Source: Chitinispirillum alkaliphilum (GTDB lineage Bacteria; Fibrobacterota; Chitinivibrionia; Chitinivibrionales; Chitinispirillaceae). Taken from it: a stretch of 64,000 nt of DNA. Location of the stretch: the NCBI GenBank assembly GCA_001045525.1, contig LDWW01000002.1, forward strand, positions 124,001-188,000, given 5' to 3'. The notes below the pieces were generated by a model. That model was given only the letters and a program-made list of their open reading frames with translations, was not told the origin of the DNA and did no database searches. The position numbers were made by a program, and so were the translations under genes. Below are positions 1-64,000 of the stretch, piece by piece. The first letter of the stretch is position 1, and each line of letters starts with the position of its first letter.

Positions 1-837
1 CCAGAATTTTATTTCTTCAAGGTTGCTCAAATCGAAATAGTATTCTTCACCTTCAGTGCTGATAATTGGAGCGACCACAGCAGCATAAGGATACTCTACC
101 TCAGGAGTAGGGTTAAAGAAGGCTTTAGCAAACAGACCATTATCCCCGAACGCACCATGTGCACCCAAAGGACCGATCATAGCTTCCATATCCGGAGACT
201 CAAACCATGCATGAGCGGAATCATTGGTCGGATCACTATAGTAATACCAGTAACCACCGTTTACGCTGCCTTCTGCTAATGTTGTCTGAGTGATGCTTTC
301 ACTGTTGAAATCCTCAAAAACAATCATCCCACTTGCCCAACCAGCAACAAGGGTCATGTCTTCTGTGACAGGTTTTTCAAAACTCCACAGATCGCCCTGT
401 TCTGTATACCATCCTTCAAAAATATAGCCATCTTTGACAGGGTCTGAAGGAGCAGAGATCGGCTGACCAACAACAGCAAGAACCGGTTCTATTTCAGAAC
501 CTCCATCAGTGTAAAAAGTTACAGCGCGTACATTTTCAGGATTTTCGAAGCGTGCAAAAAGAGTAATATCCTGCGTAACCATATTGGAAGGATCCCATTT
601 CTCGGTGAATTCTGGATTCAGGAACCAACCCATAAAAAAGTCATCTCCTCTGCTTGGCACTTCCCAGGCAATGAAATCACCATCTTTTACCTCCTGAGGA
701 GAAACTTCGGTTCCTCCCTGAGAATCAAAAGTAACGGTATGAGTTACAGGTCCGGTAGAATCACTGCAGCCGATAGAGAGAACAGCTGCAAATGAAAGCA
801 TTGCAGCAAGAGCAATTCCCTTTTTGAAGACAGTCAT
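1..837 (-). CDS. Lipoprotein with InlB-type beta repeats (C-terminus beyond window)
   Basis: Open reading frame of 279 codons running off the left edge, so the C-terminus is missing. The start ATG is preceded by a good AAGGAG ribosome site. It begins with a lipoprotein signal peptide (basic start, hydrophobic core, lipobox LSIGC near residue 24). Two copies of a repeat of the Listeria-Bacteroides (InlB B / Flg_new) type follow: roughly residues 33-97 (VTFDSQGGTEVSPQEVKDG ... LFARF) and 105-168 (VTFYTDGGSEIEP ... LVAGW). After residue 170 a new module begins with FEDFN and is rich in Trp, Tyr and Phe (GGYWYYYSDP), resembling a galactose-binding or carbohydrate-binding fold; that last point is inference. 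Probably a surface or periplasmic lipoprotein binding polysaccharide or protein. Its ligand cannot be told from this fragment. Confidence 0.8.
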   Translation of the reverse strand, partial: MTVFKKGIALAAMLSFAAVLSIGCSDSTGPVTHTVTFDSQGGTEVSPQEVKDGDFIAWEVPSRGDDFFMGWFLNPEFTEKWDPSNMVTQDITLFARFENPENVRAVTFYTDGGSEIEPVLAVVGQPISAPSDPVKDGYIFEGWYTEQGDLWSFEKPVTEDMTLVAGWASGMIVFEDFNSESITQTTLAEGSVNGGYWYYYSDPTNDSAHAWFESPDMEAMIGPLGAHGAFGDNGLFAKAFFNPTPEVEYPYAAVVAPIISTEGEEYYFDLSNLEEIKFW

Positions 838-1139
838 GAAAAACTCCTTGATTAGTTGAAGATTAATATGGTTTGCTAAACCGCTTTAATACCAAATGAA
901 ACTTAGCATATACAATTATAAATAATATTTTTTCACATCCGATTCCCAAAAAAGATATATACATTTTTCACGATAATCAAGGAAAGAGAAAAAAAGAGTT
1001 TAGAATGGAGTTTTTTGATAATGTTTTGGGGAAAATTGATAACAGATCTGGAAAAGCAGAGGTGTAATTATGCCTGCTTGCAGATATTCAGATATGAAAG
1101 AAAACAAGTGGAGGACAGGAAAAGGGCTGAGTGCTTAAT
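838..1139. other. Intergenic, 302 bases, no gene seen
   Basis: AT-rich stretch between two minus-strand genes. Upstream of the lipoprotein it holds only that gene's ribosome site and presumably its promoter. I see no convincing open frame, tRNA or strong hairpin, and no clear terminator after the glycosyltransferase. Confidence 0.5.
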
Positions 1140-2426
1140 TCATTCAACAGTACAGGGCCTGTCAATTATGCGGGAATAGAAAATTTCGTGCCTTTGCGCA
1201 AGATGAGAGAGTGTATAGTTGGTTTGAACGTTATTTCTTCCATTTTCGCCCATTTTTTTTCTTAGACCTTCGTCACAGAGCAGTTTTATTAGCAGGGAGG
1301 CGAATTTAGCCGTATCCCCGTAGCGACATATAAAACCGCTTTCATTATTTTTAATGCATTGGGAATTTCCCCCGACATCATATGCCACAACGGGCCTTGA
1401 CATCGCCTGAGCTTCAAGCAAAACACGGGCAAACCCCTCAGTTCGACTGGGAAGCACCACTACCGCACTTCTTGCATACCATGCCCTTAGCTCCTGCTGG
1501 TCACAGAATCCAAGGAAGAACACTCTCCTTGAAATTCCGCTTATCCGTGCTAATTTTTTGAGATACTGGAGCACCTCAGGAGAATCGATTCTACCTGCAA
1601 ATCCGAGATTAAACCCCACTCCCTGAGACTTTAGCTTAACTGCAGCACGAATCAGGTCAGCATGCCCTTTCCCGGGTGATACTCTTGCGGGGAGTAAAAT
1701 CAGCGGATAGCTAAGAGTGTTTTTCTGAACCAGCTCATCCTTATTGAAAAAATCTGTGTCAATTCCATCAAACACACTTATGAAGTTTTTCTGAAGATAT
1801 TTTGGGATCCCGGCAGAAGTAACCCCAGCCACCGCAGAAGCACCACTGATCTGCTCTCTGACACAGAAATCGTGGAATTTTTGGTTTGTATAATGGTTTA
1901 TATAGGCAAAAGGAATTTTTCTGTTTTTGGAAATATCTATCATTTTTGCGGTTTGTGCACTTCCGATAGAGTGGAGAACAAGCAAATCGGGTGAATATCT
2001 TTGAATAATCTCTTCATATATTTGGGCTGCATTTTTTGCATCTATTCCAAGATTTCTAACCCTGCGAGCCCTTTTGAATTTTGAAAAAAGAAAGCCCAAA
2101 ACCGGATTGTAAAGCACATGCTCCCTTGCAAAATGACTTATCCGTTTTCCACGTTTCTTTTTCTCTCTTTTCAGACTGTTCCAATCTGATACAGTATCGA
2201 AGAGCGCGGGGATAGCAACCCGAATAAATCTGCCCATTCCGATATATTCTGTTGTCTCCTGATGATGATCCAGATCCTTTGAAAGATGCATTTGAATTAT
2301 GGTCATTGAGTTGCGGTTTAGAAGTGATTGGTTGAGGTCTCTTAAGTACTGCTCAACCCCTCCACCTTGTTGAAAAGAGAGTGAGATTCTTACGATTGTT
2401 TTTCCGTCGAGCACAGGTTTTTCCAT
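1140..2426 (-). CDS. GT4 family glycosyltransferase
   Basis: Retaining glycosyltransferase of the GT-B fold, about 428 residues, expected to move a sugar from a nucleotide-sugar to a lipid-linked or cell-surface acceptor in the cytoplasm. The N-terminal half opens with the glycine loop GGGVEQYLRDLN typical of GT4 acceptor domains. The C-terminal half has LILLPARVSPGKGHADLI and the donor-site E-x7-E motif in GTEGFARVLLEAQAM. The open frame continues 25 codons upstream to a TTG at 2501. I chose the ATG at 2426 because it lies closest to the conserved VRISLSF start of the fold, but no ribosome site is strong, so the start is uncertain. It is transcribed divergently from the ankyrin gene and has no neighbouring polysaccharide operon, so the product it helps make is unknown. 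Confidence 0.82.
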   Translation of the reverse strand: MEKPVLDGKTIVRISLSFQQGGGVEQYLRDLNQSLLNRNSMTIIQMHLSKDLDHHQETTEYIGMGRFIRVAIPALFDTVSDWNSLKREKKKRGKRISHFAREHVLYNPVLGFLFSKFKRARRVRNLGIDAKNAAQIYEEIIQRYSPDLLVLHSIGSAQTAKMIDISKNRKIPFAYINHYTNQKFHDFCVREQISGASAVAGVTSAGIPKYLQKNFISVFDGIDTDFFNKDELVQKNTLSYPLILLPARVSPGKGHADLIRAAVKLKSQGVGFNLGFAGRIDSPEVLQYLKKLARISGISRRVFFLGFCDQQELRAWYARSAVVVLPSRTEGFARVLLEAQAMSRPVVAYDVGGNSQCIKNNESGFICRYGDTAKFASLLIKLLCDEGLRKKMGENGRNNVQTNYTLSHLAQRHEIFYSRIIDRPCTVE

Positions 2427-2616
2427 AGTCAAATCACACTTTCCCCGCAGTTTGTCTTTAATTGTCATCTTTATTGGAACCCAAGCAATTGCCGTTCCCA
2501 AAAACCGTTCTTCTACTCAGGTACGGTATTTGTTTTTCAAACTGCAGGAAGAAAAGAAACTTCTAAAAGTAAAATCCCTGAGTATTACAGTTAAAGAGAT
2601 TAAAAGGAGCGAAGCT

Positions 2617-3204
2617 ATGGATCTGATACGTTTTTGCACAAAAGGTGACATCGTAAATCTTAAAAGCCTTATAACCGGGGGAGCAGATATCAACTGCAAG
2701 GACCCCCAGGGCAGAACCGCGCTGATTGAAGCGGCCTGGTCCGGACACCTTGAAATTGTCAAACTACTGATAGCCAGGGGGGCCGATGTCAATGCTGCGG
2801 ACAAATCAGGTTTCACCGCTCTTATGCGGGCATCTGAAGAGGGGTATACATTCATTGTAAAGGCACTGATTAAACATGGAGCCAATGTTAACTGCTGCGG
2901 TACTGTCAAGGGGAAAACCCCTCTCATGCTGGCTGCTGAAAACGGACATCTCAAAATAATCGATATACTTCTTGAGGCCGGTTCTGAAATAAACAAATCA
3001 GATTACTTTGAAGAAACTGCGCTTTCCCGTGCTTACAACAAAGAAAAATTCAAAGTAGCAGAAATGCTTGAGTCAAGGGGGGCGATCGGAAGAATGGAAC
3101 GAAGCAGCTATTCACAGCCGGACAGAGAAACAAGAACAATCCCAAAAGCCGCCCTCGCACACTGGAGTGCAGAAATGGAATCTGATGATGATTTCACAGA
3201 TTAA
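2617..3204 (+). CDS. Ankyrin-repeat protein
   Basis: Protein of 195 residues made almost wholly of ankyrin repeats. Four or five consecutive 33-residue units are visible, with GRTALIEAAWSGHLEIVKLL, GFTALMRASEEGYTFIVKAL and KTPLMLAAENGHLKIIDILL as the clearest, each followed by a GAD(V/I)N-type turn. There is no signal peptide, so it is probably a cytoplasmic protein-protein interaction module. The frame is open 55 codons further upstream, but the ATG here follows an AAGGAG ribosome site and starts exactly where the repeat solenoid begins. The acidic tail (MESDDDFTD) is outside the repeats. The binding partner cannot be deduced; the divergent glycosyltransferase is not obviously related. Confidence 0.85.
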   Translation: MDLIRFCTKGDIVNLKSLITGGADINCKDPQGRTALIEAAWSGHLEIVKLLIARGADVNAADKSGFTALMRASEEGYTFIVKALIKHGANVNCCGTVKGKTPLMLAAENGHLKIIDILLEAGSEINKSDYFEETALSRAYNKEKFKVAEMLESRGAIGRMERSSYSQPDRETRTIPKAALAHWSAEMESDDDFTD

Positions 3205-3218
3205 TACATATTCAAACA

Positions 3219-3251
3219 TGTTTGGCACTGTCAACCGCGCAGTGTCAAACA
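3219..3251. terminator. Hairpin between convergent genes
   Basis: A 12-base-pair inverted repeat (3219-3230 with 3240-3251, one G-U pair, 9-base loop) lies between the convergent ankyrin and DUF1848 genes. Neither side has a real T-run, so termination is plausible from position rather than proven by structure. Confidence 0.45.
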
Positions 3252-3268
3252 ATTTCAAGCTGTAACGG

Positions 3269-4207
3269 CTATCTGTTTGCGTAGCAATATACACAGCTGT
3301 AACCGCAGGTATTATAAATACCAATATCTTTACTCTTCATGCAACCACAGTGCTGACGCTGTCCCTTGTCCCGGAGACCTCGCCGTGGTGTCAAATCAGA
3401 AAATAAACTGTTACTGTTTTCCCCGCATATAAAATTCACCAACTTTTTATCCCGGTGAAAATTTTGCAGCAGATATTCTTCATCTATACACTTACCCTTC
3501 CTGCCACCTTCTGGTGTGTAATCGATCTCCTGTGAACAGGTAAACAGGTCAATACCCCACCTGCCTGTCATCTCAGCTATTCTGAAAATGATTTCTCTTT
3601 TCTCTTCTGTATCGGGATCAAGAGCCCTCACACCTCTGTTTCTGAATCTTTTGATCACTTTGGGATAAAAGGTGAGAAAACTCACTGTTAGCCTCGGTGT
3701 ATACAGTGCAATCCGCTCACCTATATTCTGTATCCTTTCAAGCACCTTTTCCCTGGAAAGAATATCGGTGAACAACAATGGATCAAAACGCCACAAAACC
3801 CGTTCCCGCCCGATTGTATCTGACAACTGGATAAAAGTTTTCATCCTGTTTTCAAGTGGAGGAAGGGATGGTTCAAGCAACTCATCCTGATAATCATTGA
3901 GAGTAAACTGAAAATAGTAGCTGATACCAAGACGGTTCAGTTTTTCCAAAACCGGAAAAAAGGGCCGTGGGTTTTTTGACCAGAACACAAATAACCTTAC
4001 ATTTTTAAACGAAACGTACTGGGATTTCCCATTGTAGGGATTCACCCATTCTGTATAACCATCCTCAAGCCGTTCCAAAAACCATCTTGACCCGAATGCA
4101 GGAATATCTGTGGCCCTGCTTGCAGATATCACAACTGGCGCAATTCCTTCTACCCTCTCTCCATGTTTTGTGGTGATCTCCACCTTGTCCCAGTTAATGC
4201 GGCTCAT
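3269..4207 (-). CDS. DUF1848 family protein
   Basis: Protein of 312 residues matching the DUF1848 family from memory. The N-terminal VVISASRATDIPAFGSRWF and the following aromatic-rich WVNPYNGKSQYVSF block are family hallmarks. The C-terminus carries a cysteine cluster (HCGCMKSKDIG, then CGYSCVYCYANR) that looks like an iron-sulfur or radical-SAM-like site placed at the wrong end of the protein. The family is often compared with SPL/radical SAM repair enzymes, but its reaction is not established as far as I know. The ATG here follows AGGAA at good spacing; the frame runs 16 codons further upstream without support. It is divergent from the radical SAM gene at 4301, with about 90 bases between them. 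Confidence 0.8.
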   Translation of the reverse strand: MSRINWDKVEITTKHGERVEGIAPVVISASRATDIPAFGSRWFLERLEDGYTEWVNPYNGKSQYVSFKNVRLFVFWSKNPRPFFPVLEKLNRLGISYYFQFTLNDYQDELLEPSLPPLENRMKTFIQLSDTIGRERVLWRFDPLLFTDILSREKVLERIQNIGERIALYTPRLTVSFLTFYPKVIKRFRNRGVRALDPDTEEKREIIFRIAEMTGRWGIDLFTCSQEIDYTPEGGRKGKCIDEEYLLQNFHRDKKLVNFICGENSNSLFSDLTPRRGLRDKGQRQHCGCMKSKDIGIYNTCGYSCVYCYANR

Positions 4208-4300
4208 AAGAACTATTCCTGTACATACACTTAAACGAATATTTGCAGAGACCAAAAAATTATATTGTAATTTTCATAATTTAACATTTCCCAGTTCAAA

Positions 4301-5593
4301 ATGTCTAAAACCGCCTTAATCATCAATCCCTGGGTTACTGATTTTAAGCTTTATGATGAATGGATGCATCCGCTTGGACTTTATATCCTTATTGATCAAC
4401 TGCAAAAATCTGGCTACATAACGCACTATTTCAATTGTGTGCAACGCTCTGAGTCAAAGCACAAAAAACACAACACCGGTGCCTTTCAGTGTACAGAGAT
4501 TGAAAAGCCGGATATTTTCAGGCAGATTAAGCGCAGATATAAAAGATACGGCGTTTCAGATGAAAAATTGAAAGAGTTTCTCCTAAAAACCCCCTCTCCC
4601 GATCTAATCTGTGTTGGGAGCATGATGACCTACTGGCTTCCGGGTGTAAGTGAGACAATTGAGTGCATCCGCTCGGTTCACCCAAAAACACCATTGATTG
4701 CAGGGGGCATTGGAGCCAAGCTTTTTGGTCATTACTTAAGAAAACATCATCCCGATTGCACCATTTATGGGAACGATAATTTTGAGGACCATCTTTCAAG
4801 CTTGTTTAAACCGGTTAAACCAGAAGAGATCTCCCTTATACCCGGATTGTCTCAGCTAAAAACAGCGTTTCACGCTCCGGTGCTCACTACTCTTGGCTGT
4901 CCCATGTCATGCAGCTACTGTGCATCTTCATTGCTCCAGCCACATTATTATAAGAGAGATATTAGTCAGGTGATTGAAGAGATAGCGTTTATGAGAGAGA
5001 GACATGATGTGAAAAATTTTTCTTTCTATGATGATGCGCTACTTATGGATGGTTACAACACCTTATACCCGATATATAAGGCTTTGGAGAAGGGGATTTC
5101 TGAGGTCAGGTTTCATACACCAAATGGTCTGCATGCCCGTTTTATAGATCAAAACACCGCAGCTTTAATGCACAGAATGAATTTCCAAACCATTCGCATT
5201 GGATATGAAAGCGGGAACGTGAAACATCGGAAACAGATCGCCAATAAAATCTCTAAGGACCTCATTGCACAGAAAATAGAAATACTGCAAACTGCAGGTT
5301 TCAAAAAACAGCAGATAGGTGTGTACATAATGGGAGGTCTTGAGTCTCAGGTCCCGGAAGATTTCATTAAGGAAGTGGAATTTATTTCCGGCCTTAATGT
5401 AATGGTTAAGCCAGTATTTATTTCACCGGTGCCGGGAACATCGCTTTTTGATAAATACGCAAATATATACCCCCAGCTCCTCAGCGATCCCAATTGGCAC
5501 AATGATGTTTTCTTTATCACCAACCTTCCAGGCTGGACAGAATCGGTATTAAGAGAGCTCGAACTGAGGGTGAGATATCTGAATCAGAAGTAA
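4301..5593 (+). CDS. B12-binding-type radical SAM protein
   Basis: Protein of 430 residues with the layout of cobalamin-dependent radical SAM enzymes. The N-terminal 180 residues form a Rossmann-like B12-binding-type domain (PDLICVGSMMTYWLPG, then PLIAGGIGAKLFG and YGNDNFEDHL). The radical SAM core follows, with the 4Fe-4S cysteines C200, C204 and C207 in GCPMSCSYC and the later FYDDALLMD strand. The usual DXHXXG motif of true B12 binders is not obvious, so the cobalamin may be absent. Such proteins typically methylate or rearrange lipids, antibiotics or cofactors; the substrate is not predictable here. It stands alone between a divergent DUF1848 gene and a terminator. The ATG lacks a strong ribosome site but fits the domain start. 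Confidence 0.82.
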   Translation: MSKTALIINPWVTDFKLYDEWMHPLGLYILIDQLQKSGYITHYFNCVQRSESKHKKHNTGAFQCTEIEKPDIFRQIKRRYKRYGVSDEKLKEFLLKTPSPDLICVGSMMTYWLPGVSETIECIRSVHPKTPLIAGGIGAKLFGHYLRKHHPDCTIYGNDNFEDHLSSLFKPVKPEEISLIPGLSQLKTAFHAPVLTTLGCPMSCSYCASSLLQPHYYKRDISQVIEEIAFMRERHDVKNFSFYDDALLMDGYNTLYPIYKALEKGISEVRFHTPNGLHARFIDQNTAALMHRMNFQTIRIGYESGNVKHRKQIANKISKDLIAQKIEILQTAGFKKQQIGVYIMGGLESQVPEDFIKEVEFISGLNVMVKPVFISPVPGTSLFDKYANIYPQLLSDPNWHNDVFFITNLPGWTESVLRELELRVRYLNQK

Positions 5594-5607
5594 TAACGGA
5601 CGAATCC

Positions 5608-5638
5608 CTGTTTTTTCTTTCGAAAAACAGTTTTTTTT
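5608..5638 (+). terminator. Rho-independent terminator after the radical SAM gene
   Basis: Perfect 8-base stem CTGTTTTT/AAAAACAG (5608-5615 with 5623-5630) with a 7-base loop, followed by eight T. The stem is AU-rich, so it may be leaky. Confidence 0.65.
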
Positions 5639-5789
5639 AGAAACATTTCAGTTACATATTGAACACTTTTCCACTTTGCGGCGCGATTGAAGACATCAGC
5701 TCCGGCCGTATTTTATCTCATATCAAAACTATTTTTAGTGGGAAAAAGTTGCAGATTACAGCGGTTTTTTTGCAAAACTTATGGGATAG

Positions 5790-6527
5790 TTGTTAAAAGG
5801 GGTAATTTTTACCACAAAAATCAACTTCCCCGGAGATTTCTTGGTTTTCTTTAACAATTCTGAGTATTTCTTCAGGTACACTATTTTATATTTACATTTT
5901 TTCTTCTTACTGGAGGTAGTTACGGGTAATCTTGTTCCAAATACGATATGGGCTCTCGCCTCAGTTTTAGGTAAAACCTGGCGAACTAAGCTTGAAGCAC
6001 CGTCAGAGGTGAATCCGTATATCGAAACCGGAAAAGGGGTAATATACTGTTTCTGGCATTCCAGGCTGTTTGCTCTTGCTCACATATTTCGAAATACAGG
6101 AAAAACCGCAGTTGTTTCAAAAAGTCGTGATGGCAGACGTGCTGCCAAGATAGCCCAAAACTGGGGACACGATATAATTTTTGGCTCTTCCAGCAACGGC
6201 GGGGCGTCAGCCCTGCGCCAGTGCATCAGAACCTTGAAAGAGGGTCGCTCTGTAGTGATCACTCCGGATGGTCCCAAGGGTCCGATTGAAAAAGCCAAAA
6301 CCGGAGTAGCTCAAATCTCTCTGCTCAGTGGAGCTCCCATTGTGATACTTGATATCATAGCGAAAAAACAGTGGCGTCTGAATTCCTGGGATAAATTAAT
6401 TGTACCTAAAGCATTCTCAGAAGTAATAGTTACGGCAAGTGATCCGATTTATCCGACCCCTTTCTGTGACATAACCGATCCAGCAGAAGCATTCACCCTC
6501 GAACTACAAGACCGGTTTAAGACATGA
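5790..6527 (+). CDS. DUF374-type lysophospholipid acyltransferase
   Basis: Up to 245 residues. Matches the DUF374 branch of glycerophospholipid/LPLAT acyltransferases: IYCFWHSRLFAL (the family's WH in place of the H-x4-D box), VSKSRDGRRAAKIAQNWGHD, the conserved GGASALRQ, and TPDGPKGP. Family members acylate lipid A-like or lysophospholipid acceptors at the inner membrane. The N-terminus is hydrophobic (TILYLHFFFLL), consistent with membrane attachment. The start is unsure: the frame opens at a TTG here, and an in-frame TTG at 5841 has a better-placed CGGAG. It overlaps the following glycosyltransferase by 4 bases (ATGA), implying translational coupling and a joint role in an envelope glycolipid. 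Confidence 0.82.
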   Translation: MLKGVIFTTKINFPGDFLVFFNNSEYFFRYTILYLHFFFLLEVVTGNLVPNTIWALASVLGKTWRTKLEAPSEVNPYIETGKGVIYCFWHSRLFALAHIFRNTGKTAVVSKSRDGRRAAKIAQNWGHDIIFGSSSNGGASALRQCIRTLKEGRSVVITPDGPKGPIEKAKTGVAQISLLSGAPIVILDIIAKKQWRLNSWDKLIVPKAFSEVIVTASDPIYPTPFCDITDPAEAFTLELQDRFKT

Positions 6528-7255
6528 CAAACATAACTTGGCCCGAAGACATATACATACTTATCCCCTCTTATAAATCAGTAAGTTTACTTAGAGAATT
6601 CCTCAAATCACTTATAGCTACCGTTCCTTTGAAGAGAGTATGTGTGGTTGATGACGGTTCTCATGACGGGACCAAGCAGCTCTGTGAACAGAGAGGTATA
6701 GAGTGCATAGTGCATAAAGAAAACATGGGCAAGGGTGCGGCTCTAAACTCCGGATTCAAACATCTTATTGAAAAAAAAGATGCCAGGTGGATTGTAACGA
6801 TGGATGCCGATGGTCAGCACTCCCCAGACGATCTCGGTCTGTTTCTGGAAGTGGCCGGAAAAAAGCCTGAAACCGGGATTTGCATTGGAGCAAGAACCAT
6901 GAAGCCCGGAATAATGCCTCTCGCCAGAATATGCTCAAACAAATTAACCTCAGGTTTTCTCAGCCTCATTACATCACAGAAAATACCAGACAGTCAAAGC
7001 GGATACCGACTCTATTCAACCGAGATGCTTAAAAACATCGTGCTCAGGTTCAAACGCTTCGAAATGGAAACAGAAGTGATACTTAAAGCCAGGCATTCTG
7101 GATTTCCGATCAACTACGTACAAGTGCAAACATTATATTTGAAAGAGGGTTCCAGTCATATTTCACACTTTTTTGATACTGTTCGCTGGATGAAAGCTGT
7201 TTTGTACATACTTTTAAATAAAAACAGGGTTATCAAACCGGAATCCGAATCCTAA
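6524..7255 (+). CDS. GT2 family glycosyltransferase (dolichyl-phosphate-mannose-synthase-like)
   Basis: Protein of 243 residues with the GT-A fold signatures of GT2: IPSYKSVSLLREFLKSL, the UDP-binding VVDDGSHDGT, ENMGKGAALNSGF, and the metal-binding MDADGQHSPDD. QSGYRLYS and FEMETEVILKA are typical of polyprenyl-phosphate sugar synthases such as DPM1-like and ArnC-like enzymes. There are no long membrane segments, so it is probably a peripheral membrane enzyme making a lipid-linked sugar or glycosylating a lipid. It starts inside the stop of the DUF374 acyltransferase, supporting a common pathway. Confidence 0.88.
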   Translation: MTNITWPEDIYILIPSYKSVSLLREFLKSLIATVPLKRVCVVDDGSHDGTKQLCEQRGIECIVHKENMGKGAALNSGFKHLIEKKDARWIVTMDADGQHSPDDLGLFLEVAGKKPETGICIGARTMKPGIMPLARICSNKLTSGFLSLITSQKIPDSQSGYRLYSTEMLKNIVLRFKRFEMETEVILKARHSGFPINYVQVQTLYLKEGSSHISHFFDTVRWMKAVLYILLNKNRVIKPESES

Positions 7256-7290
7256 ATTTTGCGTTTCACTACAATTTCACAAGCAAAGAA

Positions 7291-7944
7291 ATGAATACAC
7301 CAAAAAACAAACCTGCCATTGGCTGCGAAAAGCTCATAACCAAACTTAAAACAAAAGGGATCACCTGCGAAAAGGTACTGGAGGCGTTTCGTAAAGTGCC
7401 ACGCCACCTGTTTGTCGACGGTGCCATGTATGCTCAGGCTTACGATGACAACGCGTTGCCTATCGGGGTGGGCCAAACGATCTCACAGCCCTCGGTTGTC
7501 GCTCTCATGACAGAGCTGCTCGAGCTTGGAAAAGATGACAAGATTCTTGAGATAGGAACAGGGTCCGGTTTTCAAACCGCAATTCTTGCCCAGTTCTCAA
7601 GGCGTGTATATACAATTGAGCGACACAGGGAACTGGGTGAAACCGCACGCAAAAGACTCCGGGCCATGGGTTACATGAATATCATCTTCAAGGTTGGAGA
7701 CGGTACACGCGGCTGGCCTCAGCATGGTCCCTTTGATCGCATCATAGTTACTGCCGGAGCTCCGGTAACCCCTTCGACTTTGGCAAACCAGCTTGCTATG
7801 GGCGGATTGATGATTATTCCTGCAGGAGAGAGAAATAATCAGCAGCTCTTTGTTTTCAGAAAAACTGAGCAGGGACTTATCTCACAAAGTGTGGGTAATG
7901 TTGTGTTTGTGCCTCTTATAGGTGAACACGGGTGGGAAGATTAA
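7291..7944 (+). CDS. pcm: Protein-L-isoaspartate O-methyltransferase
   Basis: Protein of 217 residues, the usual length. It methylates isoaspartyl residues in aged proteins using SAM, starting their repair to aspartate. Family hallmarks are VPRHLFVDGAMYAQAYDDNALPIG (quoted here in part: residues about 32-52), the GVGQTISQPSVVALM block, SAM motif I in ILEIGTGSGFQTAILA, and the C-terminal FDRIIVTAGAP and GGLMIIPAG. It lies 35 bases after the GT2 gene and may share its transcript. The ribosome site is weak. Confidence 0.95.
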   Translation: MNTPKNKPAIGCEKLITKLKTKGITCEKVLEAFRKVPRHLFVDGAMYAQAYDDNALPIGVGQTISQPSVVALMTELLELGKDDKILEIGTGSGFQTAILAQFSRRVYTIERHRELGETARKRLRAMGYMNIIFKVGDGTRGWPQHGPFDRIIVTAGAPVTPSTLANQLAMGGLMIIPAGERNNQQLFVFRKTEQGLISQSVGNVVFVPLIGEHGWED

Positions 7945-7987
7945 TCATAGATTTGTTTAACTAAACTGCGGAACAGACCGTAGTAAG

Positions 7988-8002
7988 GCTGATTGAATCA
8001 GC
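7988..8002. repeat. 15-base palindrome upstream of the popT-like gene
   Basis: GCTGATTGAATCAGC is a perfect inverted repeat with 7-base arms around one central base, 48 bases before the DUF368 start. It could be an operator; there is no other evidence. Confidence 0.3.
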
Positions 8003-8050
8003 GGGACCGTAAATTTAAGAGCTGTATTCACCTTTTTACAAAGAGAAATT

Positions 8051-9172
8051 ATGACTCATTGGATCAAAGAACTGGGCGCTGGATTTGTCATTGGAGCGGC
8101 AAATATTATCCCGGGTGTATCTGGCGGAACTCTCATGCTTGTCCTGGGGATCTATCGCAGAGTTATGTCTTCGTTAAGCAACCTAAAAGCAAACATTATC
8201 CCCCAGCTATTTCAAAACTCCACAAAAGCAATCTTATCAAAAAACCGCAAACCTCACCTCGAGGCACTAAAAGAAACCTGTAAGAATATAGATGGTTTTT
8301 TCATGATTCGCCTAATGGCCGGGGCGGTATTTGCCATACTGGTGTTGTCGGACCTGATGAAACACCTTTTAAGCACCCACTTTTCAAACACTTACGCGTT
8401 TTTCTTCGGGCTCATCATGGTCTCTGCCATATTTTCGGTGCGCTACATAAAAAGAAAAAAAATCCGTCACATTGCCCCGCTCGCTGCAGGACTGCTGCTC
8501 ACCATAGCGATAGCGGTTTCTGTCGATCCATCCGAAAGCACCCAAAGTAAATCAGATCATTACAAAGCTCAATATGAGTTGAATGTACAGTCAGATCTCT
8601 CTTCCCCTGCTACACAGAGAGAGTCTGGGCGTTTCCAATACGTGGGTCATTATAGTCTCTCAAATTTCAGCACTTCAGGACTTGTTGGGGCACTTTCAGC
8701 AAGTGCGATGATCTTGCCGGGACTGAGCGGTTCTTTGGTTCTGATTCTCACGGGGCAGTATTATGAGGTTATTTCCGCTATTTCCGGATTAAGAACATTT
8801 CAGTTAGACTATTTTTTCTACTTGTGCGTATTTGCTGTGGGAATCCTTCTGGGAATACTGTTTTTTGCCAAAACTGTCACCTACGTGTTCAACCGTTACT
8901 ATGACGGCACGATGAGTTTTCTTATTGGATTGATGGCCGGGTCCCTCTTTACGTTATGGCCATTCAAGGAAACTATCGTCATCGATCAGTATGTGAAAAC
9001 CCCGGAGGGCATTTCGCTTATTAGCGATACAACTGTACACACAAATATCAATATACTTCCAGCAACAAATGCCGAAGCCCTGTGGGCTCTTGTTTTCTTC
9101 TTCGCCGGTTTATCGACAATGCTTTTGCTGACAAGGCTGGACAAGAAGAAAACAACTCCCGATTGCGGCTAA
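8051..9172 (+). CDS. DUF368/PopT-family polyprenyl-phosphate transporter
   Basis: Multispanning membrane protein of 373 residues. Both halves carry the diagnostic P-G-x-S-G motif: NIIPGVSGGTLMLVLGIYR near residue 20 and MILPGLSGSLVLILTGQYY near residue 225, an internal duplication typical of DUF368. The family (PopT) has been shown to recycle undecaprenyl phosphate across the inner membrane, alongside DedA-type UptA. A soluble insertion of about 50 residues separates the two halves. It follows lipid acyltransferase and glycosyltransferase genes that would use or release polyprenyl phosphate. The ATG has only a weak GAG-type ribosome site. Confidence 0.88.
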   Translation: MTHWIKELGAGFVIGAANIIPGVSGGTLMLVLGIYRRVMSSLSNLKANIIPQLFQNSTKAILSKNRKPHLEALKETCKNIDGFFMIRLMAGAVFAILVLSDLMKHLLSTHFSNTYAFFFGLIMVSAIFSVRYIKRKKIRHIAPLAAGLLLTIAIAVSVDPSESTQSKSDHYKAQYELNVQSDLSSPATQRESGRFQYVGHYSLSNFSTSGLVGALSASAMILPGLSGSLVLILTGQYYEVISAISGLRTFQLDYFFYLCVFAVGILLGILFFAKTVTYVFNRYYDGTMSFLIGLMAGSLFTLWPFKETIVIDQYVKTPEGISLISDTTVHTNINILPATNAEALWALVFFFAGLSTMLLLTRLDKKKTTPDCG

Positions 9173-9250
9173 CGAACTTGTATATATTTGGATCTGAATG
9201 TATTTTATAAGGTTCCCAAAAGGAATATTTCATTTTTTAGAGGAGATACT

Positions 9251-12200
9251 ATGTCAAGAAAACTTGTACCCCACGATGGTAACTCGGCTACCTCTCATAT
9301 AGCCCATGCCGTCAATGAAGTGATCGCCATATACCCTATTACTCCATCTTCGGGAATGGGAGAAGCGTGTGATGAAAAATCAGCTGCCGGAGAAAAGAAC
9401 ATCTGGGGAACAGTTCCGCATGTTTCTGAGATGCAGTCAGAAGCTGGTGCTGCAGGTGCGGTACACGGAGCCCTCTGCGCAGGAGCTCTTACCACTACTT
9501 TTACCGCTTCTCAGGGTCTTCTTCTAATGATTCCCAACATGTACAAAATTGCCGGTGAACTCACACCTACAGTTTTCCATGTTTCAGCAAGATCTCTTGC
9601 CTGTCAGGGACTCTCAATTTTCGGCGACCACAGTGATGTAATGTCAGTCAGACAAACCGGTTTTGCACTGCTTTCATCAACTACAGTTCAGGAAGCGATG
9701 GACTTTTCTCTTATCGCACATGCTGCAACACTTGAAGCACGCGTTCCTTTCCTTCACTTCTTTGATGGGTTCCGTACTTCTCACGAAATGCAGAAAATTG
9801 AAGAGCTCACTTTTGATGATATCCGCCAAATGATCGATAACGATATGGTGCATGCACATCGCAAACGCGCGATGACACCTGATCGTCCTTTCATAAAAGG
9901 TACCGCCCAGAACCCCGATGTATACTTTCAGGGACGTGAAACTGTTAATCCTTTCTATAATGCATGTCCTGATATCGTACAGAAATACATGGATAAATTC
10001 GCCGCTCTGACCGGCAGACAGTATAAGCTGTTTGATTATGAAGGTCACCCTGAAGCGGAGAAAGTTATCATCATTATGGGTTCAGGTGCTGATACTGTTC
10101 ATGAAACCTCTGATTTCCTTAACTCTAATGGGGAAAAAACCGGTGTACTTAAAGTTCGCCTTTTCCGTCCTTTCAAGGCAAGTGCAATGATTGATGCCCT
10201 GCCTTCAACTGTTAAGAAAATTGCCGTTCTGGACAGAACAAAAGAACCTGGTTCTCTCGGTGAACCACTCTATGAAGATGTACGTACTGCAATTGGTGAG
10301 TCAATGGAGGGTGAAAATTCAAAATTTACCAGCTGGCCAAAAGTTATTGGCGGAAGATACGGCCTGGGTTCAGCAGAGTTTACACCCGGAATGGTGAAAG
10401 CTGTTTACGATGAGCTTGATAAGGGCAAATCCAAAAACCATTTCGTCATCGGTATCAATGAAAATCTTACCAACAGTTCGCTTGAGTACGATGCGAATTT
10501 CACCACAGAGACCGATGATGTTTACCGTGCTCTTTTTTACGGACTCGGTTCAGACGGTACTGTCAGTGCAAACAAAAACAGCATAAAAATCATCTCTGAT
10601 AAAACTGACAATAACACTCAGGGTTATTTTGTTTATGACTCAAAGAAGGCGGGTACGGTAACCATTTCTCATCTTAGATTCGGGAAAGCCACAATCCGTC
10701 GCCCCTATCTTATCACCAAATCAAACTTTCTCGCATGTCACAACTTCTCCTTTGTCGAAAAGTACAACATGCTCAAAAACCTTGTTGACGGAGGGATTTT
10801 CCTTCTGACAAGTCAGTTTGATAAGGATACTGTCTGGTCAAATCTGCCTGGCAGAGTGCAGAAACAGATCATCGACAAAAAACTCAAGTTCTACGTTATC
10901 GATGCTACCGACATTGCAGAAGGTATCGGTCTTGGTCCCCGTATCAACACCATAATGCAGACTGCCTTCTTCAAAATTTCCAAAGTCATTGATGAAAACG
11001 TGGCTATAGAGAGCATAAAAGATGCTATTAAGATGACTTACGGTAAAAAGGGTGATGCAATCGTTTCCATGAATATAGAATCGATTGATAAGGCTCTCTC
11101 CGGTGTTCAGCAGGTTGACTACCCTCAGGAAGTCACCAATCCTATAACCGAAAGTGGTGTAATAGCTACTGATGCTCCTGATTTTGTAAAGAATGTAACA
11201 GCCAAGATTATGAGACAGGAAGGTGATACAATTCCGGTTTCTGATATGCCAAATGATGGTGTATGGCCTTCAGGTACAACCAAGTTTGAAAGACGCAATA
11301 TTGCGGTTCAGATTCCTGTATGGAATTCAGAAACATGTATTCAGTGTAACCGCTGTTCTCTGTTGTGTCCTCATGCTACTGTCAGACCTAAGGCATATGA
11401 TGCGAAGTATCTTGAAGACGCTCCTGAAACATTCAAATCAGCTGATGCCAAAGGAAAGGAACTTGCAGGTTTGAAATACACTCTGCAGGTTGCACCTGAG
11501 GATTGTACTGGATGCGGGATCTGTGTTGAAAACTGCCCTGCAAAGGAAAAAGGTGCTATCTCAATGCAGCCCCAGAGCGATATCCGGGAACAGGAAGCTA
11601 AAAACTGGGATTACTTCCTCAGCATTCCGGAAACAGAACCTGACAAATACAAGCTTGAAACCGTTAAGGGAAGTCAGTTCAGCCGTCCTCTCTTTGAATT
11701 CAGCGGTGCGTGTGCAGGCTGTGGAGAAACAGCTTATATAAAACTGATCTCACAGCTTGTTGGAGACAGATCATACATTGCCAACGCTACAGGATGTTCA
11801 TCAATCTATGGTGGAAACCTCCCCACTACCCCCTACACAACCCGGGACGATGGGAAAGGACCTACATGGAATAACTCACTGTTTGAGGACAATGCAGAGC
11901 TTGCTTTTGGCATGAGACTTACAGTTGATAAGTTCTCTGAATACGCAAAAGAGCTGTGTGAGAGAGCAATCAGTGCCGACTGCTGCAGCGCAGAAGTTAA
12001 AAATCTCCTTGGCGAGATCATAAATGCTCCACAGACCAATCAGGCTGAAATTGAAATTCAGCGCCAGAAGATTGAAAAGGTAAGGGCAGAAATTACTGGA
12101 TGTTCATCCGAGATCTGCAAAGAACTTGTTACCGTTATCGACTATCTGGTTAAAAAATCTGTGTGGGCTCTTGGTGGTGATGGTTGGGCATATGATATCG

Positions 12201-12802
12201 GTTATGGTGGTGTTGACCATGTTCTTGCTTCCGGCAAAAACGTAAATGTCATGGTAGTGGACACAGAAGTCTACTCCAACACCGGTGGTCAGTCATCCAA
12301 AGCTACTCCTATGGGAGCAGTGGCAAAGTTTGCCGCCAGCGGTAAACCAACCGCCAAGAAAGATATGGCAATGCTTGCAATGAGCTACGGATATATCTAT
12401 GTTGCAAAGATCGCTCTTGGTGCAAATCAGAACCAGGCAATCAAGGCAATAGCAGAAGCCGAAGCATATGACGGTCCAAGTTTGATTCTTGCATACTCAC
12501 ACTGTATTGCACACGGAATCAATATGGTCAAAGGGTATGATGAGCAGCGTCTTGCTGTGGAATCAGGCCACTGGCCTCTGTTCCGTTACAATCCGGACCT
12601 TTCTGCTCAGGGTAAAAATCCGTTCATCCTTGACAGCAAAGAGCCATCAATTCCGATCTCTGATTATGTTTATAATGAAAACCGTTATAAAATCCTTCAG
12701 CGTGCAAATCCGGAGTTGTCAAAAGCATTCATTGACGAAGCGCAGAAAAATGTTACTGCCAAGTATAAAATGCTCAAACAGCTCGCTTCTGCTGAAGCAT
12801 AA
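9251..12802 (+). CDS. nifJ: Pyruvate:ferredoxin (flavodoxin) oxidoreductase
   Basis: Single-chain PFOR of 1183 residues, the normal length. It converts pyruvate, CoA and oxidised ferredoxin to acetyl-CoA, CO2 and reduced ferredoxin, the central step of anaerobic sugar fermentation. Domain order is complete: N-terminal pyrimidine-binding domain (AIYPITPSSGMGE), domain II/III (GSGADTVHETSDFL), two 4Fe-4S clusters (CIQCNRCSLLCPHA near 696 and CTGCGICVENCPAK near 752), the proximal-cluster ACAGCGETAY near 820, and the TPP-binding GGDGWAYDIGYGG with YSNTGGQSSKATPMG. The ATG sits behind AGGAG with ideal spacing; the frame is open 21 codons upstream. It is monocistronic with its own terminator and connects to the acetate-forming genes at 42-46 kb. 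Confidence 0.97.
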   Translation: MSRKLVPHDGNSATSHIAHAVNEVIAIYPITPSSGMGEACDEKSAAGEKNIWGTVPHVSEMQSEAGAAGAVHGALCAGALTTTFTASQGLLLMIPNMYKIAGELTPTVFHVSARSLACQGLSIFGDHSDVMSVRQTGFALLSSTTVQEAMDFSLIAHAATLEARVPFLHFFDGFRTSHEMQKIEELTFDDIRQMIDNDMVHAHRKRAMTPDRPFIKGTAQNPDVYFQGRETVNPFYNACPDIVQKYMDKFAALTGRQYKLFDYEGHPEAEKVIIIMGSGADTVHETSDFLNSNGEKTGVLKVRLFRPFKASAMIDALPSTVKKIAVLDRTKEPGSLGEPLYEDVRTAIGESMEGENSKFTSWPKVIGGRYGLGSAEFTPGMVKAVYDELDKGKSKNHFVIGINENLTNSSLEYDANFTTETDDVYRALFYGLGSDGTVSANKNSIKIISDKTDNNTQGYFVYDSKKAGTVTISHLRFGKATIRRPYLITKSNFLACHNFSFVEKYNMLKNLVDGGIFLLTSQFDKDTVWSNLPGRVQKQIIDKKLKFYVIDATDIAEGIGLGPRINTIMQTAFFKISKVIDENVAIESIKDAIKMTYGKKGDAIVSMNIESIDKALSGVQQVDYPQEVTNPITESGVIATDAPDFVKNVTAKIMRQEGDTIPVSDMPNDGVWPSGTTKFERRNIAVQIPVWNSETCIQCNRCSLLCPHATVRPKAYDAKYLEDAPETFKSADAKGKELAGLKYTLQVAPEDCTGCGICVENCPAKEKGAISMQPQSDIREQEAKNWDYFLSIPETEPDKYKLETVKGSQFSRPLFEFSGACAGCGETAYIKLISQLVGDRSYIANATGCSSIYGGNLPTTPYTTRDDGKGPTWNNSLFEDNAELAFGMRLTVDKFSEYAKELCERAISADCCSAEVKNLLGEIINAPQTNQAEIEIQRQKIEKVRAEITGCSSEICKELVTVIDYLVKKSVWALGGDGWAYDIGYGGVDHVLASGKNVNVMVVDTEVYSNTGGQSSKATPMGAVAKFAASGKPTAKKDMAMLAMSYGYIYVAKIALGANQNQAIKAIAEAEAYDGPSLILAYSHCIAHGINMVKGYDEQRLAVESGHWPLFRYNPDLSAQGKNPFILDSKEPSIPISDYVYNENRYKILQRANPELSKAFIDEAQKNVTAKYKMLKQLASAEA

Positions 12803-12828
12803 TCAAAGTCTTAAATTGTATTACACAA

Positions 12829-12863
12829 AATCTCCGGAAAGTTTTTTCCGGGGATTTTTTTTT
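12829..12863 (+). terminator. Rho-independent terminator of nifJ
   Basis: Long stem AATCTCCGGAAA pairing with TTTCCGGGGATT (one G-U pair) around a short T-rich loop, followed directly by a run of T. Textbook structure 27 bases after the nifJ stop. Confidence 0.9.
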
Positions 12864-12980
12864 GCAACCTCACCAATTTGTTTTTGATCCTCCTGCCGTT
12901 TTAATGCTCCGATAAATATTCAAATTTTATTCTCAGCAGGTTTAAATTATATTGAATTAATTACCCTTCAGGAGTATGTG

Positions 12981-13565
12981 ATGAAAATTTTCCTGCTGCT
13001 TATTGCTCTGTTCACAGCCCCGCTCCACCTGACGGCTCAGCCTCAAACCGGCAGTGTAAACGTGGGTGTGCTTTTTATGTTCGGAGCAAGGCATGATAAT
13101 ATACGGATGTGTGTGGCTTCTCCAGGAGGAGTAAAAATTGGCCCTGTGGGGGATATAATGCTAACCATTCGCTATGGTGTTAGAGATAACATAGCCATTG
13201 GAGCCGATGTACCGGTGATGCGCCCGTTACTTTTTGGAGCAGCATTCAGGATGCTGCAATTTGAACCACAGTTTGTGCTTGACTGGAAAAGCCCGCGTGA
13301 AAATGTCGATCTTATTACATCACTTACCCTTGGCCCCAGCTTTCATTACGGACCCGATTACCAGTCTGATAACAGCAACCGTTCTCCATCATTTTTCGCC
13401 TGGGGACCAAATGTTGGGATAAGACTTGGAGTCGGATTTGGTGAAAGTTATAATCCAAGAAACAACATTGTTGCGCTGCGTCCATTTTATACAGCTCTTT
13501 TCGCCCCGGATTACAGAAACGGGAGAGTACTTGGAGGAGCATTCGAATATCTCAGAACCTTTTAG
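12981..13565 (+). CDS. Secreted protein of unknown function, barrel-like
   Basis: I do not recognise this 194-residue protein. It has a clear cleavable signal peptide (MKIFLLLIALFTAPLHLTAQ) and then alternating hydrophobic and polar strands rich in Gly and aromatic residues (MLTIRYGVRDNIAIGADVPV, PNVGIRLGVGFGESY), suggesting an 8- to 10-strand outer-membrane barrel or periplasmic beta protein. It ends in LRTF with a terminal Phe, as many outer-membrane barrels do. The ATG follows AGGAG at 6 bases. The next gene starts 10 bases downstream, so the two are probably cotranscribed. Confidence 0.7.
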   Translation: MKIFLLLIALFTAPLHLTAQPQTGSVNVGVLFMFGARHDNIRMCVASPGGVKIGPVGDIMLTIRYGVRDNIAIGADVPVMRPLLFGAAFRMLQFEPQFVLDWKSPRENVDLITSLTLGPSFHYGPDYQSDNSNRSPSFFAWGPNVGIRLGVGFGESYNPRNNIVALRPFYTALFAPDYRNGRVLGGAFEYLRTF

Positions 13566-13574
13566 AAAAATACT

Positions 13575-14393
13575 ATGTATAACCAAAAAAATACCTATCA
13601 CTACCACCAACGCTCCTTTTACTGCGAACTTTTTTTCTCCATCATCTATGTTCCCGTGCTTGTCCTGTTCTGGCTTACAACTCTATACACATTCCACATA
13701 ACCGGGATTATTCATTACCCGGCAGTCAGGTCAACAATTTACCTCAGCATCAGTTTTTTTGCCTCCATGATTCTCTATCACCATATGCGCAGGGAAATGA
13801 GTACACGATTCATTGCACTTGAGGATGAGTGCCTGATAAAAAAAACATCAAAAACAATCCAAAGAATCTCCTATACAGATATCGAATCGATTAAACATCT
13901 ATATATTCCATTCATAAAAGGGTTTATAATCCTTAAATCAAAAAAGGGTGGATGTCTGATCTTACCCCTTTTTATCAGAAACTGCAGTGCGCTTCTTGAA
14001 CAGATCCGTATCAATATGTCCAGATCAATCGATGCCACCTGTAAAATTTCTGAAAAGGAATGGGCAAAGCTTAAAAAGACTGCTTATCAGCATGATATTT
14101 CCAGAGAAAGGCATTTTCGTCTTCTCTACCCTCTTGTCCGGATAACCGTTCTTTTCTCTGTAGCGGGAACGTTTGTAGCCTCCCAATACTGGGGAATGTT
14201 GCTGTTACCAGCGCTGCTGTTTGGACTCAGTGGTATCTTTTTCCCTACCACTGCATATCTTATTTCAGACTACCTTTTGATAAACACAAACAGGGATTTA
14301 AAAGAGAAAAATGAGCTTCTGTTTGCCCTGCTTATATCAATATTAGTTTATATGATTGCAGGCATAGTGACCACAAGGCTACTGATATTATAG
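13575..14393 (+). CDS. Membrane protein with a PH-like central region
   Basis: Unrecognised 272-residue inner-membrane protein. Two hydrophobic segments near residues 18-40 and 52-70 are followed by a soluble region of about 110 residues (FIALEDECLIKKTSKTIQRI, YTDIESIKHLYIPFIKG, FIILKSKKGGCLILPLFI). That pattern resembles bacterial PH domains of the YdbS/YdbT kind. Three more membrane segments follow near 190-210, 214-235 and 250-270. It is 10 bases from the preceding secreted protein with little ribosome site of its own, so coupling is likely. Function unknown; the PH-like call is a guess from strand pattern. Confidence 0.65.
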   Translation: MYNQKNTYHYHQRSFYCELFFSIIYVPVLVLFWLTTLYTFHITGIIHYPAVRSTIYLSISFFASMILYHHMRREMSTRFIALEDECLIKKTSKTIQRISYTDIESIKHLYIPFIKGFIILKSKKGGCLILPLFIRNCSALLEQIRINMSRSIDATCKISEKEWAKLKKTAYQHDISRERHFRLLYPLVRITVLFSVAGTFVASQYWGMLLLPALLFGLSGIFFPTTAYLISDYLLINTNRDLKEKNELLFALLISILVYMIAGIVTTRLLIL

Positions 14394-14435
14394 AAAGTAA
14401 ACACACCCGTTTCCCCTTCACACTAAATCAAGTAA

Positions 14436-15437
14436 ATGAAAAGTATGAATATTTCTGTCTCAAACCCATCTTTTAAGATAAAAACGCTACCCATTGATCC
14501 CCCACTTCTTCTTGCACCTATGGCCGGGCTTACCCATAGTGCCTTTCGACGCCTTATTTCTGAACTGGGAGGCTATGGAGCATTGTTTACAGAAATGCTC
14601 TCGGGCACAGCATTAACCGGGGAAGATTTGTTCAGATCGACATTTACAAAACGAAGAGATTGCGAGGGAAAAGTACTCTACCAGCTTCGGCTTAGCGGCA
14701 CAGAAAACATGCCCCTTATCTTCTCAAGGCTTAAAACAATACACCCCCATGGTATCGATATAAACCTTGGGTGCCCTGCACCGGAAATCAAAAGGCAGAA
14801 ATCCGGAGCAGCATTGTTTGATGATATGGACAGACTAAAAGAGGTCCTTTACTCCTGTCGCAAATTATGGGATGGCCCACTAAGTGTTAAGTGCCGCCTT
14901 GGTATCAACACACCCGGCTGGCAAGATCGGTTTACAGAAAGAATCAGACTGTTTGAACAGTGCGACATTGATGCCATCACAGTCCATCCCCGTTTTACCG
15001 ATGAAAAACTCAAAAGGAAAGCTCGCTGGAATCTCTTTCCATGGATAACTTCCCTCACTTCGATCCCGATTATTGCAAACGGAGATATTCAAACAGCTCA
15101 GGATACAGAGAAACTGCTGTCTGAATCGGGATGTAAAGCGGTGATGCTGGGACGAACCGCAATAGCTAAACCATGGCTCTTTAATCAAATTACCTATGGC
15201 GATTCCACCCCGGACCTTAAGCAAATATGGGAAAAGTTTACTCACTATACAGTGGAGGATTTCGGTGAGTATAAGGCAATCGGCAAAATAAAGAAGTTCA
15301 GTTTCTATTTTGCACAAAACTTCTTTTTCAACCACCAGTTTCACAGCCAGATCATCTCCGCTCCGAATCTGGAAATGCTTCTTAGCCGTGCACAGAAGTT
15401 TTTGCTATCTGAACCAAAATTATCCAAACAGCCATAA
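14436..15437 (+). CDS. dus: tRNA-dihydrouridine synthase
   Basis: FMN enzyme of 333 residues that reduces uridines in the D-loop of tRNA with NADPH. Family motifs in order: LLAPMAGLTHSAFRRLI (FMN phosphate region), LFTEMLSG, DINLGCPAPEIKRQKSGAAL with the catalytic Cys, LSVKCRLGI, ITVHPRFTDE, IPIIANGDIQT and CKAVMLGRTAIAKPWLF. The subclass (DusA, B or C) is not certain, though the PxPxx-type GCPAPEI signature fits the DusB-like bacterial group. A second in-frame ATG 9 bases downstream (MNISVSN) is an equally good start. Confidence 0.92.
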   Translation: MKSMNISVSNPSFKIKTLPIDPPLLLAPMAGLTHSAFRRLISELGGYGALFTEMLSGTALTGEDLFRSTFTKRRDCEGKVLYQLRLSGTENMPLIFSRLKTIHPHGIDINLGCPAPEIKRQKSGAALFDDMDRLKEVLYSCRKLWDGPLSVKCRLGINTPGWQDRFTERIRLFEQCDIDAITVHPRFTDEKLKRKARWNLFPWITSLTSIPIIANGDIQTAQDTEKLLSESGCKAVMLGRTAIAKPWLFNQITYGDSTPDLKQIWEKFTHYTVEDFGEYKAIGKIKKFSFYFAQNFFFNHQFHSQIISAPNLEMLLSRAQKFLLSEPKLSKQP

Positions 15438-15626
15438 TTTACCCTGATCAGTTTACTTTTACAGGTCATATATGGTAAATTGCAGGAAAAGCTTAAATTT
15501 TTACCCTTTATCCTTACACAATAGCTGTTGGCAGTTTTTATTTTTCAAAACAATTACATTCAGCATAGAGCCATGCTGAATCTATAATCACACACTCTCT
15601 CTAATGCATACTCAGGAGTTTAATAA

Positions 15627-16589
15627 ATGCGGATTCTCTCTGGAATTAAACCATCCGGCAATCTCCATATCGGTAATTATTTCGGAATGATAAAACCTAT
15701 GGTGCAATCCCAGAATCGCGGCGAGCTTTTCTGTTTCATAGCCAACATGCACAGCCTTACCACTCTCTTTGATGGCAAAAAGATGCAGGAATACACAAAC
15801 GATGCTCTTCTTGATCTCCTTGCACTTGGAATTGATCCGGAGAAATCGGTATTCTGGGTTCAGTCTGATGTACCGGAAGTCACAGAACTTACATGGTATC
15901 TCAACAATGTAACCCCCGTGGGACTGCTCGAACGAAGTCATGCATATAAAGATGCTATTGCGAAAAATATCCCCCCCAATAACGGTCTGTTTTCTTATCC
16001 GGTTCTGATGGCTGCAGATATACTAATGTATCAATCAAATGTGGTTCCGGTAGGAAAAGATCAAAAACAGCACCTTGAAATCACACGTGATCTGGCTGCA
16101 AAATTCAACTCCACATACGGAGAGGTGTTTACTCTGCCAGAACCCGAAATTCATGAAGAGTTAGCCATAATACCCGGTCTGGACGGACAGAAAATGTCCA
16201 AGTCTTACGGAAACACAATTGAGATATTCAGTGCAGAGAAGAGTCTCAGGAAAAAAATCATGAGCATAGTCACAGATCCAACACCAGTTGAGGCACCGAA
16301 GGATCCCGACAAGAGTACGATCTACTCCCTTTACAAACTCTTTGCATCCAAAGAGCAGTCCGATACAATGGCGGAAAAATTCAAAGCCGGGGGGTATGGT
16401 TACGGAGATGCAAAAAAAGAACTCTTTGAGGTGCTGCGCGACTACTTTCTCCCCTACCGCCAAAAACGTGAAGAGCTGAAAAACAATCCAAAATTTATTC
16501 TTGAGATCAGAGAATTTGGAGCAGAAAAAGCCAGAAAAGCAGCTCAGGAGACTATTTCAAAAGTAAGGGAGCTACTGGGAGTGATATAA
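15627..16589 (+). CDS. trpS: Tryptophanyl-tRNA synthetase
   Basis: Class I aminoacyl-tRNA synthetase of 320 residues, the bacterial length, charging tRNA-Trp. The HIGH motif appears as SGNLHIGNYFG near residue 12 and the KMSKS motif as GQKMSKSYGNTIE near residue 193. KDQKQHLEITRDLA and the C-terminal helix bundle are typical. The ATG follows CAGGAG at 8 bases. The 190-base leader (15438-15626) has no visible T-box or long hairpin that I can defend. A strong bidirectional terminator follows. Confidence 0.96.
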   Translation: MRILSGIKPSGNLHIGNYFGMIKPMVQSQNRGELFCFIANMHSLTTLFDGKKMQEYTNDALLDLLALGIDPEKSVFWVQSDVPEVTELTWYLNNVTPVGLLERSHAYKDAIAKNIPPNNGLFSYPVLMAADILMYQSNVVPVGKDQKQHLEITRDLAAKFNSTYGEVFTLPEPEIHEELAIIPGLDGQKMSKSYGNTIEIFSAEKSLRKKIMSIVTDPTPVEAPKDPDKSTIYSLYKLFASKEQSDTMAEKFKAGGYGYGDAKKELFEVLRDYFLPYRQKREELKNNPKFILEIREFGAEKARKAAQETISKVRELLGVI

Positions 16590-16633
16590 AAAAACTCCGG
16601 GGTTGATGGATCTGGTTTCATCAGCCCCGGTTT
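16588..16633. terminator. Bidirectional terminator between trpS and the HD-GYP gene
   Basis: 12-base-pair stem CCGGGGTTGATG/CATCAGCCCCGG (one G-U pair, 16597-16608 with 16619-16630) with a 10-base loop. The A-run at 16588-16594 supplies a T-run for the minus-strand gene; only TTT follows on the plus side. Confidence 0.85.
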
Positions 16634-16645
16634 ACTATCATTGTT

Positions 16646-17842
16646 TTAAGTGATAAGCTCTAGCTTAAAGCCCCTGTACTTTGAAGTGTCAATGAGAATG
16701 GGCTTTATTTTCTGGCTGTTTTTGGTTTCATAGATTATTATCTGCGGCGTTTCAAGATTCCCCTCATTATCCCTGGCCACAACACCTCTGTACCCTATCA
16801 ACTGAACTGACGGAGCATCTTTTATTCTGATTCTGGCACCTACAGGGAACATCGGAACAATTGATGTCAGTGTTTTGACAATATCAGAGTTAAGCCTGTT
16901 GCCACTGTTTTTGATTATGACGGTCATCACATCCTTTACACCAAGTTTCAATCCGTTATCATACCTGCCGCTCATGAGCATATCGTAAGTGTCTGCGACT
17001 GCCACAATTTCAGCAAATCGATGAATCATGTTTTGTCTTGAGAAATCCTTTAACGGAGGTCTGTTATCACCCTTTAATTTTTGAGGAAATCCACCCCCGT
17101 CCTGGTGTTCATGGTGTTGGAGAGCCACTGCAGCACTGGTTGAAGGGATCAGATGATTTTGTGACAACATCAAATATCCATACACCGGATGCTGATTATA
17201 CTGCTTCAGCTCCTCTTCGGTGAGTTGTTGATTCTGACGTTTTTTCTCCAAAATTTCACCAGGAATAGCAATTAACCCAAGGTCATAATTGAGCGCTCCA
17301 ATTCCAAGCTGTTTCATCTCCTCGTAGGAGAATTTGTACTTTTTACCTATACAAAGAGAAGTGATGGTCACATTGAGAGCATGGCTAAGCAGTTTGGGTT
17401 GGGTCTGCTGTATAGCAGAGAGGTTAAGCACGATGGAAGACTGACTCATAATCTCATCAACAAATTGCTCCAGAGCCTTTGCCATCCCGGAACTCATTAT
17501 AAAATTGCTGAGATGTTGGCGGTTTTCCTTAATAATTTCCTTAACTTTTGCATTACTTCGGCTTCTGAACTGATTGAAAGCGTTTGTAAGCTCTTTGGAA
17601 GAGGTATCCAGGGATTTGGTCATCTCCCGCTGAGACTTATCTGAAACGGTGGTTTCCGGAGTAACATCCTCTGTCCCCTCAACTTCGATAAGGATATTGT
17701 TATATCCAAGCTGTTTGAGTCTGTTACGATAGCGTTCCTTAATCCTGTATCCGGCAGCAAGCAACAACTCACCGGAAGGCAGGAATATCGACTCTCCCAA
17801 AACCATGTCTTCATTCAATTCGTCGATATTGTATCTTACCAC
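16646..17842 (-). CDS. HD-GYP domain protein with altered metal site
   Basis: Protein of 398 residues. HD-GYP domains hydrolyse cyclic di-GMP with a di- or tri-iron centre. The fold is recognisable from residue 150 on: H154 (LLSHALNVTI), H218 (YNQHPVYGY), H243-H244 (ALQHHEHQDGG) and D287 (VADTYD). The diagnostic HD pair is NYD (Y186-D187), and GYP reads GFP (251-253). Loss of that metal-ligand His suggests weak or no phosphodiesterase activity, perhaps a c-di-GMP sensor instead. The N-terminal 60 residues form a DUF3391-like cap; the C-terminus has a PilZ-unlike beta domain (KDAPSVQLIGYRGVVARDNE). The GTG start follows AAGGGA at 6 bases. Confidence 0.85.
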   Translation of the reverse strand: MVRYNIDELNEDMVLGESIFLPSGELLLAAGYRIKERYRNRLKQLGYNNILIEVEGTEDVTPETTVSDKSQREMTKSLDTSSKELTNAFNQFRSRSNAKVKEIIKENRQHLSNFIMSSGMAKALEQFVDEIMSQSSIVLNLSAIQQTQPKLLSHALNVTITSLCIGKKYKFSYEEMKQLGIGALNYDLGLIAIPGEILEKKRQNQQLTEEELKQYNQHPVYGYLMLSQNHLIPSTSAAVALQHHEHQDGGGFPQKLKGDNRPPLKDFSRQNMIHRFAEIVAVADTYDMLMSGRYDNGLKLGVKDVMTVIIKNSGNRLNSDIVKTLTSIVPMFPVGARIRIKDAPSVQLIGYRGVVARDNEGNLETPQIIIYETKNSQKIKPILIDTSKYRGFKLELIT

Positions 17843-18070
17843 AGATCATCCCTTATTTAAAATTCAGTCTCTTCGATCCCGATATAAAAAATTATACCAT
17901 TAAAAATGCTTGCCTTAAACAAAAAAATTGGTCAGCTTTAAGTTCAGTTATTTCACTGATTTTACCATTTTAGAAAACATTTATAAAGCCCTCAAGTGTT
18001 TTTTTTAAAATGACGATAAGAAAGATATGAGGCATGGATGTCACATTTTCAAATTCAGGGATGGTGTACT

Positions 18071-18262
18071 ATGAAACAAAATTCCTCCGGTAATATACGC
18101 AAGGGACGTTTTCTGTGGATGGACTCTGAGGATCAGAACAAGTATCTCTCTGAGCTTACTCGGAAAATAACTTCAGATTTTTTCTGTAGTGATCAGGTGC
18201 TTTCAAAAATAGTCGAGGATCTTGCACCGGTGTTCTGTGACTGCTCTGAAATTGAAGACTGA
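18071..18262 (+). CDS. Small protein, possibly FlgM-like
   Basis: 63-residue frame with a plausible ribosome site (AGGGATGG before the ATG); the open frame starts 11 codons earlier without support. The C-terminal half, LSELTRKITSDFFCSDQVLS then KIVEDLAPVF, has the helix-turn-helix spacing of anti-sigma-28 factors (FlgM), where a helix, a short polar turn and a second helix clamp the sigma factor. This is a resemblance only; no flagellar genes are nearby. It ends 3 bases before the convergent P-II-like gene, which argues that it is a real, tightly packed gene. Could also be spurious. Confidence 0.5.
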   Translation: MKQNSSGNIRKGRFLWMDSEDQNKYLSELTRKITSDFFCSDQVLSKIVEDLAPVFCDCSEIED

Positions 18263-18265
18263 GCT

Positions 18266-19393
18266 TTATTGCTCAGATATGGCATAAGTTAATGCCCCGG
18301 GTACGGGGGTGGTAATCAGATCATTGCTGTTGTTATTATCAAACACACCCTTAATCTCAAGCTCCTCAACCACGTTATCCACACTACCGGCAGGCAAAAT
18401 AATACTGCATTTCTCCCGTGCTGGACTAATTGCATCATTCTCATGGTTTGAAATATGTCTGTACTCTGTCACAGTTGCTCCCGGAGCGCCTGCATCCATG
18501 GCAACCTTGACATACTCTTCAACATTCCCTTCATCGCTGAAGAGTACGATCTCCGAAAGATTACTCAAAATCCTTCGCCTTCTCTCCTGAAGCATACCAC
18601 TAAGCCGTCTTCTCCGCCATTCAGTTCCCCCCTTGAGCTCATCAAGAGCTATTATAACCTGCTCCATACTTGCTGCCTGAGAACGATTTTCAGAACTTAC
18701 CTTCATATTTATTAGTCCCCGACTGACGGGAAAGGAGTAGATAAATCCCCTGCCTGGTTGATCGAGCCTTAAGGTATCTGCAATTATATTCATTATCTCT
18801 TCAGATTCATAAGAGTTCACCACCATCTTTACAATCTCTTTTTCGGCAGGGACTGCTATTCTCCATAATCCAAGCCGATCCCGTAAACCTGCCCCTTTTC
18901 CAAAAGTGACCGTCGGAACACAAGATCCTGTCTCAAGGGCTATTCTCGCTACAGTGTCCCCATCTCCACGCAAAACAATACAGCATATACCAGTAAGCTG
19001 AGTCTGCATGGATATCCCCTTTTCTGGCTGGCTCAGCTTGCTGTGTACTCTCAACCCTCCATTATCTCTTTTGATTGATACAATTTCACTGTACACGGAG
19101 CCACTTCCTGAGATGTTGAGTTTGAATTTATCTGACACAAGCTGTAATGCCTGCAATTCCAGGTCTTTTTCGACTAAAAAAGTTACAACATCAACCGGTC
19201 TTGCGATTATGTTACTATTTCGATTTAAAATAGCCTTCACAATACCCCGCTTTTCATTTAATACCGGCGCTCTTCCGATAAAGTGGTGCATGGTGTGAAT
19301 ACCCATATCAGAAATAATTTCCAGTGGTGAGCGACTGAGAAAATCTCTGTTTACAACAACTGTAATTCGGGAAACCATCTCTTTACAATCCAT
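18266..19393 (-). CDS. Multi-domain P-II-like regulatory protein
   Basis: Protein of 375 residues that appears to hold three P-II-like (ferredoxin-fold) units: about 8-105 (ITVVVNRDFLSRSPLEIISD), 130-235 (GICCIVLRGDGDTVARIALE ... FGKGAG) and 285-375 (EIVLFSDEGNVEEYVKVAMD ... APGATVTEYRHI). The A-PGA/GKG-type loops and the ends GRGFIYSFPV and PVPGALTYA match the GAG-x-AF strand of P-II trimers. A single chain with three units could mimic the usual homotrimer. P-II proteins sense ATP/ADP, 2-oxoglutarate or bicarbonate and gate channels. The ATG overlaps the stop of the upstream DUF1538 gene (TAATG), so it is probably that transporter's dedicated regulator. Confidence 0.72.
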   Translation of the reverse strand: MDCKEMVSRITVVVNRDFLSRSPLEIISDMGIHTMHHFIGRAPVLNEKRGIVKAILNRNSNIIARPVDVVTFLVEKDLELQALQLVSDKFKLNISGSGSVYSEIVSIKRDNGGLRVHSKLSQPEKGISMQTQLTGICCIVLRGDGDTVARIALETGSCVPTVTFGKGAGLRDRLGLWRIAVPAEKEIVKMVVNSYESEEIMNIIADTLRLDQPGRGFIYSFPVSRGLINMKVSSENRSQAASMEQVIIALDELKGGTEWRRRRLSGMLQERRRRILSNLSEIVLFSDEGNVEEYVKVAMDAGAPGATVTEYRHISNHENDAISPAREKCSIILPAGSVDNVVEELEIKGVFDNNNSNDLITTPVPGALTYAISEQ

Positions 19394-21387
19394 TACTGTA
19401 TCCCTTCACTCTCATTAGCCATTTTTTTGGTGAAAGCTTTGGTCCTTCTGTTCAGCACACTCCCCAACAGTAGCACAATTAATATCGGCCAGACTGAGGC
19501 CAATGCAAGAATACCAAAACCCTCCACTGCTCCAAGCTGTCCACCGATTCCAAGCCCCATTGCCAGAACAAGTGGCACAGTGATCGGACCTGTTGTAACA
19601 CCACCACAATCCCAACCAACAGCTGCGTAATCTTCTGAAGATACCCAGGTGAGAATAAGTACTGCCACATAGGGAGGAACCAACAAGTACATAAGCGGAA
19701 TGTCCCAAATAATTCTAATCACACCAAATACCAATCCTATTCCCACCCCCGAAGCAACAGCATTCACCAGGACCGCACGTCTGAAAGTACCAATTGTTAT
19801 CTCTTCTACAGTTATCCCCAATGCATTGAGCGCAGGTTCAGCGTAAGTTGCCCCATAGCCCATTATGAAAGCAAACACAAGAAGAATGAAAAAGCCAGCC
19901 TTCTGACCAGTCAGGGGACCCCGTACTGGAGTGTGGAGATACCGATTGGTTTCCGGATCATAAGATTCCTGATTGAAAGGCAGAACCTCAACACTTTCGC
20001 CCCTTTTAAGATAGAAAAACTCCTGGCGCTGACTTTCAGGTGTAAGTGCAACATGTACCAGCTCTGTATCGAAATCATCTATTACGATTTGCTCCTCTGG
20101 TAAAGTAATTGACTTAAAAGTTGCCGGAAGGAATCTGCCGACCTGATTGCCAAGCTGTGCTAACCCAAGCTCCATGCCGATATTGAAAAAAACCATTCCT
20201 ATCAGTGAAAAAATAATACCTGTAAATACTATATCTGATCTGGGCAAACGCTCACGTAAAAACAACATTAAAACAACCAACAAAAACAGCACAAGCGGAA
20301 TGATTGCCCTTATCGCAAGACCAACACTTCTGGATATCACTTCAGCTGTTTTAATTGAACTGTCGCCACTTCCCCTATCTTCCAAACCCGAATCTGAACC
20401 GGAAACCAATAACTCATGAGTATCTTGGCTTTCCTTTCTATGATCATCTCCATCATCACAATACAGCCTCAGGAGCTCAGGGTGATTTCTCTTTAAATAT
20501 TGCTCAAACATCTCTTCAGAATCAAACAGCTGAAGTACCGCAGAGCGATTTTCTTCAGAAACGAATGACTCTGCGCTCATCGGCTCCGGTACCCTGTTTA
20601 AAAATGGAAGCCCTACCAACTGAACAGTTATCACAGGAAACAAAGATGCGAGCGCAACTACTCCAAAACCCGATGCACCAAGTCCGGCCCCACCGAAAAC
20701 ACGACATATTCCAATACCAAGTGCCAACACCAGTGGCACTGTGACCGGCCCGGTTGTAGCCCCCCCGCTGTCCCAGGCTATGCCTATCATATAAAGAAGA
20801 TTGGGATTGAAATTGGACCATATTGCAAAGATAACCAAAATACCCGTGAGGATTGTAACGAATGGTTTTATTGATAGGTGATAGTAAAACCGAAGCATGC
20901 CGGAAACCACAGCCAAACCAACTCCCACTCCTACTGCATAAACCAGATAATCGGGGTGTCTGTTGAGTATAAAGAAGAGAAGAGGAGCATCCCAGGGCTT
21001 TACAGCTGCACCAGCGGCACGCAGTATCCCGATTGCCGGTTCTGCAAGTGTGGCACCCAACCCTAATACAAATGAGAAAATCAGTACATACACCAGAGGT
21101 GATTTTCTTGGCAATTTTACACCCAATAACTCCCCAAGCGGCATTATGCCAAGGAAAAGTCCCTCCATGAAAAACATCAGCCCGATAATTACAAGCCCTA
21201 TACCGGCAGATACAACCATTCCGTTGTATATTGGAACTCTCAGTACCAAAATCTGGAAAACCGCAAGGTATATGGTAATAAAGGCAACAGATTGCACCTG
21301 GACGAGCAATCGTTTTCTCACATACGGAATCAACAAATTAAGTCCCTGTAAGAAACTAACCCGAAATTTCTTTTTGTTATTATCCAT
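19393..21387 (-). CDS. Double DUF1538 membrane protein
   Basis: Integral membrane protein of 664 residues with two DUF1538 domains. The first half carries GLGATLAEPAIGILRAAGAA and IAWDSGGATTGPVTVPLVLA; the second repeats these as MGYGATYAEPALNALGI and VGWDCGGVTTGPITVPLVLA. Each domain has about six hydrophobic segments, and a charged cytoplasmic linker lies near residues 270-350. The repeated WD-x-GG-x-TTGP re-entrant-like loops suggest an inverted or tandem pair forming one transport path. As I recall, DUF1538 proteins have no established substrate and often sit beside P-II-like genes, as here. A further 170-base AT-rich region upstream presumably carries its promoter. Confidence 0.85.
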   Translation of the reverse strand: MDNNKKKFRVSFLQGLNLLIPYVRKRLLVQVQSVAFITIYLAVFQILVLRVPIYNGMVVSAGIGLVIIGLMFFMEGLFLGIMPLGELLGVKLPRKSPLVYVLIFSFVLGLGATLAEPAIGILRAAGAAVKPWDAPLLFFILNRHPDYLVYAVGVGVGLAVVSGMLRFYYHLSIKPFVTILTGILVIFAIWSNFNPNLLYMIGIAWDSGGATTGPVTVPLVLALGIGICRVFGGAGLGASGFGVVALASLFPVITVQLVGLPFLNRVPEPMSAESFVSEENRSAVLQLFDSEEMFEQYLKRNHPELLRLYCDDGDDHRKESQDTHELLVSGSDSGLEDRGSGDSSIKTAEVISRSVGLAIRAIIPLVLFLLVVLMLFLRERLPRSDIVFTGIIFSLIGMVFFNIGMELGLAQLGNQVGRFLPATFKSITLPEEQIVIDDFDTELVHVALTPESQRQEFFYLKRGESVEVLPFNQESYDPETNRYLHTPVRGPLTGQKAGFFILLVFAFIMGYGATYAEPALNALGITVEEITIGTFRRAVLVNAVASGVGIGLVFGVIRIIWDIPLMYLLVPPYVAVLILTWVSSEDYAAVGWDCGGVTTGPITVPLVLAMGLGIGGQLGAVEGFGILALASVWPILIVLLLGSVLNRRTKAFTKKMANESEGIQ

Positions 21388-21440
21388 ATAGAGATCCGTT
21401 AAACCTTGTCAGTAAGCTGCTGGACAGTTTTTTTATAGTA

Positions 21441-21473
21441 AAAATGATACCATAAATTTTTTATGTATCATTT
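21441..21473 (-). terminator. Rho-independent terminator of the 21.5-27 kb operon
   Basis: 9-base stem AAATGATAC/GTATCATTT with further AT pairing inside and one bulge. On the minus strand it ends in a T-run. It lies between the PorV-like gene and the downstream DUF1538 gene, separating the two transcripts. Confidence 0.75.
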
Positions 21474-21554
21474 CCTCATACGAATTTTATGTAAGTTGGG
21501 AATACTGTATGTTTTTTATTTGCTAATGCAACCCCCCCGTATGCAAGCGGTTGT

Positions 21555-22553
21555 TTAAAATTGGGTTATTGCAGAAACTATTATGGCAGGTCTGGAGACA
21601 TCACTGTAGAACTGAAGTGCCACATCCAGATTCAGATCGACATTTTCGATATTTGTGATAAATCCGGCACCAATCGCCAAAGAAGACATATTGCTTTTCT
21701 GGTAATTGTAATCTTTTTCCCCCCTAAGTACATCAAGCTGTTTTGATAGGTCTAACTGACTCATTGAATAACCAGCCCGGAGGAGAATATTTTCCGAGAG
21801 TGTGAACTCAAGTCCCGGCTCAAAATTGAAATAATCCCCAACTTTTTTGTTTATATCGAGTGCAAAGCGAAGAGCATCGAGATCTTCAAGTACATAGGAA
21901 ACACCAATCTCAAAAATCGCCGGCATCGGATATGTCACATCAGGATCAAAACCACGTCGCATAAAGCCAAGATTTCTGAACGCAGCCCCTGTAATGAATC
22001 GTCCATTTTTCATACGGTACTGCACTCCACCATCCAAAGCAACGCCATCAGCAGTATAGTAGTTCCCTGAAAATCCAAGTCTGGTGTAATACCCTCTCAA
22101 AGTGACTCCAACAGCAAAGTCTTCAACAAGCTCTTTTCCCCAGCTAATCCCCCCCGCTACATTGTCATTGCGGGCAATATCACCGGTTAACCTGCCTTCA
22201 CTATCAATAGTTTCTAACTTACCACTCGTAAGGATGACTACGTTCAGAGCAAAATTCCCGTATTCATCAAGCGGGTGCAAATAGGCAAGGGGTCCACCCC
22301 ATACATCCATAATAACCGGACGATACCCTACCATAACCTGCGGATTGTTTTCATAACCGATTGTTGCGGGATTTGAGAGAACTCCATAAACTCCATTTGG
22401 GATTGCGCTTGCAGCTCCACCCATGGCAACCGACCTGGCATCGTAATTAATATTCATAAAAGGGAATGCCGTACCACCGGCGCCGGAATGTTGCCCGTAA
22501 ACCAAAAATGCAAATAGAAAAATGGAAATGCTGAATATGTGATATTTTTTCAT
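21555..22553 (-). CDS. PorV/PorQ-like outer-membrane protein
   Basis: 332 residues with a signal peptide (ending FAFLVYGQ). The mature N-terminus, GGTAFPFMNINYDARSVAMG then GAASAIPNGVYGVLSNPATI, is the signature of the PorV/PorQ (UPF0164) family of FadL-like barrels: an ARSxAMGGA box and SNPA(T/G) motif. The rest is repeating amphipathic beta strands ending in AITQF, with a terminal Phe for outer-membrane assembly. In Bacteroidetes such proteins serve type IX secretion or attach cargo; no PorX/Y/SprA genes are seen here, so the role is open. It overlaps the LolB-like gene by 4 bases (ATGA) and is last in the operon. Confidence 0.82.
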   Translation of the reverse strand: MKKYHIFSISIFLFAFLVYGQHSGAGGTAFPFMNINYDARSVAMGGAASAIPNGVYGVLSNPATIGYENNPQVMVGYRPVIMDVWGGPLAYLHPLDEYGNFALNVVILTSGKLETIDSEGRLTGDIARNDNVAGGISWGKELVEDFAVGVTLRGYYTRLGFSGNYYTADGVALDGGVQYRMKNGRFITGAAFRNLGFMRRGFDPDVTYPMPAIFEIGVSYVLEDLDALRFALDINKKVGDYFNFEPGLEFTLSENILLRAGYSMSQLDLSKQLDVLRGEKDYNYQKSNMSSLAIGAGFITNIENVDLNLDVALQFYSDVSRPAIIVSAITQF

Positions 22554-23263
22554 TGGGGGACCTGTTCTGCAGATATTTCGTTATATCTTATCAAAATATA
22601 ATTCCTGCTGTCATCTTCTATCGCTATTTCCCGGGCTAAACCCTTATCAAAATTTCGGTAACGAATAGTCCATCCGGTATCATTTCCTCTATTGTAATCG
22701 AACTGTACACTCTGAATCTCTTCAGAACGTCTGGAAATAGTCGCACTTACATTGAACCTGCGTTCTCTCCATACAGCCCGAAAATTACTGCCTTCGACCT
22801 CCAGGAGGTCAGGGTCCCTGCTCATAACAGAGGTGTGGGGCATGCGTCCGGTAAAGTAATGGATAAACTGCGCAAAGGTAACGTTTCTGCCCCAGGAAAA
22901 CGGCAGAATGATCATGTAGTCATCAATACCGAAATAGAAAACTTCGTCATCGGCCATAACCCTGCCACCGAATGAGTCACCCTTTACAGAAGCTACAGTG
23001 GAGCCAAAAGGAGTGTAAATGTATGCTTCAAATTTTCCACTGGAATCCCATGATGCATCGAGTCTGCCAGTCTGACGTGCTCCGCGCTCGGAGAAGGTAA
23101 TGTTTCCAAAGCCCTCAAAGGAAGTGATCTGTGGGGATAATTGATCCAGGGACTGGAGCACTGAAGGAGCAGAATCAAGATTGAGCAACGGTCTTCTGGA
23201 ACAGGCTCCAATAAAGATCGTTATCAGAAAAAGAGAGATAAAGAAACGAACACGATACACCAA
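22550..23263 (-). CDS. LolB/DUF4292-like lipoprotein
   Basis: 237 residues. Signal peptide with lipobox (LITIFIGAC, Cys near residue 21). The mature part resembles the LolA/LolB half-barrel fold: SFEGFGNITFSERGARQTGR, SWDSSGKFEAYIYTPFGSTV and YFGIDDYMIILPFSWG are the pattern of DUF4292-type lipoproteins, with FNVSATISRRSEEIQSVQFD near the end. These bind hydrophobic lipid or lipoprotein cargo in the periplasm. Start is TTG or the adjacent GTG, after GAAGG. It follows the TPR lipoprotein without a gap and overlaps the PorV-like gene, so all three are probably made together. Confidence 0.75.
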   Translation of the reverse strand: MVYRVRFFISLFLITIFIGACSRRPLLNLDSAPSVLQSLDQLSPQITSFEGFGNITFSERGARQTGRLDASWDSSGKFEAYIYTPFGSTVASVKGDSFGGRVMADDEVFYFGIDDYMIILPFSWGRNVTFAQFIHYFTGRMPHTSVMSRDPDLLEVEGSNFRAVWRERRFNVSATISRRSEEIQSVQFDYNRGNDTGWTIRYRNFDKGLAREIAIEDDSRNYILIRYNEISAEQVPQ

Positions 23264-25003
23264 TTAGTTACCTTCTTCACTTGTAAGATATTTTAATTCG
23301 ATAACCCTGAGCCTTATGCGATCGCTTTCTTCAGAGTTGAGATCCAGACTTTTTTTATATGCGTCCAAAGCCCCCGGCATATCTCCCAGTTTGTAAAGAA
23401 TGTCGCCCAGATGGCTGAAAAGAACAGGGTCGTTATTGAGACGCTTTACAGCTTTTTTCTGATACAGATAAGCCTTTTCATAATTTCCCAGCCGATAATG
23501 TACCCAGGCATAGGAGTCGAGATAAGCCCCGTTACCCGGGTCTGCAGCTATAGCTGTTTCGATAAGGATTTTTGCACTGTCAAGATTGAGTCCCTCATCA
23601 GCCCACATATACCCTAAGTAGTTTGATGTCATCGGATCATCTGGTTTTAGTTTCAGTGCAATTCTAAATGCATCAGCTGCCTTATCAATCTCTCTGTTGC
23701 GCTCAAGCATACTGCCAAGCTCAAACCAGACTTCATGGTTGGTACTGTCGATTGTAACTGCTTTTTTGAGTATCTCTGATGCGCTGGCGTAATCTTTATT
23801 ATGGCTGTGAATGTAACCCATCAGCCTCATTGCAACGACAGATTGCGGATAGAGCTCAACATACTCCTTAATTACGGTCGCGGCACTCTCAAATTGTCGC
23901 TTTCTCAATAAAAGATAGCTAAGCTCGATTAGTGCAGGTTCATATCCGGGTTCAAGGTCAAGAGCCTTCTCAAACTGCATCACAGACTCAAAATTACGAT
24001 CTGTTAGTGAGTATAAGCGTCCCAGATGATAAAGTAATTCAGTATCATGTGGAGTTATCTTCAGGAGATCAAGTAAAATAGCTTCAGCCTTATCATACTG
24101 GCCGTGGTGAATGTATAAAATGGCAAGAGGTGCAAGATAATGTTCCCCCAGAGGACTGGCTTCAACCAACTGCTCATATAAATCGATAACAGTTGTAAAC
24201 TCCTCTTTCTGAAGATAGATCTGAGCTAATGAGCGCAATGTTTCATCATGACCGGGCTCCAGTTCAAGGGTGCGCTCAAACTGTTCCATTGCCGCTGTAG
24301 TGTCACCTTTGAAAAGGAATATGTATCCTTCTATGGCAGAGAGGTCGGGATCGCCGGCATGGTACCGGGTGAGGGTGGAAACCACGGTTTGTGCTGAATC
24401 GTATTGATTTTCCCTGATCAATAGTCGTATGAGCTGAAGACCGATCTGATAGTTCCGGGGATATTTTTCCCAGTACTGACTGAACAGTTCAATAGCCTTC
24501 GTTCTCATCCCCATCGATTTGTAGAGCATACCAAGGGAATACACTTCCTCTTCCCTTTTGTCATCGAGCTTTTCGAGTTGTTCTGCAGCTTTAAGAGTTT
24601 CTCCTGTATAGAGATAAATTGATGTAAGCAGGCGGGTATCATCTCTGCTGAGCGTATCGGCTTCTTTGAGTAAAGCAAGAGCTAAGGAGTAGTTTGAGGA
24701 TTGGACATATTTCCTCAAAAGTATCTCTCTTAGGGTCTCTGAGCCGGGGTCCATTCTGTAGGCCATCTCATAGAATCTCCTGGCCATCTCATCAAGCCCT
24801 CTGCGCTCAAAATCCCTTGCCCTGATAAAGTAATTCTGAGCTCTCTGAAGGGCTTCGACAGAATCGGTGTGAATTTCTGCATGTGGCAGTTTGAATGGAA
24901 ACTGCTGTCTGCTTGCACATCCTGCAAAAAAGAGAAGAGACAGAATCGTGAGCGGTAAAAACACAACCAGCTTTCTCATTTGTATAACAGAAGTTATATT
25001 CAT
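23264..25003 (-). CDS. TPR lipoprotein
   Basis: 579 residues. Lipoprotein signal (hydrophobic stretch ending LLFFAGC, Cys near residue 29), then about a dozen tetratricopeptide repeats to the C-terminus, such as YEMAYRMDPGSETLREILLR, AMEQFERTLELEPGHDETLR, QFEKALDLEPGYEPALIELS and ALDAYKKSLDLNSEESDRIR. Such proteins scaffold periplasmic or outer-membrane assemblies, in the style of BamD or PilF. I placed the start at the ATG behind AAAGG; the frame is open 9 codons further. It sits in an operon after the PASTA gene and before LolB-like and PorV-like genes, suggesting a role in exporting or assembling the outer-membrane partner. Confidence 0.88.
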   Translation of the reverse strand: MNITSVIQMRKLVVFLPLTILSLLFFAGCASRQQFPFKLPHAEIHTDSVEALQRAQNYFIRARDFERRGLDEMARRFYEMAYRMDPGSETLREILLRKYVQSSNYSLALALLKEADTLSRDDTRLLTSIYLYTGETLKAAEQLEKLDDKREEEVYSLGMLYKSMGMRTKAIELFSQYWEKYPRNYQIGLQLIRLLIRENQYDSAQTVVSTLTRYHAGDPDLSAIEGYIFLFKGDTTAAMEQFERTLELEPGHDETLRSLAQIYLQKEEFTTVIDLYEQLVEASPLGEHYLAPLAILYIHHGQYDKAEAILLDLLKITPHDTELLYHLGRLYSLTDRNFESVMQFEKALDLEPGYEPALIELSYLLLRKRQFESAATVIKEYVELYPQSVVAMRLMGYIHSHNKDYASASEILKKAVTIDSTNHEVWFELGSMLERNREIDKAADAFRIALKLKPDDPMTSNYLGYMWADEGLNLDSAKILIETAIAADPGNGAYLDSYAWVHYRLGNYEKAYLYQKKAVKRLNNDPVLFSHLGDILYKLGDMPGALDAYKKSLDLNSEESDRIRLRVIELKYLTSEEGN

Positions 25004-25078
25004 CACAGAACCTTTCTGTTCTTCCCTCAAAAGTTTAATGTTGTAAACAGGTTTTCCCGGAAAACAGAGAATTAAGCT

Positions 25079-25849
25079 CTATTCAATAACCGAAACCACC
25101 AGTTCTATTGAGCTTTCGAAAGGCACATCGGTTCCGGGAGAAACAGACTGAGAAACCACGGTCCCGGGTGCAAGTGAGGGACTGTTTCTGTGACTCACCC
25201 GTCCGACACTCAACCCACGCTCTTCGATTATCTCACGAGCTTCGGCAAGAGGCTGCCCTACCAGATTAGGTACTTCACTATGAGTAGGTCTTCGCCCCCT
25301 TGAGACCCTCAGATCAACATTCATGGTACGTGAAATGGTGGTTCCCGATGCCGGAACACTCTCTATGACCTGATCTGCCGGAACTGCTGCATTGTAAACC
25401 CTTTGCATTCTACCCAGAGAAAAACCCTGGTTGCGCAGTTCAGTCCGGGCACGATGCTCTGAGAGGCCTTTAAGATCGGGGATAACGGCAATCTCATTAC
25501 CACGACTCAAAGTAACAGCAATTCTTCTGCCCTTTTTAACCTCATTACCGGGCGAGGGGTGTTGAGATATGAGATTTCCAGCCAATATCTCATCATGAAA
25601 CTCTCTGCTGCGAACCTCTATCAATAACCCTTCCTCAAGCAACCTGTCTCTGGCCTGTTCAAAATTTAATCCATCGAGATCCGGAACTGCCACTACATCC
25701 CTGTTTACCCCAATAATATTTGGCATCACAAACCGGTCTACCGCAAAAATCGCCAGCAATGTACCAATACCAACCACAATGATACCAATCGGCAAATAGA
25801 GTTTCCAAAACAATCCCACTGGAATATTTATGGAGTAATACTTTTTCAT
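25079..25849 (-). CDS. Membrane-anchored PASTA-domain protein
   Basis: 256 residues. A short cytoplasmic tail, one membrane segment (about residues 14-36) and three PASTA domains: VAVPDLDGLNFEQARDRLLE near 53, IAVIPDLKGLSEHRARTELR near 119 and SEVPNLVGQPLAEAREIIEE near 190. Each ends in an S-x-SPG/VPASG-type turn. PASTA domains bind peptidoglycan muropeptides or uncrosslinked glycan. There is no kinase or transpeptidase domain attached, unlike PknB or PBP2x. Probably a periplasmic cell-wall sensor or scaffold. It lies 75 bases upstream of the TPR lipoprotein on the same strand. Confidence 0.88.
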   Translation of the reverse strand: MKKYYSINIPVGLFWKLYLPIGIIVVGIGTLLAIFAVDRFVMPNIIGVNRDVVAVPDLDGLNFEQARDRLLEEGLLIEVRSREFHDEILAGNLISQHPSPGNEVKKGRRIAVTLSRGNEIAVIPDLKGLSEHRARTELRNQGFSLGRMQRVYNAAVPADQVIESVPASGTTISRTMNVDLRVSRGRRPTHSEVPNLVGQPLAEAREIIEERGLSVGRVSHRNSPSLAPGTVVSQSVSPGTDVPFESSIELVVSVIE

Positions 25850-25998
25850 TTATGTTCCTTCTCCTGAAATCTGAAAAAACTGTGAGTATAAATATAACAT
25901 CATGACAGGTGTGTTGTTTAATTCCACCTGAAATTCTTATATTTCAAGGAATATGAGAAAAAAATGAGTTTAAATCATGGAGACCGTGGCATCACTTC

Positions 25999-26634
25999 TC
26001 AGGGATCATAACGCTCACGGGTTGGTCTGCCACTTGTGCTTAGAGGCCCCTCTTTCTCCACTTCACTGTCATTGAACCAAATAAAGTAGGACATCAATCC
26101 CAACCCTACGGCTCCCAGACCTGCTCCGGACCACACAAGCAGAGAGGTATTTCTTTCACTCATGGAATAAAGTGGTATCTTATCCAGGTTATTACTCCAT
26201 AAAAAGCTAAAAGAGATCACTCCGGGCTCCTCATCAACTGTGATTACCGGCAATCCCTCCAGATTAAATGTAACCCGAACCATATCGTGCCACTCGGGTG
26301 TAAGCCCCTGAATATCGGCATTGACATCTATCTGAATTTGCTCTGTTTCAAATCCTCTGATAGGGAGTTCTCGAAGAGTGGGGATAGATGAAGGACCGAT
26401 TTCACTGTCACTGAATTCAAAAACCAGCTTGCGTCCCCTGGTATCAAGGTCATAGAAGTAATTTGATGGCATATCTCTGAAAATGAAATAGCAGCTTACC
26501 CTTTTTTCATCCGGAACCCGCGTAGGCTCAGAGGTGATCCTAATCCCCTCCAGTACAGCGTTTTGATGGCCCCCTGAGGCCAATCCTGCTGAAAAGAACA
26601 GAAAAACTGATGTTAAAAAGGCAATTATCCTCAT
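25999..26634 (-). CDS. Secreted or membrane-tethered protein of unknown function
   Basis: 211 residues, not recognised. It has a signal peptide (MRIIAFLTSVFLFFSAGLASG), a beta-rich domain of about 125 residues (VSCYFIFRDMPSNYFYDLDT, LVFEFSDSEIG, MVRVTFNLEGLPVITVDEEP) reminiscent of the AMIN fold of secretins and amidases, then one membrane segment near 160-182 (LLVWSGAGLGAVGLGLMSYF) and a short charged tail. The AMIN comparison is inference from strand order only. The ATG follows GGAG at 6 bases. It is 23 bases from acpS, so the two are probably cotranscribed. Confidence 0.68.
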   Translation of the reverse strand: MRIIAFLTSVFLFFSAGLASGGHQNAVLEGIRITSEPTRVPDEKRVSCYFIFRDMPSNYFYDLDTRGRKLVFEFSDSEIGPSSIPTLRELPIRGFETEQIQIDVNADIQGLTPEWHDMVRVTFNLEGLPVITVDEEPGVISFSFLWSNNLDKIPLYSMSERNTSLLVWSGAGLGAVGLGLMSYFIWFNDSEVEKEGPLSTSGRPTRERYDP

Positions 26635-26657
26635 TTTCTTCTCCTGAATAGTTTGTA

Positions 26658-27038
26658 TCACTCAAGAATAACTACAGCTACACACTGTTTTTTCTCATGA
26701 CTTATGGATAGGTGAATATTTTCAATTTGCTCTGATTCAAGCATTTCTGTTAATTTTTGATCGACCACCCTTATGGCTGGTCTTCCATTTTTACTACCCG
26801 GAAGAATCTCAATGCTTTTCCAGCTGCTGAAAGGCTGACAGGTGTCAGGCAATGCTTTATAGAAGGCCTCCTTAACAGCCCATCTTCCTGCATAATGCAC
26901 TGCAGGAACAGCCTTTTTTGAGCACCAAAGGATCTCTTTTGATGTATATACTTTTTCGATAAAATGATTGGCGTACTTTTCAATCAATTTGCCGATCCGG
27001 TCTATCTCTACGATGTCGGTTCCTATACCGCGGATCAT
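26658..27038 (-). CDS. acpS: Holo-[acyl-carrier-protein] synthase
   Basis: 126 residues, the normal AcpS length. It transfers the 4'-phosphopantetheine arm of CoA to apo-ACP for fatty-acid synthesis. The metal-binding N-terminus GIGTDIVEIDRIGKLI and the catalytic AGRWAVKEAFYKAL motif are both present, followed by IEILPGSKNGRPAIRV and the final LSISHEKKQCVAVVILE-type strand. It is the first gene of a minus-strand series. ATG start. Confidence 0.95.
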   Translation of the reverse strand: MIRGIGTDIVEIDRIGKLIEKYANHFIEKVYTSKEILWCSKKAVPAVHYAGRWAVKEAFYKALPDTCQPFSSWKSIEILPGSKNGRPAIRVVDQKLTEMLESEQIENIHLSISHEKKQCVAVVILE

Positions 27039-27163
27039 TCTAACCCTTTAAATCTCTGTTTTAACACTAAGACTTACCTTATATTATAATTATAATTAAC
27101 TCACATACACAACTTTTTTAATCAAATTCCAGAAGCTGTTTTCTCTGGTACAAAAGGCCGGGA

Positions 27164-28303
27164 ATGTTTATACCTTCACAATTCTTAACTTTTTTCACCT
27201 TTATACCGCTTATTCTTTACACTGCTGCAATCACCATGTTTTGCGTGGTTGTTTTCAGGGCAAAAAAAGGTACCCAGAATAACCCCACCCCTCCGGTCTC
27301 AATTATTATACCCTTCAGAAATGAAGAGAAAAATATCCCCCCCCTCGTACACTCCCTTACTGCACAACGTTACCCAAATGATATAGAGCTGGTTTTTATC
27401 GATGACAACTCATCAGACAATGGCCGGAATGTGCTTAACAGCTTATTGAGTGTGCCACAATCACCTGACCACAAGATTTTAACCCTTAACTATGATCCAA
27501 AAACAATGCTATCAAGTAAACAGCAGGCCCTGGAACTTGGGGTGTCAGAATCCAAACACCCGCTTATTATATTCTCCGATGCTGATATGAGATTTAAAGA
27601 AAACTGGGTTGAGGATTTGGTCCGGTCTATGGACAAGGAAGTTGCTTTGGTTTTTGGACACACCTCTGTCCTTAAGGAGAAAAGTGCAAAACCCGCTCAG
27701 GTGATGGAATCTTTCCAACTGGAGCTTCTCTTCTGCTTTGCCTACGCATTCGATAAAGCCAACCTCTGTGGCTCTGGAATGGGCAACAACATACTGTTCC
27801 GGAAAAGTGCTTATCTGAAGTGTGGCGGTCAGAAAGCTATCGGATACAGCATAGTGGAGGACAGAGATCTTTTGAGTCTGTTCCATAGAAAAGGGTATAA
27901 ATTCTCTGCACAGGAACCTTTTCTGGCCAATGCATTCACTTACCCCCACACCAGCATCAAACAATTTCTCAATCAGCTAAGACGATGGGCTTCCGGTGGA
28001 CTGGCCCCGGGATCAAACCTGCTCCCCTTTGCACTGCTTCTGTTTTTCCAGAATTTCATTTTCCTGACTATGTTCAGTGGCGTACTGCCAATGGCACTCT
28101 CTGCACTTACCACTCTAAATTTCTTCCTGACCTGGCTCTTTACAGCTCTTTGCTTTAAAAAAATCGGATCAACCATCTCCACACTTCTTTTCCCCCTCTA
28201 TTATATTTTCCTGATTGGAGAGATACTCCTCTGGGGTGTAACTGTACTGCTAAGACGTAAACTGATCTGGAAAAACAGGGTATTATCAAAAGAAACCGCA
28301 TGA
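27164..28303 (+). CDS. Processive-type GT2 membrane glycosyltransferase
   Basis: 379 residues. Membrane anchor at residues 8-32, then a GT-A domain with VSIIIPFRNEEKNIPPLVHS, ELVFIDDNSSDN and IIFSDADMRF. The donor site continues with VEDRDLLSLFHRKGY, and LNQLRRWASGG supplies the Q-x-x-RW motif. Two to three C-terminal membrane segments follow (residues about 290-365). This layout fits ceramide glucosyltransferase/cellulose-synthase-like GT2 enzymes that glycosylate a lipid at the inner membrane. It overlaps the radical SAM gene by 4 bases (ATGA), so the two are coupled and may modify the same lipid. Confidence 0.87.
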   Translation: MFIPSQFLTFFTFIPLILYTAAITMFCVVVFRAKKGTQNNPTPPVSIIIPFRNEEKNIPPLVHSLTAQRYPNDIELVFIDDNSSDNGRNVLNSLLSVPQSPDHKILTLNYDPKTMLSSKQQALELGVSESKHPLIIFSDADMRFKENWVEDLVRSMDKEVALVFGHTSVLKEKSAKPAQVMESFQLELLFCFAYAFDKANLCGSGMGNNILFRKSAYLKCGGQKAIGYSIVEDRDLLSLFHRKGYKFSAQEPFLANAFTYPHTSIKQFLNQLRRWASGGLAPGSNLLPFALLLFFQNFIFLTMFSGVLPMALSALTTLNFFLTWLFTALCFKKIGSTISTLLFPLYYIFLIGEILLWGVTVLLRRKLIWKNRVLSKETA

Positions 28304-29277
28304 AACCTATTCTCTTACACTATTATATAACCAACCGCTGCAATGCAAAATGTATCTATTGTGATATTTGGAACGAGGAGCCAAAAATGGATGCCTGTGA
28401 AAAAGATGTCCGGTCCAATCTTGAACAGGCAAGGAAACGGGGGTGTAAGTTTGTTGACTTTACCGGAGGGGAGCCGCTACTTCACCCCTCTCTGCCTCTG
28501 TTTCTTGAACATGCTAAAAATTTGGGCTTTATCACCTCTGTAACTACCAACTGCATCCTTTTCAAAAAAAGAGCACCTCAGCTGAGAGGAAAAATCGATC
28601 TGCTTCATTTCAGTGTGGGTGCCGACAACGCTCAAACACACAACAGGATCCGGGGCTGCAACTCGTATGACTCGGTACTTGAGAGCATTGATATCGCACT
28701 CGCCAATAAACTTGTACCTGATATACAGTTCACCTACACACATGAAAACCTTCAATATTTTGAAGGTATATACAGTATAGCGAGGGAAAAGAAGCTCATG
28801 CTGATACTTGATCCGGTTTTCAATACCGGGGGTGAAGATACAATAGATCCGGAAATACATAAAGGAGCGCTTTCCCTGTCCAAAAGGAAGGGAGTGTATT
28901 TGAACCGGGCACATCTTCTCCTGCGCTCAAAAGGGGGCAACAACACCCGCTCTCCTGTGTGCAGAGCAGTTTCTTCCACCATAGTAATACTTCCCGATAA
29001 CTCTCTGGCTCTACCCTGCTATCACCACCGCATTACCACAATCCCAATTAACAATAACCTTGAAAGCATGTTCAGTAAACCACAATGGCGTGAGTCCCGT
29101 AACAATCAGGGGGAGTATGATTTTTGCGAGAAGTGTCACATAAACTGCTATATGGATCCGTCTTTTAATTATCACCCTGGCGGACTTATGTTTTTTTCGC
29201 TCATGAGCAAATTGAAATATGGCTGGAGGAAATATTTCATCTATAAGAATCCCCTGAGTTTCAAGCTGTTGAAATAG
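28300..29277 (+). CDS. Radical SAM protein with C-terminal cysteine-rich region
   Basis: 325 residues. The 4Fe-4S motif is NRCNAKCIYCDIW near residue 13, followed by the SAM-binding DFTGGEPLLHPSLP. The C-terminus carries more cysteines (PVCRAV, LPCYHH, FCEKCHINCYMDP), suggesting a SPASM-like auxiliary cluster. It shares the shape of HpnH-like and SPASM oxidoreductases but I cannot name the substrate. It is translated by coupling from the GT2 glycosyltransferase and may therefore modify a lipid or glycolipid. Its 3' end carries the candidate -35 box for the next operon. Confidence 0.84.
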   Translation: MKPILLHYYITNRCNAKCIYCDIWNEEPKMDACEKDVRSNLEQARKRGCKFVDFTGGEPLLHPSLPLFLEHAKNLGFITSVTTNCILFKKRAPQLRGKIDLLHFSVGADNAQTHNRIRGCNSYDSVLESIDIALANKLVPDIQFTYTHENLQYFEGIYSIAREKKLMLILDPVFNTGGEDTIDPEIHKGALSLSKRKGVYLNRAHLLLRSKGGNNTRSPVCRAVSSTIVILPDNSLALPCYHHRITTIPINNNLESMFSKPQWRESRNNQGEYDFCEKCHINCYMDPSFNYHPGGLMFFSLMSKLKYGWRKYFIYKNPLSFKLLK

Positions 29278-29298
29278 GTAAATAAGTCATTGTATAAT
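29269..29298 (+). promoter_or_regulatory. Candidate sigma-70 promoter for the beta-helix operon
   Basis: TTGAAA at 29269-29274, an 18-base spacer and a perfect TATAAT at 29293-29298. It would start transcription near 29305 and leave a leader of about 120 bases containing a palindrome at 29317-29331 (7-base arms, CTAAATT/AATTTAG). Confidence 0.5.
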
Positions 29299-29427
29299 AT
29301 TGCCTGAGGGATTGAACTAAATTAAATTTAGTAATATTTAGTATGCTAAAATAAGTTTAATGTAATATATTTAAGAACAAAAGCAGTTTTCAGCTTAATC
29401 GAATAAATAGTATCCGGAGAAGTCACT

Positions 29428-30237
29428 ATGGCCCACAGGATCGCAAAACACACCTGGTTCATGATATGCATCGTAACAGCTGCGCTCAATGCCTCTGGGA
29501 ACACACTTATGGTCCCTTCCGAAGAATTCCCGACTATTGAGCATGCAATGAGCAGAGCCGGATCAGGTGACACTGTGATGGTTAAAGATGGTGAGTATAA
29601 GGGAAGTTTCCACATTAATCCAGGAGTTACACTGAAGGCTGAAAATCTGTTTGGTGCAGTTCTCAGCGGAGGTGGAAGAGGTACCGTAGTGACCTTAAGT
29701 ACCGGCTCAACAGTTTCAAAATTCGAAATACGGGATGGCACTATTGGTGTTTTCTCAACTTCAGCCCACGCTTCGGTTGTGAAATGCAGGATCGCCTTTA
29801 ATCAGCAGTCCGGTATACTCTGCGTGGGGCACCTGCCCAAGATCGAAGACAACGTTATCGTCTTTAACCGAGGTTCAGGTATTCAGGGTTGGGATGTACG
29901 CACCACAAGAGCCTCAATCAGCCACAACACGATCGCATACAACGACAATCATGGAATCTCTCTTGGCGGAGAGACCGATATTACAGTAGAGCACAACATA
30001 ATCGCCAACAACAGCCAATTTGGATTGAATCCGGGAGATGAAAACGTCAGAATTGAACTTAACAATAACAATTTCTGGAATAATTCAAAGTTTACCGGTG
30101 TGCTTCCCGGCAACAACATCTCTTACGACCCGATGTTTGTGGAGCCCAAGACAATGAATTTCACTCTTCAGAGAGAATCACGTCTGGCCGGACTTGGCGA
30201 CAGGAATCAGAACCTTGGTGCAAGATTGGTTTATTAA
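29428..30237 (+). CDS. Secreted right-handed beta-helix protein, copy 1
   Basis: 269 residues with a signal peptide (to about residue 25) and then a parallel beta-helix (NosD/pectate-lyase-like, PbH1 repeats): TIEHAMSRAGSGDTVMVKDG, FHINPGVTLKAENLFGAVLS, SKFEIRDGTIGVFSTSAHAS, GILCVGHLPKIEDNVIVFNR and GISLGGETDITVEHNIIANN. The DUF1565-like start (a list of repeating risk/duration phrases) is typical of surface carbohydrate-binding or -cleaving helices. No clear catalytic Asp triad was identified. The tail NLGARLVY is shared with the next gene. Function unknown; a surface adhesin or polysaccharide enzyme is possible. Confidence 0.82.
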   Translation: MAHRIAKHTWFMICIVTAALNASGNTLMVPSEEFPTIEHAMSRAGSGDTVMVKDGEYKGSFHINPGVTLKAENLFGAVLSGGGRGTVVTLSTGSTVSKFEIRDGTIGVFSTSAHASVVKCRIAFNQQSGILCVGHLPKIEDNVIVFNRGSGIQGWDVRTTRASISHNTIAYNDNHGISLGGETDITVEHNIIANNSQFGLNPGDENVRIELNNNNFWNNSKFTGVLPGNNISYDPMFVEPKTMNFTLQRESRLAGLGDRNQNLGARLVY

Positions 30238-30266
30238 AAAATGTTTAATATAACAGGAGTATACTT

Positions 30267-31076
30267 ATGCTAAGAAATATCTCTTTAATTGCTGCGGGTC
30301 TGATTTGCCTGGTCACGTTTCACAACTCCCAATCAGCTGTGATAAACGTGCCCTCCTCTCAGGCTCAAACAATTTCAGAAGCGATGGTTATTGCCCAACA
30401 GGGTGACACTGTATGGGTCGAATCGGGTGTGTACAGAGAAAACGTTATGCTGGCTCCTGGGGTAACACTCCTTTCAAGATCACAGTTCGGAGCGGTTATC
30501 GATGGCAGAGGCAGAGGCAATGTGGTGACTATGGCCAGAGGAAACAGAATCTCCGGCTTTGAAATCAGAAATGGAACGATCGGGATTTTCAGCAATGGAG
30601 TAGGAAATGACATCATAAAAAACCGTATAGTAAATAACTGGCAATCAGGAATCATAGCCATACGCCACCTGCCCAGAATCGAAGACAATATAATCGCCTT
30701 CAACGGCGGTTCAGGAATTCAGGGTTGGGATGTGCGATCTACAGCAGCATCGATTAATCATAACTCCATCGCCTATAATGAAAATCACGGTATTTCAATT
30801 GGCGGAGAATCTGAGGTGATTATTGAAAACAATGTTGTCGCACACAATGTACGCTTTGGGCTCAAAATTTTAAGAAGTGAAGAGAATGTTCAGATCATAA
30901 GCAACAATTTCTTTAAAAATCTCTATTCACCTCGTCCTATGCCAGAAGGTAATTACTCTTTCGATCCTGCATTTGTATCACCCAGGACAAGGATGAATTT
31001 TGAAAGTGACCCCCTGCTTTGCTGCCAGACACAAAGCGCTAACAACGAAAACCTTGGTGCAAGACTAACCTATTAA
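30267..31076 (+). CDS. Secreted right-handed beta-helix protein, copy 2
   Basis: Tandem paralogue of the preceding gene, also exactly 269 residues, with the same coil order: TISEAMVIAQQGDTVWVESG, NVMLAPGVTLLSRSQFGAVI, SGFEIRNGTIGIFSNGVGND, GIIAIRHLPRIEDNIIAFNG and GISIGGESEVIIENNVVAHN, ending NLGARLTY. Many core positions are identical to copy 1, including the turn GGSGIQGWDVRST, so the two arose by duplication. The ATG has a good AGGAG 6-8 bases upstream and the gap to copy 1 is 29 bases. Conserved ends suggest that the C-terminus matters, for example for outer-membrane anchoring or partner binding. Confidence 0.82.
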   Translation: MLRNISLIAAGLICLVTFHNSQSAVINVPSSQAQTISEAMVIAQQGDTVWVESGVYRENVMLAPGVTLLSRSQFGAVIDGRGRGNVVTMARGNRISGFEIRNGTIGIFSNGVGNDIIKNRIVNNWQSGIIAIRHLPRIEDNIIAFNGGSGIQGWDVRSTAASINHNSIAYNENHGISIGGESEVIIENNVVAHNVRFGLKILRSEENVQIISNNFFKNLYSPRPMPEGNYSFDPAFVSPRTRMNFESDPLLCCQTQSANNENLGARLTY

Positions 31077-31102
31077 ATAAAAATAATGAGGATATCTTAG
31101 AT

Positions 31103-33376
31103 ATGAATATCAAATGCAAATTTTTCCGGAAGCGTATTTCTCTTCTTTTATTGTGTGGTGCGGGGATATTCAATTCAGTCTTTTCCGCTGGTCTTCCCGG
31201 GGAGCACCTACTTACTGAAAGATGGAGATACCTGTTTTCTTCGCACTCAGCATTATCCAATCCTGCATTTATCAATGAAGAGAACTACATCTCAATGCGC
31301 TTCCTGTTCACTTCAACCATGCAGGAATTCTACAAACATGAACTCGGTGTGACTCTTCCAATCGGATTGTACCAGTCTGCCGGTTTTTCCTGGCTTACAT
31401 CAGGTGTTTCATCCTATGAAGGTACCGATGGAGACCTTAACCCTTCAAATATTATGATCAGGGATCAGGAAAACCTTTTCCTTTTTACCTATGCAAACAA
31501 CATCTGGAATCGATTTACAGTGGGTGGAAACATCAGTCTGATACACCAGGTTGTACCCAATGAAGACAGTGACACCCGTATTGGGTTTGGTGCAGATCTT
31601 GGTCTAACCTATAAGGCCATAAGAAACCCGCTGATTGGTAACCATATGCTTGGAGTTTCCACAAATAATCTTATTTCAGTATTACTCGACTCCGAGGAAA
31701 ATTACTCTACAGCACTCAGGTTCTCACTCATTTCAAACTACTGGGAAAGGCATATTGAGAGCTCTGTGGATTTCACTATCAAAGACATTTTAGCTGAGGA
31801 GTCAATTTTCGGTGATAACAGAAAGCATCTGGAATGGGATGCTACAGCCAAACTTGGCTTTTGGCTACTTCGTATGGCAAACGTCTACGCACTGGCAGGA
31901 TTGAGCGACGGCAGTGACGGGCTTGATTTTATCGGTTTTGGTGTAGGATTCAACACTCCCAGTTTTACCAACGGACGCGACCTCGCAGCCATATATCAGT
32001 TTGTAAATGTTTTGGATGGTGACGGTACACAGCATACTGTTTACCTCAGAAGCGATATCGGTTATCACAGAGAAGAACGGTACGCAAGAAGAATGGCAAG
32101 ACTTATCTCCCTTGCTCCTAACCAGCTCTATGACCAGGCAAGAGCCCTCTATTACCAGGGCAACTACTGGGACGCAAACGTTCTTTTCATGAGAATAAAA
32201 GTCGAATTTCCTGATTTCGGACCAAACGACTGGGTTTCATACTATATAGCAAGCTGTTTTGAGAATCTGGAGATGAGGAATGTCTCAGAACAGACATTCG
32301 CAAGGGCCAAAAGAGAATACCCACGAAGCGTAACTGTCCCCCATCTCGACCTGGGACTTATGAGACTTCACTACAGGGAAGGTGACTACAACAAAGTCAG
32401 AACTCAGTTCAATGAACTTAATAAACTGGGGGTTCCGGACTCACTGAAATACCATGCCTATTACATTAAAGGACAAACCGCGCTACAGCAGTCAAATTAT
32501 TCAAGAGCCCGTCAGCTTTTCATTCAAATCCCTGAAGGTCATCCTGATTATATTTTCGCACACCATTCCGCAGCTGTGGCTAACATGCTAATGAACAATA
32601 TTCCAGGTGCGATCGCGGATCTTGAACACTGTATTCAGATCACTCCCCGCAATGATGCTGAAAGAGAGATTATCAATCGTTCCTATGTGTTCCTTGGTTA
32701 TCTTTTCTATGAAGATTTAAGCGTGGATGGTGCATTGGCACGAGCTGTAACAGCTCTTCGTATGGTGGACAGAACAAGTAAATACTACGAAGATGCGCTT
32801 CTTGGATTGGGCTGGACCGCTCTCAAAGCACGTCAATGGGGTGACTGTACTGATGCAGGAAGAAACCTTGTCAGAGCAACTGATCATCCCGTTCTTCAGG
32901 CTGAAGGGTACCTGTTGCAGGCATACGCACAAATGATGCAGAGAAACTATGTGCAAGCAACCAATATACTCGAACAAGCCTCCCAGATTCTTGAGGAATA
33001 CAACATGCCTTCTGAATCGGAACTCAATCAGCGCAGATCTGAGTATGAAGACGTAAGAAGACGCTACAACCAACTGGGGGAAAGAGTAAGCGAACTTGGA
33101 TCCACACGTCAATCCGGAATCGTCCTCTCTCAGCTTGACAGTCTTCATGTTCATCAGAGACAGTACGAACAGGATATCGACAGTTATCTTACATTCACAC
33201 ACGACTTCCAGAGAGCATCTTTCTTTGCCAGATCTTACGATGAAGTTAAGGATGATGTCGACTATGCATGGGCAAGAGCTGAAAGAGCTGCAACCAGACT
33301 TCCATCAGATATAGAACAGCAAAGAATTGAAGAGGAGCTCAGACAACTTCGCGAACAGCTCGACGAATCGGAATAA
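31103..33376 (+). CDS. Outer-membrane barrel fused to TPR and coiled coil
   Basis: 757 residues in three parts. After a signal peptide (about residues 1-29, ending VFSAG) come roughly 300 residues of barrel-like strands in the PorV/PorQ style (HSALSNPAFINEENYISMRF, VGGNISLIHQVVP, KLGFWLLRMANVYALAGLSD). TPR units run from about 345 to 620 (ARALYYQGNYWDANVLFMRI, YYEDALLGLGWTALKARQWG). A charged coiled coil ends the chain (IEQQRIEEELRQLREQLDES). The barrel would anchor the TPR scaffold on the periplasmic face of the outer membrane. It follows the two beta-helix genes closely and is a probable partner or exporter. The TPR-coil half is a paralogue of the protein at 63104-64000. Confidence 0.8.
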   Translation: MNIKCKFFRKRISLLLLCGAGIFNSVFSAGLPGEHLLTERWRYLFSSHSALSNPAFINEENYISMRFLFTSTMQEFYKHELGVTLPIGLYQSAGFSWLTSGVSSYEGTDGDLNPSNIMIRDQENLFLFTYANNIWNRFTVGGNISLIHQVVPNEDSDTRIGFGADLGLTYKAIRNPLIGNHMLGVSTNNLISVLLDSEENYSTALRFSLISNYWERHIESSVDFTIKDILAEESIFGDNRKHLEWDATAKLGFWLLRMANVYALAGLSDGSDGLDFIGFGVGFNTPSFTNGRDLAAIYQFVNVLDGDGTQHTVYLRSDIGYHREERYARRMARLISLAPNQLYDQARALYYQGNYWDANVLFMRIKVEFPDFGPNDWVSYYIASCFENLEMRNVSEQTFARAKREYPRSVTVPHLDLGLMRLHYREGDYNKVRTQFNELNKLGVPDSLKYHAYYIKGQTALQQSNYSRARQLFIQIPEGHPDYIFAHHSAAVANMLMNNIPGAIADLEHCIQITPRNDAEREIINRSYVFLGYLFYEDLSVDGALARAVTALRMVDRTSKYYEDALLGLGWTALKARQWGDCTDAGRNLVRATDHPVLQAEGYLLQAYAQMMQRNYVQATNILEQASQILEEYNMPSESELNQRRSEYEDVRRRYNQLGERVSELGSTRQSGIVLSQLDSLHVHQRQYEQDIDSYLTFTHDFQRASFFARSYDEVKDDVDYAWARAERAATRLPSDIEQQRIEEELRQLREQLDESE

Positions 33377-33392
33377 GAACATCACTTTACAC

Positions 33393-33437
33393 CAAAACAA
33401 GCAGCTGTTCCCCAAAGGAGCAGCTGCTTGTTTTTTT
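33393..33437 (+). terminator. Rho-independent terminator after the barrel-TPR gene
   Basis: 12-base stem AACAAGCAGCTG/CAGCTGCTTGTT (33396-33407 with 33421-33432), 13-base loop, then T-run. The downstream small gene's ribosome site (AAGGA) begins right after the T-run, so expression of that gene may depend on read-through. Confidence 0.85.
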
Positions 33438-33450
33438 AAGGAAACCGCTT

Positions 33451-33888
33451 TTGAAAGTTGTAATGTTAATAATAGTGCTGATCTTTGCTCAGGTAAACTC
33501 ATTTCAAAGTGAGCGGTATTACCAGGCCACCGGTGTCTTACTGACCCAAAAAACAACCCAAGGTACCAGAAGCAGGGGCTTTAATATTGGTAAACTGTTT
33601 TTGAGAATCAACCCTCGTGAGATCTCTATTTACGGCCAGCAGAGCGGAAAGACCATAACCAAAACATTTGATGTATACAGAACAGATCATGACACACTAT
33701 TTGTTGACTACAGAGATAACAATTTTAATACCCACCAGATCAAATTCCACTTTAAAGGGGATACACTTCTCAGTAACAGCAATTTCCTCTCAGATGCGGG
33801 CCCTACTGCTGAACACACCGAGATAAGGGTAATCTTAAGAGAACTGGACATTACCAGAGAACGAGAAATAATTGAACTCTTCAGATGA
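33451..33888 (+). CDS. Small secreted protein of unknown function
   Basis: 145 residues, not recognised. A signal peptide (MKVVMLIIVLIFAQVNS) precedes a beta-rich domain: FNIGKLFLRINPREISIYGQ, TFDVYRTDHDTLFVDYRDNN, HQIKFHFKGDTLLSNSNFLS. The start is a TTG with AAGGA 8 bases upstream; the next Met is 4 codons in. The upstream terminator suggests either read-through from the barrel-TPR operon or a weak promoter inside it. Could be a periplasmic accessory of the same system. Confidence 0.65.
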   Translation: MKVVMLIIVLIFAQVNSFQSERYYQATGVLLTQKTTQGTRSRGFNIGKLFLRINPREISIYGQQSGKTITKTFDVYRTDHDTLFVDYRDNNFNTHQIKFHFKGDTLLSNSNFLSDAGPTAEHTEIRVILRELDITREREIIELFR

Positions 33889-33901
33889 TCTTATCAACAT
33901 G

Positions 33902-34621
33902 TTAATCAGCAGTCTCCTTTTCAAGCGAATCGAGAACATCTGCGGTGTGTGCAGGATCTGAGAGATGAGGATCATGTTCTGTTGCCATTTCCAGGTATAA
34001 CCAACCCTGGGTTCTTGCACGATATGCAAAAGGTTCAAGAAAATCTATCTGAGCCCCTGTACAATGGATAAAGGCATGTCTGACCTTATAAACTTCACCG
34101 CTCAGGCGCAGATGCTCTGTATTTGTCTTAACCGGCTGAGATGTGGTGCGGTTTATATAACTTTCTCGGATCTCATCGGGTATACTGCCCCTGGATGGCA
34201 TGACAGCCGGAGGATAAGGGATTTTTTTGTCGTTGCGTTCGAAGGCAGACTGCAACAGCATATCCGAAAACTCTTTGGGGATTAGATCAACCAAAGCCTG
34301 ACCGTCCTGTGGAACCAAAGCATCGATATAAACAAGCAGTTTAATTTTATCGGGAACACGATCAGCAACTCCTGTAATTACCAATCCGCTGTAACTGTGG
34401 CCGCACAAGATCACATCCTGAAGCTCTTCAAAGTGCAGTACAGCCAGCAAATCATCAATGTGATCCGATAAACCAACATCCTCTCCCAGATGAGAGCGTT
34501 CACCCATACCCGTTAAGGTGGGCGAGAAAACTTCATGTCCCCGTTTTCTGAGCTCTTTGGCAACCGGTGTCCATTCCCAGCCACCTCCCCAGCCACCATG
34601 AACGATTACGAATACCGACAT
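33902..34621 (-). CDS. Alpha/beta hydrolase
   Basis: 239 residues. The oxyanion-hole HGG is VIVHGGWGGGWEWTPV near residue 8, the nucleophile elbow is CGHSYSGLVITG (Ser near residue 79), and the catalytic His is in ATEHDPHLSDP near the C-terminus. This matches the methylesterase/hydroxynitrile-lyase-like group (pheromone- and salicylate-esterase relatives). The substrate is unknown. The ATG follows GGAG at 7 bases; the longer open frame upstream has no support. It stands alone and convergent with the small secreted protein. Confidence 0.88.
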   Translation of the reverse strand: MSVFVIVHGGWGGGWEWTPVAKELRKRGHEVFSPTLTGMGERSHLGEDVGLSDHIDDLLAVLHFEELQDVILCGHSYSGLVITGVADRVPDKIKLLVYIDALVPQDGQALVDLIPKEFSDMLLQSAFERNDKKIPYPPAVMPSRGSIPDEIRESYINRTTSQPVKTNTEHLRLSGEVYKVRHAFIHCTGAQIDFLEPFAYRARTQGWLYLEMATEHDPHLSDPAHTADVLDSLEKETAD

Positions 34622-34776
34622 TTTTATTCTCCACTTGAAATGAGAAAGCTTAACACCTCTGTTCTTTCTGTAGAGATCGAAATCATGCCAGTTTTCAAAC
34701 TGAACGGACTGGAAGACAAAGTAGTGAAGACAAAACACTGGTGACAAACTGCGGATTCCAATATACAAACAAAAAC

Positions 34777-35808
34777 TCAGGGATAGAGAAGAACCTCTCT
34801 TTCCCATCCCCGGCTAACATACACCTGTCCCCCAGAGCTTACAACAACAGATTCAATACCGTCCTTTGCCTCAACAAACTCCATTATCTCTTCTGCAGTG
34901 AAACAAAACAGCCCTGTGCTTAAAATATCTGCTGTAAGTGGATCTGAAGCCCAAACTGTCACACTCTGGTTTTTGTCACAGCTGTACCCTGTGCGGGCAT
35001 TAAATATGTGATGGAGGCGTTCCCCTTCCACAATTCGGTATCTTTCGTAGTCGCCACTGGTCACTATAGCTCCGCTGGTTAACTCAACCCTCCCAAGCAT
35101 ACGGGCTCTTTCCCTGGGGTGCTGGATACCAATAATCCACGGTGTTGCATCTGCCTTTTTTCCCGATACCAGTATATCACCTCCGGATACAATCAGAAAA
35201 TCAGTTATCCCATGCTCCTTGAGAATCGATTCGACCCCTCGTATAATAAAACCCTTGGCTAACCCTCCAAGGTCGAGTTGTGTATCTTTGTTCGTAAATG
35301 TCACAATACCCATCGATTCATCAAGCTCAACAGTACGGTAATCCACTTTCGACAAAGCCTGGGCAATCTCAGCAGAGTCAGGGACCTTTTTGTGACCGGG
35401 ACTGTTTTCTGCAAAGCCCCACATCTCTTTCAGGGGAAGGATGGTTATATCAAACATCCCGTTAAGCTTATCCCCGTATTTTATGCCGGCCCCTATCATT
35501 TCTGCTACCTCTTCACTCACCGGCATGGATTGGTTTACCCGTTCGTTGAGTAGTTTAATCTCCGAATCAGGATGAGTCACAGAGAACCGTCTTTCACTTA
35601 CCCTTAGATATTCATCAACCTGTTTCCATAACAGATCAGCATTAAAACCGGACTGAACTATAATGCTTATTTCTGTAACTGTGTCCATTCTGTAAAAAAT
35701 GTGCCTTTTCGAAACCGGAGAATCATTGCTGAACCGGTTTATCGCTACTACAACAATTCCTGTCAAAAAAGCAAACAGTATGGTATACTTAAGCTGGCTT
35801 TTCATCAT
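34777..35808 (-). CDS. apbE: FAD:protein FMN transferase
   Basis: 343 residues. It attaches FMN from FAD to Ser/Thr of flavoproteins such as the Rnf and Nqr subunits, acting in the periplasm. The N-terminus has a membrane anchor or signal (YTILFAFLTGIVVVA). Family motifs are FYRMDTVTEISII, MFDITILPLKEMWGF, DLGGLAKGFIIRGV, GGDILVSG and SGDYERYRIVEGERLHHIFN-type block. The family's HIIDP is HIFNA here. The start overlaps the end of hisA by about 20 bases. A lone ApbE in a fermentative organism suggests an Rnf or Nqr complex elsewhere. Confidence 0.92.
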   Translation of the reverse strand: MMKSQLKYTILFAFLTGIVVVAINRFSNDSPVSKRHIFYRMDTVTEISIIVQSGFNADLLWKQVDEYLRVSERRFSVTHPDSEIKLLNERVNQSMPVSEEVAEMIGAGIKYGDKLNGMFDITILPLKEMWGFAENSPGHKKVPDSAEIAQALSKVDYRTVELDESMGIVTFTNKDTQLDLGGLAKGFIIRGVESILKEHGITDFLIVSGGDILVSGKKADATPWIIGIQHPRERARMLGRVELTSGAIVTSGDYERYRIVEGERLHHIFNARTGYSCDKNQSVTVWASDPLTADILSTGLFCFTAEEIMEFVEAKDGIESVVVSSGGQVYVSRGWEREVLLYP

Positions 35809-36574
35809 TTTCTCTTTGTTTGTTATTCCATTTAACCACATCGGAGTATGACAGTGTTCCACCGAAAATATCCAGAGCACTGCCGACGGTGGCATCAACT
35901 TTTGAATCGCCGATAAGTTTAATCTTCTCAAAATCCTCTATGGACCTGATTCCTCCTGCGTAAGTTACAGCCAGGGGTGAAGTTTGTGCTAAAAGTTCTA
36001 CAAGCTCAGAGTCGATCCCGTTTTTCATACCTTCCACATCGGCAGCATGGACCAGAAACTCATCACAACTGTGACCCAATTTTTCCATCAGTTCATGATT
36101 TATCGTTTGAGATGAAAATTTCTGCCACCTGTCGGTAACGATTACAAAATTATCATCTTTTCTCCTGCAGCTTAAGTCCAGCACAAGATTATCCCGCCCC
36201 ACAGCCTTTACCATTTCATCGATTCTTTCCCAAATGATCAATCCATCCCTGAAAACATAAGAGGTAACAATTACATGTGACGCACCGGCATCTATGAATT
36301 TTTTAGCGTTCTGTGGATTAATACCTCCCCCCACCATAAGCCCATCCTGGTAAGCAGCTAAAGCCTCAAGTGCAGCGGTTTCATTTCCGGGCCCCAGCAT
36401 TATCACGTGTCCCCCGGGAAGGTTATCGGACTTATACATTTTGGCGTAATAAGCCGGGGAGAGTGATGATTCAAAATTTGTCACCAAACAGTCCTGATTA
36501 TCATCGGAGAGAGTAGCGCCAACAATCTGCTTAACTCTCCCATTGTGAATATCGATACATGGACGAAACTTCAT
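35789..36574 (-). CDS. hisA: HisA of the eukaryotic (HIS6) type
   Basis: 261 residues. Isomerises ProFAR to PRFAR in histidine synthesis. The sequence follows the eukaryotic HIS6-type family closely, not the usual bacterial HisA: FRPCIDIHNGRVKQIVGATL, YYAKMYKSDNLPGGHVIMLG, VGGGINPQNAKKFIDAGASH, LVLDLSCRRKDDNFVIVTDR, FLVHAADVEGMKNGID, TYAGGIRSIEDF and GSALDIFGGTLS. No other his genes are in this window. The ATG follows AAAGGTG with good spacing; the frame continues 33 codons upstream without support. It overlaps apbE at its 3' end, which is unusual given their unrelated functions. Confidence 0.9.
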   Translation of the reverse strand: MKFRPCIDIHNGRVKQIVGATLSDDNQDCLVTNFESSLSPAYYAKMYKSDNLPGGHVIMLGPGNETAALEALAAYQDGLMVGGGINPQNAKKFIDAGASHVIVTSYVFRDGLIIWERIDEMVKAVGRDNLVLDLSCRRKDDNFVIVTDRWQKFSSQTINHELMEKLGHSCDEFLVHAADVEGMKNGIDSELVELLAQTSPLAVTYAGGIRSIEDFEKIKLIGDSKVDATVGSALDIFGGTLSYSDVVKWNNKQRENDEKPA

Positions 36575-36846
36575 AAAATGAACACCTTTTGGAGATATTG
36601 AACTATTTTGTGCATTCAATATAATAATTGAACACATTGATCTTTTAAATAGCCCTCCAGTTTTTTGAACCAAAAGATTCCAAAATTTGCTCAGACCAAA
36701 TAAATAGACTATTTTTCCCTTACCAACTTAGCTCAACAAAGTTCCTTTTCTATTAGCGATCTTTTTTTAAATTTATTTTCTCAGGCTTAAATTATCCAAA
36801 ACAGCTTTCACATACAAGTTAAATTTTGTCATAAGAGGCTTCCATT

Positions 36847-38166
36847 TTGAAAAAGAAAACTACCACATTAGCATTTAGTTTGATTGTTTTCAGCTTTGTT
36901 ATTTTCCGCTTTTATAACCCCTCAGTTGACTATTCCGATCAGATTGAAACTGAACTGTCTCAAGTCCAGGAGTATCTCGATTCACTCTACCATGAAATAG
37001 AAATGGTAGAAAAGGAGATTGCTTATCTGCATAGAACACGACACGGCTCTATCCGACCAGGTCAGGGGATGTTCCAGGCTCTGGATGATATGGGGATTTC
37101 CAATCCGATGAGTCTTCAGATTGTAAATGCATTGCGCGATACTGTAGAGTTGATTAATCTTAGAGCTGGTGAGAAGTTTGAAATACTTATGGACCCCGAT
37201 GATTCAACAAAGATATCCAGTTTTTCCTACTCCCCCAATCCCGCAGTTGTCCACAGATTGGAGGCCGACAGTACAGACGAACTAATGTATGTTAGAATAG
37301 ATCACCCAACCACTATCCGCTACAACCTCTACCAGGATACCCTCAAACAGGGCTCATCTCTGGATCAGGCACTCAGAGGCATGGGCATTCCAGGTCCGAT
37401 GGTCGGAGTTGTAAACGGAGTTCTCTTATGTAAGGTCCCGTTCAGAACTCATGCCAGAGCCGGGGATCAGTTTAGAATATTGCTTAAAGAAACATTTTTC
37501 CAGGACAGCATCAGAATAGATGGCAAAGTGCTCTACGCTTATTATTCAGGTACAAGGACAGGTACACACGAGGCATTCAGGTATGAAGATTTCGATCCCA
37601 AATCAACCTTCACAGCCCATTATACAGAAGATGGTGAAGCACTTATTCATTCCGGGCTGAGATACCCACTGGACCGGCTCCATATAAGCTCACCTTACGG
37701 TATGAGACGACACCCTATCACCGGAAGGCGAACAATGCACTGGGGAGTTGACTACCGTGCACCTACCGGAACACCGGTGTATGCGGTTGCTGACGGAATA
37801 GTTGTCAAATCGAGATACAACAATATAAACGGAAACTATATCGCCATCAGACACAGCGACAATTACACCTCCTACTACCTTCACCTTCACAGGCGCAATG
37901 TTCGCACCGGACAGCGTGTCAGAGTACGCCAGGTTATCGGTACCGTTGGAAGTACGGGAAGGTCAACAGGCCCTCACCTCCACTTCGGATTCAAAAGGCC
38001 AAACGGAAGATGGATGGATCCGCTCACCAAAAGAATGATAGCCACTCCTAAGCTTGAAGGTGATAGACTGGCAAGGTTTCAGGAACAGGTGGTTGATATC
38101 AGGGAAATTCTTAACAGCGTAGATTACGAAAATAACGATGCGACAATTATAACTTTTGACAGATAG
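36847..38166 (+). CDS. M23 family peptidoglycan endopeptidase
   Basis: 439 residues. Signal/membrane segment (FSLIVFSFVIFRF), a short coiled coil (about 28-65), then OapA/LysM-like intermediate domains (VELINLRAGEKFEILMDPDD; PFRTHARAGDQFRILLKET) and a C-terminal LytM/M23 domain with the zinc ligands HWGVDYRAPTGTPVYAVADG and TGPHLHFGF. This is the MepM/YebA layout: cleaves or regulates cleavage of peptidoglycan crosslinks. The start is a TTG behind AGAGG. It is monocistronic with its own terminator. Confidence 0.9.
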   Translation: MKKKTTTLAFSLIVFSFVIFRFYNPSVDYSDQIETELSQVQEYLDSLYHEIEMVEKEIAYLHRTRHGSIRPGQGMFQALDDMGISNPMSLQIVNALRDTVELINLRAGEKFEILMDPDDSTKISSFSYSPNPAVVHRLEADSTDELMYVRIDHPTTIRYNLYQDTLKQGSSLDQALRGMGIPGPMVGVVNGVLLCKVPFRTHARAGDQFRILLKETFFQDSIRIDGKVLYAYYSGTRTGTHEAFRYEDFDPKSTFTAHYTEDGEALIHSGLRYPLDRLHISSPYGMRRHPITGRRTMHWGVDYRAPTGTPVYAVADGIVVKSRYNNINGNYIAIRHSDNYTSYYLHLHRRNVRTGQRVRVRQVIGTVGSTGRSTGPHLHFGFKRPNGRWMDPLTKRMIATPKLEGDRLARFQEQVVDIREILNSVDYENNDATIITFDR

Positions 38167-38195
38167 AGTTCAGATGAATAGTTTGCTCCGAACCA

Positions 38196-38234
38196 TAAAA
38201 AAAGCCTGTCAGAAATGACAGGCTTTTCTTTTAT
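38196..38234. terminator. Bidirectional terminator between the M23 gene and argH
   Basis: 12-base perfect stem AAAAGCCTGTCA/TGACAGGCTTTT (38200-38211 with 38216-38227) with a GAAA tetraloop, A-run before and T-rich stretch after. Serves both convergent genes. Confidence 0.92.
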
Positions 38235-38285
38235 TCAGACCCATGCATGCAATATGCTGATATAGGAGTTTTTTAAAATTCCATG

Positions 38286-39656
38286 TCAAGTCTGCAGGAT
38301 CTTTTTTGCATATTCAATCTGACCCTTTACACTCTCATGCCCGGTGCCACCCTTTACAGTACGGTTTGATATCGCATCCTCCCAGGAGAAGAGTTTTTTA
38401 ACATCCTCATCGAACAGATCCGTGTGTTTTTTCAATTCCTCCACAGAAAGCTCACTTAATGAAATTTCACTCTCAACACACAGGCCTACGATTTTTCCAA
38501 TCACCTTGTGAGCCTGCCTGAAAGGCATACCCTTGCATACCAGATAATCAGCAAGATCTGTGGCAAGAAGAAAAGGATCAAGATCCTCTCTGATACGATC
38601 CGGTTTGACGGTAAGTGTAGATAGCACCTGTGTAAAGACCTTGAGTACTATCTCCATTTGAAAGAATGAGTCAAAAAGCGGTTCTTTGTCTTCCTGCAGA
38701 TCCTTATAATAGGTTAACCCAAGGCCTTTCATCACAGTGGCAAGTTGCATGTAATTACCAATAAATCTTGCGCTTTTCCCCCGAATAAGCTCCAGAGAAT
38801 CAGGGTTCTTTTTCTGAGGCATCATACTCGATCCTGTCGACCACGCATCATCGAGTTCAATGAAAGCAAACTCCTTTGAGGACCAGATAATCATATCCTC
38901 AGCATAACGGCTTAGATGTATACCGATTGAAGCGAAAACCGACAGAGTTTCAAGCAGGTAATCGCGTGAGCTTACCATATCCATACTGTTCATAGAAACA
39001 CCGGAAAAACCAAGCTCTCTTGCAATGCCTTCCCTGTCAACGGCAAAACCACTTCCGGCAATTGCCCCTGATCCAAGCGGCAGTATATCGGTAGATTTCA
39101 GGGCGTGATTGATTCTGCTTTTCTCCCTCTCAAGCAGGAAGAAAAGAGACATCCAGTAGTGAGCAAGCAGCACAGGCTGAGCCTGTTGCAAGTGAGTGTA
39201 TCCTGGAATGATTACATCCATATCATTCTGTGCCCGATTGAGTATTGCCTTTTGTAAACTTACAAGTTCATTATGTATTAAGGAGAGTTTTTTCTTTGTA
39301 AACATCCTGGTATCTGTGGCAACCTGATCATTTCGTGAACGACCAGTATGCAGCTTCTCCCCTACAGAACCAACTCTTTCTACCAGAATACGCTCCACCG
39401 CCATATGGATATCTTCATCAGATTGAAGGAATGTGATTTTCCCTGCTCTGTAGTCGGCCAGAACTGATTTGAGTCCCTCTATGACTATCCCACACTCCTC
39501 ACTGCTATACACCCCAATATTGCAAAGAGCATTGGCCCAGGCAATGCTTCCTGTGATATCCTCTTCAATCAATTCCCTATCAAATGGTAATGAATTGTTA
39601 AAGGCTTCCATCAAACTGTCAGAAGATTTACTGAAACGTCCATCCCACATTTTCAT
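38286..39656 (-). CDS. argH: Argininosuccinate lyase
   Basis: 456 residues, the family's normal length. Splits argininosuccinate to arginine and fumarate. Fumarase/aspartase superfamily motifs are present: the N-terminal MWDGRFSKSSDSLMEAFNNS, HTGRSRNDQVATDTRMF, TILQ-like PGYTHLQQAQPVLLAHYW and the signature GSSMMPQKKNPDSLELIRG. The C-terminal VKGGTGHESVKGQIEYAKK is typical. The ATG follows AGGAG at 8 bases. A terminator overlaps the region just upstream, so argH must have its own promoter or rely on read-through. Confidence 0.97.
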   Translation of the reverse strand: MKMWDGRFSKSSDSLMEAFNNSLPFDRELIEEDITGSIAWANALCNIGVYSSEECGIVIEGLKSVLADYRAGKITFLQSDEDIHMAVERILVERVGSVGEKLHTGRSRNDQVATDTRMFTKKKLSLIHNELVSLQKAILNRAQNDMDVIIPGYTHLQQAQPVLLAHYWMSLFFLLEREKSRINHALKSTDILPLGSGAIAGSGFAVDREGIARELGFSGVSMNSMDMVSSRDYLLETLSVFASIGIHLSRYAEDMIIWSSKEFAFIELDDAWSTGSSMMPQKKNPDSLELIRGKSARFIGNYMQLATVMKGLGLTYYKDLQEDKEPLFDSFFQMEIVLKVFTQVLSTLTVKPDRIREDLDPFLLATDLADYLVCKGMPFRQAHKVIGKIVGLCVESEISLSELSVEELKKHTDLFDEDVKKLFSWEDAISNRTVKGGTGHESVKGQIEYAKKILQT

Positions 39657-39670
39657 GACTTATTCTCCTA

Positions 39671-39701
39671 AAAAAAGCGGAAGAATCTCTTCTTCCGCTT
39701 T
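39671..39701 (-). terminator. Terminator after the GH94 gene, next to the argH ribosome site
   Basis: Stem AAAGCGGAAGA/TCTTCCGCTTT around a 4- to 6-base loop; on the minus strand it is followed by a T-run and then, immediately, the AGGAG of argH. It could also attenuate argH expression. Confidence 0.75.
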
Positions 39702-39739
39702 AAAAAATAATCAACAGTAACAACACGGTTGGGAAAACC

Positions 39740-42289
39740 CTACTTACCCATTGTCACAAGCACTTCATGCTCCTTGCCATCTCTCAGATCAGGAATTTTG
39801 TTTCCTTCAATCTTTTTTCCGTCAAGAAGCACCTCTTTTACACCGCGCTCAACACTGTCTGGATTAATTACATTGATATTGTAGGTTGTACCTCTGAAAA
39901 CACGTGTAGCTTTGAAACCAGGCCAGCTTGCAGGTATACATGGATCGATAACCAATCCGTTATACCAGGGCTTGAGTCCCAGGATAAACTCCACACCTGC
40001 AATAAACATCCAGGGTGCGGTACCGGTCAGCCAGCTGTGTCCGCCTCTGCCGTGATCCGGGTGTGAAGGACCAGTAGTGTATTCAGGATACACATAGGGC
40101 TCGACCACAAATTTATCCTGATCATCAGAAAGGTTTGGCGGCAGTGTGTTCCAATACTGACGGAATGCCTCATTACCCCTTCCCAGTAAGGCGTTAGCCT
40201 GTATGAACCATGTAACCGGGTGATTGAAGGTTGAAGCGTTTTCCTTTTTACCGGGTGCTTCACGGGTGGCTGCACCTATGGAAGCATCGGATTTGGTGTA
40301 TTCAGGTGCACAGATCAGGGGACCGTGTCCGAAGTCAAGATTCTTTAGTACAGAATCAAGACACTTTGTAGCCTTTTCCCCTTCAGCAACACCAGCGATT
40401 ACAGCCCAGGTCTGTGAGTTGAGGTACATTGAACCCTCTTTATTTTCCTTTGAACCTTCTTTGCGATTCGGGAAATTCTCATCGCATGTCAATCTCCAGA
40501 ACCAATCCCCATCCCAGCCAATCTCATTTATCGACTTTTTCAGTACCTCATAGGCTTTCTTGTACTCCTCTTTCTTTGCCTCGTAATAGGAGGAGCGATT
40601 TTTGTTTGAATCGTATTCAAAAATCTCTTCGAAATATTTGAATGCAAGGGCAAGCTGTTCTGCAACCATCATAGATTCCCCTTTGCCCTGTTTTCCGCAC
40701 TCGTTAAGATCATCGTTCCAGTCTCCACCGAGCATAAGCGGGATATCTCTTTCTGAGCGGCATTTCCATACTTTGTCAATACCCACACAAAGATGCTCAA
40801 GAACAGTACCCTTCGTGTGATCCTTTACATACTCGGGAATATCGTTCCAGAAAGGAACCACGCTGTCATTAAAACCATTTGCACAATGAAGAACTCCATC
40901 AATTTCTTTTGTGGGGACTTCTTCCAGAGCCCGGTAAGGGACTACTTCATCTAGAATACTGTAATCTTCTGTTTCCCTCAGATAATAAGCCAGTGCAATT
41001 GCCATCCAGAGCGGATCATCAGAATGGTTTGTAAAAACGTGTCCAGAAGCCTGTGCGCGATAGAAGTGATGATACACATATCCGTTCACAAACATGTGTG
41101 CAAAGAGCTCCTTTATCATCTCCTTTGCACCCTCAGGCTGAAACATTATAAACCCGAGCAGATCCTGTGCAGCATCCCGATACCCCACACCATAAGAGAG
41201 ACCAAGGTGATAACGGGAAGCATCACGGCCACATCTGAAAGTTGTTTCAAGCTGAATTTTATTCCAGACATTCAGATGATTATTTACTTTCTGAACTGGG
41301 GTGTCAACAACGACCTTTGAATAAAACTCATCATAGTATTTCCTGAGGTTGTCATATGAGGCATCAACCTTTTCCATTGAGTTGAGGTCTTTCATAACAG
41401 AAGTAATCTGTTTTTCATAGGCATTATCCAGGCGATCGGCCACACCTACGACAACGCAGAACTCAAGGGTCTCCCCTGCTTTCAATGTTAAATTACTCTG
41501 CAGCGCTCCGCAGAAATGTCCTGAAGTGGTGCGAGAATTTGTAAGCTTTCCATCTTCAACACATTTAGGATTCTGCTCCGAACGATAAACACTTCCTACA
41601 AACTTTTCTCTTTCAGTTTCAAACCCATGTACAGGAAGTCCTGCAAAACTCATGAAAGCAACTTTACCCCAGCAGCCTTCATCCTTGTCCTGCTGATCTT
41701 CCGGCAAGTATGAGACACCGATTTTGTTTTCGGCAATAAGCGCGTTGCATTTTTCACTGAAGAAAGCTTCTTTGAAATGAGCATTGTTTGGCTGCTCAAC
41801 AAGGTCATCCAGAGCATCTCCGGGAACCCATTCCACATAAGGGAAGAGAGAGAGATCTCTGTCCCCGCCCACATTTTCTATTGTATAGCGCCATATCTCA
41901 ACATCCTTATCCTTTGGCACAAAGAATGTCACTTTGTGTTTGAGCCCTTTGTATTTGCTTGTTATGGTGGTGTAACCTCTTCCGTGCCGGCACTCATAAT
42001 CTTCAAGCTCTGTAAGGGTAGGCTGCCATGTGGGCGAATAATACTCTGCGCTACGATTATCTCTGATGTAGAGATAGCGTCCAGGACGGTCTTCAGGAAG
42101 TGCATTGTAGCGACGTCTTGTGATTCTTCCATTGAGAGGTGAGATGAAATAGCTGAATCCGCCACCTGTATTGGAGATAAGTGCATGATATCTACCGTTA
42201 ATTGAATAATTTATCCAAGGCTGCGGAGTATCAGGTCTGGTTATGACAAACTCTAAACCATCCTCTGTAAAATAGCCATATTTACCCAT
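39740..42289 (-). CDS. GH94 disaccharide phosphorylase (cellobiose or chitobiose type)
   Basis: 849 residues. Phosphorolyses a beta-linked disaccharide to a sugar-1-phosphate plus free sugar, saving ATP. The N-terminal beta-sandwich begins GKYGYFTEDGLEFVITRPDT and PQPWINY, followed by GGFSYF and the YLYIRDNRSAEYYSPTWQP block typical of cellobiose and N,N'-diacetylchitobiose phosphorylases. The catalytic (alpha/alpha)6 domain has GVGYRDAAQDLLGF and GGDWNDDLNECG, whose Asp is the expected acid. The substrate (cellobiose against chitobiose) is undecided. A strong AGGAGG precedes the ATG. Upstream a TTGACA lies at 42338-42343 with TATAAA 13 bases on, a poor spacing. Confidence 0.9.
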   Translation of the reverse strand: MGKYGYFTEDGLEFVITRPDTPQPWINYSINGRYHALISNTGGGFSYFISPLNGRITRRRYNALPEDRPGRYLYIRDNRSAEYYSPTWQPTLTELEDYECRHGRGYTTITSKYKGLKHKVTFFVPKDKDVEIWRYTIENVGGDRDLSLFPYVEWVPGDALDDLVEQPNNAHFKEAFFSEKCNALIAENKIGVSYLPEDQQDKDEGCWGKVAFMSFAGLPVHGFETEREKFVGSVYRSEQNPKCVEDGKLTNSRTTSGHFCGALQSNLTLKAGETLEFCVVVGVADRLDNAYEKQITSVMKDLNSMEKVDASYDNLRKYYDEFYSKVVVDTPVQKVNNHLNVWNKIQLETTFRCGRDASRYHLGLSYGVGYRDAAQDLLGFIMFQPEGAKEMIKELFAHMFVNGYVYHHFYRAQASGHVFTNHSDDPLWMAIALAYYLRETEDYSILDEVVPYRALEEVPTKEIDGVLHCANGFNDSVVPFWNDIPEYVKDHTKGTVLEHLCVGIDKVWKCRSERDIPLMLGGDWNDDLNECGKQGKGESMMVAEQLALAFKYFEEIFEYDSNKNRSSYYEAKKEEYKKAYEVLKKSINEIGWDGDWFWRLTCDENFPNRKEGSKENKEGSMYLNSQTWAVIAGVAEGEKATKCLDSVLKNLDFGHGPLICAPEYTKSDASIGAATREAPGKKENASTFNHPVTWFIQANALLGRGNEAFRQYWNTLPPNLSDDQDKFVVEPYVYPEYTTGPSHPDHGRGGHSWLTGTAPWMFIAGVEFILGLKPWYNGLVIDPCIPASWPGFKATRVFRGTTYNINVINPDSVERGVKEVLLDGKKIEGNKIPDLRDGKEHEVLVTMGK

Positions 42290-42461
42290 TCCTTTTCCCT
42301 CCTAAATAGTTATTTAAATTTATATCACTTAAGTTTTTGTCAAACTATACTTTTAAACCTGGGCATGATTCATAAAATAAAAATAGCAGGCCCGGGTATC
42401 AACCATATATATGTACCTATTTCAAAGCTTACTTTCTGTTTTCAGTTTTCAGATGTAAATT

Positions 42462-44321
42462 TCATTTATCTTTGAAATTGTATGAAATCTGATAAGTGTC
42501 ATTTTCAAGCTTTGTTTTGACTTCGTAGCCTGAATTGTAGAATACAGAAAGCATAAGCTCATTTTTGACAAGCACCTTTGCCTCAAACCCTTCAACTCCG
42601 CGTTTACGGGCTATATCGGTAAGGATATTCATAAGATATGTTCCAATCCCCTTTGATTGCCAGTCATCCCGAACAGCAAATGAGATTTCAGCCATCTTTG
42701 TGGCCTTGTTCAGGTAGTAATGGGCAATACCAACAATCTGCTCTCCCCCAACATCCTGCACAACAGCAGCTATGGCCATATCGTTTGAGTAATCGATTGT
42801 GGTGAAATCCTGAATAAATTGCTGTGGAAATGATTTTGTAGGTTCATAGAACCTGAAAGCAATTGACTGCTCGGAAAGCGCATAGAACATATCCCTCAGG
42901 GCTGTTTCGTCTGATGGGCGTATGGGACGGAAATGAATATTTGTACCATCAGAAAGTGTGCGTGAAGTTTCATATTCCTTGGGATAATAGGGGCCTTTTG
43001 AAGGAAGCTCTTTTTGGTGCGGGTAGATGTAGGAGTGAGTCTTGGCTTCCTTTAGTATCTCATTACGAAAATCAGGATGGGCGATTTCTGCCAGTGCAAG
43101 TACACGCTCCCGTATATTTTTCCCAAAGAGATTTACAATCCCGTACTCAGTAACTATATAATGCACATCGGCACGGTTGAGCACCACTCCCGCTCCCTCT
43201 GTCAGTTTGGGAACAATTTTGGAAGCTTTACCGTCCGGAGATGTTGAACGAAGGGCGACGATCGATTTTCCATCCCTTGCCCGTGAAGCTCCTCTGTTGA
43301 AATCCCCCAATCCACCGATTCCGCTGTGAAATTTGTAACCTACAGAATCGGAACAGACCTGACCTGTCATATCCACTTCAACGGCCTCGTTTATCGCAAC
43401 CATCCTGTTGTGTTCACTTATGATATTGGGATCGTTTACATATTCAGAGGGGCGAAATTCAAATATCGGGTTTTCATGAACAAAATCATACAGTTTACGG
43501 CTACCCATACAGAAGCTAGCGGTGATTTTACCTCTGTTCTTTGTTTTACGCGATCCGTTTACGATACCTTTTTCCACAAGGGGAATAATGGACTCATTAA
43601 ACATTTCAGTATGAATTCCAAGATCTTTTTTGTCTTCGAGGTAACTGAGAACAGCCTGGGGTATATTTCCTATTCCCACCTCCAGAGTAGAGCCATCCTC
43701 AATAAGTGAGGCTATATTCAGAGCAATAGCTTCTGTTACCGGATCTGCTTTGGGCTGGTTGTATTCGAGCAGATCTCTCTGGCTCAGCACAACTGCATCT
43801 ACCATTTCAACAGGGATAAAAGAGTCTCCCATAGTACGGGGCATATTCGGGTTAACTTCCACAATTATGGTGAGACTGTTTTCAGCTGCAGCTTTCACGA
43901 TATCAACAGAAATACCCAGGCTAAGGTTGCCGTTTCTGTCGGGCGGACTTGTCTGAACCAGTGCCACATCAATGGGCAGTCTTCCTGTGCGGAAAAGGGT
44001 TGGTATTTCCGAGAGGTAAATTGGCAGATAATCTCCCCGGCCCCCGGCAATAGCCTCTCTTACATTTTCGGCCAGAAAAAAACTGTGGGCTCTGAACTTC
44101 TTTGCATACTCTTCCTTAATATAGGGAGCATCACCCTGGGTCAGGAAATGATAAATTTCCGAATCAACGATATTGTTTCCATCCTTAACCAGTTCATCCA
44201 CAAGAGTCTGGGGCTGACCACACCCTGTACCGATAAAGATACGATCTCCAGGATTTATCTTACGGATGGCGGATTCGGCATCCATAACCTTCTTCTCATA
44301 AAGAGTTTCCCATGCTGGCAT
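42462..44321 (-). CDS. CoA transferase/hydrolase fused to a GNAT acetyltransferase
   Basis: 619 residues. Residues 1-440 are an acetyl-CoA hydrolase/4-hydroxybutyrate-CoA-transferase-type enzyme: FIGTGCGQPQTLVDEL, GIGNIPQAVLSYLEDKKDLG, GIHTEMFNESIIPLVEKGIV and VTEYGIVNLFGKNIRERV. Residues about 460-615 form a GNAT domain (IHFRPIRPSDETALRDMFYA, WQSKGIGTYLMNILTDIARK, NELMLSVFYNSGYE) with the acetyl-CoA-binding Q/R-x-x-G-x-G/A loop as QSKGIG. The fusion suggests an enzyme whose activity is tied to lysine acylation. The ATG overlaps the ligase stop (TAATG), so the two are translationally coupled. Confidence 0.88.
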   Translation of the reverse strand: MPAWETLYEKKVMDAESAIRKINPGDRIFIGTGCGQPQTLVDELVKDGNNIVDSEIYHFLTQGDAPYIKEEYAKKFRAHSFFLAENVREAIAGGRGDYLPIYLSEIPTLFRTGRLPIDVALVQTSPPDRNGNLSLGISVDIVKAAAENSLTIIVEVNPNMPRTMGDSFIPVEMVDAVVLSQRDLLEYNQPKADPVTEAIALNIASLIEDGSTLEVGIGNIPQAVLSYLEDKKDLGIHTEMFNESIIPLVEKGIVNGSRKTKNRGKITASFCMGSRKLYDFVHENPIFEFRPSEYVNDPNIISEHNRMVAINEAVEVDMTGQVCSDSVGYKFHSGIGGLGDFNRGASRARDGKSIVALRSTSPDGKASKIVPKLTEGAGVVLNRADVHYIVTEYGIVNLFGKNIRERVLALAEIAHPDFRNEILKEAKTHSYIYPHQKELPSKGPYYPKEYETSRTLSDGTNIHFRPIRPSDETALRDMFYALSEQSIAFRFYEPTKSFPQQFIQDFTTIDYSNDMAIAAVVQDVGGEQIVGIAHYYLNKATKMAEISFAVRDDWQSKGIGTYLMNILTDIARKRGVEGFEAKVLVKNELMLSVFYNSGYEVKTKLENDTYQISYNFKDK

Positions 44322-46426
44322 TACCCGTTCTCCTTTTCTAATACAATTCTTGCATCAACCACAAAAGCCCCGTCGCCCTCGTGGCCCACCTTAAGCGGGT
44401 TTATATCGATTTCAGAGATTTCAGGAAAGTCAATAACTAACTGTGACATTCGCTGCAGATTCTCGACAATAGCCAAAATATCATAGGGTTTTTCCCCGCG
44501 GGCCCCCGTAAGAAGCTTGTAGGATTTGGTACTTTCGATCATCTTGATACATTCTTCACTGGTAAGCGGAGCCAAACCGAAAGAGACATCTTTAAGCACT
44601 TCCACAAATATTCCACCCAAACCAAACATCAGAACGGGTCCAAACTGAGGATCTTTTTTCATCCCCAAAATAACCTCACGTCCCCCAAAGATCATTCTTT
44701 CAATCAGTACTCCCTTGATATCCGCATCTGGCTTTTTTCTCTTAACCCGAAGCATCATCAGTTCAAACGCATCTTCAACAGCAGAGGCATTCTGCATCCC
44801 GACCTTCACACCACCCACATCAGACTTATGAAGGATATCGGGAGAGGAGATTTTCATGGCAACAGGAAACCCTACTTCAGAGCTGAATTTGGCAGCTTCT
44901 TCCACATTTGTTGCCACAAGTCCCGGAGGTACATTGAAATTATAGGCTTTCAGTATAGCTTTGGCATCAGCCTCACCTATCTCCATGTACCCTGTACTCA
45001 TTATGGCCCTTATGGTTTTGATTACAGGTATTTTATTAACTGCAAAGCGCTCCACAACACGCAGCGGACGGCTCTTGTATCTTGAATAGGTCACCATTTC
45101 CCGCATTGCGCGTGCAGCACGCTCCGGAATTGAATACTGGGGGATGCGGTTTTCTCTGAGAATCTCAACACCTTTTGAAACGATATCTGCTCCCATGAAA
45201 CAGGCAAGTATCGGTTTTTCATATTTTTTTGAACACTCCACTATTGCATTTGCGATTGCAACATCATCGGTCATTTTTTGTGGTGTAAGAATAACGATAA
45301 GACTATCCACTTTATCGCTGGCAAGCAGTGTGTCCATAGAGCTTCCGTACAGATCCCCACCGGCATCACCCAGAACATCGACCGGGTTGTGCACCGAAGC
45401 GGCACAAGGAAGCTCCTTCATAAGATTCTCCTTGACCCCATCATCAAGTTTAGCCATCTTCAGCCCAGCCATTTCCAATGCGTCGGTCATCATGATTCCG
45501 GGACCACCGGCGTTGGTTACAACTGCAACTCTGTCACCTTTGGGCAGAGGCTGATAGGCAAACGCGGTTGAAATATCGAAAAGATGCTCTATTGAATCCA
45601 CTCTGATCACACCGGAACGTTCGAAAGCACTGTTGTATGCACTGTCCGCTCCAGCAAGACTGCCGGTGTGAGATGATGCAGCCTGAGCACCCGCAGCGGT
45701 ACGTCCCGATTTAAGAATAAGAATCGGCTTTGTTTTACCTACACGCTCGGCAACACGCATAAACTCCTGACCTCTGGAGATATCTTCCAGATAAGCAGCG
45801 ATAACCTTGGTGTTATCGTCGTAGTGAAGATTATTGAGGAAATCCACTTCATCCAGCGCTGCTTTATTCCCAAGAGATGCCAGCATCGAGAAACCAATCC
45901 TGTTTTCAACCGACATATCCTGAATAGCAGTTATAAGCGCACCCGATTGTGATATAAGTCCGATCGAACCGGCTTCATTCAATCCCTGACCAAAAGAAGC
46001 ATTCAGTTTATGCCATGGATTTATCAGCCCAAGACAGTTGGGACCTACCATGGTCATGTTGTTCTGACGTACAATCTGAACAATTTCTCTTTGTAGTTTA
46101 CGTCCCTCTTCACCCGTTTCTCCGAAACCGGCAGTAATCACAATAACAGCTTTCACTCCGTTTGATGCACAGTCTCTTAGCATCGGGATTACCAAATCAC
46201 GTTTTATAACAATAACCGCCAGATCTACAGTCCCGGGAACCTCATCCAGCGATTTATAACATTTCACACCCAGAATCTCGTCAACCTTGGGGTTTATAGG
46301 ATAGATATCTCCTTCAAAGCCACCCTTTATGATATTATCAAGGACATTATTACCAACCTTTTTACTGTCGGAGGAAGCACCTATCACAGCAACAGATTTA
46401 GGACGAAGTAGCTTTTCAAAATTCAT
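44321..46426 (-). CDS. ADP-forming acyl-CoA (acetyl-CoA) ligase
   Basis: 701 residues with both halves in one chain: CoA-binding and CoA-ligase domains (residues 1-460) and a C-terminal ATP-grasp domain (490-700). It makes ATP and acetate (or another acid) from acyl-CoA, ADP and phosphate. Landmarks: LLRPKSVAVIGASSDSKKVG, VGPNCLGLINP, GLISQSGALITA, the phospho-His loop SSHTGSLAGADSAYN, VVTNAGGPGIMMTDALE, and the ATP-grasp SSPDILHKSDVGGVKVG. It fits the nifJ product of acetyl-CoA. The ATG is placed behind AAAGGGA. It is followed by the CoA-transferase/GNAT gene with a 1-base overlap. Confidence 0.92.
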   Translation of the reverse strand: MNFEKLLRPKSVAVIGASSDSKKVGNNVLDNIIKGGFEGDIYPINPKVDEILGVKCYKSLDEVPGTVDLAVIVIKRDLVIPMLRDCASNGVKAVIVITAGFGETGEEGRKLQREIVQIVRQNNMTMVGPNCLGLINPWHKLNASFGQGLNEAGSIGLISQSGALITAIQDMSVENRIGFSMLASLGNKAALDEVDFLNNLHYDDNTKVIAAYLEDISRGQEFMRVAERVGKTKPILILKSGRTAAGAQAASSHTGSLAGADSAYNSAFERSGVIRVDSIEHLFDISTAFAYQPLPKGDRVAVVTNAGGPGIMMTDALEMAGLKMAKLDDGVKENLMKELPCAASVHNPVDVLGDAGGDLYGSSMDTLLASDKVDSLIVILTPQKMTDDVAIANAIVECSKKYEKPILACFMGADIVSKGVEILRENRIPQYSIPERAARAMREMVTYSRYKSRPLRVVERFAVNKIPVIKTIRAIMSTGYMEIGEADAKAILKAYNFNVPPGLVATNVEEAAKFSSEVGFPVAMKISSPDILHKSDVGGVKVGMQNASAVEDAFELMMLRVKRKKPDADIKGVLIERMIFGGREVILGMKKDPQFGPVLMFGLGGIFVEVLKDVSFGLAPLTSEECIKMIESTKSYKLLTGARGEKPYDILAIVENLQRMSQLVIDFPEISEIDINPLKVGHEGDGAFVVDARIVLEKENG

Positions 46427-46648
46427 AAAAAAATTCCCTTTCATCTACCCTATTAAAACTGTTCTAAAAAAAGGAGTTTAACCATTTAACTACAAAAAGA
46501 AAAGTAGATAAAAATACATTGTGCCGTAACACAAAAGGCTTCAGATCTACATCAAAAACCATTATTTTTGTTTTATATTAAAAAAGCATGGCAATCGGCC
46601 AGCATATTTCTTTGCTACAGCTGAAAATATGTAAAAGAGGCTCTGGAA

Positions 46649-47776
46649 ATGAAAACTAAACCCGCTGCATTCATCCATTCCAAAGAGATAGAACGATATC
46701 ACTACCCACCTGACAATCCATTTAAAACGGAACGTGCTTCCATGACACGGAAAATCCTGCTTGAACACAACCTGTTTACCGGCAATGGTCGTTTTGAAGA
46801 AGCTCCCAGACCGGCTAAGGAAAATGAGCTTCTGCTTTTCCACAGCAAAGAGTATCTTGAAACATTGAAAAGAGTTTCGCAGGGGAGATTCAGATCTGAG
46901 GATTTCCAGATGGGGCTTGGGACCGGTGACTGTCCGGTTTTCCCCGACCTCTACGCTTATTCCAAACTGGCTTCAGGGGGGACAATTCGGGCAGCAGAGC
47001 TTATTCTTGAAGAGAAAGCGCAGCTGGCGTTCAACCCTTCCGGGGGATTTCATCACGCATACAGCAATGAGGCCGGGGGGTTCTGTTACATAAACGATGT
47101 TGCACTTGCCTGTAAAATTTTTCAAAAAGCAGGTAAGAGGGTTTTTTGTCTCGATATCGATGCACATCACGGAAACGGAACAGAAACAGCCTTCATTGAT
47201 GACAACTCAGTTTTCACTGTCTCACTACACCAAAGCGGTACAACACTGTTTCCCGGGACCGGATTTGAACATGAGATCGGCATCGGAGCGGGAAAAGGGT
47301 TCAATGTAAATGTTCCACTTCCGGCGGGGTGTGATGATGAACTGTACCTCTCGGCCTATAACAGTATTGTGCCAGTGCTGCTTGAAAAATTCAACCCCGA
47401 TGTTTTGGTAATTGAAATCGGGATGGATACATTATCAGCAGACCCTCTGAGCAATCTTAATCTGACTATTAAAGTAATTGCAGATATACTTCCTAAGCTC
47501 CGCGATACAGAAATCCCGATCCTCGCAACGGGAGGAGGGGGTTACAATCCACGGGATGCAGCAAGAAGCTGGGCTTTTGCCTGGAGTGTGTTATGCGGTG
47601 TGGAAACTGTTGAGGATGTAGGGGGAAGAATTTTTCATGACAAACATCTTGCCCAAGAATCAGGCTACTTCACCCCTTCGTCTCCAATGACCCAAAGGAG
47701 CAACTCAGAATTGGTCAGCAATATTCTAGAAAAGATAAAAAGGATAATTTTTCCACTACACGGAATAAAGAATTAG
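46649..47776 (+). CDS. Histone-deacetylase-family protein (AcuC-like)
   Basis: 375 residues. Zinc deacylase of the arginase/HDAC fold with all main catalytic residues visible: the tandem His of PSGGFHHAYSNEAGGFCYIN, the metal-binding VFCLDIDAHHGNGTETAF, and the Asp of IGMDTLSADPLSNLN. The C-terminal ATGGGGYNPRDAARSWAFAW loop is typical of AcuC and class I HDACs. Bacterial AcuC deacetylates acyl-CoA synthetases. Here it is divergent from an ADP-forming ligase and a GNAT-fused CoA transferase, which would make a fitting substrate pair, though this is inference from neighbourhood only. The ATG follows AAGAGG. Confidence 0.92.
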   Translation: MKTKPAAFIHSKEIERYHYPPDNPFKTERASMTRKILLEHNLFTGNGRFEEAPRPAKENELLLFHSKEYLETLKRVSQGRFRSEDFQMGLGTGDCPVFPDLYAYSKLASGGTIRAAELILEEKAQLAFNPSGGFHHAYSNEAGGFCYINDVALACKIFQKAGKRVFCLDIDAHHGNGTETAFIDDNSVFTVSLHQSGTTLFPGTGFEHEIGIGAGKGFNVNVPLPAGCDDELYLSAYNSIVPVLLEKFNPDVLVIEIGMDTLSADPLSNLNLTIKVIADILPKLRDTEIPILATGGGGYNPRDAARSWAFAWSVLCGVETVEDVGGRIFHDKHLAQESGYFTPSSPMTQRSNSELVSNILEKIKRIIFPLHGIKN

Positions 47777-47804
47777 CAGGGGATAATTTTTTCACCCTGC
47801 TTTG
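47775..47804 (+). terminator. Probable terminator of the deacetylase gene
   Basis: 7-base stem AGCAGGG/CCCTGCT starting inside the stop codon, loop of 13, then only TTT. Modest support. Confidence 0.5.
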
Positions 47805-47887
47805 AAACCATGCCGGGAATTCGGACCGCATTACACCTGCAAGCAAAGTATCTGTGAACTGCAACTCTATTGCGGCATTGAGCTTTT

Positions 47888-49279
47888 CTATCCTGCATTA
47901 TTCTGCACAGGAACCTTTATCATCAATGCAACAGCAGCAGCAATGATACATGCTATCCCCGCGACAACGAAAGCTGCCTGATAATTCCCCACTGCAAACA
48001 TTTTTTCCGCAATCTCCCCAATATTATTGGAAACCAGGTATGGAATGTTTGATTCCACACGCATCAATTTTGCAGCAAGAAAAGGTCCGACAATTCCGCC
48101 TGCACCATAAGCAGTATACATCCATCCGTAATTAACCCCTAAATGCTTTGTCCCGAAATAATCAGCAGTTAAAGCAGGGTAAATTGCAAGAAAACCTCCA
48201 AAACACAACCCCACAACACCGATTCCCAACAGAAACAATGGGAAACTCTGCATAGAGTTGAGCATAAGCATCACAGTCCCGCATAAAATGAACATAACAA
48301 CTAATGTAGTTTTCCTGCCAATAGTATCAGAGATCTTCCCCCAGATAATCCGTCCCCCGGAATTAAACAGTGCCAGAATGGAGACTGCCATTGCACCCAA
48401 AGCCCCGATTCTTAGAAATTCAGCTTCCGGAACCGGAGGCACTATATCTGCAATACCCATCGACTGCCAGATCGGAGAGGCTTTCATGATCACCTGCAGC
48501 CCTGCGGTGCAGCCAGCAAAATAGGTTATCCATAAAAACCAAAAAGCTGGTGTTCTGAGCATTTGCGAAGGGGTGAAATCGGCTGATTTTAAGGATGAAC
48601 CGTCTGCCTGTTTTGGAGGACTCCACCCTGGAGGAGAATATCCTTCGGGCGGATTTCTGAGCAACTGCGCCCCGGCCACAACCGCCACCAGAAAAATTAT
48701 TCCAAGCGCCATGAAAGTATTGAACACCCCAAGACGTGGAAGGGTAAAAAGATCGACAGCAAAAACCTGATAGGCACCTCCGGAAACAAGCCCTCTTGCC
48801 AGAGGGGCAAAAAAGAACGCCCCGGCTCCAAACCCCGCTACAGCCAGTCCCGATATTAGCCCCCGTTTATCGGGAAACCATTTGACACAGGTTGCAATGG
48901 GGCACACATACCCAGCTCCTATCCCTATTCCACCAAGAATTGAAAAGGTGATTATTAACCAGATTAACGCCATAGGTGGAGAGAAATATTGAGTAAACCT
49001 GGCAAGAATCAGTCCCACACCCAGAATGATCCCTCCCGCAGTTGCAACTTTCCTCGGTCCGAGACGATCCTGAAAGCGCCCCCCGAATATCACAGCAAGC
49101 GCAAATGATGCCAGTACAAGTTGAGCTGGCAGGGTCACTGCAGTTTCAGACCATGAAGGATACACACTCATAAGCGGTGTCTGGAATACACTCCAGATAT
49201 AAACCGCTCCAAGGCTTACCTGAATGATTAAAGCCCCTGCCACAACAAACCAACGGTTAAACACCTTCTCACCCGACAT
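47888..49279 (-). CDS. OFA-type MFS transporter (oxalate/formate antiporter family)
   Basis: 463 residues with about 12 membrane segments. The start NRWFVVAGALIIQVSLGAVY then IWSVFQTPL and the loop GGRFQDRLGPRKVATAGGII are characteristic of the oxalate:formate antiporter (OFA) family; so is GLCFGGFLAIYPALTADYFG near residue 335. Members exchange small carboxylates across the inner membrane, so it may export or import acetate, formate or another fermentation acid. I used the ATG behind AAGGAGCAGGGT; the open frame runs 77 codons further without a signal. Confidence 0.9.
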   Translation of the reverse strand: MSGEKVFNRWFVVAGALIIQVSLGAVYIWSVFQTPLMSVYPSWSETAVTLPAQLVLASFALAVIFGGRFQDRLGPRKVATAGGIILGVGLILARFTQYFSPPMALIWLIITFSILGGIGIGAGYVCPIATCVKWFPDKRGLISGLAVAGFGAGAFFFAPLARGLVSGGAYQVFAVDLFTLPRLGVFNTFMALGIIFLVAVVAGAQLLRNPPEGYSPPGWSPPKQADGSSLKSADFTPSQMLRTPAFWFLWITYFAGCTAGLQVIMKASPIWQSMGIADIVPPVPEAEFLRIGALGAMAVSILALFNSGGRIIWGKISDTIGRKTTLVVMFILCGTVMLMLNSMQSFPLFLLGIGVVGLCFGGFLAIYPALTADYFGTKHLGVNYGWMYTAYGAGGIVGPFLAAKLMRVESNIPYLVSNNIGEIAEKMFAVGNYQAAFVVAGIACIIAAAVALMIKVPVQNNAG

Positions 49280-49582
49280 ACCCTGCTCCTTACAAGCTGA
49301 AAAGAGAAATTTAAGATGGACAAATTGGGTACACAATCCAACCCCTGAACACTTAAAATAAATGAAGCCATTAAGAAAATGCCCTGTTACATCAAAGCAC
49401 CGGTGCAGAATTTTCGATAGGTGAAGGTATTTCGTTTTTAACACCAAAAGGATTGTGTTTTTTTCTCCCTGATTTATAATCCTCCCATACCAGGGCCACA
49501 AAGCAGCCACTCTTTAATCCAAATTTTTTGAGATGATACACTTTCGCGCCTAATACACCGTTCTGTATTGCTCGTCTTGTTG

Positions 49583-49619
49583 CACGTCTGAACTCTGTAT
49601 CCCACAGAGCTCAGACGTG
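49583..49619. repeat. 15-base inverted repeat in the long intergenic region
   Basis: Stem 49583-49597 with 49605-49619, one mismatch, 7-base loop. No T-run on either side, so it is not an ordinary terminator. May be an RNA structure or operator. Confidence 0.6.
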
Positions 49620-49738
49620 AAGAATACAGCATAACAGAAAAAAGCAGAGATTTAGTTTCCAAAAAGCTCAACTTGAGAGACTGAACCTGAAGTAGGGATT
49701 CAGAATAGAATCTTTTTGAGTGTTGTTGTTTCTGACCT

Positions 49739-49769
49739 TAACCGCTTTTGATTATCACCTAAGCGGTTA
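49739..49769. repeat. 9-base inverted repeat in the long intergenic region
   Basis: Perfect TAACCGCTT/AAGCGGTTA (49739-49747 with 49761-49769), 13-base loop, no T-run. Lies about 270 bases before the pyruvyl transferase start. Confidence 0.5.
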
Positions 49770-50041
49770 TCACAAATAAATTCAGAAAAGCAGTCGAGAG
49801 TTTCACCTTTGTAAATTTTATGGAGCCCAGTTTGCTCTCTTTATCCAAGAGAAGAATAATAAAGAAAAACATAAAACAATAGTTTTGACCTAAGATTAAG
49901 AGGTTTTTTCACTTTTCCGAGATTCTTTATGACAAAAATCTAAAAAGAGAAGACTTCAGTTTGAGCCTCCCTGTATCAGCTTGCGAGGCCCCCCCTTTCT
50001 CAAGGATTCTTTTTTGGCTTCCCTTTCGAAAGGATTTTGCT

Positions 50042-51139
50042 ATGAGTAAAAATATAGGTATTCTATCTATGCAGAAAGTCGTTAACTATGGTTCATTTCT
50101 ACAGGCATTCGGATTAAAAAAGTTACTCGAAAATTTTAAATACGATGTGTTTTTTCTGGATATAGAATCAGGCGAGCACCTGCCTGGATTGGAAAGCAGG
50201 AAAAAACCACTCCATTCCAGAATAAGCAAACTGGCCACATCTTTTTGTCCCGGGAAAAGATCACCCTTCAATACAGAAGAGAAACAGTTTTTATCCAAAC
50301 TCAAACAACAATTCCATGAAATTTTCTTCCCCATTCTTGAGCTGGAGAAGAAAAAACCCGAATATTTCGACTGTGTGGTTATCGGAAGTGATGAGGTGTT
50401 CCATGCATGTCAGAAATCTCCCTGGGGGTTTTCTAAACAGCTTTTTGGGGAAGGTATACCCTCCCGGAGAGTAATCTCCTATGCCGCATCTTTCGGCAAC
50501 ACCACTAAGGAGAGTATCAATAACTTTGGTATCGGCAATGAAATAGCCCAATCCCTTAAAGGGCTCTGGTCAATTTCTGTCAGGGACAAAAACTCCTATG
50601 AGCTTATAAAACACTTAGTACATAAAGCCCCTCTTTTGCACCTGGATCCGGTTCTTGTCTACGATTATCATGATTACCTTAGCCCAGTCAATGAGAACGA
50701 ATACATCATTCTCTATGCATATCCGGGCAGAATGTCAGAAGAAGAGAAAGAGCAGATTGTAGATTTTTCAAATCAGAAACAAAAGAAACTCTTATCAATT
50801 GGATGTTTCTACCCCTGGTGTGATGAAGTACTCTTTCCGACTACACCCTTTGAAGTGCTATCCTATTTCAACAGTGCAGATTACATAATCACAGACACTT
50901 TCCACGGTACCATTTTTTCCCTGAAATACAACAAGAATTTTTGTACTTTCGTACGCGATTCCAATCGTCACAAAATCACTCACCTGCTCGACAAACTGGA
51001 TCAGAATTCACGCATTGTGAATGAGAGTTGGGAATTAGATAAGGTCCTTAAGTCTGCTCCTGACTATTCACTCACCAACGAAATCATTAAATCTGAAAAG
51101 AGGAGTGCAGTTGATTACCTCAGAGAATCTCTGCCCTAA
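50042..51139 (+). CDS. Polysaccharide pyruvyl transferase family protein
   Basis: 365 residues. Matches the CsaB/WcaK-type polysaccharide pyruvyl transferase family (GT-B-like) from NYGSFLQAFGLKKLLENFKY, VVIGSDEVFHACQKSPWGFS, AASFGNTTKESI, SIGCFYPWCDEVLF and the hallmark ITDTFHGTIFSLKYNKNF. It would add pyruvate ketals from phosphoenolpyruvate to a surface polysaccharide. The ATG follows AAGGA at 7 bases and sits just downstream of a palindrome; the frame is open 27 codons upstream. Partner of the flippase gene 240 bases on. Confidence 0.88.
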   Translation: MSKNIGILSMQKVVNYGSFLQAFGLKKLLENFKYDVFFLDIESGEHLPGLESRKKPLHSRISKLATSFCPGKRSPFNTEEKQFLSKLKQQFHEIFFPILELEKKKPEYFDCVVIGSDEVFHACQKSPWGFSKQLFGEGIPSRRVISYAASFGNTTKESINNFGIGNEIAQSLKGLWSISVRDKNSYELIKHLVHKAPLLHLDPVLVYDYHDYLSPVNENEYIILYAYPGRMSEEEKEQIVDFSNQKQKKLLSIGCFYPWCDEVLFPTTPFEVLSYFNSADYIITDTFHGTIFSLKYNKNFCTFVRDSNRHKITHLLDKLDQNSRIVNESWELDKVLKSAPDYSLTNEIIKSEKRSAVDYLRESLP

Positions 51140-51185
51140 GGCGTGATATCTTTTGAGGTAGATTACCTTTTCCTGCTGTTTTGTT

Positions 51186-51236
51186 AGGCGTGTTTTTTTG
51201 AGAGAGAGAGAGATCTTCATAAAGGCACGCCTTTTT
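51186..51236 (+). terminator. Probable terminator after the pyruvyl transferase
   Basis: 7-base stem AGGCGTG/CACGCCT with a long loop of 33 bases containing a (GA)7 tract, followed by five T. The long loop weakens the call. Confidence 0.5.
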
Positions 51237-51378
51237 GTAGCGTTTGGTCTGAGTCTGCAGGTTGGTATAGTTATTGAGCATCAACACACATTAGACATGG
51301 TGATATTTAGAAAGATTTCTCCACTAAAATACGAGACAATTACAGTTTAGCTCCTGCGTTCCAAAGGTAAACACCTTT

Positions 51379-52944
51379 ATGACTTCAAGTAACAACAAAC
51401 GGATAGCCAAGAATACGATGATGCTTTATATACGCATGATGTTAATCATGGTGGTATCCCTTTTCACCGTACGAGTGGTGCTCAATACTCTCGGAGCCGT
51501 TGATTACGGAATATACAACGTAGTTGCTGGAATCGTGGTGATGTTCACTTTCTTAAGCGGCACAATGGCATCTGCGTCCCTTCGCTTTTTCTCCTTCGAG
51601 CTTGGAAAAAATGACTTTAAACAACTGAATAAGATCTTCAGTTTAACGGTTACGATGTATGCGCTGATTTCGGTAGTGGTTTTGGTTTTGGCGCAAACAG
51701 TCGGATTATGGTTTTTAAATACATATATGACTATACCAGCAGAAAGAATGAGCGCTGCTAACTGGGTATACCAATTTTCGATCTTCTCCTTCATCCTCAC
51801 CATCATGACCATCCCCTACAATACCGCAATTATTGCCAGAGAAAACATGAATGTATTTGCATACATCAGTATAGCAGAGGTACTCTTAAGGCTTGCAATT
51901 GTATATATATTAATTCTCTTTGATGTTGATAAGCTGAAGCTCTACGCTGCATTGATGTTCTCAGTTGTATTAATATCCACTTATCTGTACCGATCATTTT
52001 GTGCCAGACACTATGAAGAGTGCAAATACCGGTTTTTATGGGACAAGAAGCTTTTTGCCACACTTCTAAGCTTCTGTGGCTGGAACCTGTTTGGGGCACT
52101 TGCAGGGATGCTTAAAATTCAGGGAACTAATATCCTTCTTAATATGTTTTTTGGCCCTGTTGTAAACGCTTCACGGGGAATAGCCTATCAGCTCAGTGCC
52201 AGAATTAATGAATTTGTGATGAATTTTTCAAGGGCAATAAACCCTCAGATTACAAAGTACTATGCAGCAAACGATAAAAACAGAATGTTCAAACTGATCT
52301 TCAGGGGCTCAAAGTTTGCCTTTTTCCTCCTGTTTTTAATTTCCATGCCCCTTGTCCTTGAAGCCCCTTACATACTGACTTTGTGGCTCTCGGATTTACC
52401 CGAATATATCGTCATCTTTACAAGGCTCATCATTGCCATTGCACTGATTGACTCTCTTTCATATGCTCTGATGACAGCAGCTCAAGCAACCGGAAACATA
52501 AAAAAATATCAGGCCGTTGTCGGAGGCACTCTTCTTTTGAACCTTCCTGTGTCATACTTATTTCTTAGCTTAGGATATCCGCCCCAAACAGCTCTTTACG
52601 TGACAATTGCAACTGCAGTCAGCTGCCTCGTTCTGAGATTGGTTATGTTAAAAAAAATGATTGGAATATCTGTCTCCAGCTATTTAAAATCAGTTGTTTT
52701 GTCAATAGTATCTGTTTCATGCCTTGCATACACGATTCCCTTGTTTGTTTTATTCAACTTACAGGAGGGGTTAGTGCGTTTGGTCATTGTAACATTCACA
52801 GGCGCACTGTCTTCCTTAACTTCCATATATTTCATCGGATTTTCAGACAAAGAGAGGACGTTTGTCCTGAGTGAATTAAAAAAACGGGTGGGCAGAAAAG
52901 CAGAAAAAACTAACAGAAAAAAAATCTACTCATATGAGTCTTAA
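51379..52944 (+). CDS. Wzx-like polysaccharide flippase
   Basis: 521 residues with 12 to 14 membrane segments, of the oligosaccharidyl-lipid flippase (MVF/PST) superfamily. Evidence: the N-terminus RIAKNTMMLYIRMMLIMVVS and VRVVLNTLGAVDYGIYNVVA, the ASASLRFFSFELGKND loop, and the central SRGIAYQLSARINEFVMNFS and RAINPQITKYYA that resemble Wzx proteins. It would move a lipid-linked repeat unit across the inner membrane for O-antigen or capsule. The C-terminus is basic (ELKKRVGRKAEKTNRKKIYS). No polymerase or other sugar genes are near, so the locus looks incomplete; the rest may lie elsewhere. Confidence 0.88.
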   Translation: MTSSNNKRIAKNTMMLYIRMMLIMVVSLFTVRVVLNTLGAVDYGIYNVVAGIVVMFTFLSGTMASASLRFFSFELGKNDFKQLNKIFSLTVTMYALISVVVLVLAQTVGLWFLNTYMTIPAERMSAANWVYQFSIFSFILTIMTIPYNTAIIARENMNVFAYISIAEVLLRLAIVYILILFDVDKLKLYAALMFSVVLISTYLYRSFCARHYEECKYRFLWDKKLFATLLSFCGWNLFGALAGMLKIQGTNILLNMFFGPVVNASRGIAYQLSARINEFVMNFSRAINPQITKYYAANDKNRMFKLIFRGSKFAFFLLFLISMPLVLEAPYILTLWLSDLPEYIVIFTRLIIAIALIDSLSYALMTAAQATGNIKKYQAVVGGTLLLNLPVSYLFLSLGYPPQTALYVTIATAVSCLVLRLVMLKKMIGISVSSYLKSVVLSIVSVSCLAYTIPLFVLFNLQEGLVRLVIVTFTGALSSLTSIYFIGFSDKERTFVLSELKKRVGRKAEKTNRKKIYSYES

Positions 52945-53031
52945 ACTGTTCTACTCACATTCTTGGTAAGAATTTATGGACTGAATACAAAATCATTCGT
53001 TTTCCATAATTTGATATTTTGAAAACAGAAA

Positions 53032-53104
53032 GGCCGGGAAGCGGACTCGAACCGCCGGCCTACTGATTACGAATCAGTTGCTCTACCAACTGAGCTATCC
53101 CGGC
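53032..53104 (-). tRNA. tRNA-Thr(CGT)
   Basis: Complete cloverleaf on the minus strand: acceptor GCCGGGA/TCCCGGC, D-arm GCTC/GAGC with AGTTGGTA loop, anticodon stem ACTGA/TCAGT with loop TTCGTAA (anticodon CGT, reads ACG), 5-base variable loop, T-arm with TTCGAGT. The base after the acceptor stem is C, an unusual discriminator, and no CCA is encoded. Confidence 0.95.
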
Positions 53105-53150
53105 ATTTAATAAGAAAAAATGCTAACCTGCAGAAAAAATAAAACTCTGA

Positions 53151-54191
53151 TTACGGTGATGCAACCGCACGAAGTTGTCTTGTTGCCTGACGCTGAATAT
53201 TATTTACTAAAGAAAGCTCATCGCTGAGCCTGCGCCTTATGGCATTTGAAAAAGAGATATTGGAGATCAAATTGCACTGCTCTATTGCAGCAGAGAAGTT
53301 TTCCTGTTCCATATATATCTGTGCAAGAGCAAGTCTGCAGATTGTTTCATTGTAACCGTTGTTGGGTGTTTGATTCGTGACTATAGAGAGGATTTTTTTG
53401 TAGGCGTTCACAGCTTCATCATAACGTTTCAATTCCTTAAGTGAATGGGCACGACCAAACAGGAAAGCCATGGACTGAGGATACTTTTGCAGCATTTCAT
53501 CTGAAATGCTCAGCGCTTCAGCATATCGTTTTTCGTTCACAAACACTTCTATCAGGGTAACAGATGCAGCCGTTTTGGTGTAAAACCCATTCTCTCTCAC
53601 CCGTATAAGCTTCCCTATCCCCTCTTCCCTCTTATCCTGCACGCCTGGCATCCACCATAACAATCGCATTAGAGCACTGCGCCAATATTCATATGCCCCT
53701 ATACCAAACTGAATATCTATAAGATCACTGCCTGCTTTTTCCAATTCAAGCAGCTCGGAGACGCCCCTCCACCCATACCTGAAAGCAGTGATCCAACGTT
53801 CATAGCGAGCTTCATATGTCCCCTTGAAACCATCGGCTCCACCCTTGAAAAACCGGGCCACCTCGTTATTTCGATCTGCTGAGAGCATGTTTTCTGCTTT
53901 TTCTATAGCCAGATCACAGTATCTGTAGAAATCCTCTTCCCTGCTGTCAGACTGAAAATGAGCCATCCATGAGTCTATGGCTGCGGCCATAAAAAAATAC
54001 CCTGCCGGATGATCTGAATACCTTCGTATAATTTTTCTTGCTTCTTCCTCTGCCTGTCTGAATTTGTTTTGAAAAATGTAATCTATACTGGCCATAGCCC
54101 AGGTGTGCATATCTTGTGGCAGAGCCGGTCCGGAACTCTGTACTCCCGTAAATAGTAGCAGAATAATACAAAGCAGTTTAATTATTTTCAT
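53151..54191 (-). CDS. Secreted TPR-type protein
   Basis: 346 residues with signal peptide MKIIKLLCIILLLFTGVQSS and helical repeats through the rest: FRQAEEEARKIIRRYSDHPA, KGTYEARYERWITAFRYGWR, EKRYAEALSISDEMLQKYPQ, ERYDEAVNAYKKIL-type blocks and QIYMEQENFSAAIEQCNLIS. No enzymatic motif. Likely a periplasmic or outer-membrane assembly scaffold. I chose the ATG that starts the canonical signal peptide; an upstream ATG at 54218 is possible, and neither has a good ribosome site. It overlaps the preceding lipoprotein gene by 14 bases, so it is translated from the same mRNA. Confidence 0.8.
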   Translation of the reverse strand: MKIIKLLCIILLLFTGVQSSGPALPQDMHTWAMASIDYIFQNKFRQAEEEARKIIRRYSDHPAGYFFMAAAIDSWMAHFQSDSREEDFYRYCDLAIEKAENMLSADRNNEVARFFKGGADGFKGTYEARYERWITAFRYGWRGVSELLELEKAGSDLIDIQFGIGAYEYWRSALMRLLWWMPGVQDKREEGIGKLIRVRENGFYTKTAASVTLIEVFVNEKRYAEALSISDEMLQKYPQSMAFLFGRAHSLKELKRYDEAVNAYKKILSIVTNQTPNNGYNETICRLALAQIYMEQENFSAAIEQCNLISNISFSNAIRRRLSDELSLVNNIQRQATRQLRAVASP

Positions 54192-54534
54192 TTTTGCTGG
54201 ATTCAGAGTAAAATTCATATTTATTGTAATATCGATCCCACATACGGTGTGGTTTATGATATCGATATTTTCTCACGATTCTTGCCTTAACATCCTTTAG
54301 AAAGTAAAAATCCACCTCGGCTCTGGCAGTGTATCTTCCTTCATCATATGTCTGATAGAGCGTAATTTCGTAATATGGATTCTCCAAAATCCCCACCGGA
54401 TCAACCCCATCAAGAATTGCCTCAAGATCATCTTCAAGGATAATATCGAGTTTTTTGCGAACCGCCTCTTCACTTTCACCACAAAAGCAGAGAAAGATCA
54501 ACGGAAACAGCAGGATTAATCTTTTACATCTCAT
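54178..54534 (-). CDS. Small lipoprotein of unknown function
   Basis: 118 residues, not recognised. Signal peptide ending in a lipobox (LLFPLIFLCFC, Cys near residue 18), then an acidic helix (SEEAVRKKLDIILEDDLEAI) and a beta-rich half (YYEITLYQTYDEGRYTARAE, VDFYFLKDVKARIVRKYRYH). AGGAAG lies 9 bases before the ATG. It overlaps the TPR gene downstream by 14 bases, a sign of coupled expression and probably of a shared assembly. Confidence 0.7.
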   Translation of the reverse strand: MRCKRLILLFPLIFLCFCGESEEAVRKKLDIILEDDLEAILDGVDPVGILENPYYEITLYQTYDEGRYTARAEVDFYFLKDVKARIVRKYRYHKPHRMWDRYYNKYEFYSESSKNENN

Positions 54535-54650
54535 TATCAAACACTTCCTAATTGTACTATTGTTTTCTGATCATTTCAACCTGAATTTCTCACAGGTTAA
54601 TATTTGTGGACCCATTACAGAAAATATAATTATATATTAATGTAAAGAAT

Positions 54651-54687
54651 AAAAAAAGGATGCCATTATAAAATAAAATGGCATCCT
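54651..54687 (-). terminator. Rho-independent terminator of the 54.7-56 kb barrel gene
   Basis: 10-base stem AGGATGCCAT/ATGGCATCCT with an 11-base loop; on the minus strand it ends in seven T. Strong terminator between the barrel gene and the lipoprotein. Confidence 0.9.
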
Positions 54688-54714
54688 GTACCTATAAATA
54701 TCAAGCACACATTT

Positions 54715-55953
54715 TCAGAAACGGTATGTTGCACTAACACGTTTGAAAAGGTGGTGCTGAGGGCCACTGAAGAGATTTGTGAAAGTATAGGCTAAGTCTT
54801 CAGCTGCAACAAAGTCCACTCTGAACCTGTCTTCGATATTTACACCAAATCCAAGTCCCACCAGATCCTCATCAGAACCATCGGCTTCGGGATTTTCAAT
54901 CCATCTGCCTGAGTTAGGACCGTTTGTTGCATATCTGACGACTTTTTGTCCACCCACTCTTAAAACAAACCAGTCCCAAACCAGGTTTCTCTCAACACCG
55001 AAACTCACTCTTGCTCCATATGATTCTTCAGAATCAAATTCATGCCAGTCGTTTCTTGTGTAGAGTCCCTGCAGACCAGCAAAAAAGAACCCTCTGTCAA
55101 TATTCATGTTGAGTCCCAGCCCAGCTGCGAAATCGATCAGCCTTGTCTCACCATCCTGAAGATTGACCAGATTAAAAGAAGCCTGAGGTACTACAGCTCC
55201 GTTTATTGCAGGTACAGAAGCAAAAGATCTCAGATCCCCGCGAATAAACCAGTCCCTGTCTGCGATAGTTAACTCATTGTCATCTATTGTGCCGATACCA
55301 GTCAATAGACCAGCATTTACAGAAGCTTCAAGTTCAAGCCCAGGACCTACAGGAGACAATATACCCAGTGTTCCTTTGTAGACACCTGATTCAAAATCAA
55401 TATTGTTGTTTTCAGTTACTCTCTGATGTGCTAAGTAGAGTCCAGCCCCTATTGATACACCATTGCGCAGTGTGTATGAGCCGATCAGATCAACTCTTCC
55501 CACGGGACTTTCCAGATTTACATTTGAAGAATTATCGGGAAACGCTACAGGCATGTGTGTAGAAGCAACATTCCCATTTGCATCAAAAGTTTTTACAGGT
55601 GTGATATAATCGAGCATTCTGTCATGCCGATTGAAAACAGCAGCAAAAGAGATGAGTGAAGCCTCATCCTGTTCTGTGAACCGGTTTGAGATTATTGCAC
55701 CAAAGAAAGGTCTTTCAGCATCACGATTGAATCTGTTTAGAGCAGAAGACCTGTCTCCTTCTCTTTGTTGATATACACCAAAAGAACCATAAACCATGTT
55801 AGGATACAGATTTACAGTGGCAGGGTTAGTGAAAATACTGACCTCATCTCTATAGAAAGCATCATCCCTTCCCATCACCACAACGCGTGCGTCAGTTGCA
55901 TAACTGCTAATAACGCATCCAGCAGCAAGCATCAAAGCCAACACTTTGCCCAT
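54715..55953 (-). CDS. Outer-membrane barrel protein, PorV-like
   Basis: 412 residues with a signal peptide (MGKVLALMLAAGCVISSYAT) and beta-barrel strands ending VSATYRF, with terminal Phe. The N-terminus RVVVMGRDDAFYRDEVSIFT then NPATVNLYPNMVYGSFGVY recalls the TNPA motif of PorV/FadL-type proteins, and strands such as RVDLIGSYTLRNGVSIGAGL and FVLRVGGQKVVRY alternate polar and hydrophobic residues. The best ribosome site (GGAGG) is 7 bases before this ATG. It follows the AgmX-like gene by about 130 bases with a hairpin in between, so it may be a separate transcript but is probably the outer-membrane end of the same machine. Confidence 0.78.
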   Translation of the reverse strand: MGKVLALMLAAGCVISSYATDARVVVMGRDDAFYRDEVSIFTNPATVNLYPNMVYGSFGVYQQREGDRSSALNRFNRDAERPFFGAIISNRFTEQDEASLISFAAVFNRHDRMLDYITPVKTFDANGNVASTHMPVAFPDNSSNVNLESPVGRVDLIGSYTLRNGVSIGAGLYLAHQRVTENNNIDFESGVYKGTLGILSPVGPGLELEASVNAGLLTGIGTIDDNELTIADRDWFIRGDLRSFASVPAINGAVVPQASFNLVNLQDGETRLIDFAAGLGLNMNIDRGFFFAGLQGLYTRNDWHEFDSEESYGARVSFGVERNLVWDWFVLRVGGQKVVRYATNGPNSGRWIENPEADGSDEDLVGLGFGVNIEDRFRVDFVAAEDLAYTFTNLFSGPQHHLFKRVSATYRF

Positions 55954-56002
55954 AAAAATTCCTCCATTCAAAAAATAAAAGCGGTTAACCTGTTAGGGAT
56001 TA

Positions 56003-56040
56003 ATAATGAGGATGCGCTATTTGAGCACATCCTCATTTAT
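56003..56040 (-). terminator. Hairpin terminating the Exb/AgmX-like operon
   Basis: 10-base stem AATGAGGATG/CATCCTCATT (56005-56014 with 56028-56037) and further GC pairing inside, followed on the minus strand by ATTATTAA. Long stem but weak T-run. Confidence 0.65.
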
Positions 56041-56080
56041 TAATAGTAATTATATAATTCCAGTAAGAATAAAAGCAAGA

Positions 56081-56608
56081 TCATTGTGAGAATACGAAAG
56101 GATAGACGATCTCGGTAATATCTCCCGGTTGGTCAATCTGACCAAAATTCCATCTTCTTATTCTTTGAACAACCTGTTGTTCCAGAACAGAATCATTGAT
56201 AGTTGATTCTGTAACTTCGCAGTGAATGACTACTCCAAACTCATTAATAGCGAATTTAACAGTTATTCTTCCGGAAAGCCCGGGCTGATCTCTTAAACGT
56301 CTGTTATACTCATGCCTTAAAGATGCCATGTTCTGCTGAACAATCCGCTGAATACTTGCCCTGCTTCTTCCACCAGTTAAGGCACCACCCTGTGCTACAG
56401 GAGCAGTAACTTTTAGTTCACCGCGTGTTCTCATATCAAGATTACTACTACCGCCACTGGTCAAATTACCCATAAGGTCAGCAATTCCGCCACCGCCGCC
56501 GCCCATGCCACTTCCGTAGCCGGTACCGCCGGAACCGATACCAGTAACTCCCCTTCTACCAGCACCGCTGCTTCCACCGGTTTTCAGTCCGCCCGAACCC
56601 TGCATCAC
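56081..56608 (-). CDS. AgmX/PglI-type protein, C-terminal part (frameshifted)
   Basis: As annotated by open frame, this is a 175-residue piece starting at GTG. It is a Gly-rich linker (GTGYGSGMGGGGGGIADLMG) followed by an AgmX/PglI C-terminal domain, a TonB-like periplasmic unit: IQRIVQQNMASLRHEYNRRL, GRITVKFAINEFGVVIHCEV and LEQQVVQRIRRWNFGQIDQP. The piece has no signal or membrane segment and would not work alone. Extending the frame upstream meets no stop for 44 codons back to the G-tract at 56733-56742. With 11 G instead of 10 the chain reads continuously from the upstream gene, giving about 426 residues. AgmX-type proteins link an Exb/Tol motor to the outer membrane. Confidence 0.85.
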   Translation of the reverse strand: MMQGSGGLKTGGSSGAGRRGVTGIGSGGTGYGSGMGGGGGGIADLMGNLTSGGSSNLDMRTRGELKVTAPVAQGGALTGGRSRASIQRIVQQNMASLRHEYNRRLRDQPGLSGRITVKFAINEFGVVIHCEVTESTINDSVLEQQVVQRIRRWNFGQIDQPGDITEIVYPFVFSQ

Positions 56609-56613
56609 AGCAT

Positions 56614-57360
56614 CTAATCCGCTGGAGAAGCCACCTTCACCGAAGATGTCTGCAGAGGCGACAGATTTACCAGTGATCTCACCGGATATAATACCAAGTA
56701 CGCCTTTTTGTGTAGCTCTTTCACGTGGGTCTCCCCCCCCCCGGTAGACCTGCCAGAACCAGAGTTCTTCTGTTCTCTGAGGCTTTTCTGATCAGTTTGG
56801 ACCTCTTCCGGTTCCTCCTCCTTTTCCTCCAGAGTAGCATCGATCTCATCGGTTGTGATAAGCCTTGCAGTTCTCTCCTCGGGAAGTCGGTCAAAGAAGT
56901 CAGTTGCAACATCCACAATTTCCAGGGTAGTCATCCATACGCCCAGTGCGATTGCCAGGATAAGAACAACTATCTCAAGGTTTCTTAAACGGCTATCTTT
57001 TTCGAGAACGAAAATGTCTCCTCTCTCTTTAAGCCTCTGAGCATACTCTTCATCCGTAAGTACCCTTCCAGGTTCTTCCTCATCATCATCCACTGGGGGC
57101 CTGGCGGTATTAGCGTCTGGAGCAGCAGGAGCAGGTGCTCCCAGTTCCACTAATTCTACCTCAGCACCTATAGCGGTGAATTGAGAACGAACTCTGTTGG
57201 CTTCCTCTTCATCCGCTTCCTTGCGAATGCAGACCGGCTTTTTTGTGATGGCATTATACACCACCTCAAACTGGCTTCCGGACCACCGTGCTATCTCCTC
57301 TGCTATTCGGGTAGCACGCTGAGAGTCCTGGCATTTTTTAATAAGGATTTTGTACTTCAC
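56614..57360 (-). CDS. AgmX/PglI-type protein, N-terminal part (frameshifted)
   Basis: 248 residues as it stands. An N-terminal alpha/beta domain (KYKILIKKCQDSQRATRIAE ... QFTAIGAEVELVEL), an acidic linker, one membrane segment near 131-153 (LEIVVLILAIALGVWMTTLE), then a charged periplasmic stalk up to SGSGRSTGGG. After the G-tract the last 42 residues (from ETHVKELHKKAYLVLYP) are out of frame with the family and end at a stop. The correct continuation is in the other frame. GTG start, preceded by AAGGGATG, 2 bases after the ExbD stop. This is the cytoplasm- and membrane-side half of a TonB-like coupler. Confidence 0.85.
   Translation of the reverse strand: MKYKILIKKCQDSQRATRIAEEIARWSGSQFEVVYNAITKKPVCIRKEADEEEANRVRSQFTAIGAEVELVELGAPAPAAPDANTARPPVDDDEEEPGRVLTDEEYAQRLKERGDIFVLEKDSRLRNLEIVVLILAIALGVWMTTLEIVDVATDFFDRLPEERTARLITTDEIDATLEEKEEEPEEVQTDQKSLREQKNSGSGRSTGGGETHVKELHKKAYLVLYPVRSLVNLSPLQTSSVKVASPAD
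56733..56742 (-). repeat. 10-G homopolymer at the AgmX-like frameshift
   Basis: Ten consecutive G on the coding strand. With 10 G the frame ends in a stop 42 codons later; with 11 G it enters the Gly-rich AgmX-like frame (GDPRERATQKGVLGIISGE ...) without any stop; with 9 G it stops within a few codons. Either an assembly error or a slippery, phase-variable tract. Confidence 0.9.
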
Positions 57361-57362
57361 CG

Positions 57363-57863
57363 TTATTCATCCCTTTCCATGACAGCAAAGTTCATGTTAT
57401 TGTACCCGGCACTGCCACAAGTAAACATCACTTTAAAAAGCACATCAAATTCGATATTTTTATCTACCTGAATAACAATTTGCCCTCTGACAGCATCGAG
57501 TGAGTTTAAAGCAACCATCCTCTCTTCCTCAGCGTAGACTTCCTTGAGTCGTTCGTAAAGGTCCTGAACCATAGGAGCGTGCTCATCTTTTGGTATTTCT
57601 CGTACATCATCGGTGGGTATCAAAGGCTGATTGTCCAAAAGGATCATTTCATCGGTAACCGCCAACTGAAGGGATACCTCCTCTGGTCTGCGTTTTGATT
57701 CTGAGTTGGGCAAAACCAAATTGTCGGCATTGGTGACAAGTCCCCCCTCAGCAGAATAGTTTTGCAGGAGAAAGACAAGAAGAATAGTGAGCACATCAAG
57801 AAGGGAGGTTATATTAAACTCCCCCTCTTTCTTTTCTTTGTTATATCTACCATGACTGGCCAT
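57363..57863 (-). CDS. ExbD/TolR-like protein with the conserved Asp
   Basis: 166 residues: short cytoplasmic tail, one membrane segment with the proton-carrying Asp at residue 23 (FNITSLLDVLTILLVFLLQN), then a periplasmic domain ending with the family's IVIQVDKNIEFDVLFKVM. ExbD/TolR subunits sit inside an ExbB/TolQ pentamer and convert proton flow to movement. The start ATG follows GAGGAG and lies a single base after the upstream ExbD-like stop, so the pair is translationally coupled. Confidence 0.9.
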   Translation of the reverse strand: MASHGRYNKEKKEGEFNITSLLDVLTILLVFLLQNYSAEGGLVTNADNLVLPNSESKRRPEEVSLQLAVTDEMILLDNQPLIPTDDVREIPKDEHAPMVQDLYERLKEVYAEEERMVALNSLDAVRGQIVIQVDKNIEFDVLFKVMFTCGSAGYNNMNFAVMERDE

Positions 57864-57864
57864 A

Positions 57865-58653
57865 TCAACTCCTCAACTTGGATATGGAGATATTGGGAAA
57901 ATCCGCAGCTCTTGCGGCATCCATTATCTGAATTATTTTATCATAAATCACATAATTCTCGGCTGCGATAATGATATCTTCAATATCATCTGCATCGGGA
58001 TGTCGATCCTTTACCCTCATGAGCCTGTTTGTCAGCTCATCATATGCAGAAAGAGGTTGCAGAGTGAATTCAGAAGGATCATTTACCACAATCATTCTTC
58101 TTGGATTGGTAAGAGCATAAACGGTATCTCCCGCACTTACACTTCTTACAGGAGTGCCATCGACATCTGTGATCATTTCCCTATATCTGCTGTAAAGTGT
58201 TTCCAGAACCTCCCCGTCTTCGTCTGTGGTGTAGAGAAAAATCTCATCCCTTTCATACTTTGTAAACACAGTGTCTCTGTAGGGATTATGAGGCATCTCT
58301 CCCGGAACATGCCGTACGAGAGTGTCATTCATCGTTACTCTGCAGATATACCTGTGATACTCGTTGTAGTAAAGACTGGGCAAAAATCCACCTCTTGCAG
58401 CAAGAGTTACCAGTGAATCGGTGACAATGGCAGTAAGAATCAACTTATTGCTTTCGTCTCTCTCGTCGCGTTCGGTAACAGCTTCCCTGGGCTGAGATCC
58501 CCGTGATTCAGGTAGCCTGATATCGATAATGGATATTCTTGCGAATTCCGAGGTTACAAGAAGCATGGGAATCAGCACCACCATCAGGTTCATGAATGGT
58601 TTCAGATCCATTTCGCTGCTTTTAAAACTTTTCTTTCTTTTTTTATTTGCCAT
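57865..58653 (-). CDS. ExbD/TolR-like protein with Asn in place of the key Asp
   Basis: 262 residues, nearly twice the usual ExbD length. The N-terminal segment aligns without gaps to ExbD (LKPFMNLMVVLIPMLLVTSE) but has Asn22 where ExbD/TolR have the essential Asp, plus a Pro inside the helix. The periplasmic ExbD ending is present (IIIAAENYVIYDKIIQIMDA then ARAADF), separated from the membrane segment by about 110 extra residues (SLYYNEYHRYICRVTMNDTL, EIFLYTTDEDGEVLETLYSR). The extra part is unrecognised. It probably pairs with the neighbouring ExbD as a non-conducting partner. ATG after AGAGG. Confidence 0.87.
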   Translation of the reverse strand: MANKKRKKSFKSSEMDLKPFMNLMVVLIPMLLVTSEFARISIIDIRLPESRGSQPREAVTERDERDESNKLILTAIVTDSLVTLAARGGFLPSLYYNEYHRYICRVTMNDTLVRHVPGEMPHNPYRDTVFTKYERDEIFLYTTDEDGEVLETLYSRYREMITDVDGTPVRSVSAGDTVYALTNPRRMIVVNDPSEFTLQPLSAYDELTNRLMRVKDRHPDADDIEDIIIAAENYVIYDKIIQIMDAARAADFPNISISKLRS

Positions 58654-58678
58654 GGAATTTCCTCTCCATTCCAGCTTC

Positions 58679-59305
58679 TTATTCTTCTACCAGGTTAATT
58701 AGTTTAGATGTTTTCTCATCCAACTCTTCGATAACACGGTCAGATTTTGTTGCGAGCAAACCATGAATCAGCAGAGTAGGAATAGCAGCAATAAGTCCGA
58801 AAAGGGTTGTTGACATGGCAACCGAGATACCGGTAGCGAGTGCCCCGGCCCTTTGAGCGGCAGGAACGTTTGCCACAGCATCAAAGGCGATCATCAGTCC
58901 GTAGATAGTTCCCATAAGACCAAGCAGAGTGGCAAGATTTGCCAGAGTGGGCATAATGGGGATATTTCGGCTGATTTTTGGAGCTTCTGTTAAAAACACT
59001 TCATCAACTGCTTTCTGCACAGCTTTTGTTCCCTTACCTCTGTTGGCAAGAATTACTTCAACACCTTTAGCCAGAGGGGTACCCTGTGCCCTAGAGTATT
59101 TAATCGCTTTATCATAGTCGCCAGCTTTCAGGAACTTCGAAATGTTGGCCATAAATACCCCTCGCTTGCTTCCGCATTTAAGGAACAGATACCAGACCCT
59201 TTCAATAATAAGTGCTAAACAGCCTGCAAATATAACAAGAATTGCCCACATTGCAAAACTACCCGGAGACACGAACCCATCAACAATAAACTTGAACAAC
59301 TGCAT
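58679..59305 (-). CDS. ExbB/TolQ/MotA-family proton channel protein
   Basis: 208 residues with the three-membrane-segment layout of ExbB/TolQ: residues about 15-37 (FAMWAILVIFAGCLALIIER), 118-142 (PTLANLATLLGLMGTIYGLM) and 155-180 (ATGISVAMSTTLFGLIAAIP). A long cytoplasmic loop with GTPLAKGVEVILANRGKG sits between. It forms the stator ring around the ExbD subunits and uses the proton gradient. AAAGGAG lies at good distance from the ATG. First of the four motor genes, followed in order by two ExbD and the AgmX-like gene, which fits an operon. Confidence 0.93.
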   Translation of the reverse strand: MQLFKFIVDGFVSPGSFAMWAILVIFAGCLALIIERVWYLFLKCGSKRGVFMANISKFLKAGDYDKAIKYSRAQGTPLAKGVEVILANRGKGTKAVQKAVDEVFLTEAPKISRNIPIMPTLANLATLLGLMGTIYGLMIAFDAVANVPAAQRAGALATGISVAMSTTLFGLIAAIPTLLIHGLLATKSDRVIEELDEKTSKLINLVEE

Positions 59306-59418
59306 TTTGAACTCCTTTCATAACAGGAAACGTGGTGATATAATAAAATGTTACAATTTTCTTCTAAAAGCTAAAATTGAATTGGCAATTTATGTTTTCT
59401 CCTTTCAGGGTAAGGTAC

Positions 59419-62400
59419 TCAGCTGCCCCTGAGTACCCTTATTCTCTCCTCCTCAACTGAAATGTTACGTCTGGCTTCCGTTTCAATTCGGTTCAGCTGA
59501 CTGATCTTATCCTCAACAGGGATGTCCCTGTTCATGATATTCTGAATGCGCCGCATGTTTCTTTCAAACTCATGATCATCTATCCCAAATTCAGAAGATG
59601 CAACCGGATCCACTTCAGGTGTCCACTGCACGATCTCCACACCGAAAACCTCTGATCCCGGATGTATATATCTGATACGGTCCTTTATAGTTTCCACCCA
59701 TGGACTCTCAGCAATTCCTATCTCAGCTGCAGCCATTATACCCTCTTCATATTTTGGAAGAGCATGGTCCAAAGACTCAAGATATCTTTCTTCAAGAATC
59801 TGGCGGTAAACTTCCCGTTCATCCTCATCAAGCTCATCGGGAATCGGAGCGTTCTTGAAAGTGATACCGACCTCTTCCAGGATATGCCCCAGTCTGTACG
59901 CCATCTCCATATACCTGTCCATGGACTTGTTGATATACTCACCGGTGAAGTTCTGGGTTTTTGCCCATTCGATGTTCTGTAAAAAATAATCCTGGGCTCT
60001 GAGATAGTATGGCTCAAGGGTCATTAGCACCTGTATTTTGCCTGCGATCTGCTGATCAGCAGATCCAAACAGAGTCTGGTTTGCAACAGCCTCGGCCATA
60101 TCCACAAATCCCTGACCGACCATATACGTACTTCTCACAGTCCACTCCCGGATACCGAGTTCAATGGCACGTGCAAAGTACTGTGCGGGTTTGGCCAGCG
60201 CTTCTGTCTTCTGGTTTATTACTCTCTGCATTTCCCTTTCGTTTCTTGCAGTTAATTCAATTTCCATGAAGCGATTGTAATAGATCTGTCCGATTCTGTA
60301 AAAAGCCCTAGCGATGTTTTCAACATCGATATCGGCAGTTTCTTTGTATTCCTCGTAGACTTCAGTTGCCTTGAGGTAGTTTCTTTCGGCATCAGAGAAT
60401 CTCTTCAGTTCGAAGAAAGCGTCTCCGGCTCTTGTGAGTGCCTGGACCTGCTGATATCTGTCATGGGAATAAGTTTGTGCGAATTTCGAGAAAACCTCTG
60501 CCATTTTCTCATTTTCACCCAGATTCTCATAGCAAAGACCGATTGAGAACATTGCTTCAGATGCAAATTCATTGTCGGCATAGTTTTCCACAAGGATATT
60601 GTAGGTGTTAATAGCTTCCTGATAGTGATCCCCTTTTTCGAAAATCAATCCGGCATTATAGAGCGCCGGAGGTGTTTTTTCGTTGTCAGGGTACCGTTCA
60701 AAAACGAGTTTGTACATTTTTCCGGCCATATCATACATGTGCAGCTGCAGGTATGCATCTGAAGCATTTGAGAGTCTTGAGATCGCGTACTCAGAATCAT
60801 CAATCTGGTCTGCAGCAGCAAGATATACTTTTGCGGCTTCCTCATACATATCCGCCTTTTTGAAATTTTCCGCTGAGCGGACAAATGCCCCTTTAAGCAG
60901 CTCGGAGTTTGGGAAGTATTCTCCCATTTTAGCAAACGTTCTTGCTGCTGCAGGATAGTCGTTTGCCTCTTCATAGCTGATTGCAGCTTCTAACCATCCA
61001 TGGTCGGCAACATTACTTGTGGGGTAGTGTTCTCTTATAGACATAAAAATCTCAGCAGCACCGCTGTAATCCCTACGCTCACGCTGAGCTTCAGCATGTC
61101 TGTAGATTGAACCCGCAGCGAGGTCGATAATTTGATCATACTCTGTGGTGCCCGGTTCAGCCCTTGAGAGAAGCGTATTGTAAGAACTTAGAGCTCTGTC
61201 GTACTGTCCTGCAAAAGAGTAGGAGTTTGCCATCATACGCATAGCCATCGGCGCAATTTCTGTTTCAGAATACTCTTCCACAATCCTTTTGAAAGTTGCA
61301 ATAGCCATATCATAGGCCTTGCTTTCGTAGTGGATATTGGCAGCCAGATAGAGTACATCGGCAGCATTTTCGCTTGTGGGGAATCTCTCCACAAAGGTAT
61401 CGACATAATTGATCAGATCCCTTGTCTCACGAAGTGAATATGCCTGCTCATCATTCATTCCCTCCGCAGCCATAGTCCGCTTGCGGTTATTATCCAGGGC
61501 TACAATGACGTTGAATGCAGCATCTTCCTGCGAGATTTCAATAGGACTTGTTGCATCACCCATTTCAGATCTTCTGCGTGCAAGCTCTTCGGGGTCCATA
61601 CCCAGAGTATCTATACTTTCCCTGAATTCAGGATATGTTGAGAGATCCTGCCTTGCCACAAAATCGTAATTTTCGGCAGCATTCACATAATCTCCCAGGT
61701 GACTGTAAATTTCTGCAAGATTATACCGAAACTCGTAAATTTTCCATTTTTCATCGGGGAATCTCTCGAAAAACTCAAGATATCGCTGTTTTGCTTTTTC
61801 GTAATAAGACCTTTCACGTCGGTTTTGAGCACGAGCATGGTAGTAGATAGCAATATTACCCAGAGCGTTTTTCATTGCCTCGTTTGCTTTGTCGATTACA
61901 ACTCTCTCATTTCTGTTCATTGAATGCCACTGGCTTCCCGGTTTGTAATCATCAACAAGGCGCTCTCTTTCAACATTTGCCCTCTCTGCTTCTCTTTTAA
62001 TCACAAAGCTCTCAATGAGATACTGCTGGGCAATGGGAGCTTGTGCATGCATAGGGTATCTTTCAAGAGCGATTGTAAGAGCGTTTATAGCATCATCAAA
62101 CTGACCGTGAGTGTAGTTTTTTTCACCTATCATGTAGAGAACATCGGCTATATAGGGTCTGTCGCCGACTTTTCTGAAGTAATCCAAAGCTTCCTGGGCT
62201 CCATCAGCCATGTCGGAGAAAGAGATTGCCATAAATTCCAGTGCCATATCGCGGAAATCCTGTCTTCCGTATCTTCCGGAATCACACTCCTCAACATATG
62301 AGTGAAACAGCTCCACAGCCCTGTCGAAATCCCCTATATTATAGTATATTTCAGCTTTACGATAGTGAACCATTTCCCATGTTCTGGGATCGATTTCATT

Positions 62401-63069
62401 TCTCCTTATTTCCTTAAGGTATCTTAGAGCCTGCATATTATTGTGCTCAAGGTATTCGAAATCAGCGAGACGAAAGTAAGCAGCTGAGGCACGCGGATCG
62501 TTGGGGAATCTTTCGACCAGTCTCAAAAACCACTCACGTGATTCGTCGAAATTTGCTCCGATGAGGTTAATATTTCCGATCTGGTAATAAGCTTCACTGG
62601 CACGGGAGAACTCCGGATACTCCTCAACGAGCCTTCTGTACATTTGAATTGGCTTGCTGTAATCTGGTCGGGGATCGACCGGTTGTGGTCCAACGGGCCT
62701 TCTCTCCCATTCATCCATTTCTGTTTCATATCTTTCCCTTGCCCTTATAAACTCATCCCTTGCCTGGTCGTAGTACAATGATCCCAAAGTGAACATCACA
62801 TCGGCACACCGGTCCGATCTTCTCTGAGAGCATCCATCAAGGAGTCTTTCATATCTTTCAATAACATCTTCCAAGCTACTGCCAGAACGGCGTGTCTGAC
62901 CAGTTGTAGTCCGTCTTTGCTCTTGCGCATCTCTCTGTCGTTCTTCCAGCTCTCTGATTCTTTGCTCAAGTTCCTCTCTTGATTGTCCCTGAACCGATTC
63001 CGGAAACATCAATAAGCCGGTAATCATAAGAGATGAAAGAAATAATACAGTACATTTCATGATGTTCAT
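59419..63069 (-). CDS. Very large secreted TPR protein
   Basis: 1216 residues. Signal peptide (MNIMKCTVLFLSSLMITG then LLMFPESVQGQ), a short coiled coil (REELEQRIRELEERQRDAQE), then tetratricopeptide repeats over almost the full length, e.g. PIQMYRRLVEEYPEFSRASE, ESREWFLRLVERFPNDPRAS, AYDMAIATFKRIVEEYSETE, AISYEEANDYPAAARTFAKM, AINTYNILVENYADNEFASE. A small coil ends the chain. Size, repeats and position beside Exb-like genes resemble the Myxococcus gliding protein AgmK/GltI. It would be a periplasmic scaffold linking the inner-membrane motor to the outer-membrane partner. The ATG follows AAGGAG. It begins 34 bases after the partial TPR gene, so the two are cotranscribed. Confidence 0.88.
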   Translation of the reverse strand: MNIMKCTVLFLSSLMITGLLMFPESVQGQSREELEQRIRELEERQRDAQEQRRTTTGQTRRSGSSLEDVIERYERLLDGCSQRRSDRCADVMFTLGSLYYDQARDEFIRARERYETEMDEWERRPVGPQPVDPRPDYSKPIQMYRRLVEEYPEFSRASEAYYQIGNINLIGANFDESREWFLRLVERFPNDPRASAAYFRLADFEYLEHNNMQALRYLKEIRRNEIDPRTWEMVHYRKAEIYYNIGDFDRAVELFHSYVEECDSGRYGRQDFRDMALEFMAISFSDMADGAQEALDYFRKVGDRPYIADVLYMIGEKNYTHGQFDDAINALTIALERYPMHAQAPIAQQYLIESFVIKREAERANVERERLVDDYKPGSQWHSMNRNERVVIDKANEAMKNALGNIAIYYHARAQNRRERSYYEKAKQRYLEFFERFPDEKWKIYEFRYNLAEIYSHLGDYVNAAENYDFVARQDLSTYPEFRESIDTLGMDPEELARRRSEMGDATSPIEISQEDAAFNVIVALDNNRKRTMAAEGMNDEQAYSLRETRDLINYVDTFVERFPTSENAADVLYLAANIHYESKAYDMAIATFKRIVEEYSETEIAPMAMRMMANSYSFAGQYDRALSSYNTLLSRAEPGTTEYDQIIDLAAGSIYRHAEAQRERRDYSGAAEIFMSIREHYPTSNVADHGWLEAAISYEEANDYPAAARTFAKMGEYFPNSELLKGAFVRSAENFKKADMYEEAAKVYLAAADQIDDSEYAISRLSNASDAYLQLHMYDMAGKMYKLVFERYPDNEKTPPALYNAGLIFEKGDHYQEAINTYNILVENYADNEFASEAMFSIGLCYENLGENEKMAEVFSKFAQTYSHDRYQQVQALTRAGDAFFELKRFSDAERNYLKATEVYEEYKETADIDVENIARAFYRIGQIYYNRFMEIELTARNEREMQRVINQKTEALAKPAQYFARAIELGIREWTVRSTYMVGQGFVDMAEAVANQTLFGSADQQIAGKIQVLMTLEPYYLRAQDYFLQNIEWAKTQNFTGEYINKSMDRYMEMAYRLGHILEEVGITFKNAPIPDELDEDEREVYRQILEERYLESLDHALPKYEEGIMAAAEIGIAESPWVETIKDRIRYIHPGSEVFGVEIVQWTPEVDPVASSEFGIDDHEFERNMRRIQNIMNRDIPVEDKISQLNRIETEARRNISVEEERIRVLRGS

Positions 63070-63103
63070 TCAAAGAGTCTCCTTTTAACAGCAAAACATT
63101 TTT

Positions 63104-64000
63104 TTATTCTTCAAGTAATTCCAGTTCACGTCTAAGTCTTTCGAGCTCATCCTGAATTTCAGCTTCTTTTTGTCTGTGTTGCTCAAGCAGATCCGTTTGC
63201 GCACTTGATTGAACTCTGTTTACAGCTCTTGCCAGTGCGTATTCAGCATCGTACAAGATGTCATCTTTTCTATTTAGAAACCTTGAGTGGGATTTTGCAT
63301 CGAGAACCATTTGAAAAAGTTTATCGTTTTCAGAAGCAAAACCCTGATACTCTCTTTGAAGCTGAGCACGCTCCTCAATTGTTCTCTCTGTAGGTCTCCT
63401 CAAAGCGTTTCTCTTAATCTCAGCAGCAACAGGCTCAAACTCTCTCTCCACGCTGGCAAATCTGTTTTTTTGAGCCCTGACATCGTCACTAGAAATATAA
63501 TCTCTGTTCGCGACTTCAACACACCTCTCCAATGCGACAACCGCTTCAGGGTAACGCCTGAGCAGCATCAATGCGTACCCCCTGAGCAAATAAGCTTCCG
63601 GTACAAGCGGCGAGACCGATATTCTTCTCAGGATTCTGTCCGCAGCCTCCATAGCAACTTCAGGCTGATTTGCCCTTATATAAGCCCATGCAGTACCCAA
63701 GAGCGCCTCATCGCCATATTTACTTCTCTCTGCAATCCGACTGTAGGCCTCAACCGCCTGTCTCAGCTCACCCTCTTCAAAATAGAGATGCCCGAGTTTG
63801 AGATTTGCCCTGTCCTGCAGAAGAATAATGGCAGCAACACTGGTAGTATCATTAATTATGTTTTGAAGATTCTGAATGGCCCTGTCGCTGTTTGCTCTCA
63901 GGAAGTTAACACTTGACATTGTGTACTGAGCATATAAATAGGTTGAGTCGGTCTCCTTTATGGCAGAGAAAGTTCTCTCAGCCATCTGCAGATCATTTCT
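63104..64000 (-). CDS. TPR and coiled-coil protein, N-terminus beyond window
   Basis: 298 codons to the stop, open to the right edge, so the start is outside. TPR units (LRQAVEAYSRIAERSKYGDE, PEVAMEAADRILRRISVSPL, EAYLLRGYALMLLRRYPEAV) are followed by a long charged coil ending EIQDELERLRRELELLEE. The order and local sequence (EALLGTAWAYIRANQ; YLLRGYALMLLRRYPEAV; DAEYALARAVNRV) match the C-terminal half of the barrel-TPR protein at 31103-33376 (DALLGLGWTALKARQ; YLLQAYAQMMQRNYVQAT; DVDYAWARAERAA). It is thus probably a barrel-TPR protein too, with the barrel lying beyond this window. Confidence 0.85.
   Translation of the reverse strand, partial: RNDLQMAERTFSAIKETDSTYLYAQYTMSSVNFLRANSDRAIQNLQNIINDTTSVAAIILLQDRANLKLGHLYFEEGELRQAVEAYSRIAERSKYGDEALLGTAWAYIRANQPEVAMEAADRILRRISVSPLVPEAYLLRGYALMLLRRYPEAVVALERCVEVANRDYISSDDVRAQKNRFASVEREFEPVAAEIKRNALRRPTERTIEERAQLQREYQGFASENDKLFQMVLDAKSHSRFLNRKDDILYDAEYALARAVNRVQSSAQTDLLEQHRQKEAEIQDELERLRRELELLEE

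Follow-up and report, generated by a model that had tools for sequence, protein, structure and literature searches.

Is the run of ten guanines that breaks a GltG-like gene of Chitinispirillum alkaliphilum a feature of the organism, or a miscount in the deposited sequence? The gene lies in a stretch of 64,000 nucleotides of contig LDWW01000002.1 (hereafter the window), whose GC content is 41-45%. The deposited sequence has exactly 10 G at positions 56742-56733 on the minus strand, and a coding-potential scan mapped the switch of reading frame to this G10 tract (56733-56742). The 5' part of the gene (56743-57360, minus strand) begins with a GTG start and runs for 206 codons up to the tract. It encodes an L7/L12 C-terminal-domain-like cytoplasmic domain, one transmembrane helix and a charged linker, as assigned from the orthologue alignment, the orthologue model and a weak Pfam L12 match. 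The deposited open frame of 248 amino acids (56614-57360, minus strand), which contains the transmembrane helix, continues past the tract into an out-of-frame tail. The 3' part (56081-56732, minus strand) lies in another frame of 236 open codons and carries a DPRERA motif, a Gly-rich segment, the AgmX/PglI or TonB_C domain and the stop codon, so that the TonB-like C-terminal domain is found in the downstream frame. When one base was added at the tract, the junction was free of stops and read GDPRERATQKGVLGIISGE and SADIFGEGGFSSGLDAVMQG. Both the break between the two minus-strand frames and the stop-free junction had been described in the initial annotation, and both are borne out by the deposited sequence.

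We then compared the two frames with their relatives. The C-terminal half found matches in 59 of 61 genomes, its own included, and each complete orthologue is encoded in one uninterrupted frame of about 430-480 codons. In a joint alignment of 27 orthologous copies, each continuous, both halves fell within one protein, in agreement with the earlier proposal that the two frames form a single AgmX/PglI-type product. The position of the tract corresponds to a Gly-Asp-Pro motif in all 27 copies, which reads GGGGDPRAR in most of them and varies only slightly elsewhere (three or five Gly; DPRER or DPRSR). Codons at the motif differ among the orthologues and the longest G run is 5; no G tract was present at the motif in any of the 27 copies, which include the same genus and contain none from a second strain of the species. 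Alignment at the DNA level with the orthologue of the same-genus relative, a Chitinispirillum MAG (G001), showed that the window is one base short, within the tract. A pairing of the frames by chance is ruled out on this comparison, since both halves align with one protein in 27 copies and the alignment with G001 needs one missing base; judged by sequence, the halves belong to one protein. The downstream frame was also considered as a separate protein made from an internal start. This candidate was rejected, as such a protein would have no membrane anchor, no promoter-like site was seen nearby, and the relatives lack the break.

The flanking genes, all on the minus strand, form a run in the order TPR, ExbB, ExbD, ExbD, with the GltG-like gene last. 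The run contains a 1216-aa TPR (YbgF/BamD-like) protein upstream (59419-63069), a MotA/TolQ/ExbB-like proton channel subunit (58679-59305; PF01618, 5.4e-24), and two copies of an ExbD/TolR-like stator subunit, the first at 57865-58653 (PF02472, 1.3e-13) and the second at 57363-57863 (PF02472, 3.5e-15). Directly downstream of the GltG-like gene is a porin-like outer-membrane protein (54715-55950, minus strand), whose match to NF053618 PopA (2.8e-06) is below the cut-off.

The identity of the protein was examined by profile searches and by a structure model of the G001 orthologue. With 80.7 bits, its C-terminal domain is well over the cut-off of 40 for the AgmX/PglI C-terminal model NF033768, and it also passes the TonB-family models TIGR01352 (35.7 against 27.1 bits) and PF03544 (24.9 against 24.6 bits). 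GltG (= PglI; NF033760) was a longer profile match, with 94 bits over positions 453-647, and when each half was scanned alone the scores of 84-94 bits missed its equivalog cut-off of 650 bits. Passing NF033768 (myxo_SS_tail) assigns the protein to a domain family only and is silent on function; five other proteins of the genome carry the same domain over the cut-off. The model of the G001 orthologue had a mean pLDDT of 60, rising to about 90 in the two end domains. It begins with a beta-alpha-alpha-beta-alpha-beta domain of about 75 residues. A long helix then covers the membrane span, the Gly-rich middle is without structure, and the C-terminal end is TonB-like. With Foldseek, the C-terminal end of this model best matched TonB C-terminal domains (E about 2e-3) and the N-terminal start matched 1ctf, the C-terminal domain of L7/L12, with a target TM-score of 0.81; no match of either end reached E 0.001. 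In the window the corresponding N-terminal domain (57139-57360, minus strand) is L7/L12 C-terminal-domain-like, from a Pfam match below the cut-off and the 1ctf fold match of the G001 orthologue. A sequence search of solved structures gave no match, and a profile search of the N-terminal part gave no match to an FHA domain, the L7/L12-type fold standing there instead.

These features resemble those of GltG (PglI) in the Agl-Glt system of Myxococcus xanthus, which likewise combines a single transmembrane helix, a Gly-rich periplasmic segment and a TonB-like end, and the ExbB-like and two ExbD-like neighbours would correspond to AglRQS-like partners. The protein differs in scoring far below the 650-bit cut-off and in having a cytoplasmic domain that is L7/L12-CTD-like by fold, whereas Myxococcus GltG has an FHA domain in the cytoplasmic position (PMC3169522). 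For this reason, as modelled, the gene product is a GltG-like protein with a different cytoplasmic domain, rather than a proven GltG equivalog. The Agl-Glt system is a gliding machinery, and C. alkaliphilum is not known to glide. One member of the Fibrobacteres has already been reported to carry core gltG/aglRQS homologues (PMC3169522). The TonB/TolA transducers (PF03544, TIGR01352) share the C-terminal fold and the adjacent ExbB/ExbD partners, but the GltG-like protein has in addition a cytoplasmic domain at its N-terminus and a linker that is long, conserved and rich in Gly. TonB is not known to have either of these.

The way in which the genome was read bears directly on the break. Roche GS FLX Titanium was the only platform used for the genome of strain ACht6-1 (4.43 Mb, 160 contigs, 42.9% GC), and the 334,162 reads, of 554 b each, were assembled by Newbler 2.6 (PMC4814513). 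The assembly totals 4,434,773 b in 160 contigs, from which we computed a read depth of about 42x; it was thus obtained on a platform prone to homopolymer errors and without polishing. The 454 signal attenuates along long runs (PMC3534400), and homopolymer errors were found in 2.1-2.8% of genes in 454 metagenome contigs (PMC3277595). For E. coli genomes of the same chemistry and assembler, one report describes the Newbler consensus error at homopolymers up to 9 long as rising with length by 4e-8*exp(1.707x), at about 20-50x (PMC3045373). Applied here, this fit gives about 19% at length 9, if it is taken as a fraction, as the counts of that report suggest, and reaches saturation at 10 by extrapolation. 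The break resembles known Roche 454/Newbler indels in that a long homopolymer would be off by a single base and a conserved gene is disrupted there. Since 454 miscounts such runs and the genome was read by it, a reading error is the most likely source of the break.

We further searched for similar breaks by scanning for frame switches in about 0.86 Mb of the genome and in the stretches around all listed G/C runs of at least 9. A second break was found at a G9 tract (L117:1311-1319; G000:C30:16311-16319), which splits the gene of a large secreted beta-helix-like protein; in five relatives its two halves follow each other within a single frame. Together with the 454-only assembly and the one-base deficit against G001, this second split gene supports the homopolymer miscall, which the initial annotation had rightly named as an alternative to a biological switch. 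By eye, about 14 further G/C tracts of 9-10 inside long frames keep the reading frame, including two of length 10, so the assembler does not always fail at such tracts; about 2 of 16 broken is in the range expected for the platform. Most of the inspected frame switches at short homopolymers were ordinary gene boundaries and were not counted.

Several other tracts were recorded along the way. An A9 run (L090:18300-18308; G000:C1) separates a 414-aa frame, whose family has some 20 matches in the genome, from a frame of 86 aa that weakly matches a T9SS sorting domain. It is possibly another homopolymer frame error, a weaker case than that on C30. A short MT-A70 methyltransferase-like fragment (PF05063, 3.2e-07) has a 14-G tract (L117:11432-11445; G000:C30:26432-26445) at its start. 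Of the G runs listed for the genome, the longest has 18 G (L114:14213-14230; G000:C6:114213-114230) and is outside confident genes. Among the relatives, three genomes of one genus and under 3 Mb (G018, G010 and G015) have hundreds of nine-G placements. A scan of viral contigs found no relative.

The initial annotation had also raised phase variation. In this interpretation a genuine G tract changes in length by slipped-strand events, cells of one population differ in whether the coupler is on or off, and an off state was captured in the deposited sequence. Phase-variable contingency loci with poly-G tracts do occur, for example in Campylobacter, and the present locus is like them in having a G tract of about 10 within a coding region, here of an envelope gene. 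The second G-tract break, in the secreted beta-helix protein, could be read in the same way, and G/C tracts of at least 10 are about twice as frequent as an order-3 model predicts (14 in the 4.43-Mb genome, for which scaling up the roughly 1.2 predicted in 864 kb gives about 6). However, the tract is not conserved at this site, since none of the 27 copies, same genus included, has more than 5 G in a row at the motif. Most tracts of at least 10 lie outside confident genes, most long coding tracts are in frame, and the 454 platform cannot separate length variants from miscalls. G001 had at one point been taken for a G-tract-rich genome from 179 nine-base placements, a view that was dropped as only one G/C run of at least 9 occurs in the 281 kb sampled. 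We therefore regard phase variation as very improbable. The same holds for the broader proposal that a real, mutable G10 tract switches the TonB-like coupler of an Agl-Glt-type envelope motor by phase variation, perhaps along with surface proteins such as the C30 beta-helix protein.

The tract had also been suggested to yield truncated and full forms by productive slippage. If the strain truly has 10 G, a share of the ribosomes or RNA polymerases would slip by -1 at the run and make a full-length protein beside the truncated one. The run does present zero-frame GGG GGG codons and the required shift is -1. Against this, no RNA stimulator of frameshifting was found around the tract, where the RNA folds no better than shuffled sequences (z = +0.48), and the relatives are without the tract, which leaves no conserved signal. 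Programmed or tolerated slippage thus appears extremely unlikely. Taken together, the 454-only platform, the lack of the tract in relatives, the second gene split in the same way and the absence of a slippage signal leave the proposed on/off switch of the coupler unsupported.

A fixed frameshift required closer inspection, on the basis of the substitutions in the two halves of the gene. In this explanation the 10 G of the strain are real, the TonB-like end has become separated from its membrane anchor, and what remains is a recently formed pseudogene, whose loss the five other proteins with an AgmX/PglI domain over the cut-off may cover. When changes were assigned to branches with G006 as outgroup, the downstream half of the window gene had 29 amino-acid changes against 8 on the G001 branch (p = 0.0008), and five other outgroups gave 26-28 against 6-11 (p 0.0002-0.011). 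In the upstream half the changes were 22 to 21; those in ExbB were even as well, and the first ExbD was marginally faster with some outgroups. By this measure the faster change of the downstream half tends to suggest relaxed constraint, and no other observation speaks as strongly against a pure error. Other features of the same half point the other way. Its dN/dS against G001 is about 0.05, with dS saturated, third-position changes dominate, no further stop or indel occurs in about 216 codons, and the amino acids replaced along the window branch were exchanged much more conservatively than expected from random mutation (P <= 0.0005). Such purifying selection on the window branch argues against an old pseudogene, which on these sequence data is unlikely, whereas a very recent one is possible. 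The genus Chitinispirillum has changed about 12 otherwise conserved sites in the Gly-rich and TonB-like half, and the window lineage 15 more. As the 12 or so were already altered in the ancestor of the genus, the faster change predates any break. With the gene whole in nearly all relatives besides, we consider a real, fixed and recent frameshift unlikely, though less so than a switch or slippage.

We are thus fairly confident that the locus holds an intact GltG-like motor-coupler gene with a one-base homopolymer miscall. The pyrosequencing consensus would have counted the G run in consecutive Gly codons one base short, the true run would be of the in-frame length, and the frame break would be absent from the organism. 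The gene would then encode an intact GltG-like protein of about 425 residues, AgmX/PglI-like at its C-terminus and of the TonB family. Its cytoplasmic domain would be followed by one transmembrane helix and then by a long periplasmic linker rich in Gly, which leads to the TonB-like end. From what its family suggests, this protein would couple the ion-driven ExbB/ExbD motor to the outer membrane.

The public genome of C. alkaliphilum therefore probably bears homopolymer frame errors in conserved genes, and split genes or gene losses in it should be checked before use. Were the break real and variable, phase variation would act on a trans-envelope motor coupler, which would be unusual. The gene product is a GltG-like coupler, with a cytoplasmic domain of the L7/L12 type, that is common to the relatives in the Fibrobacterota.
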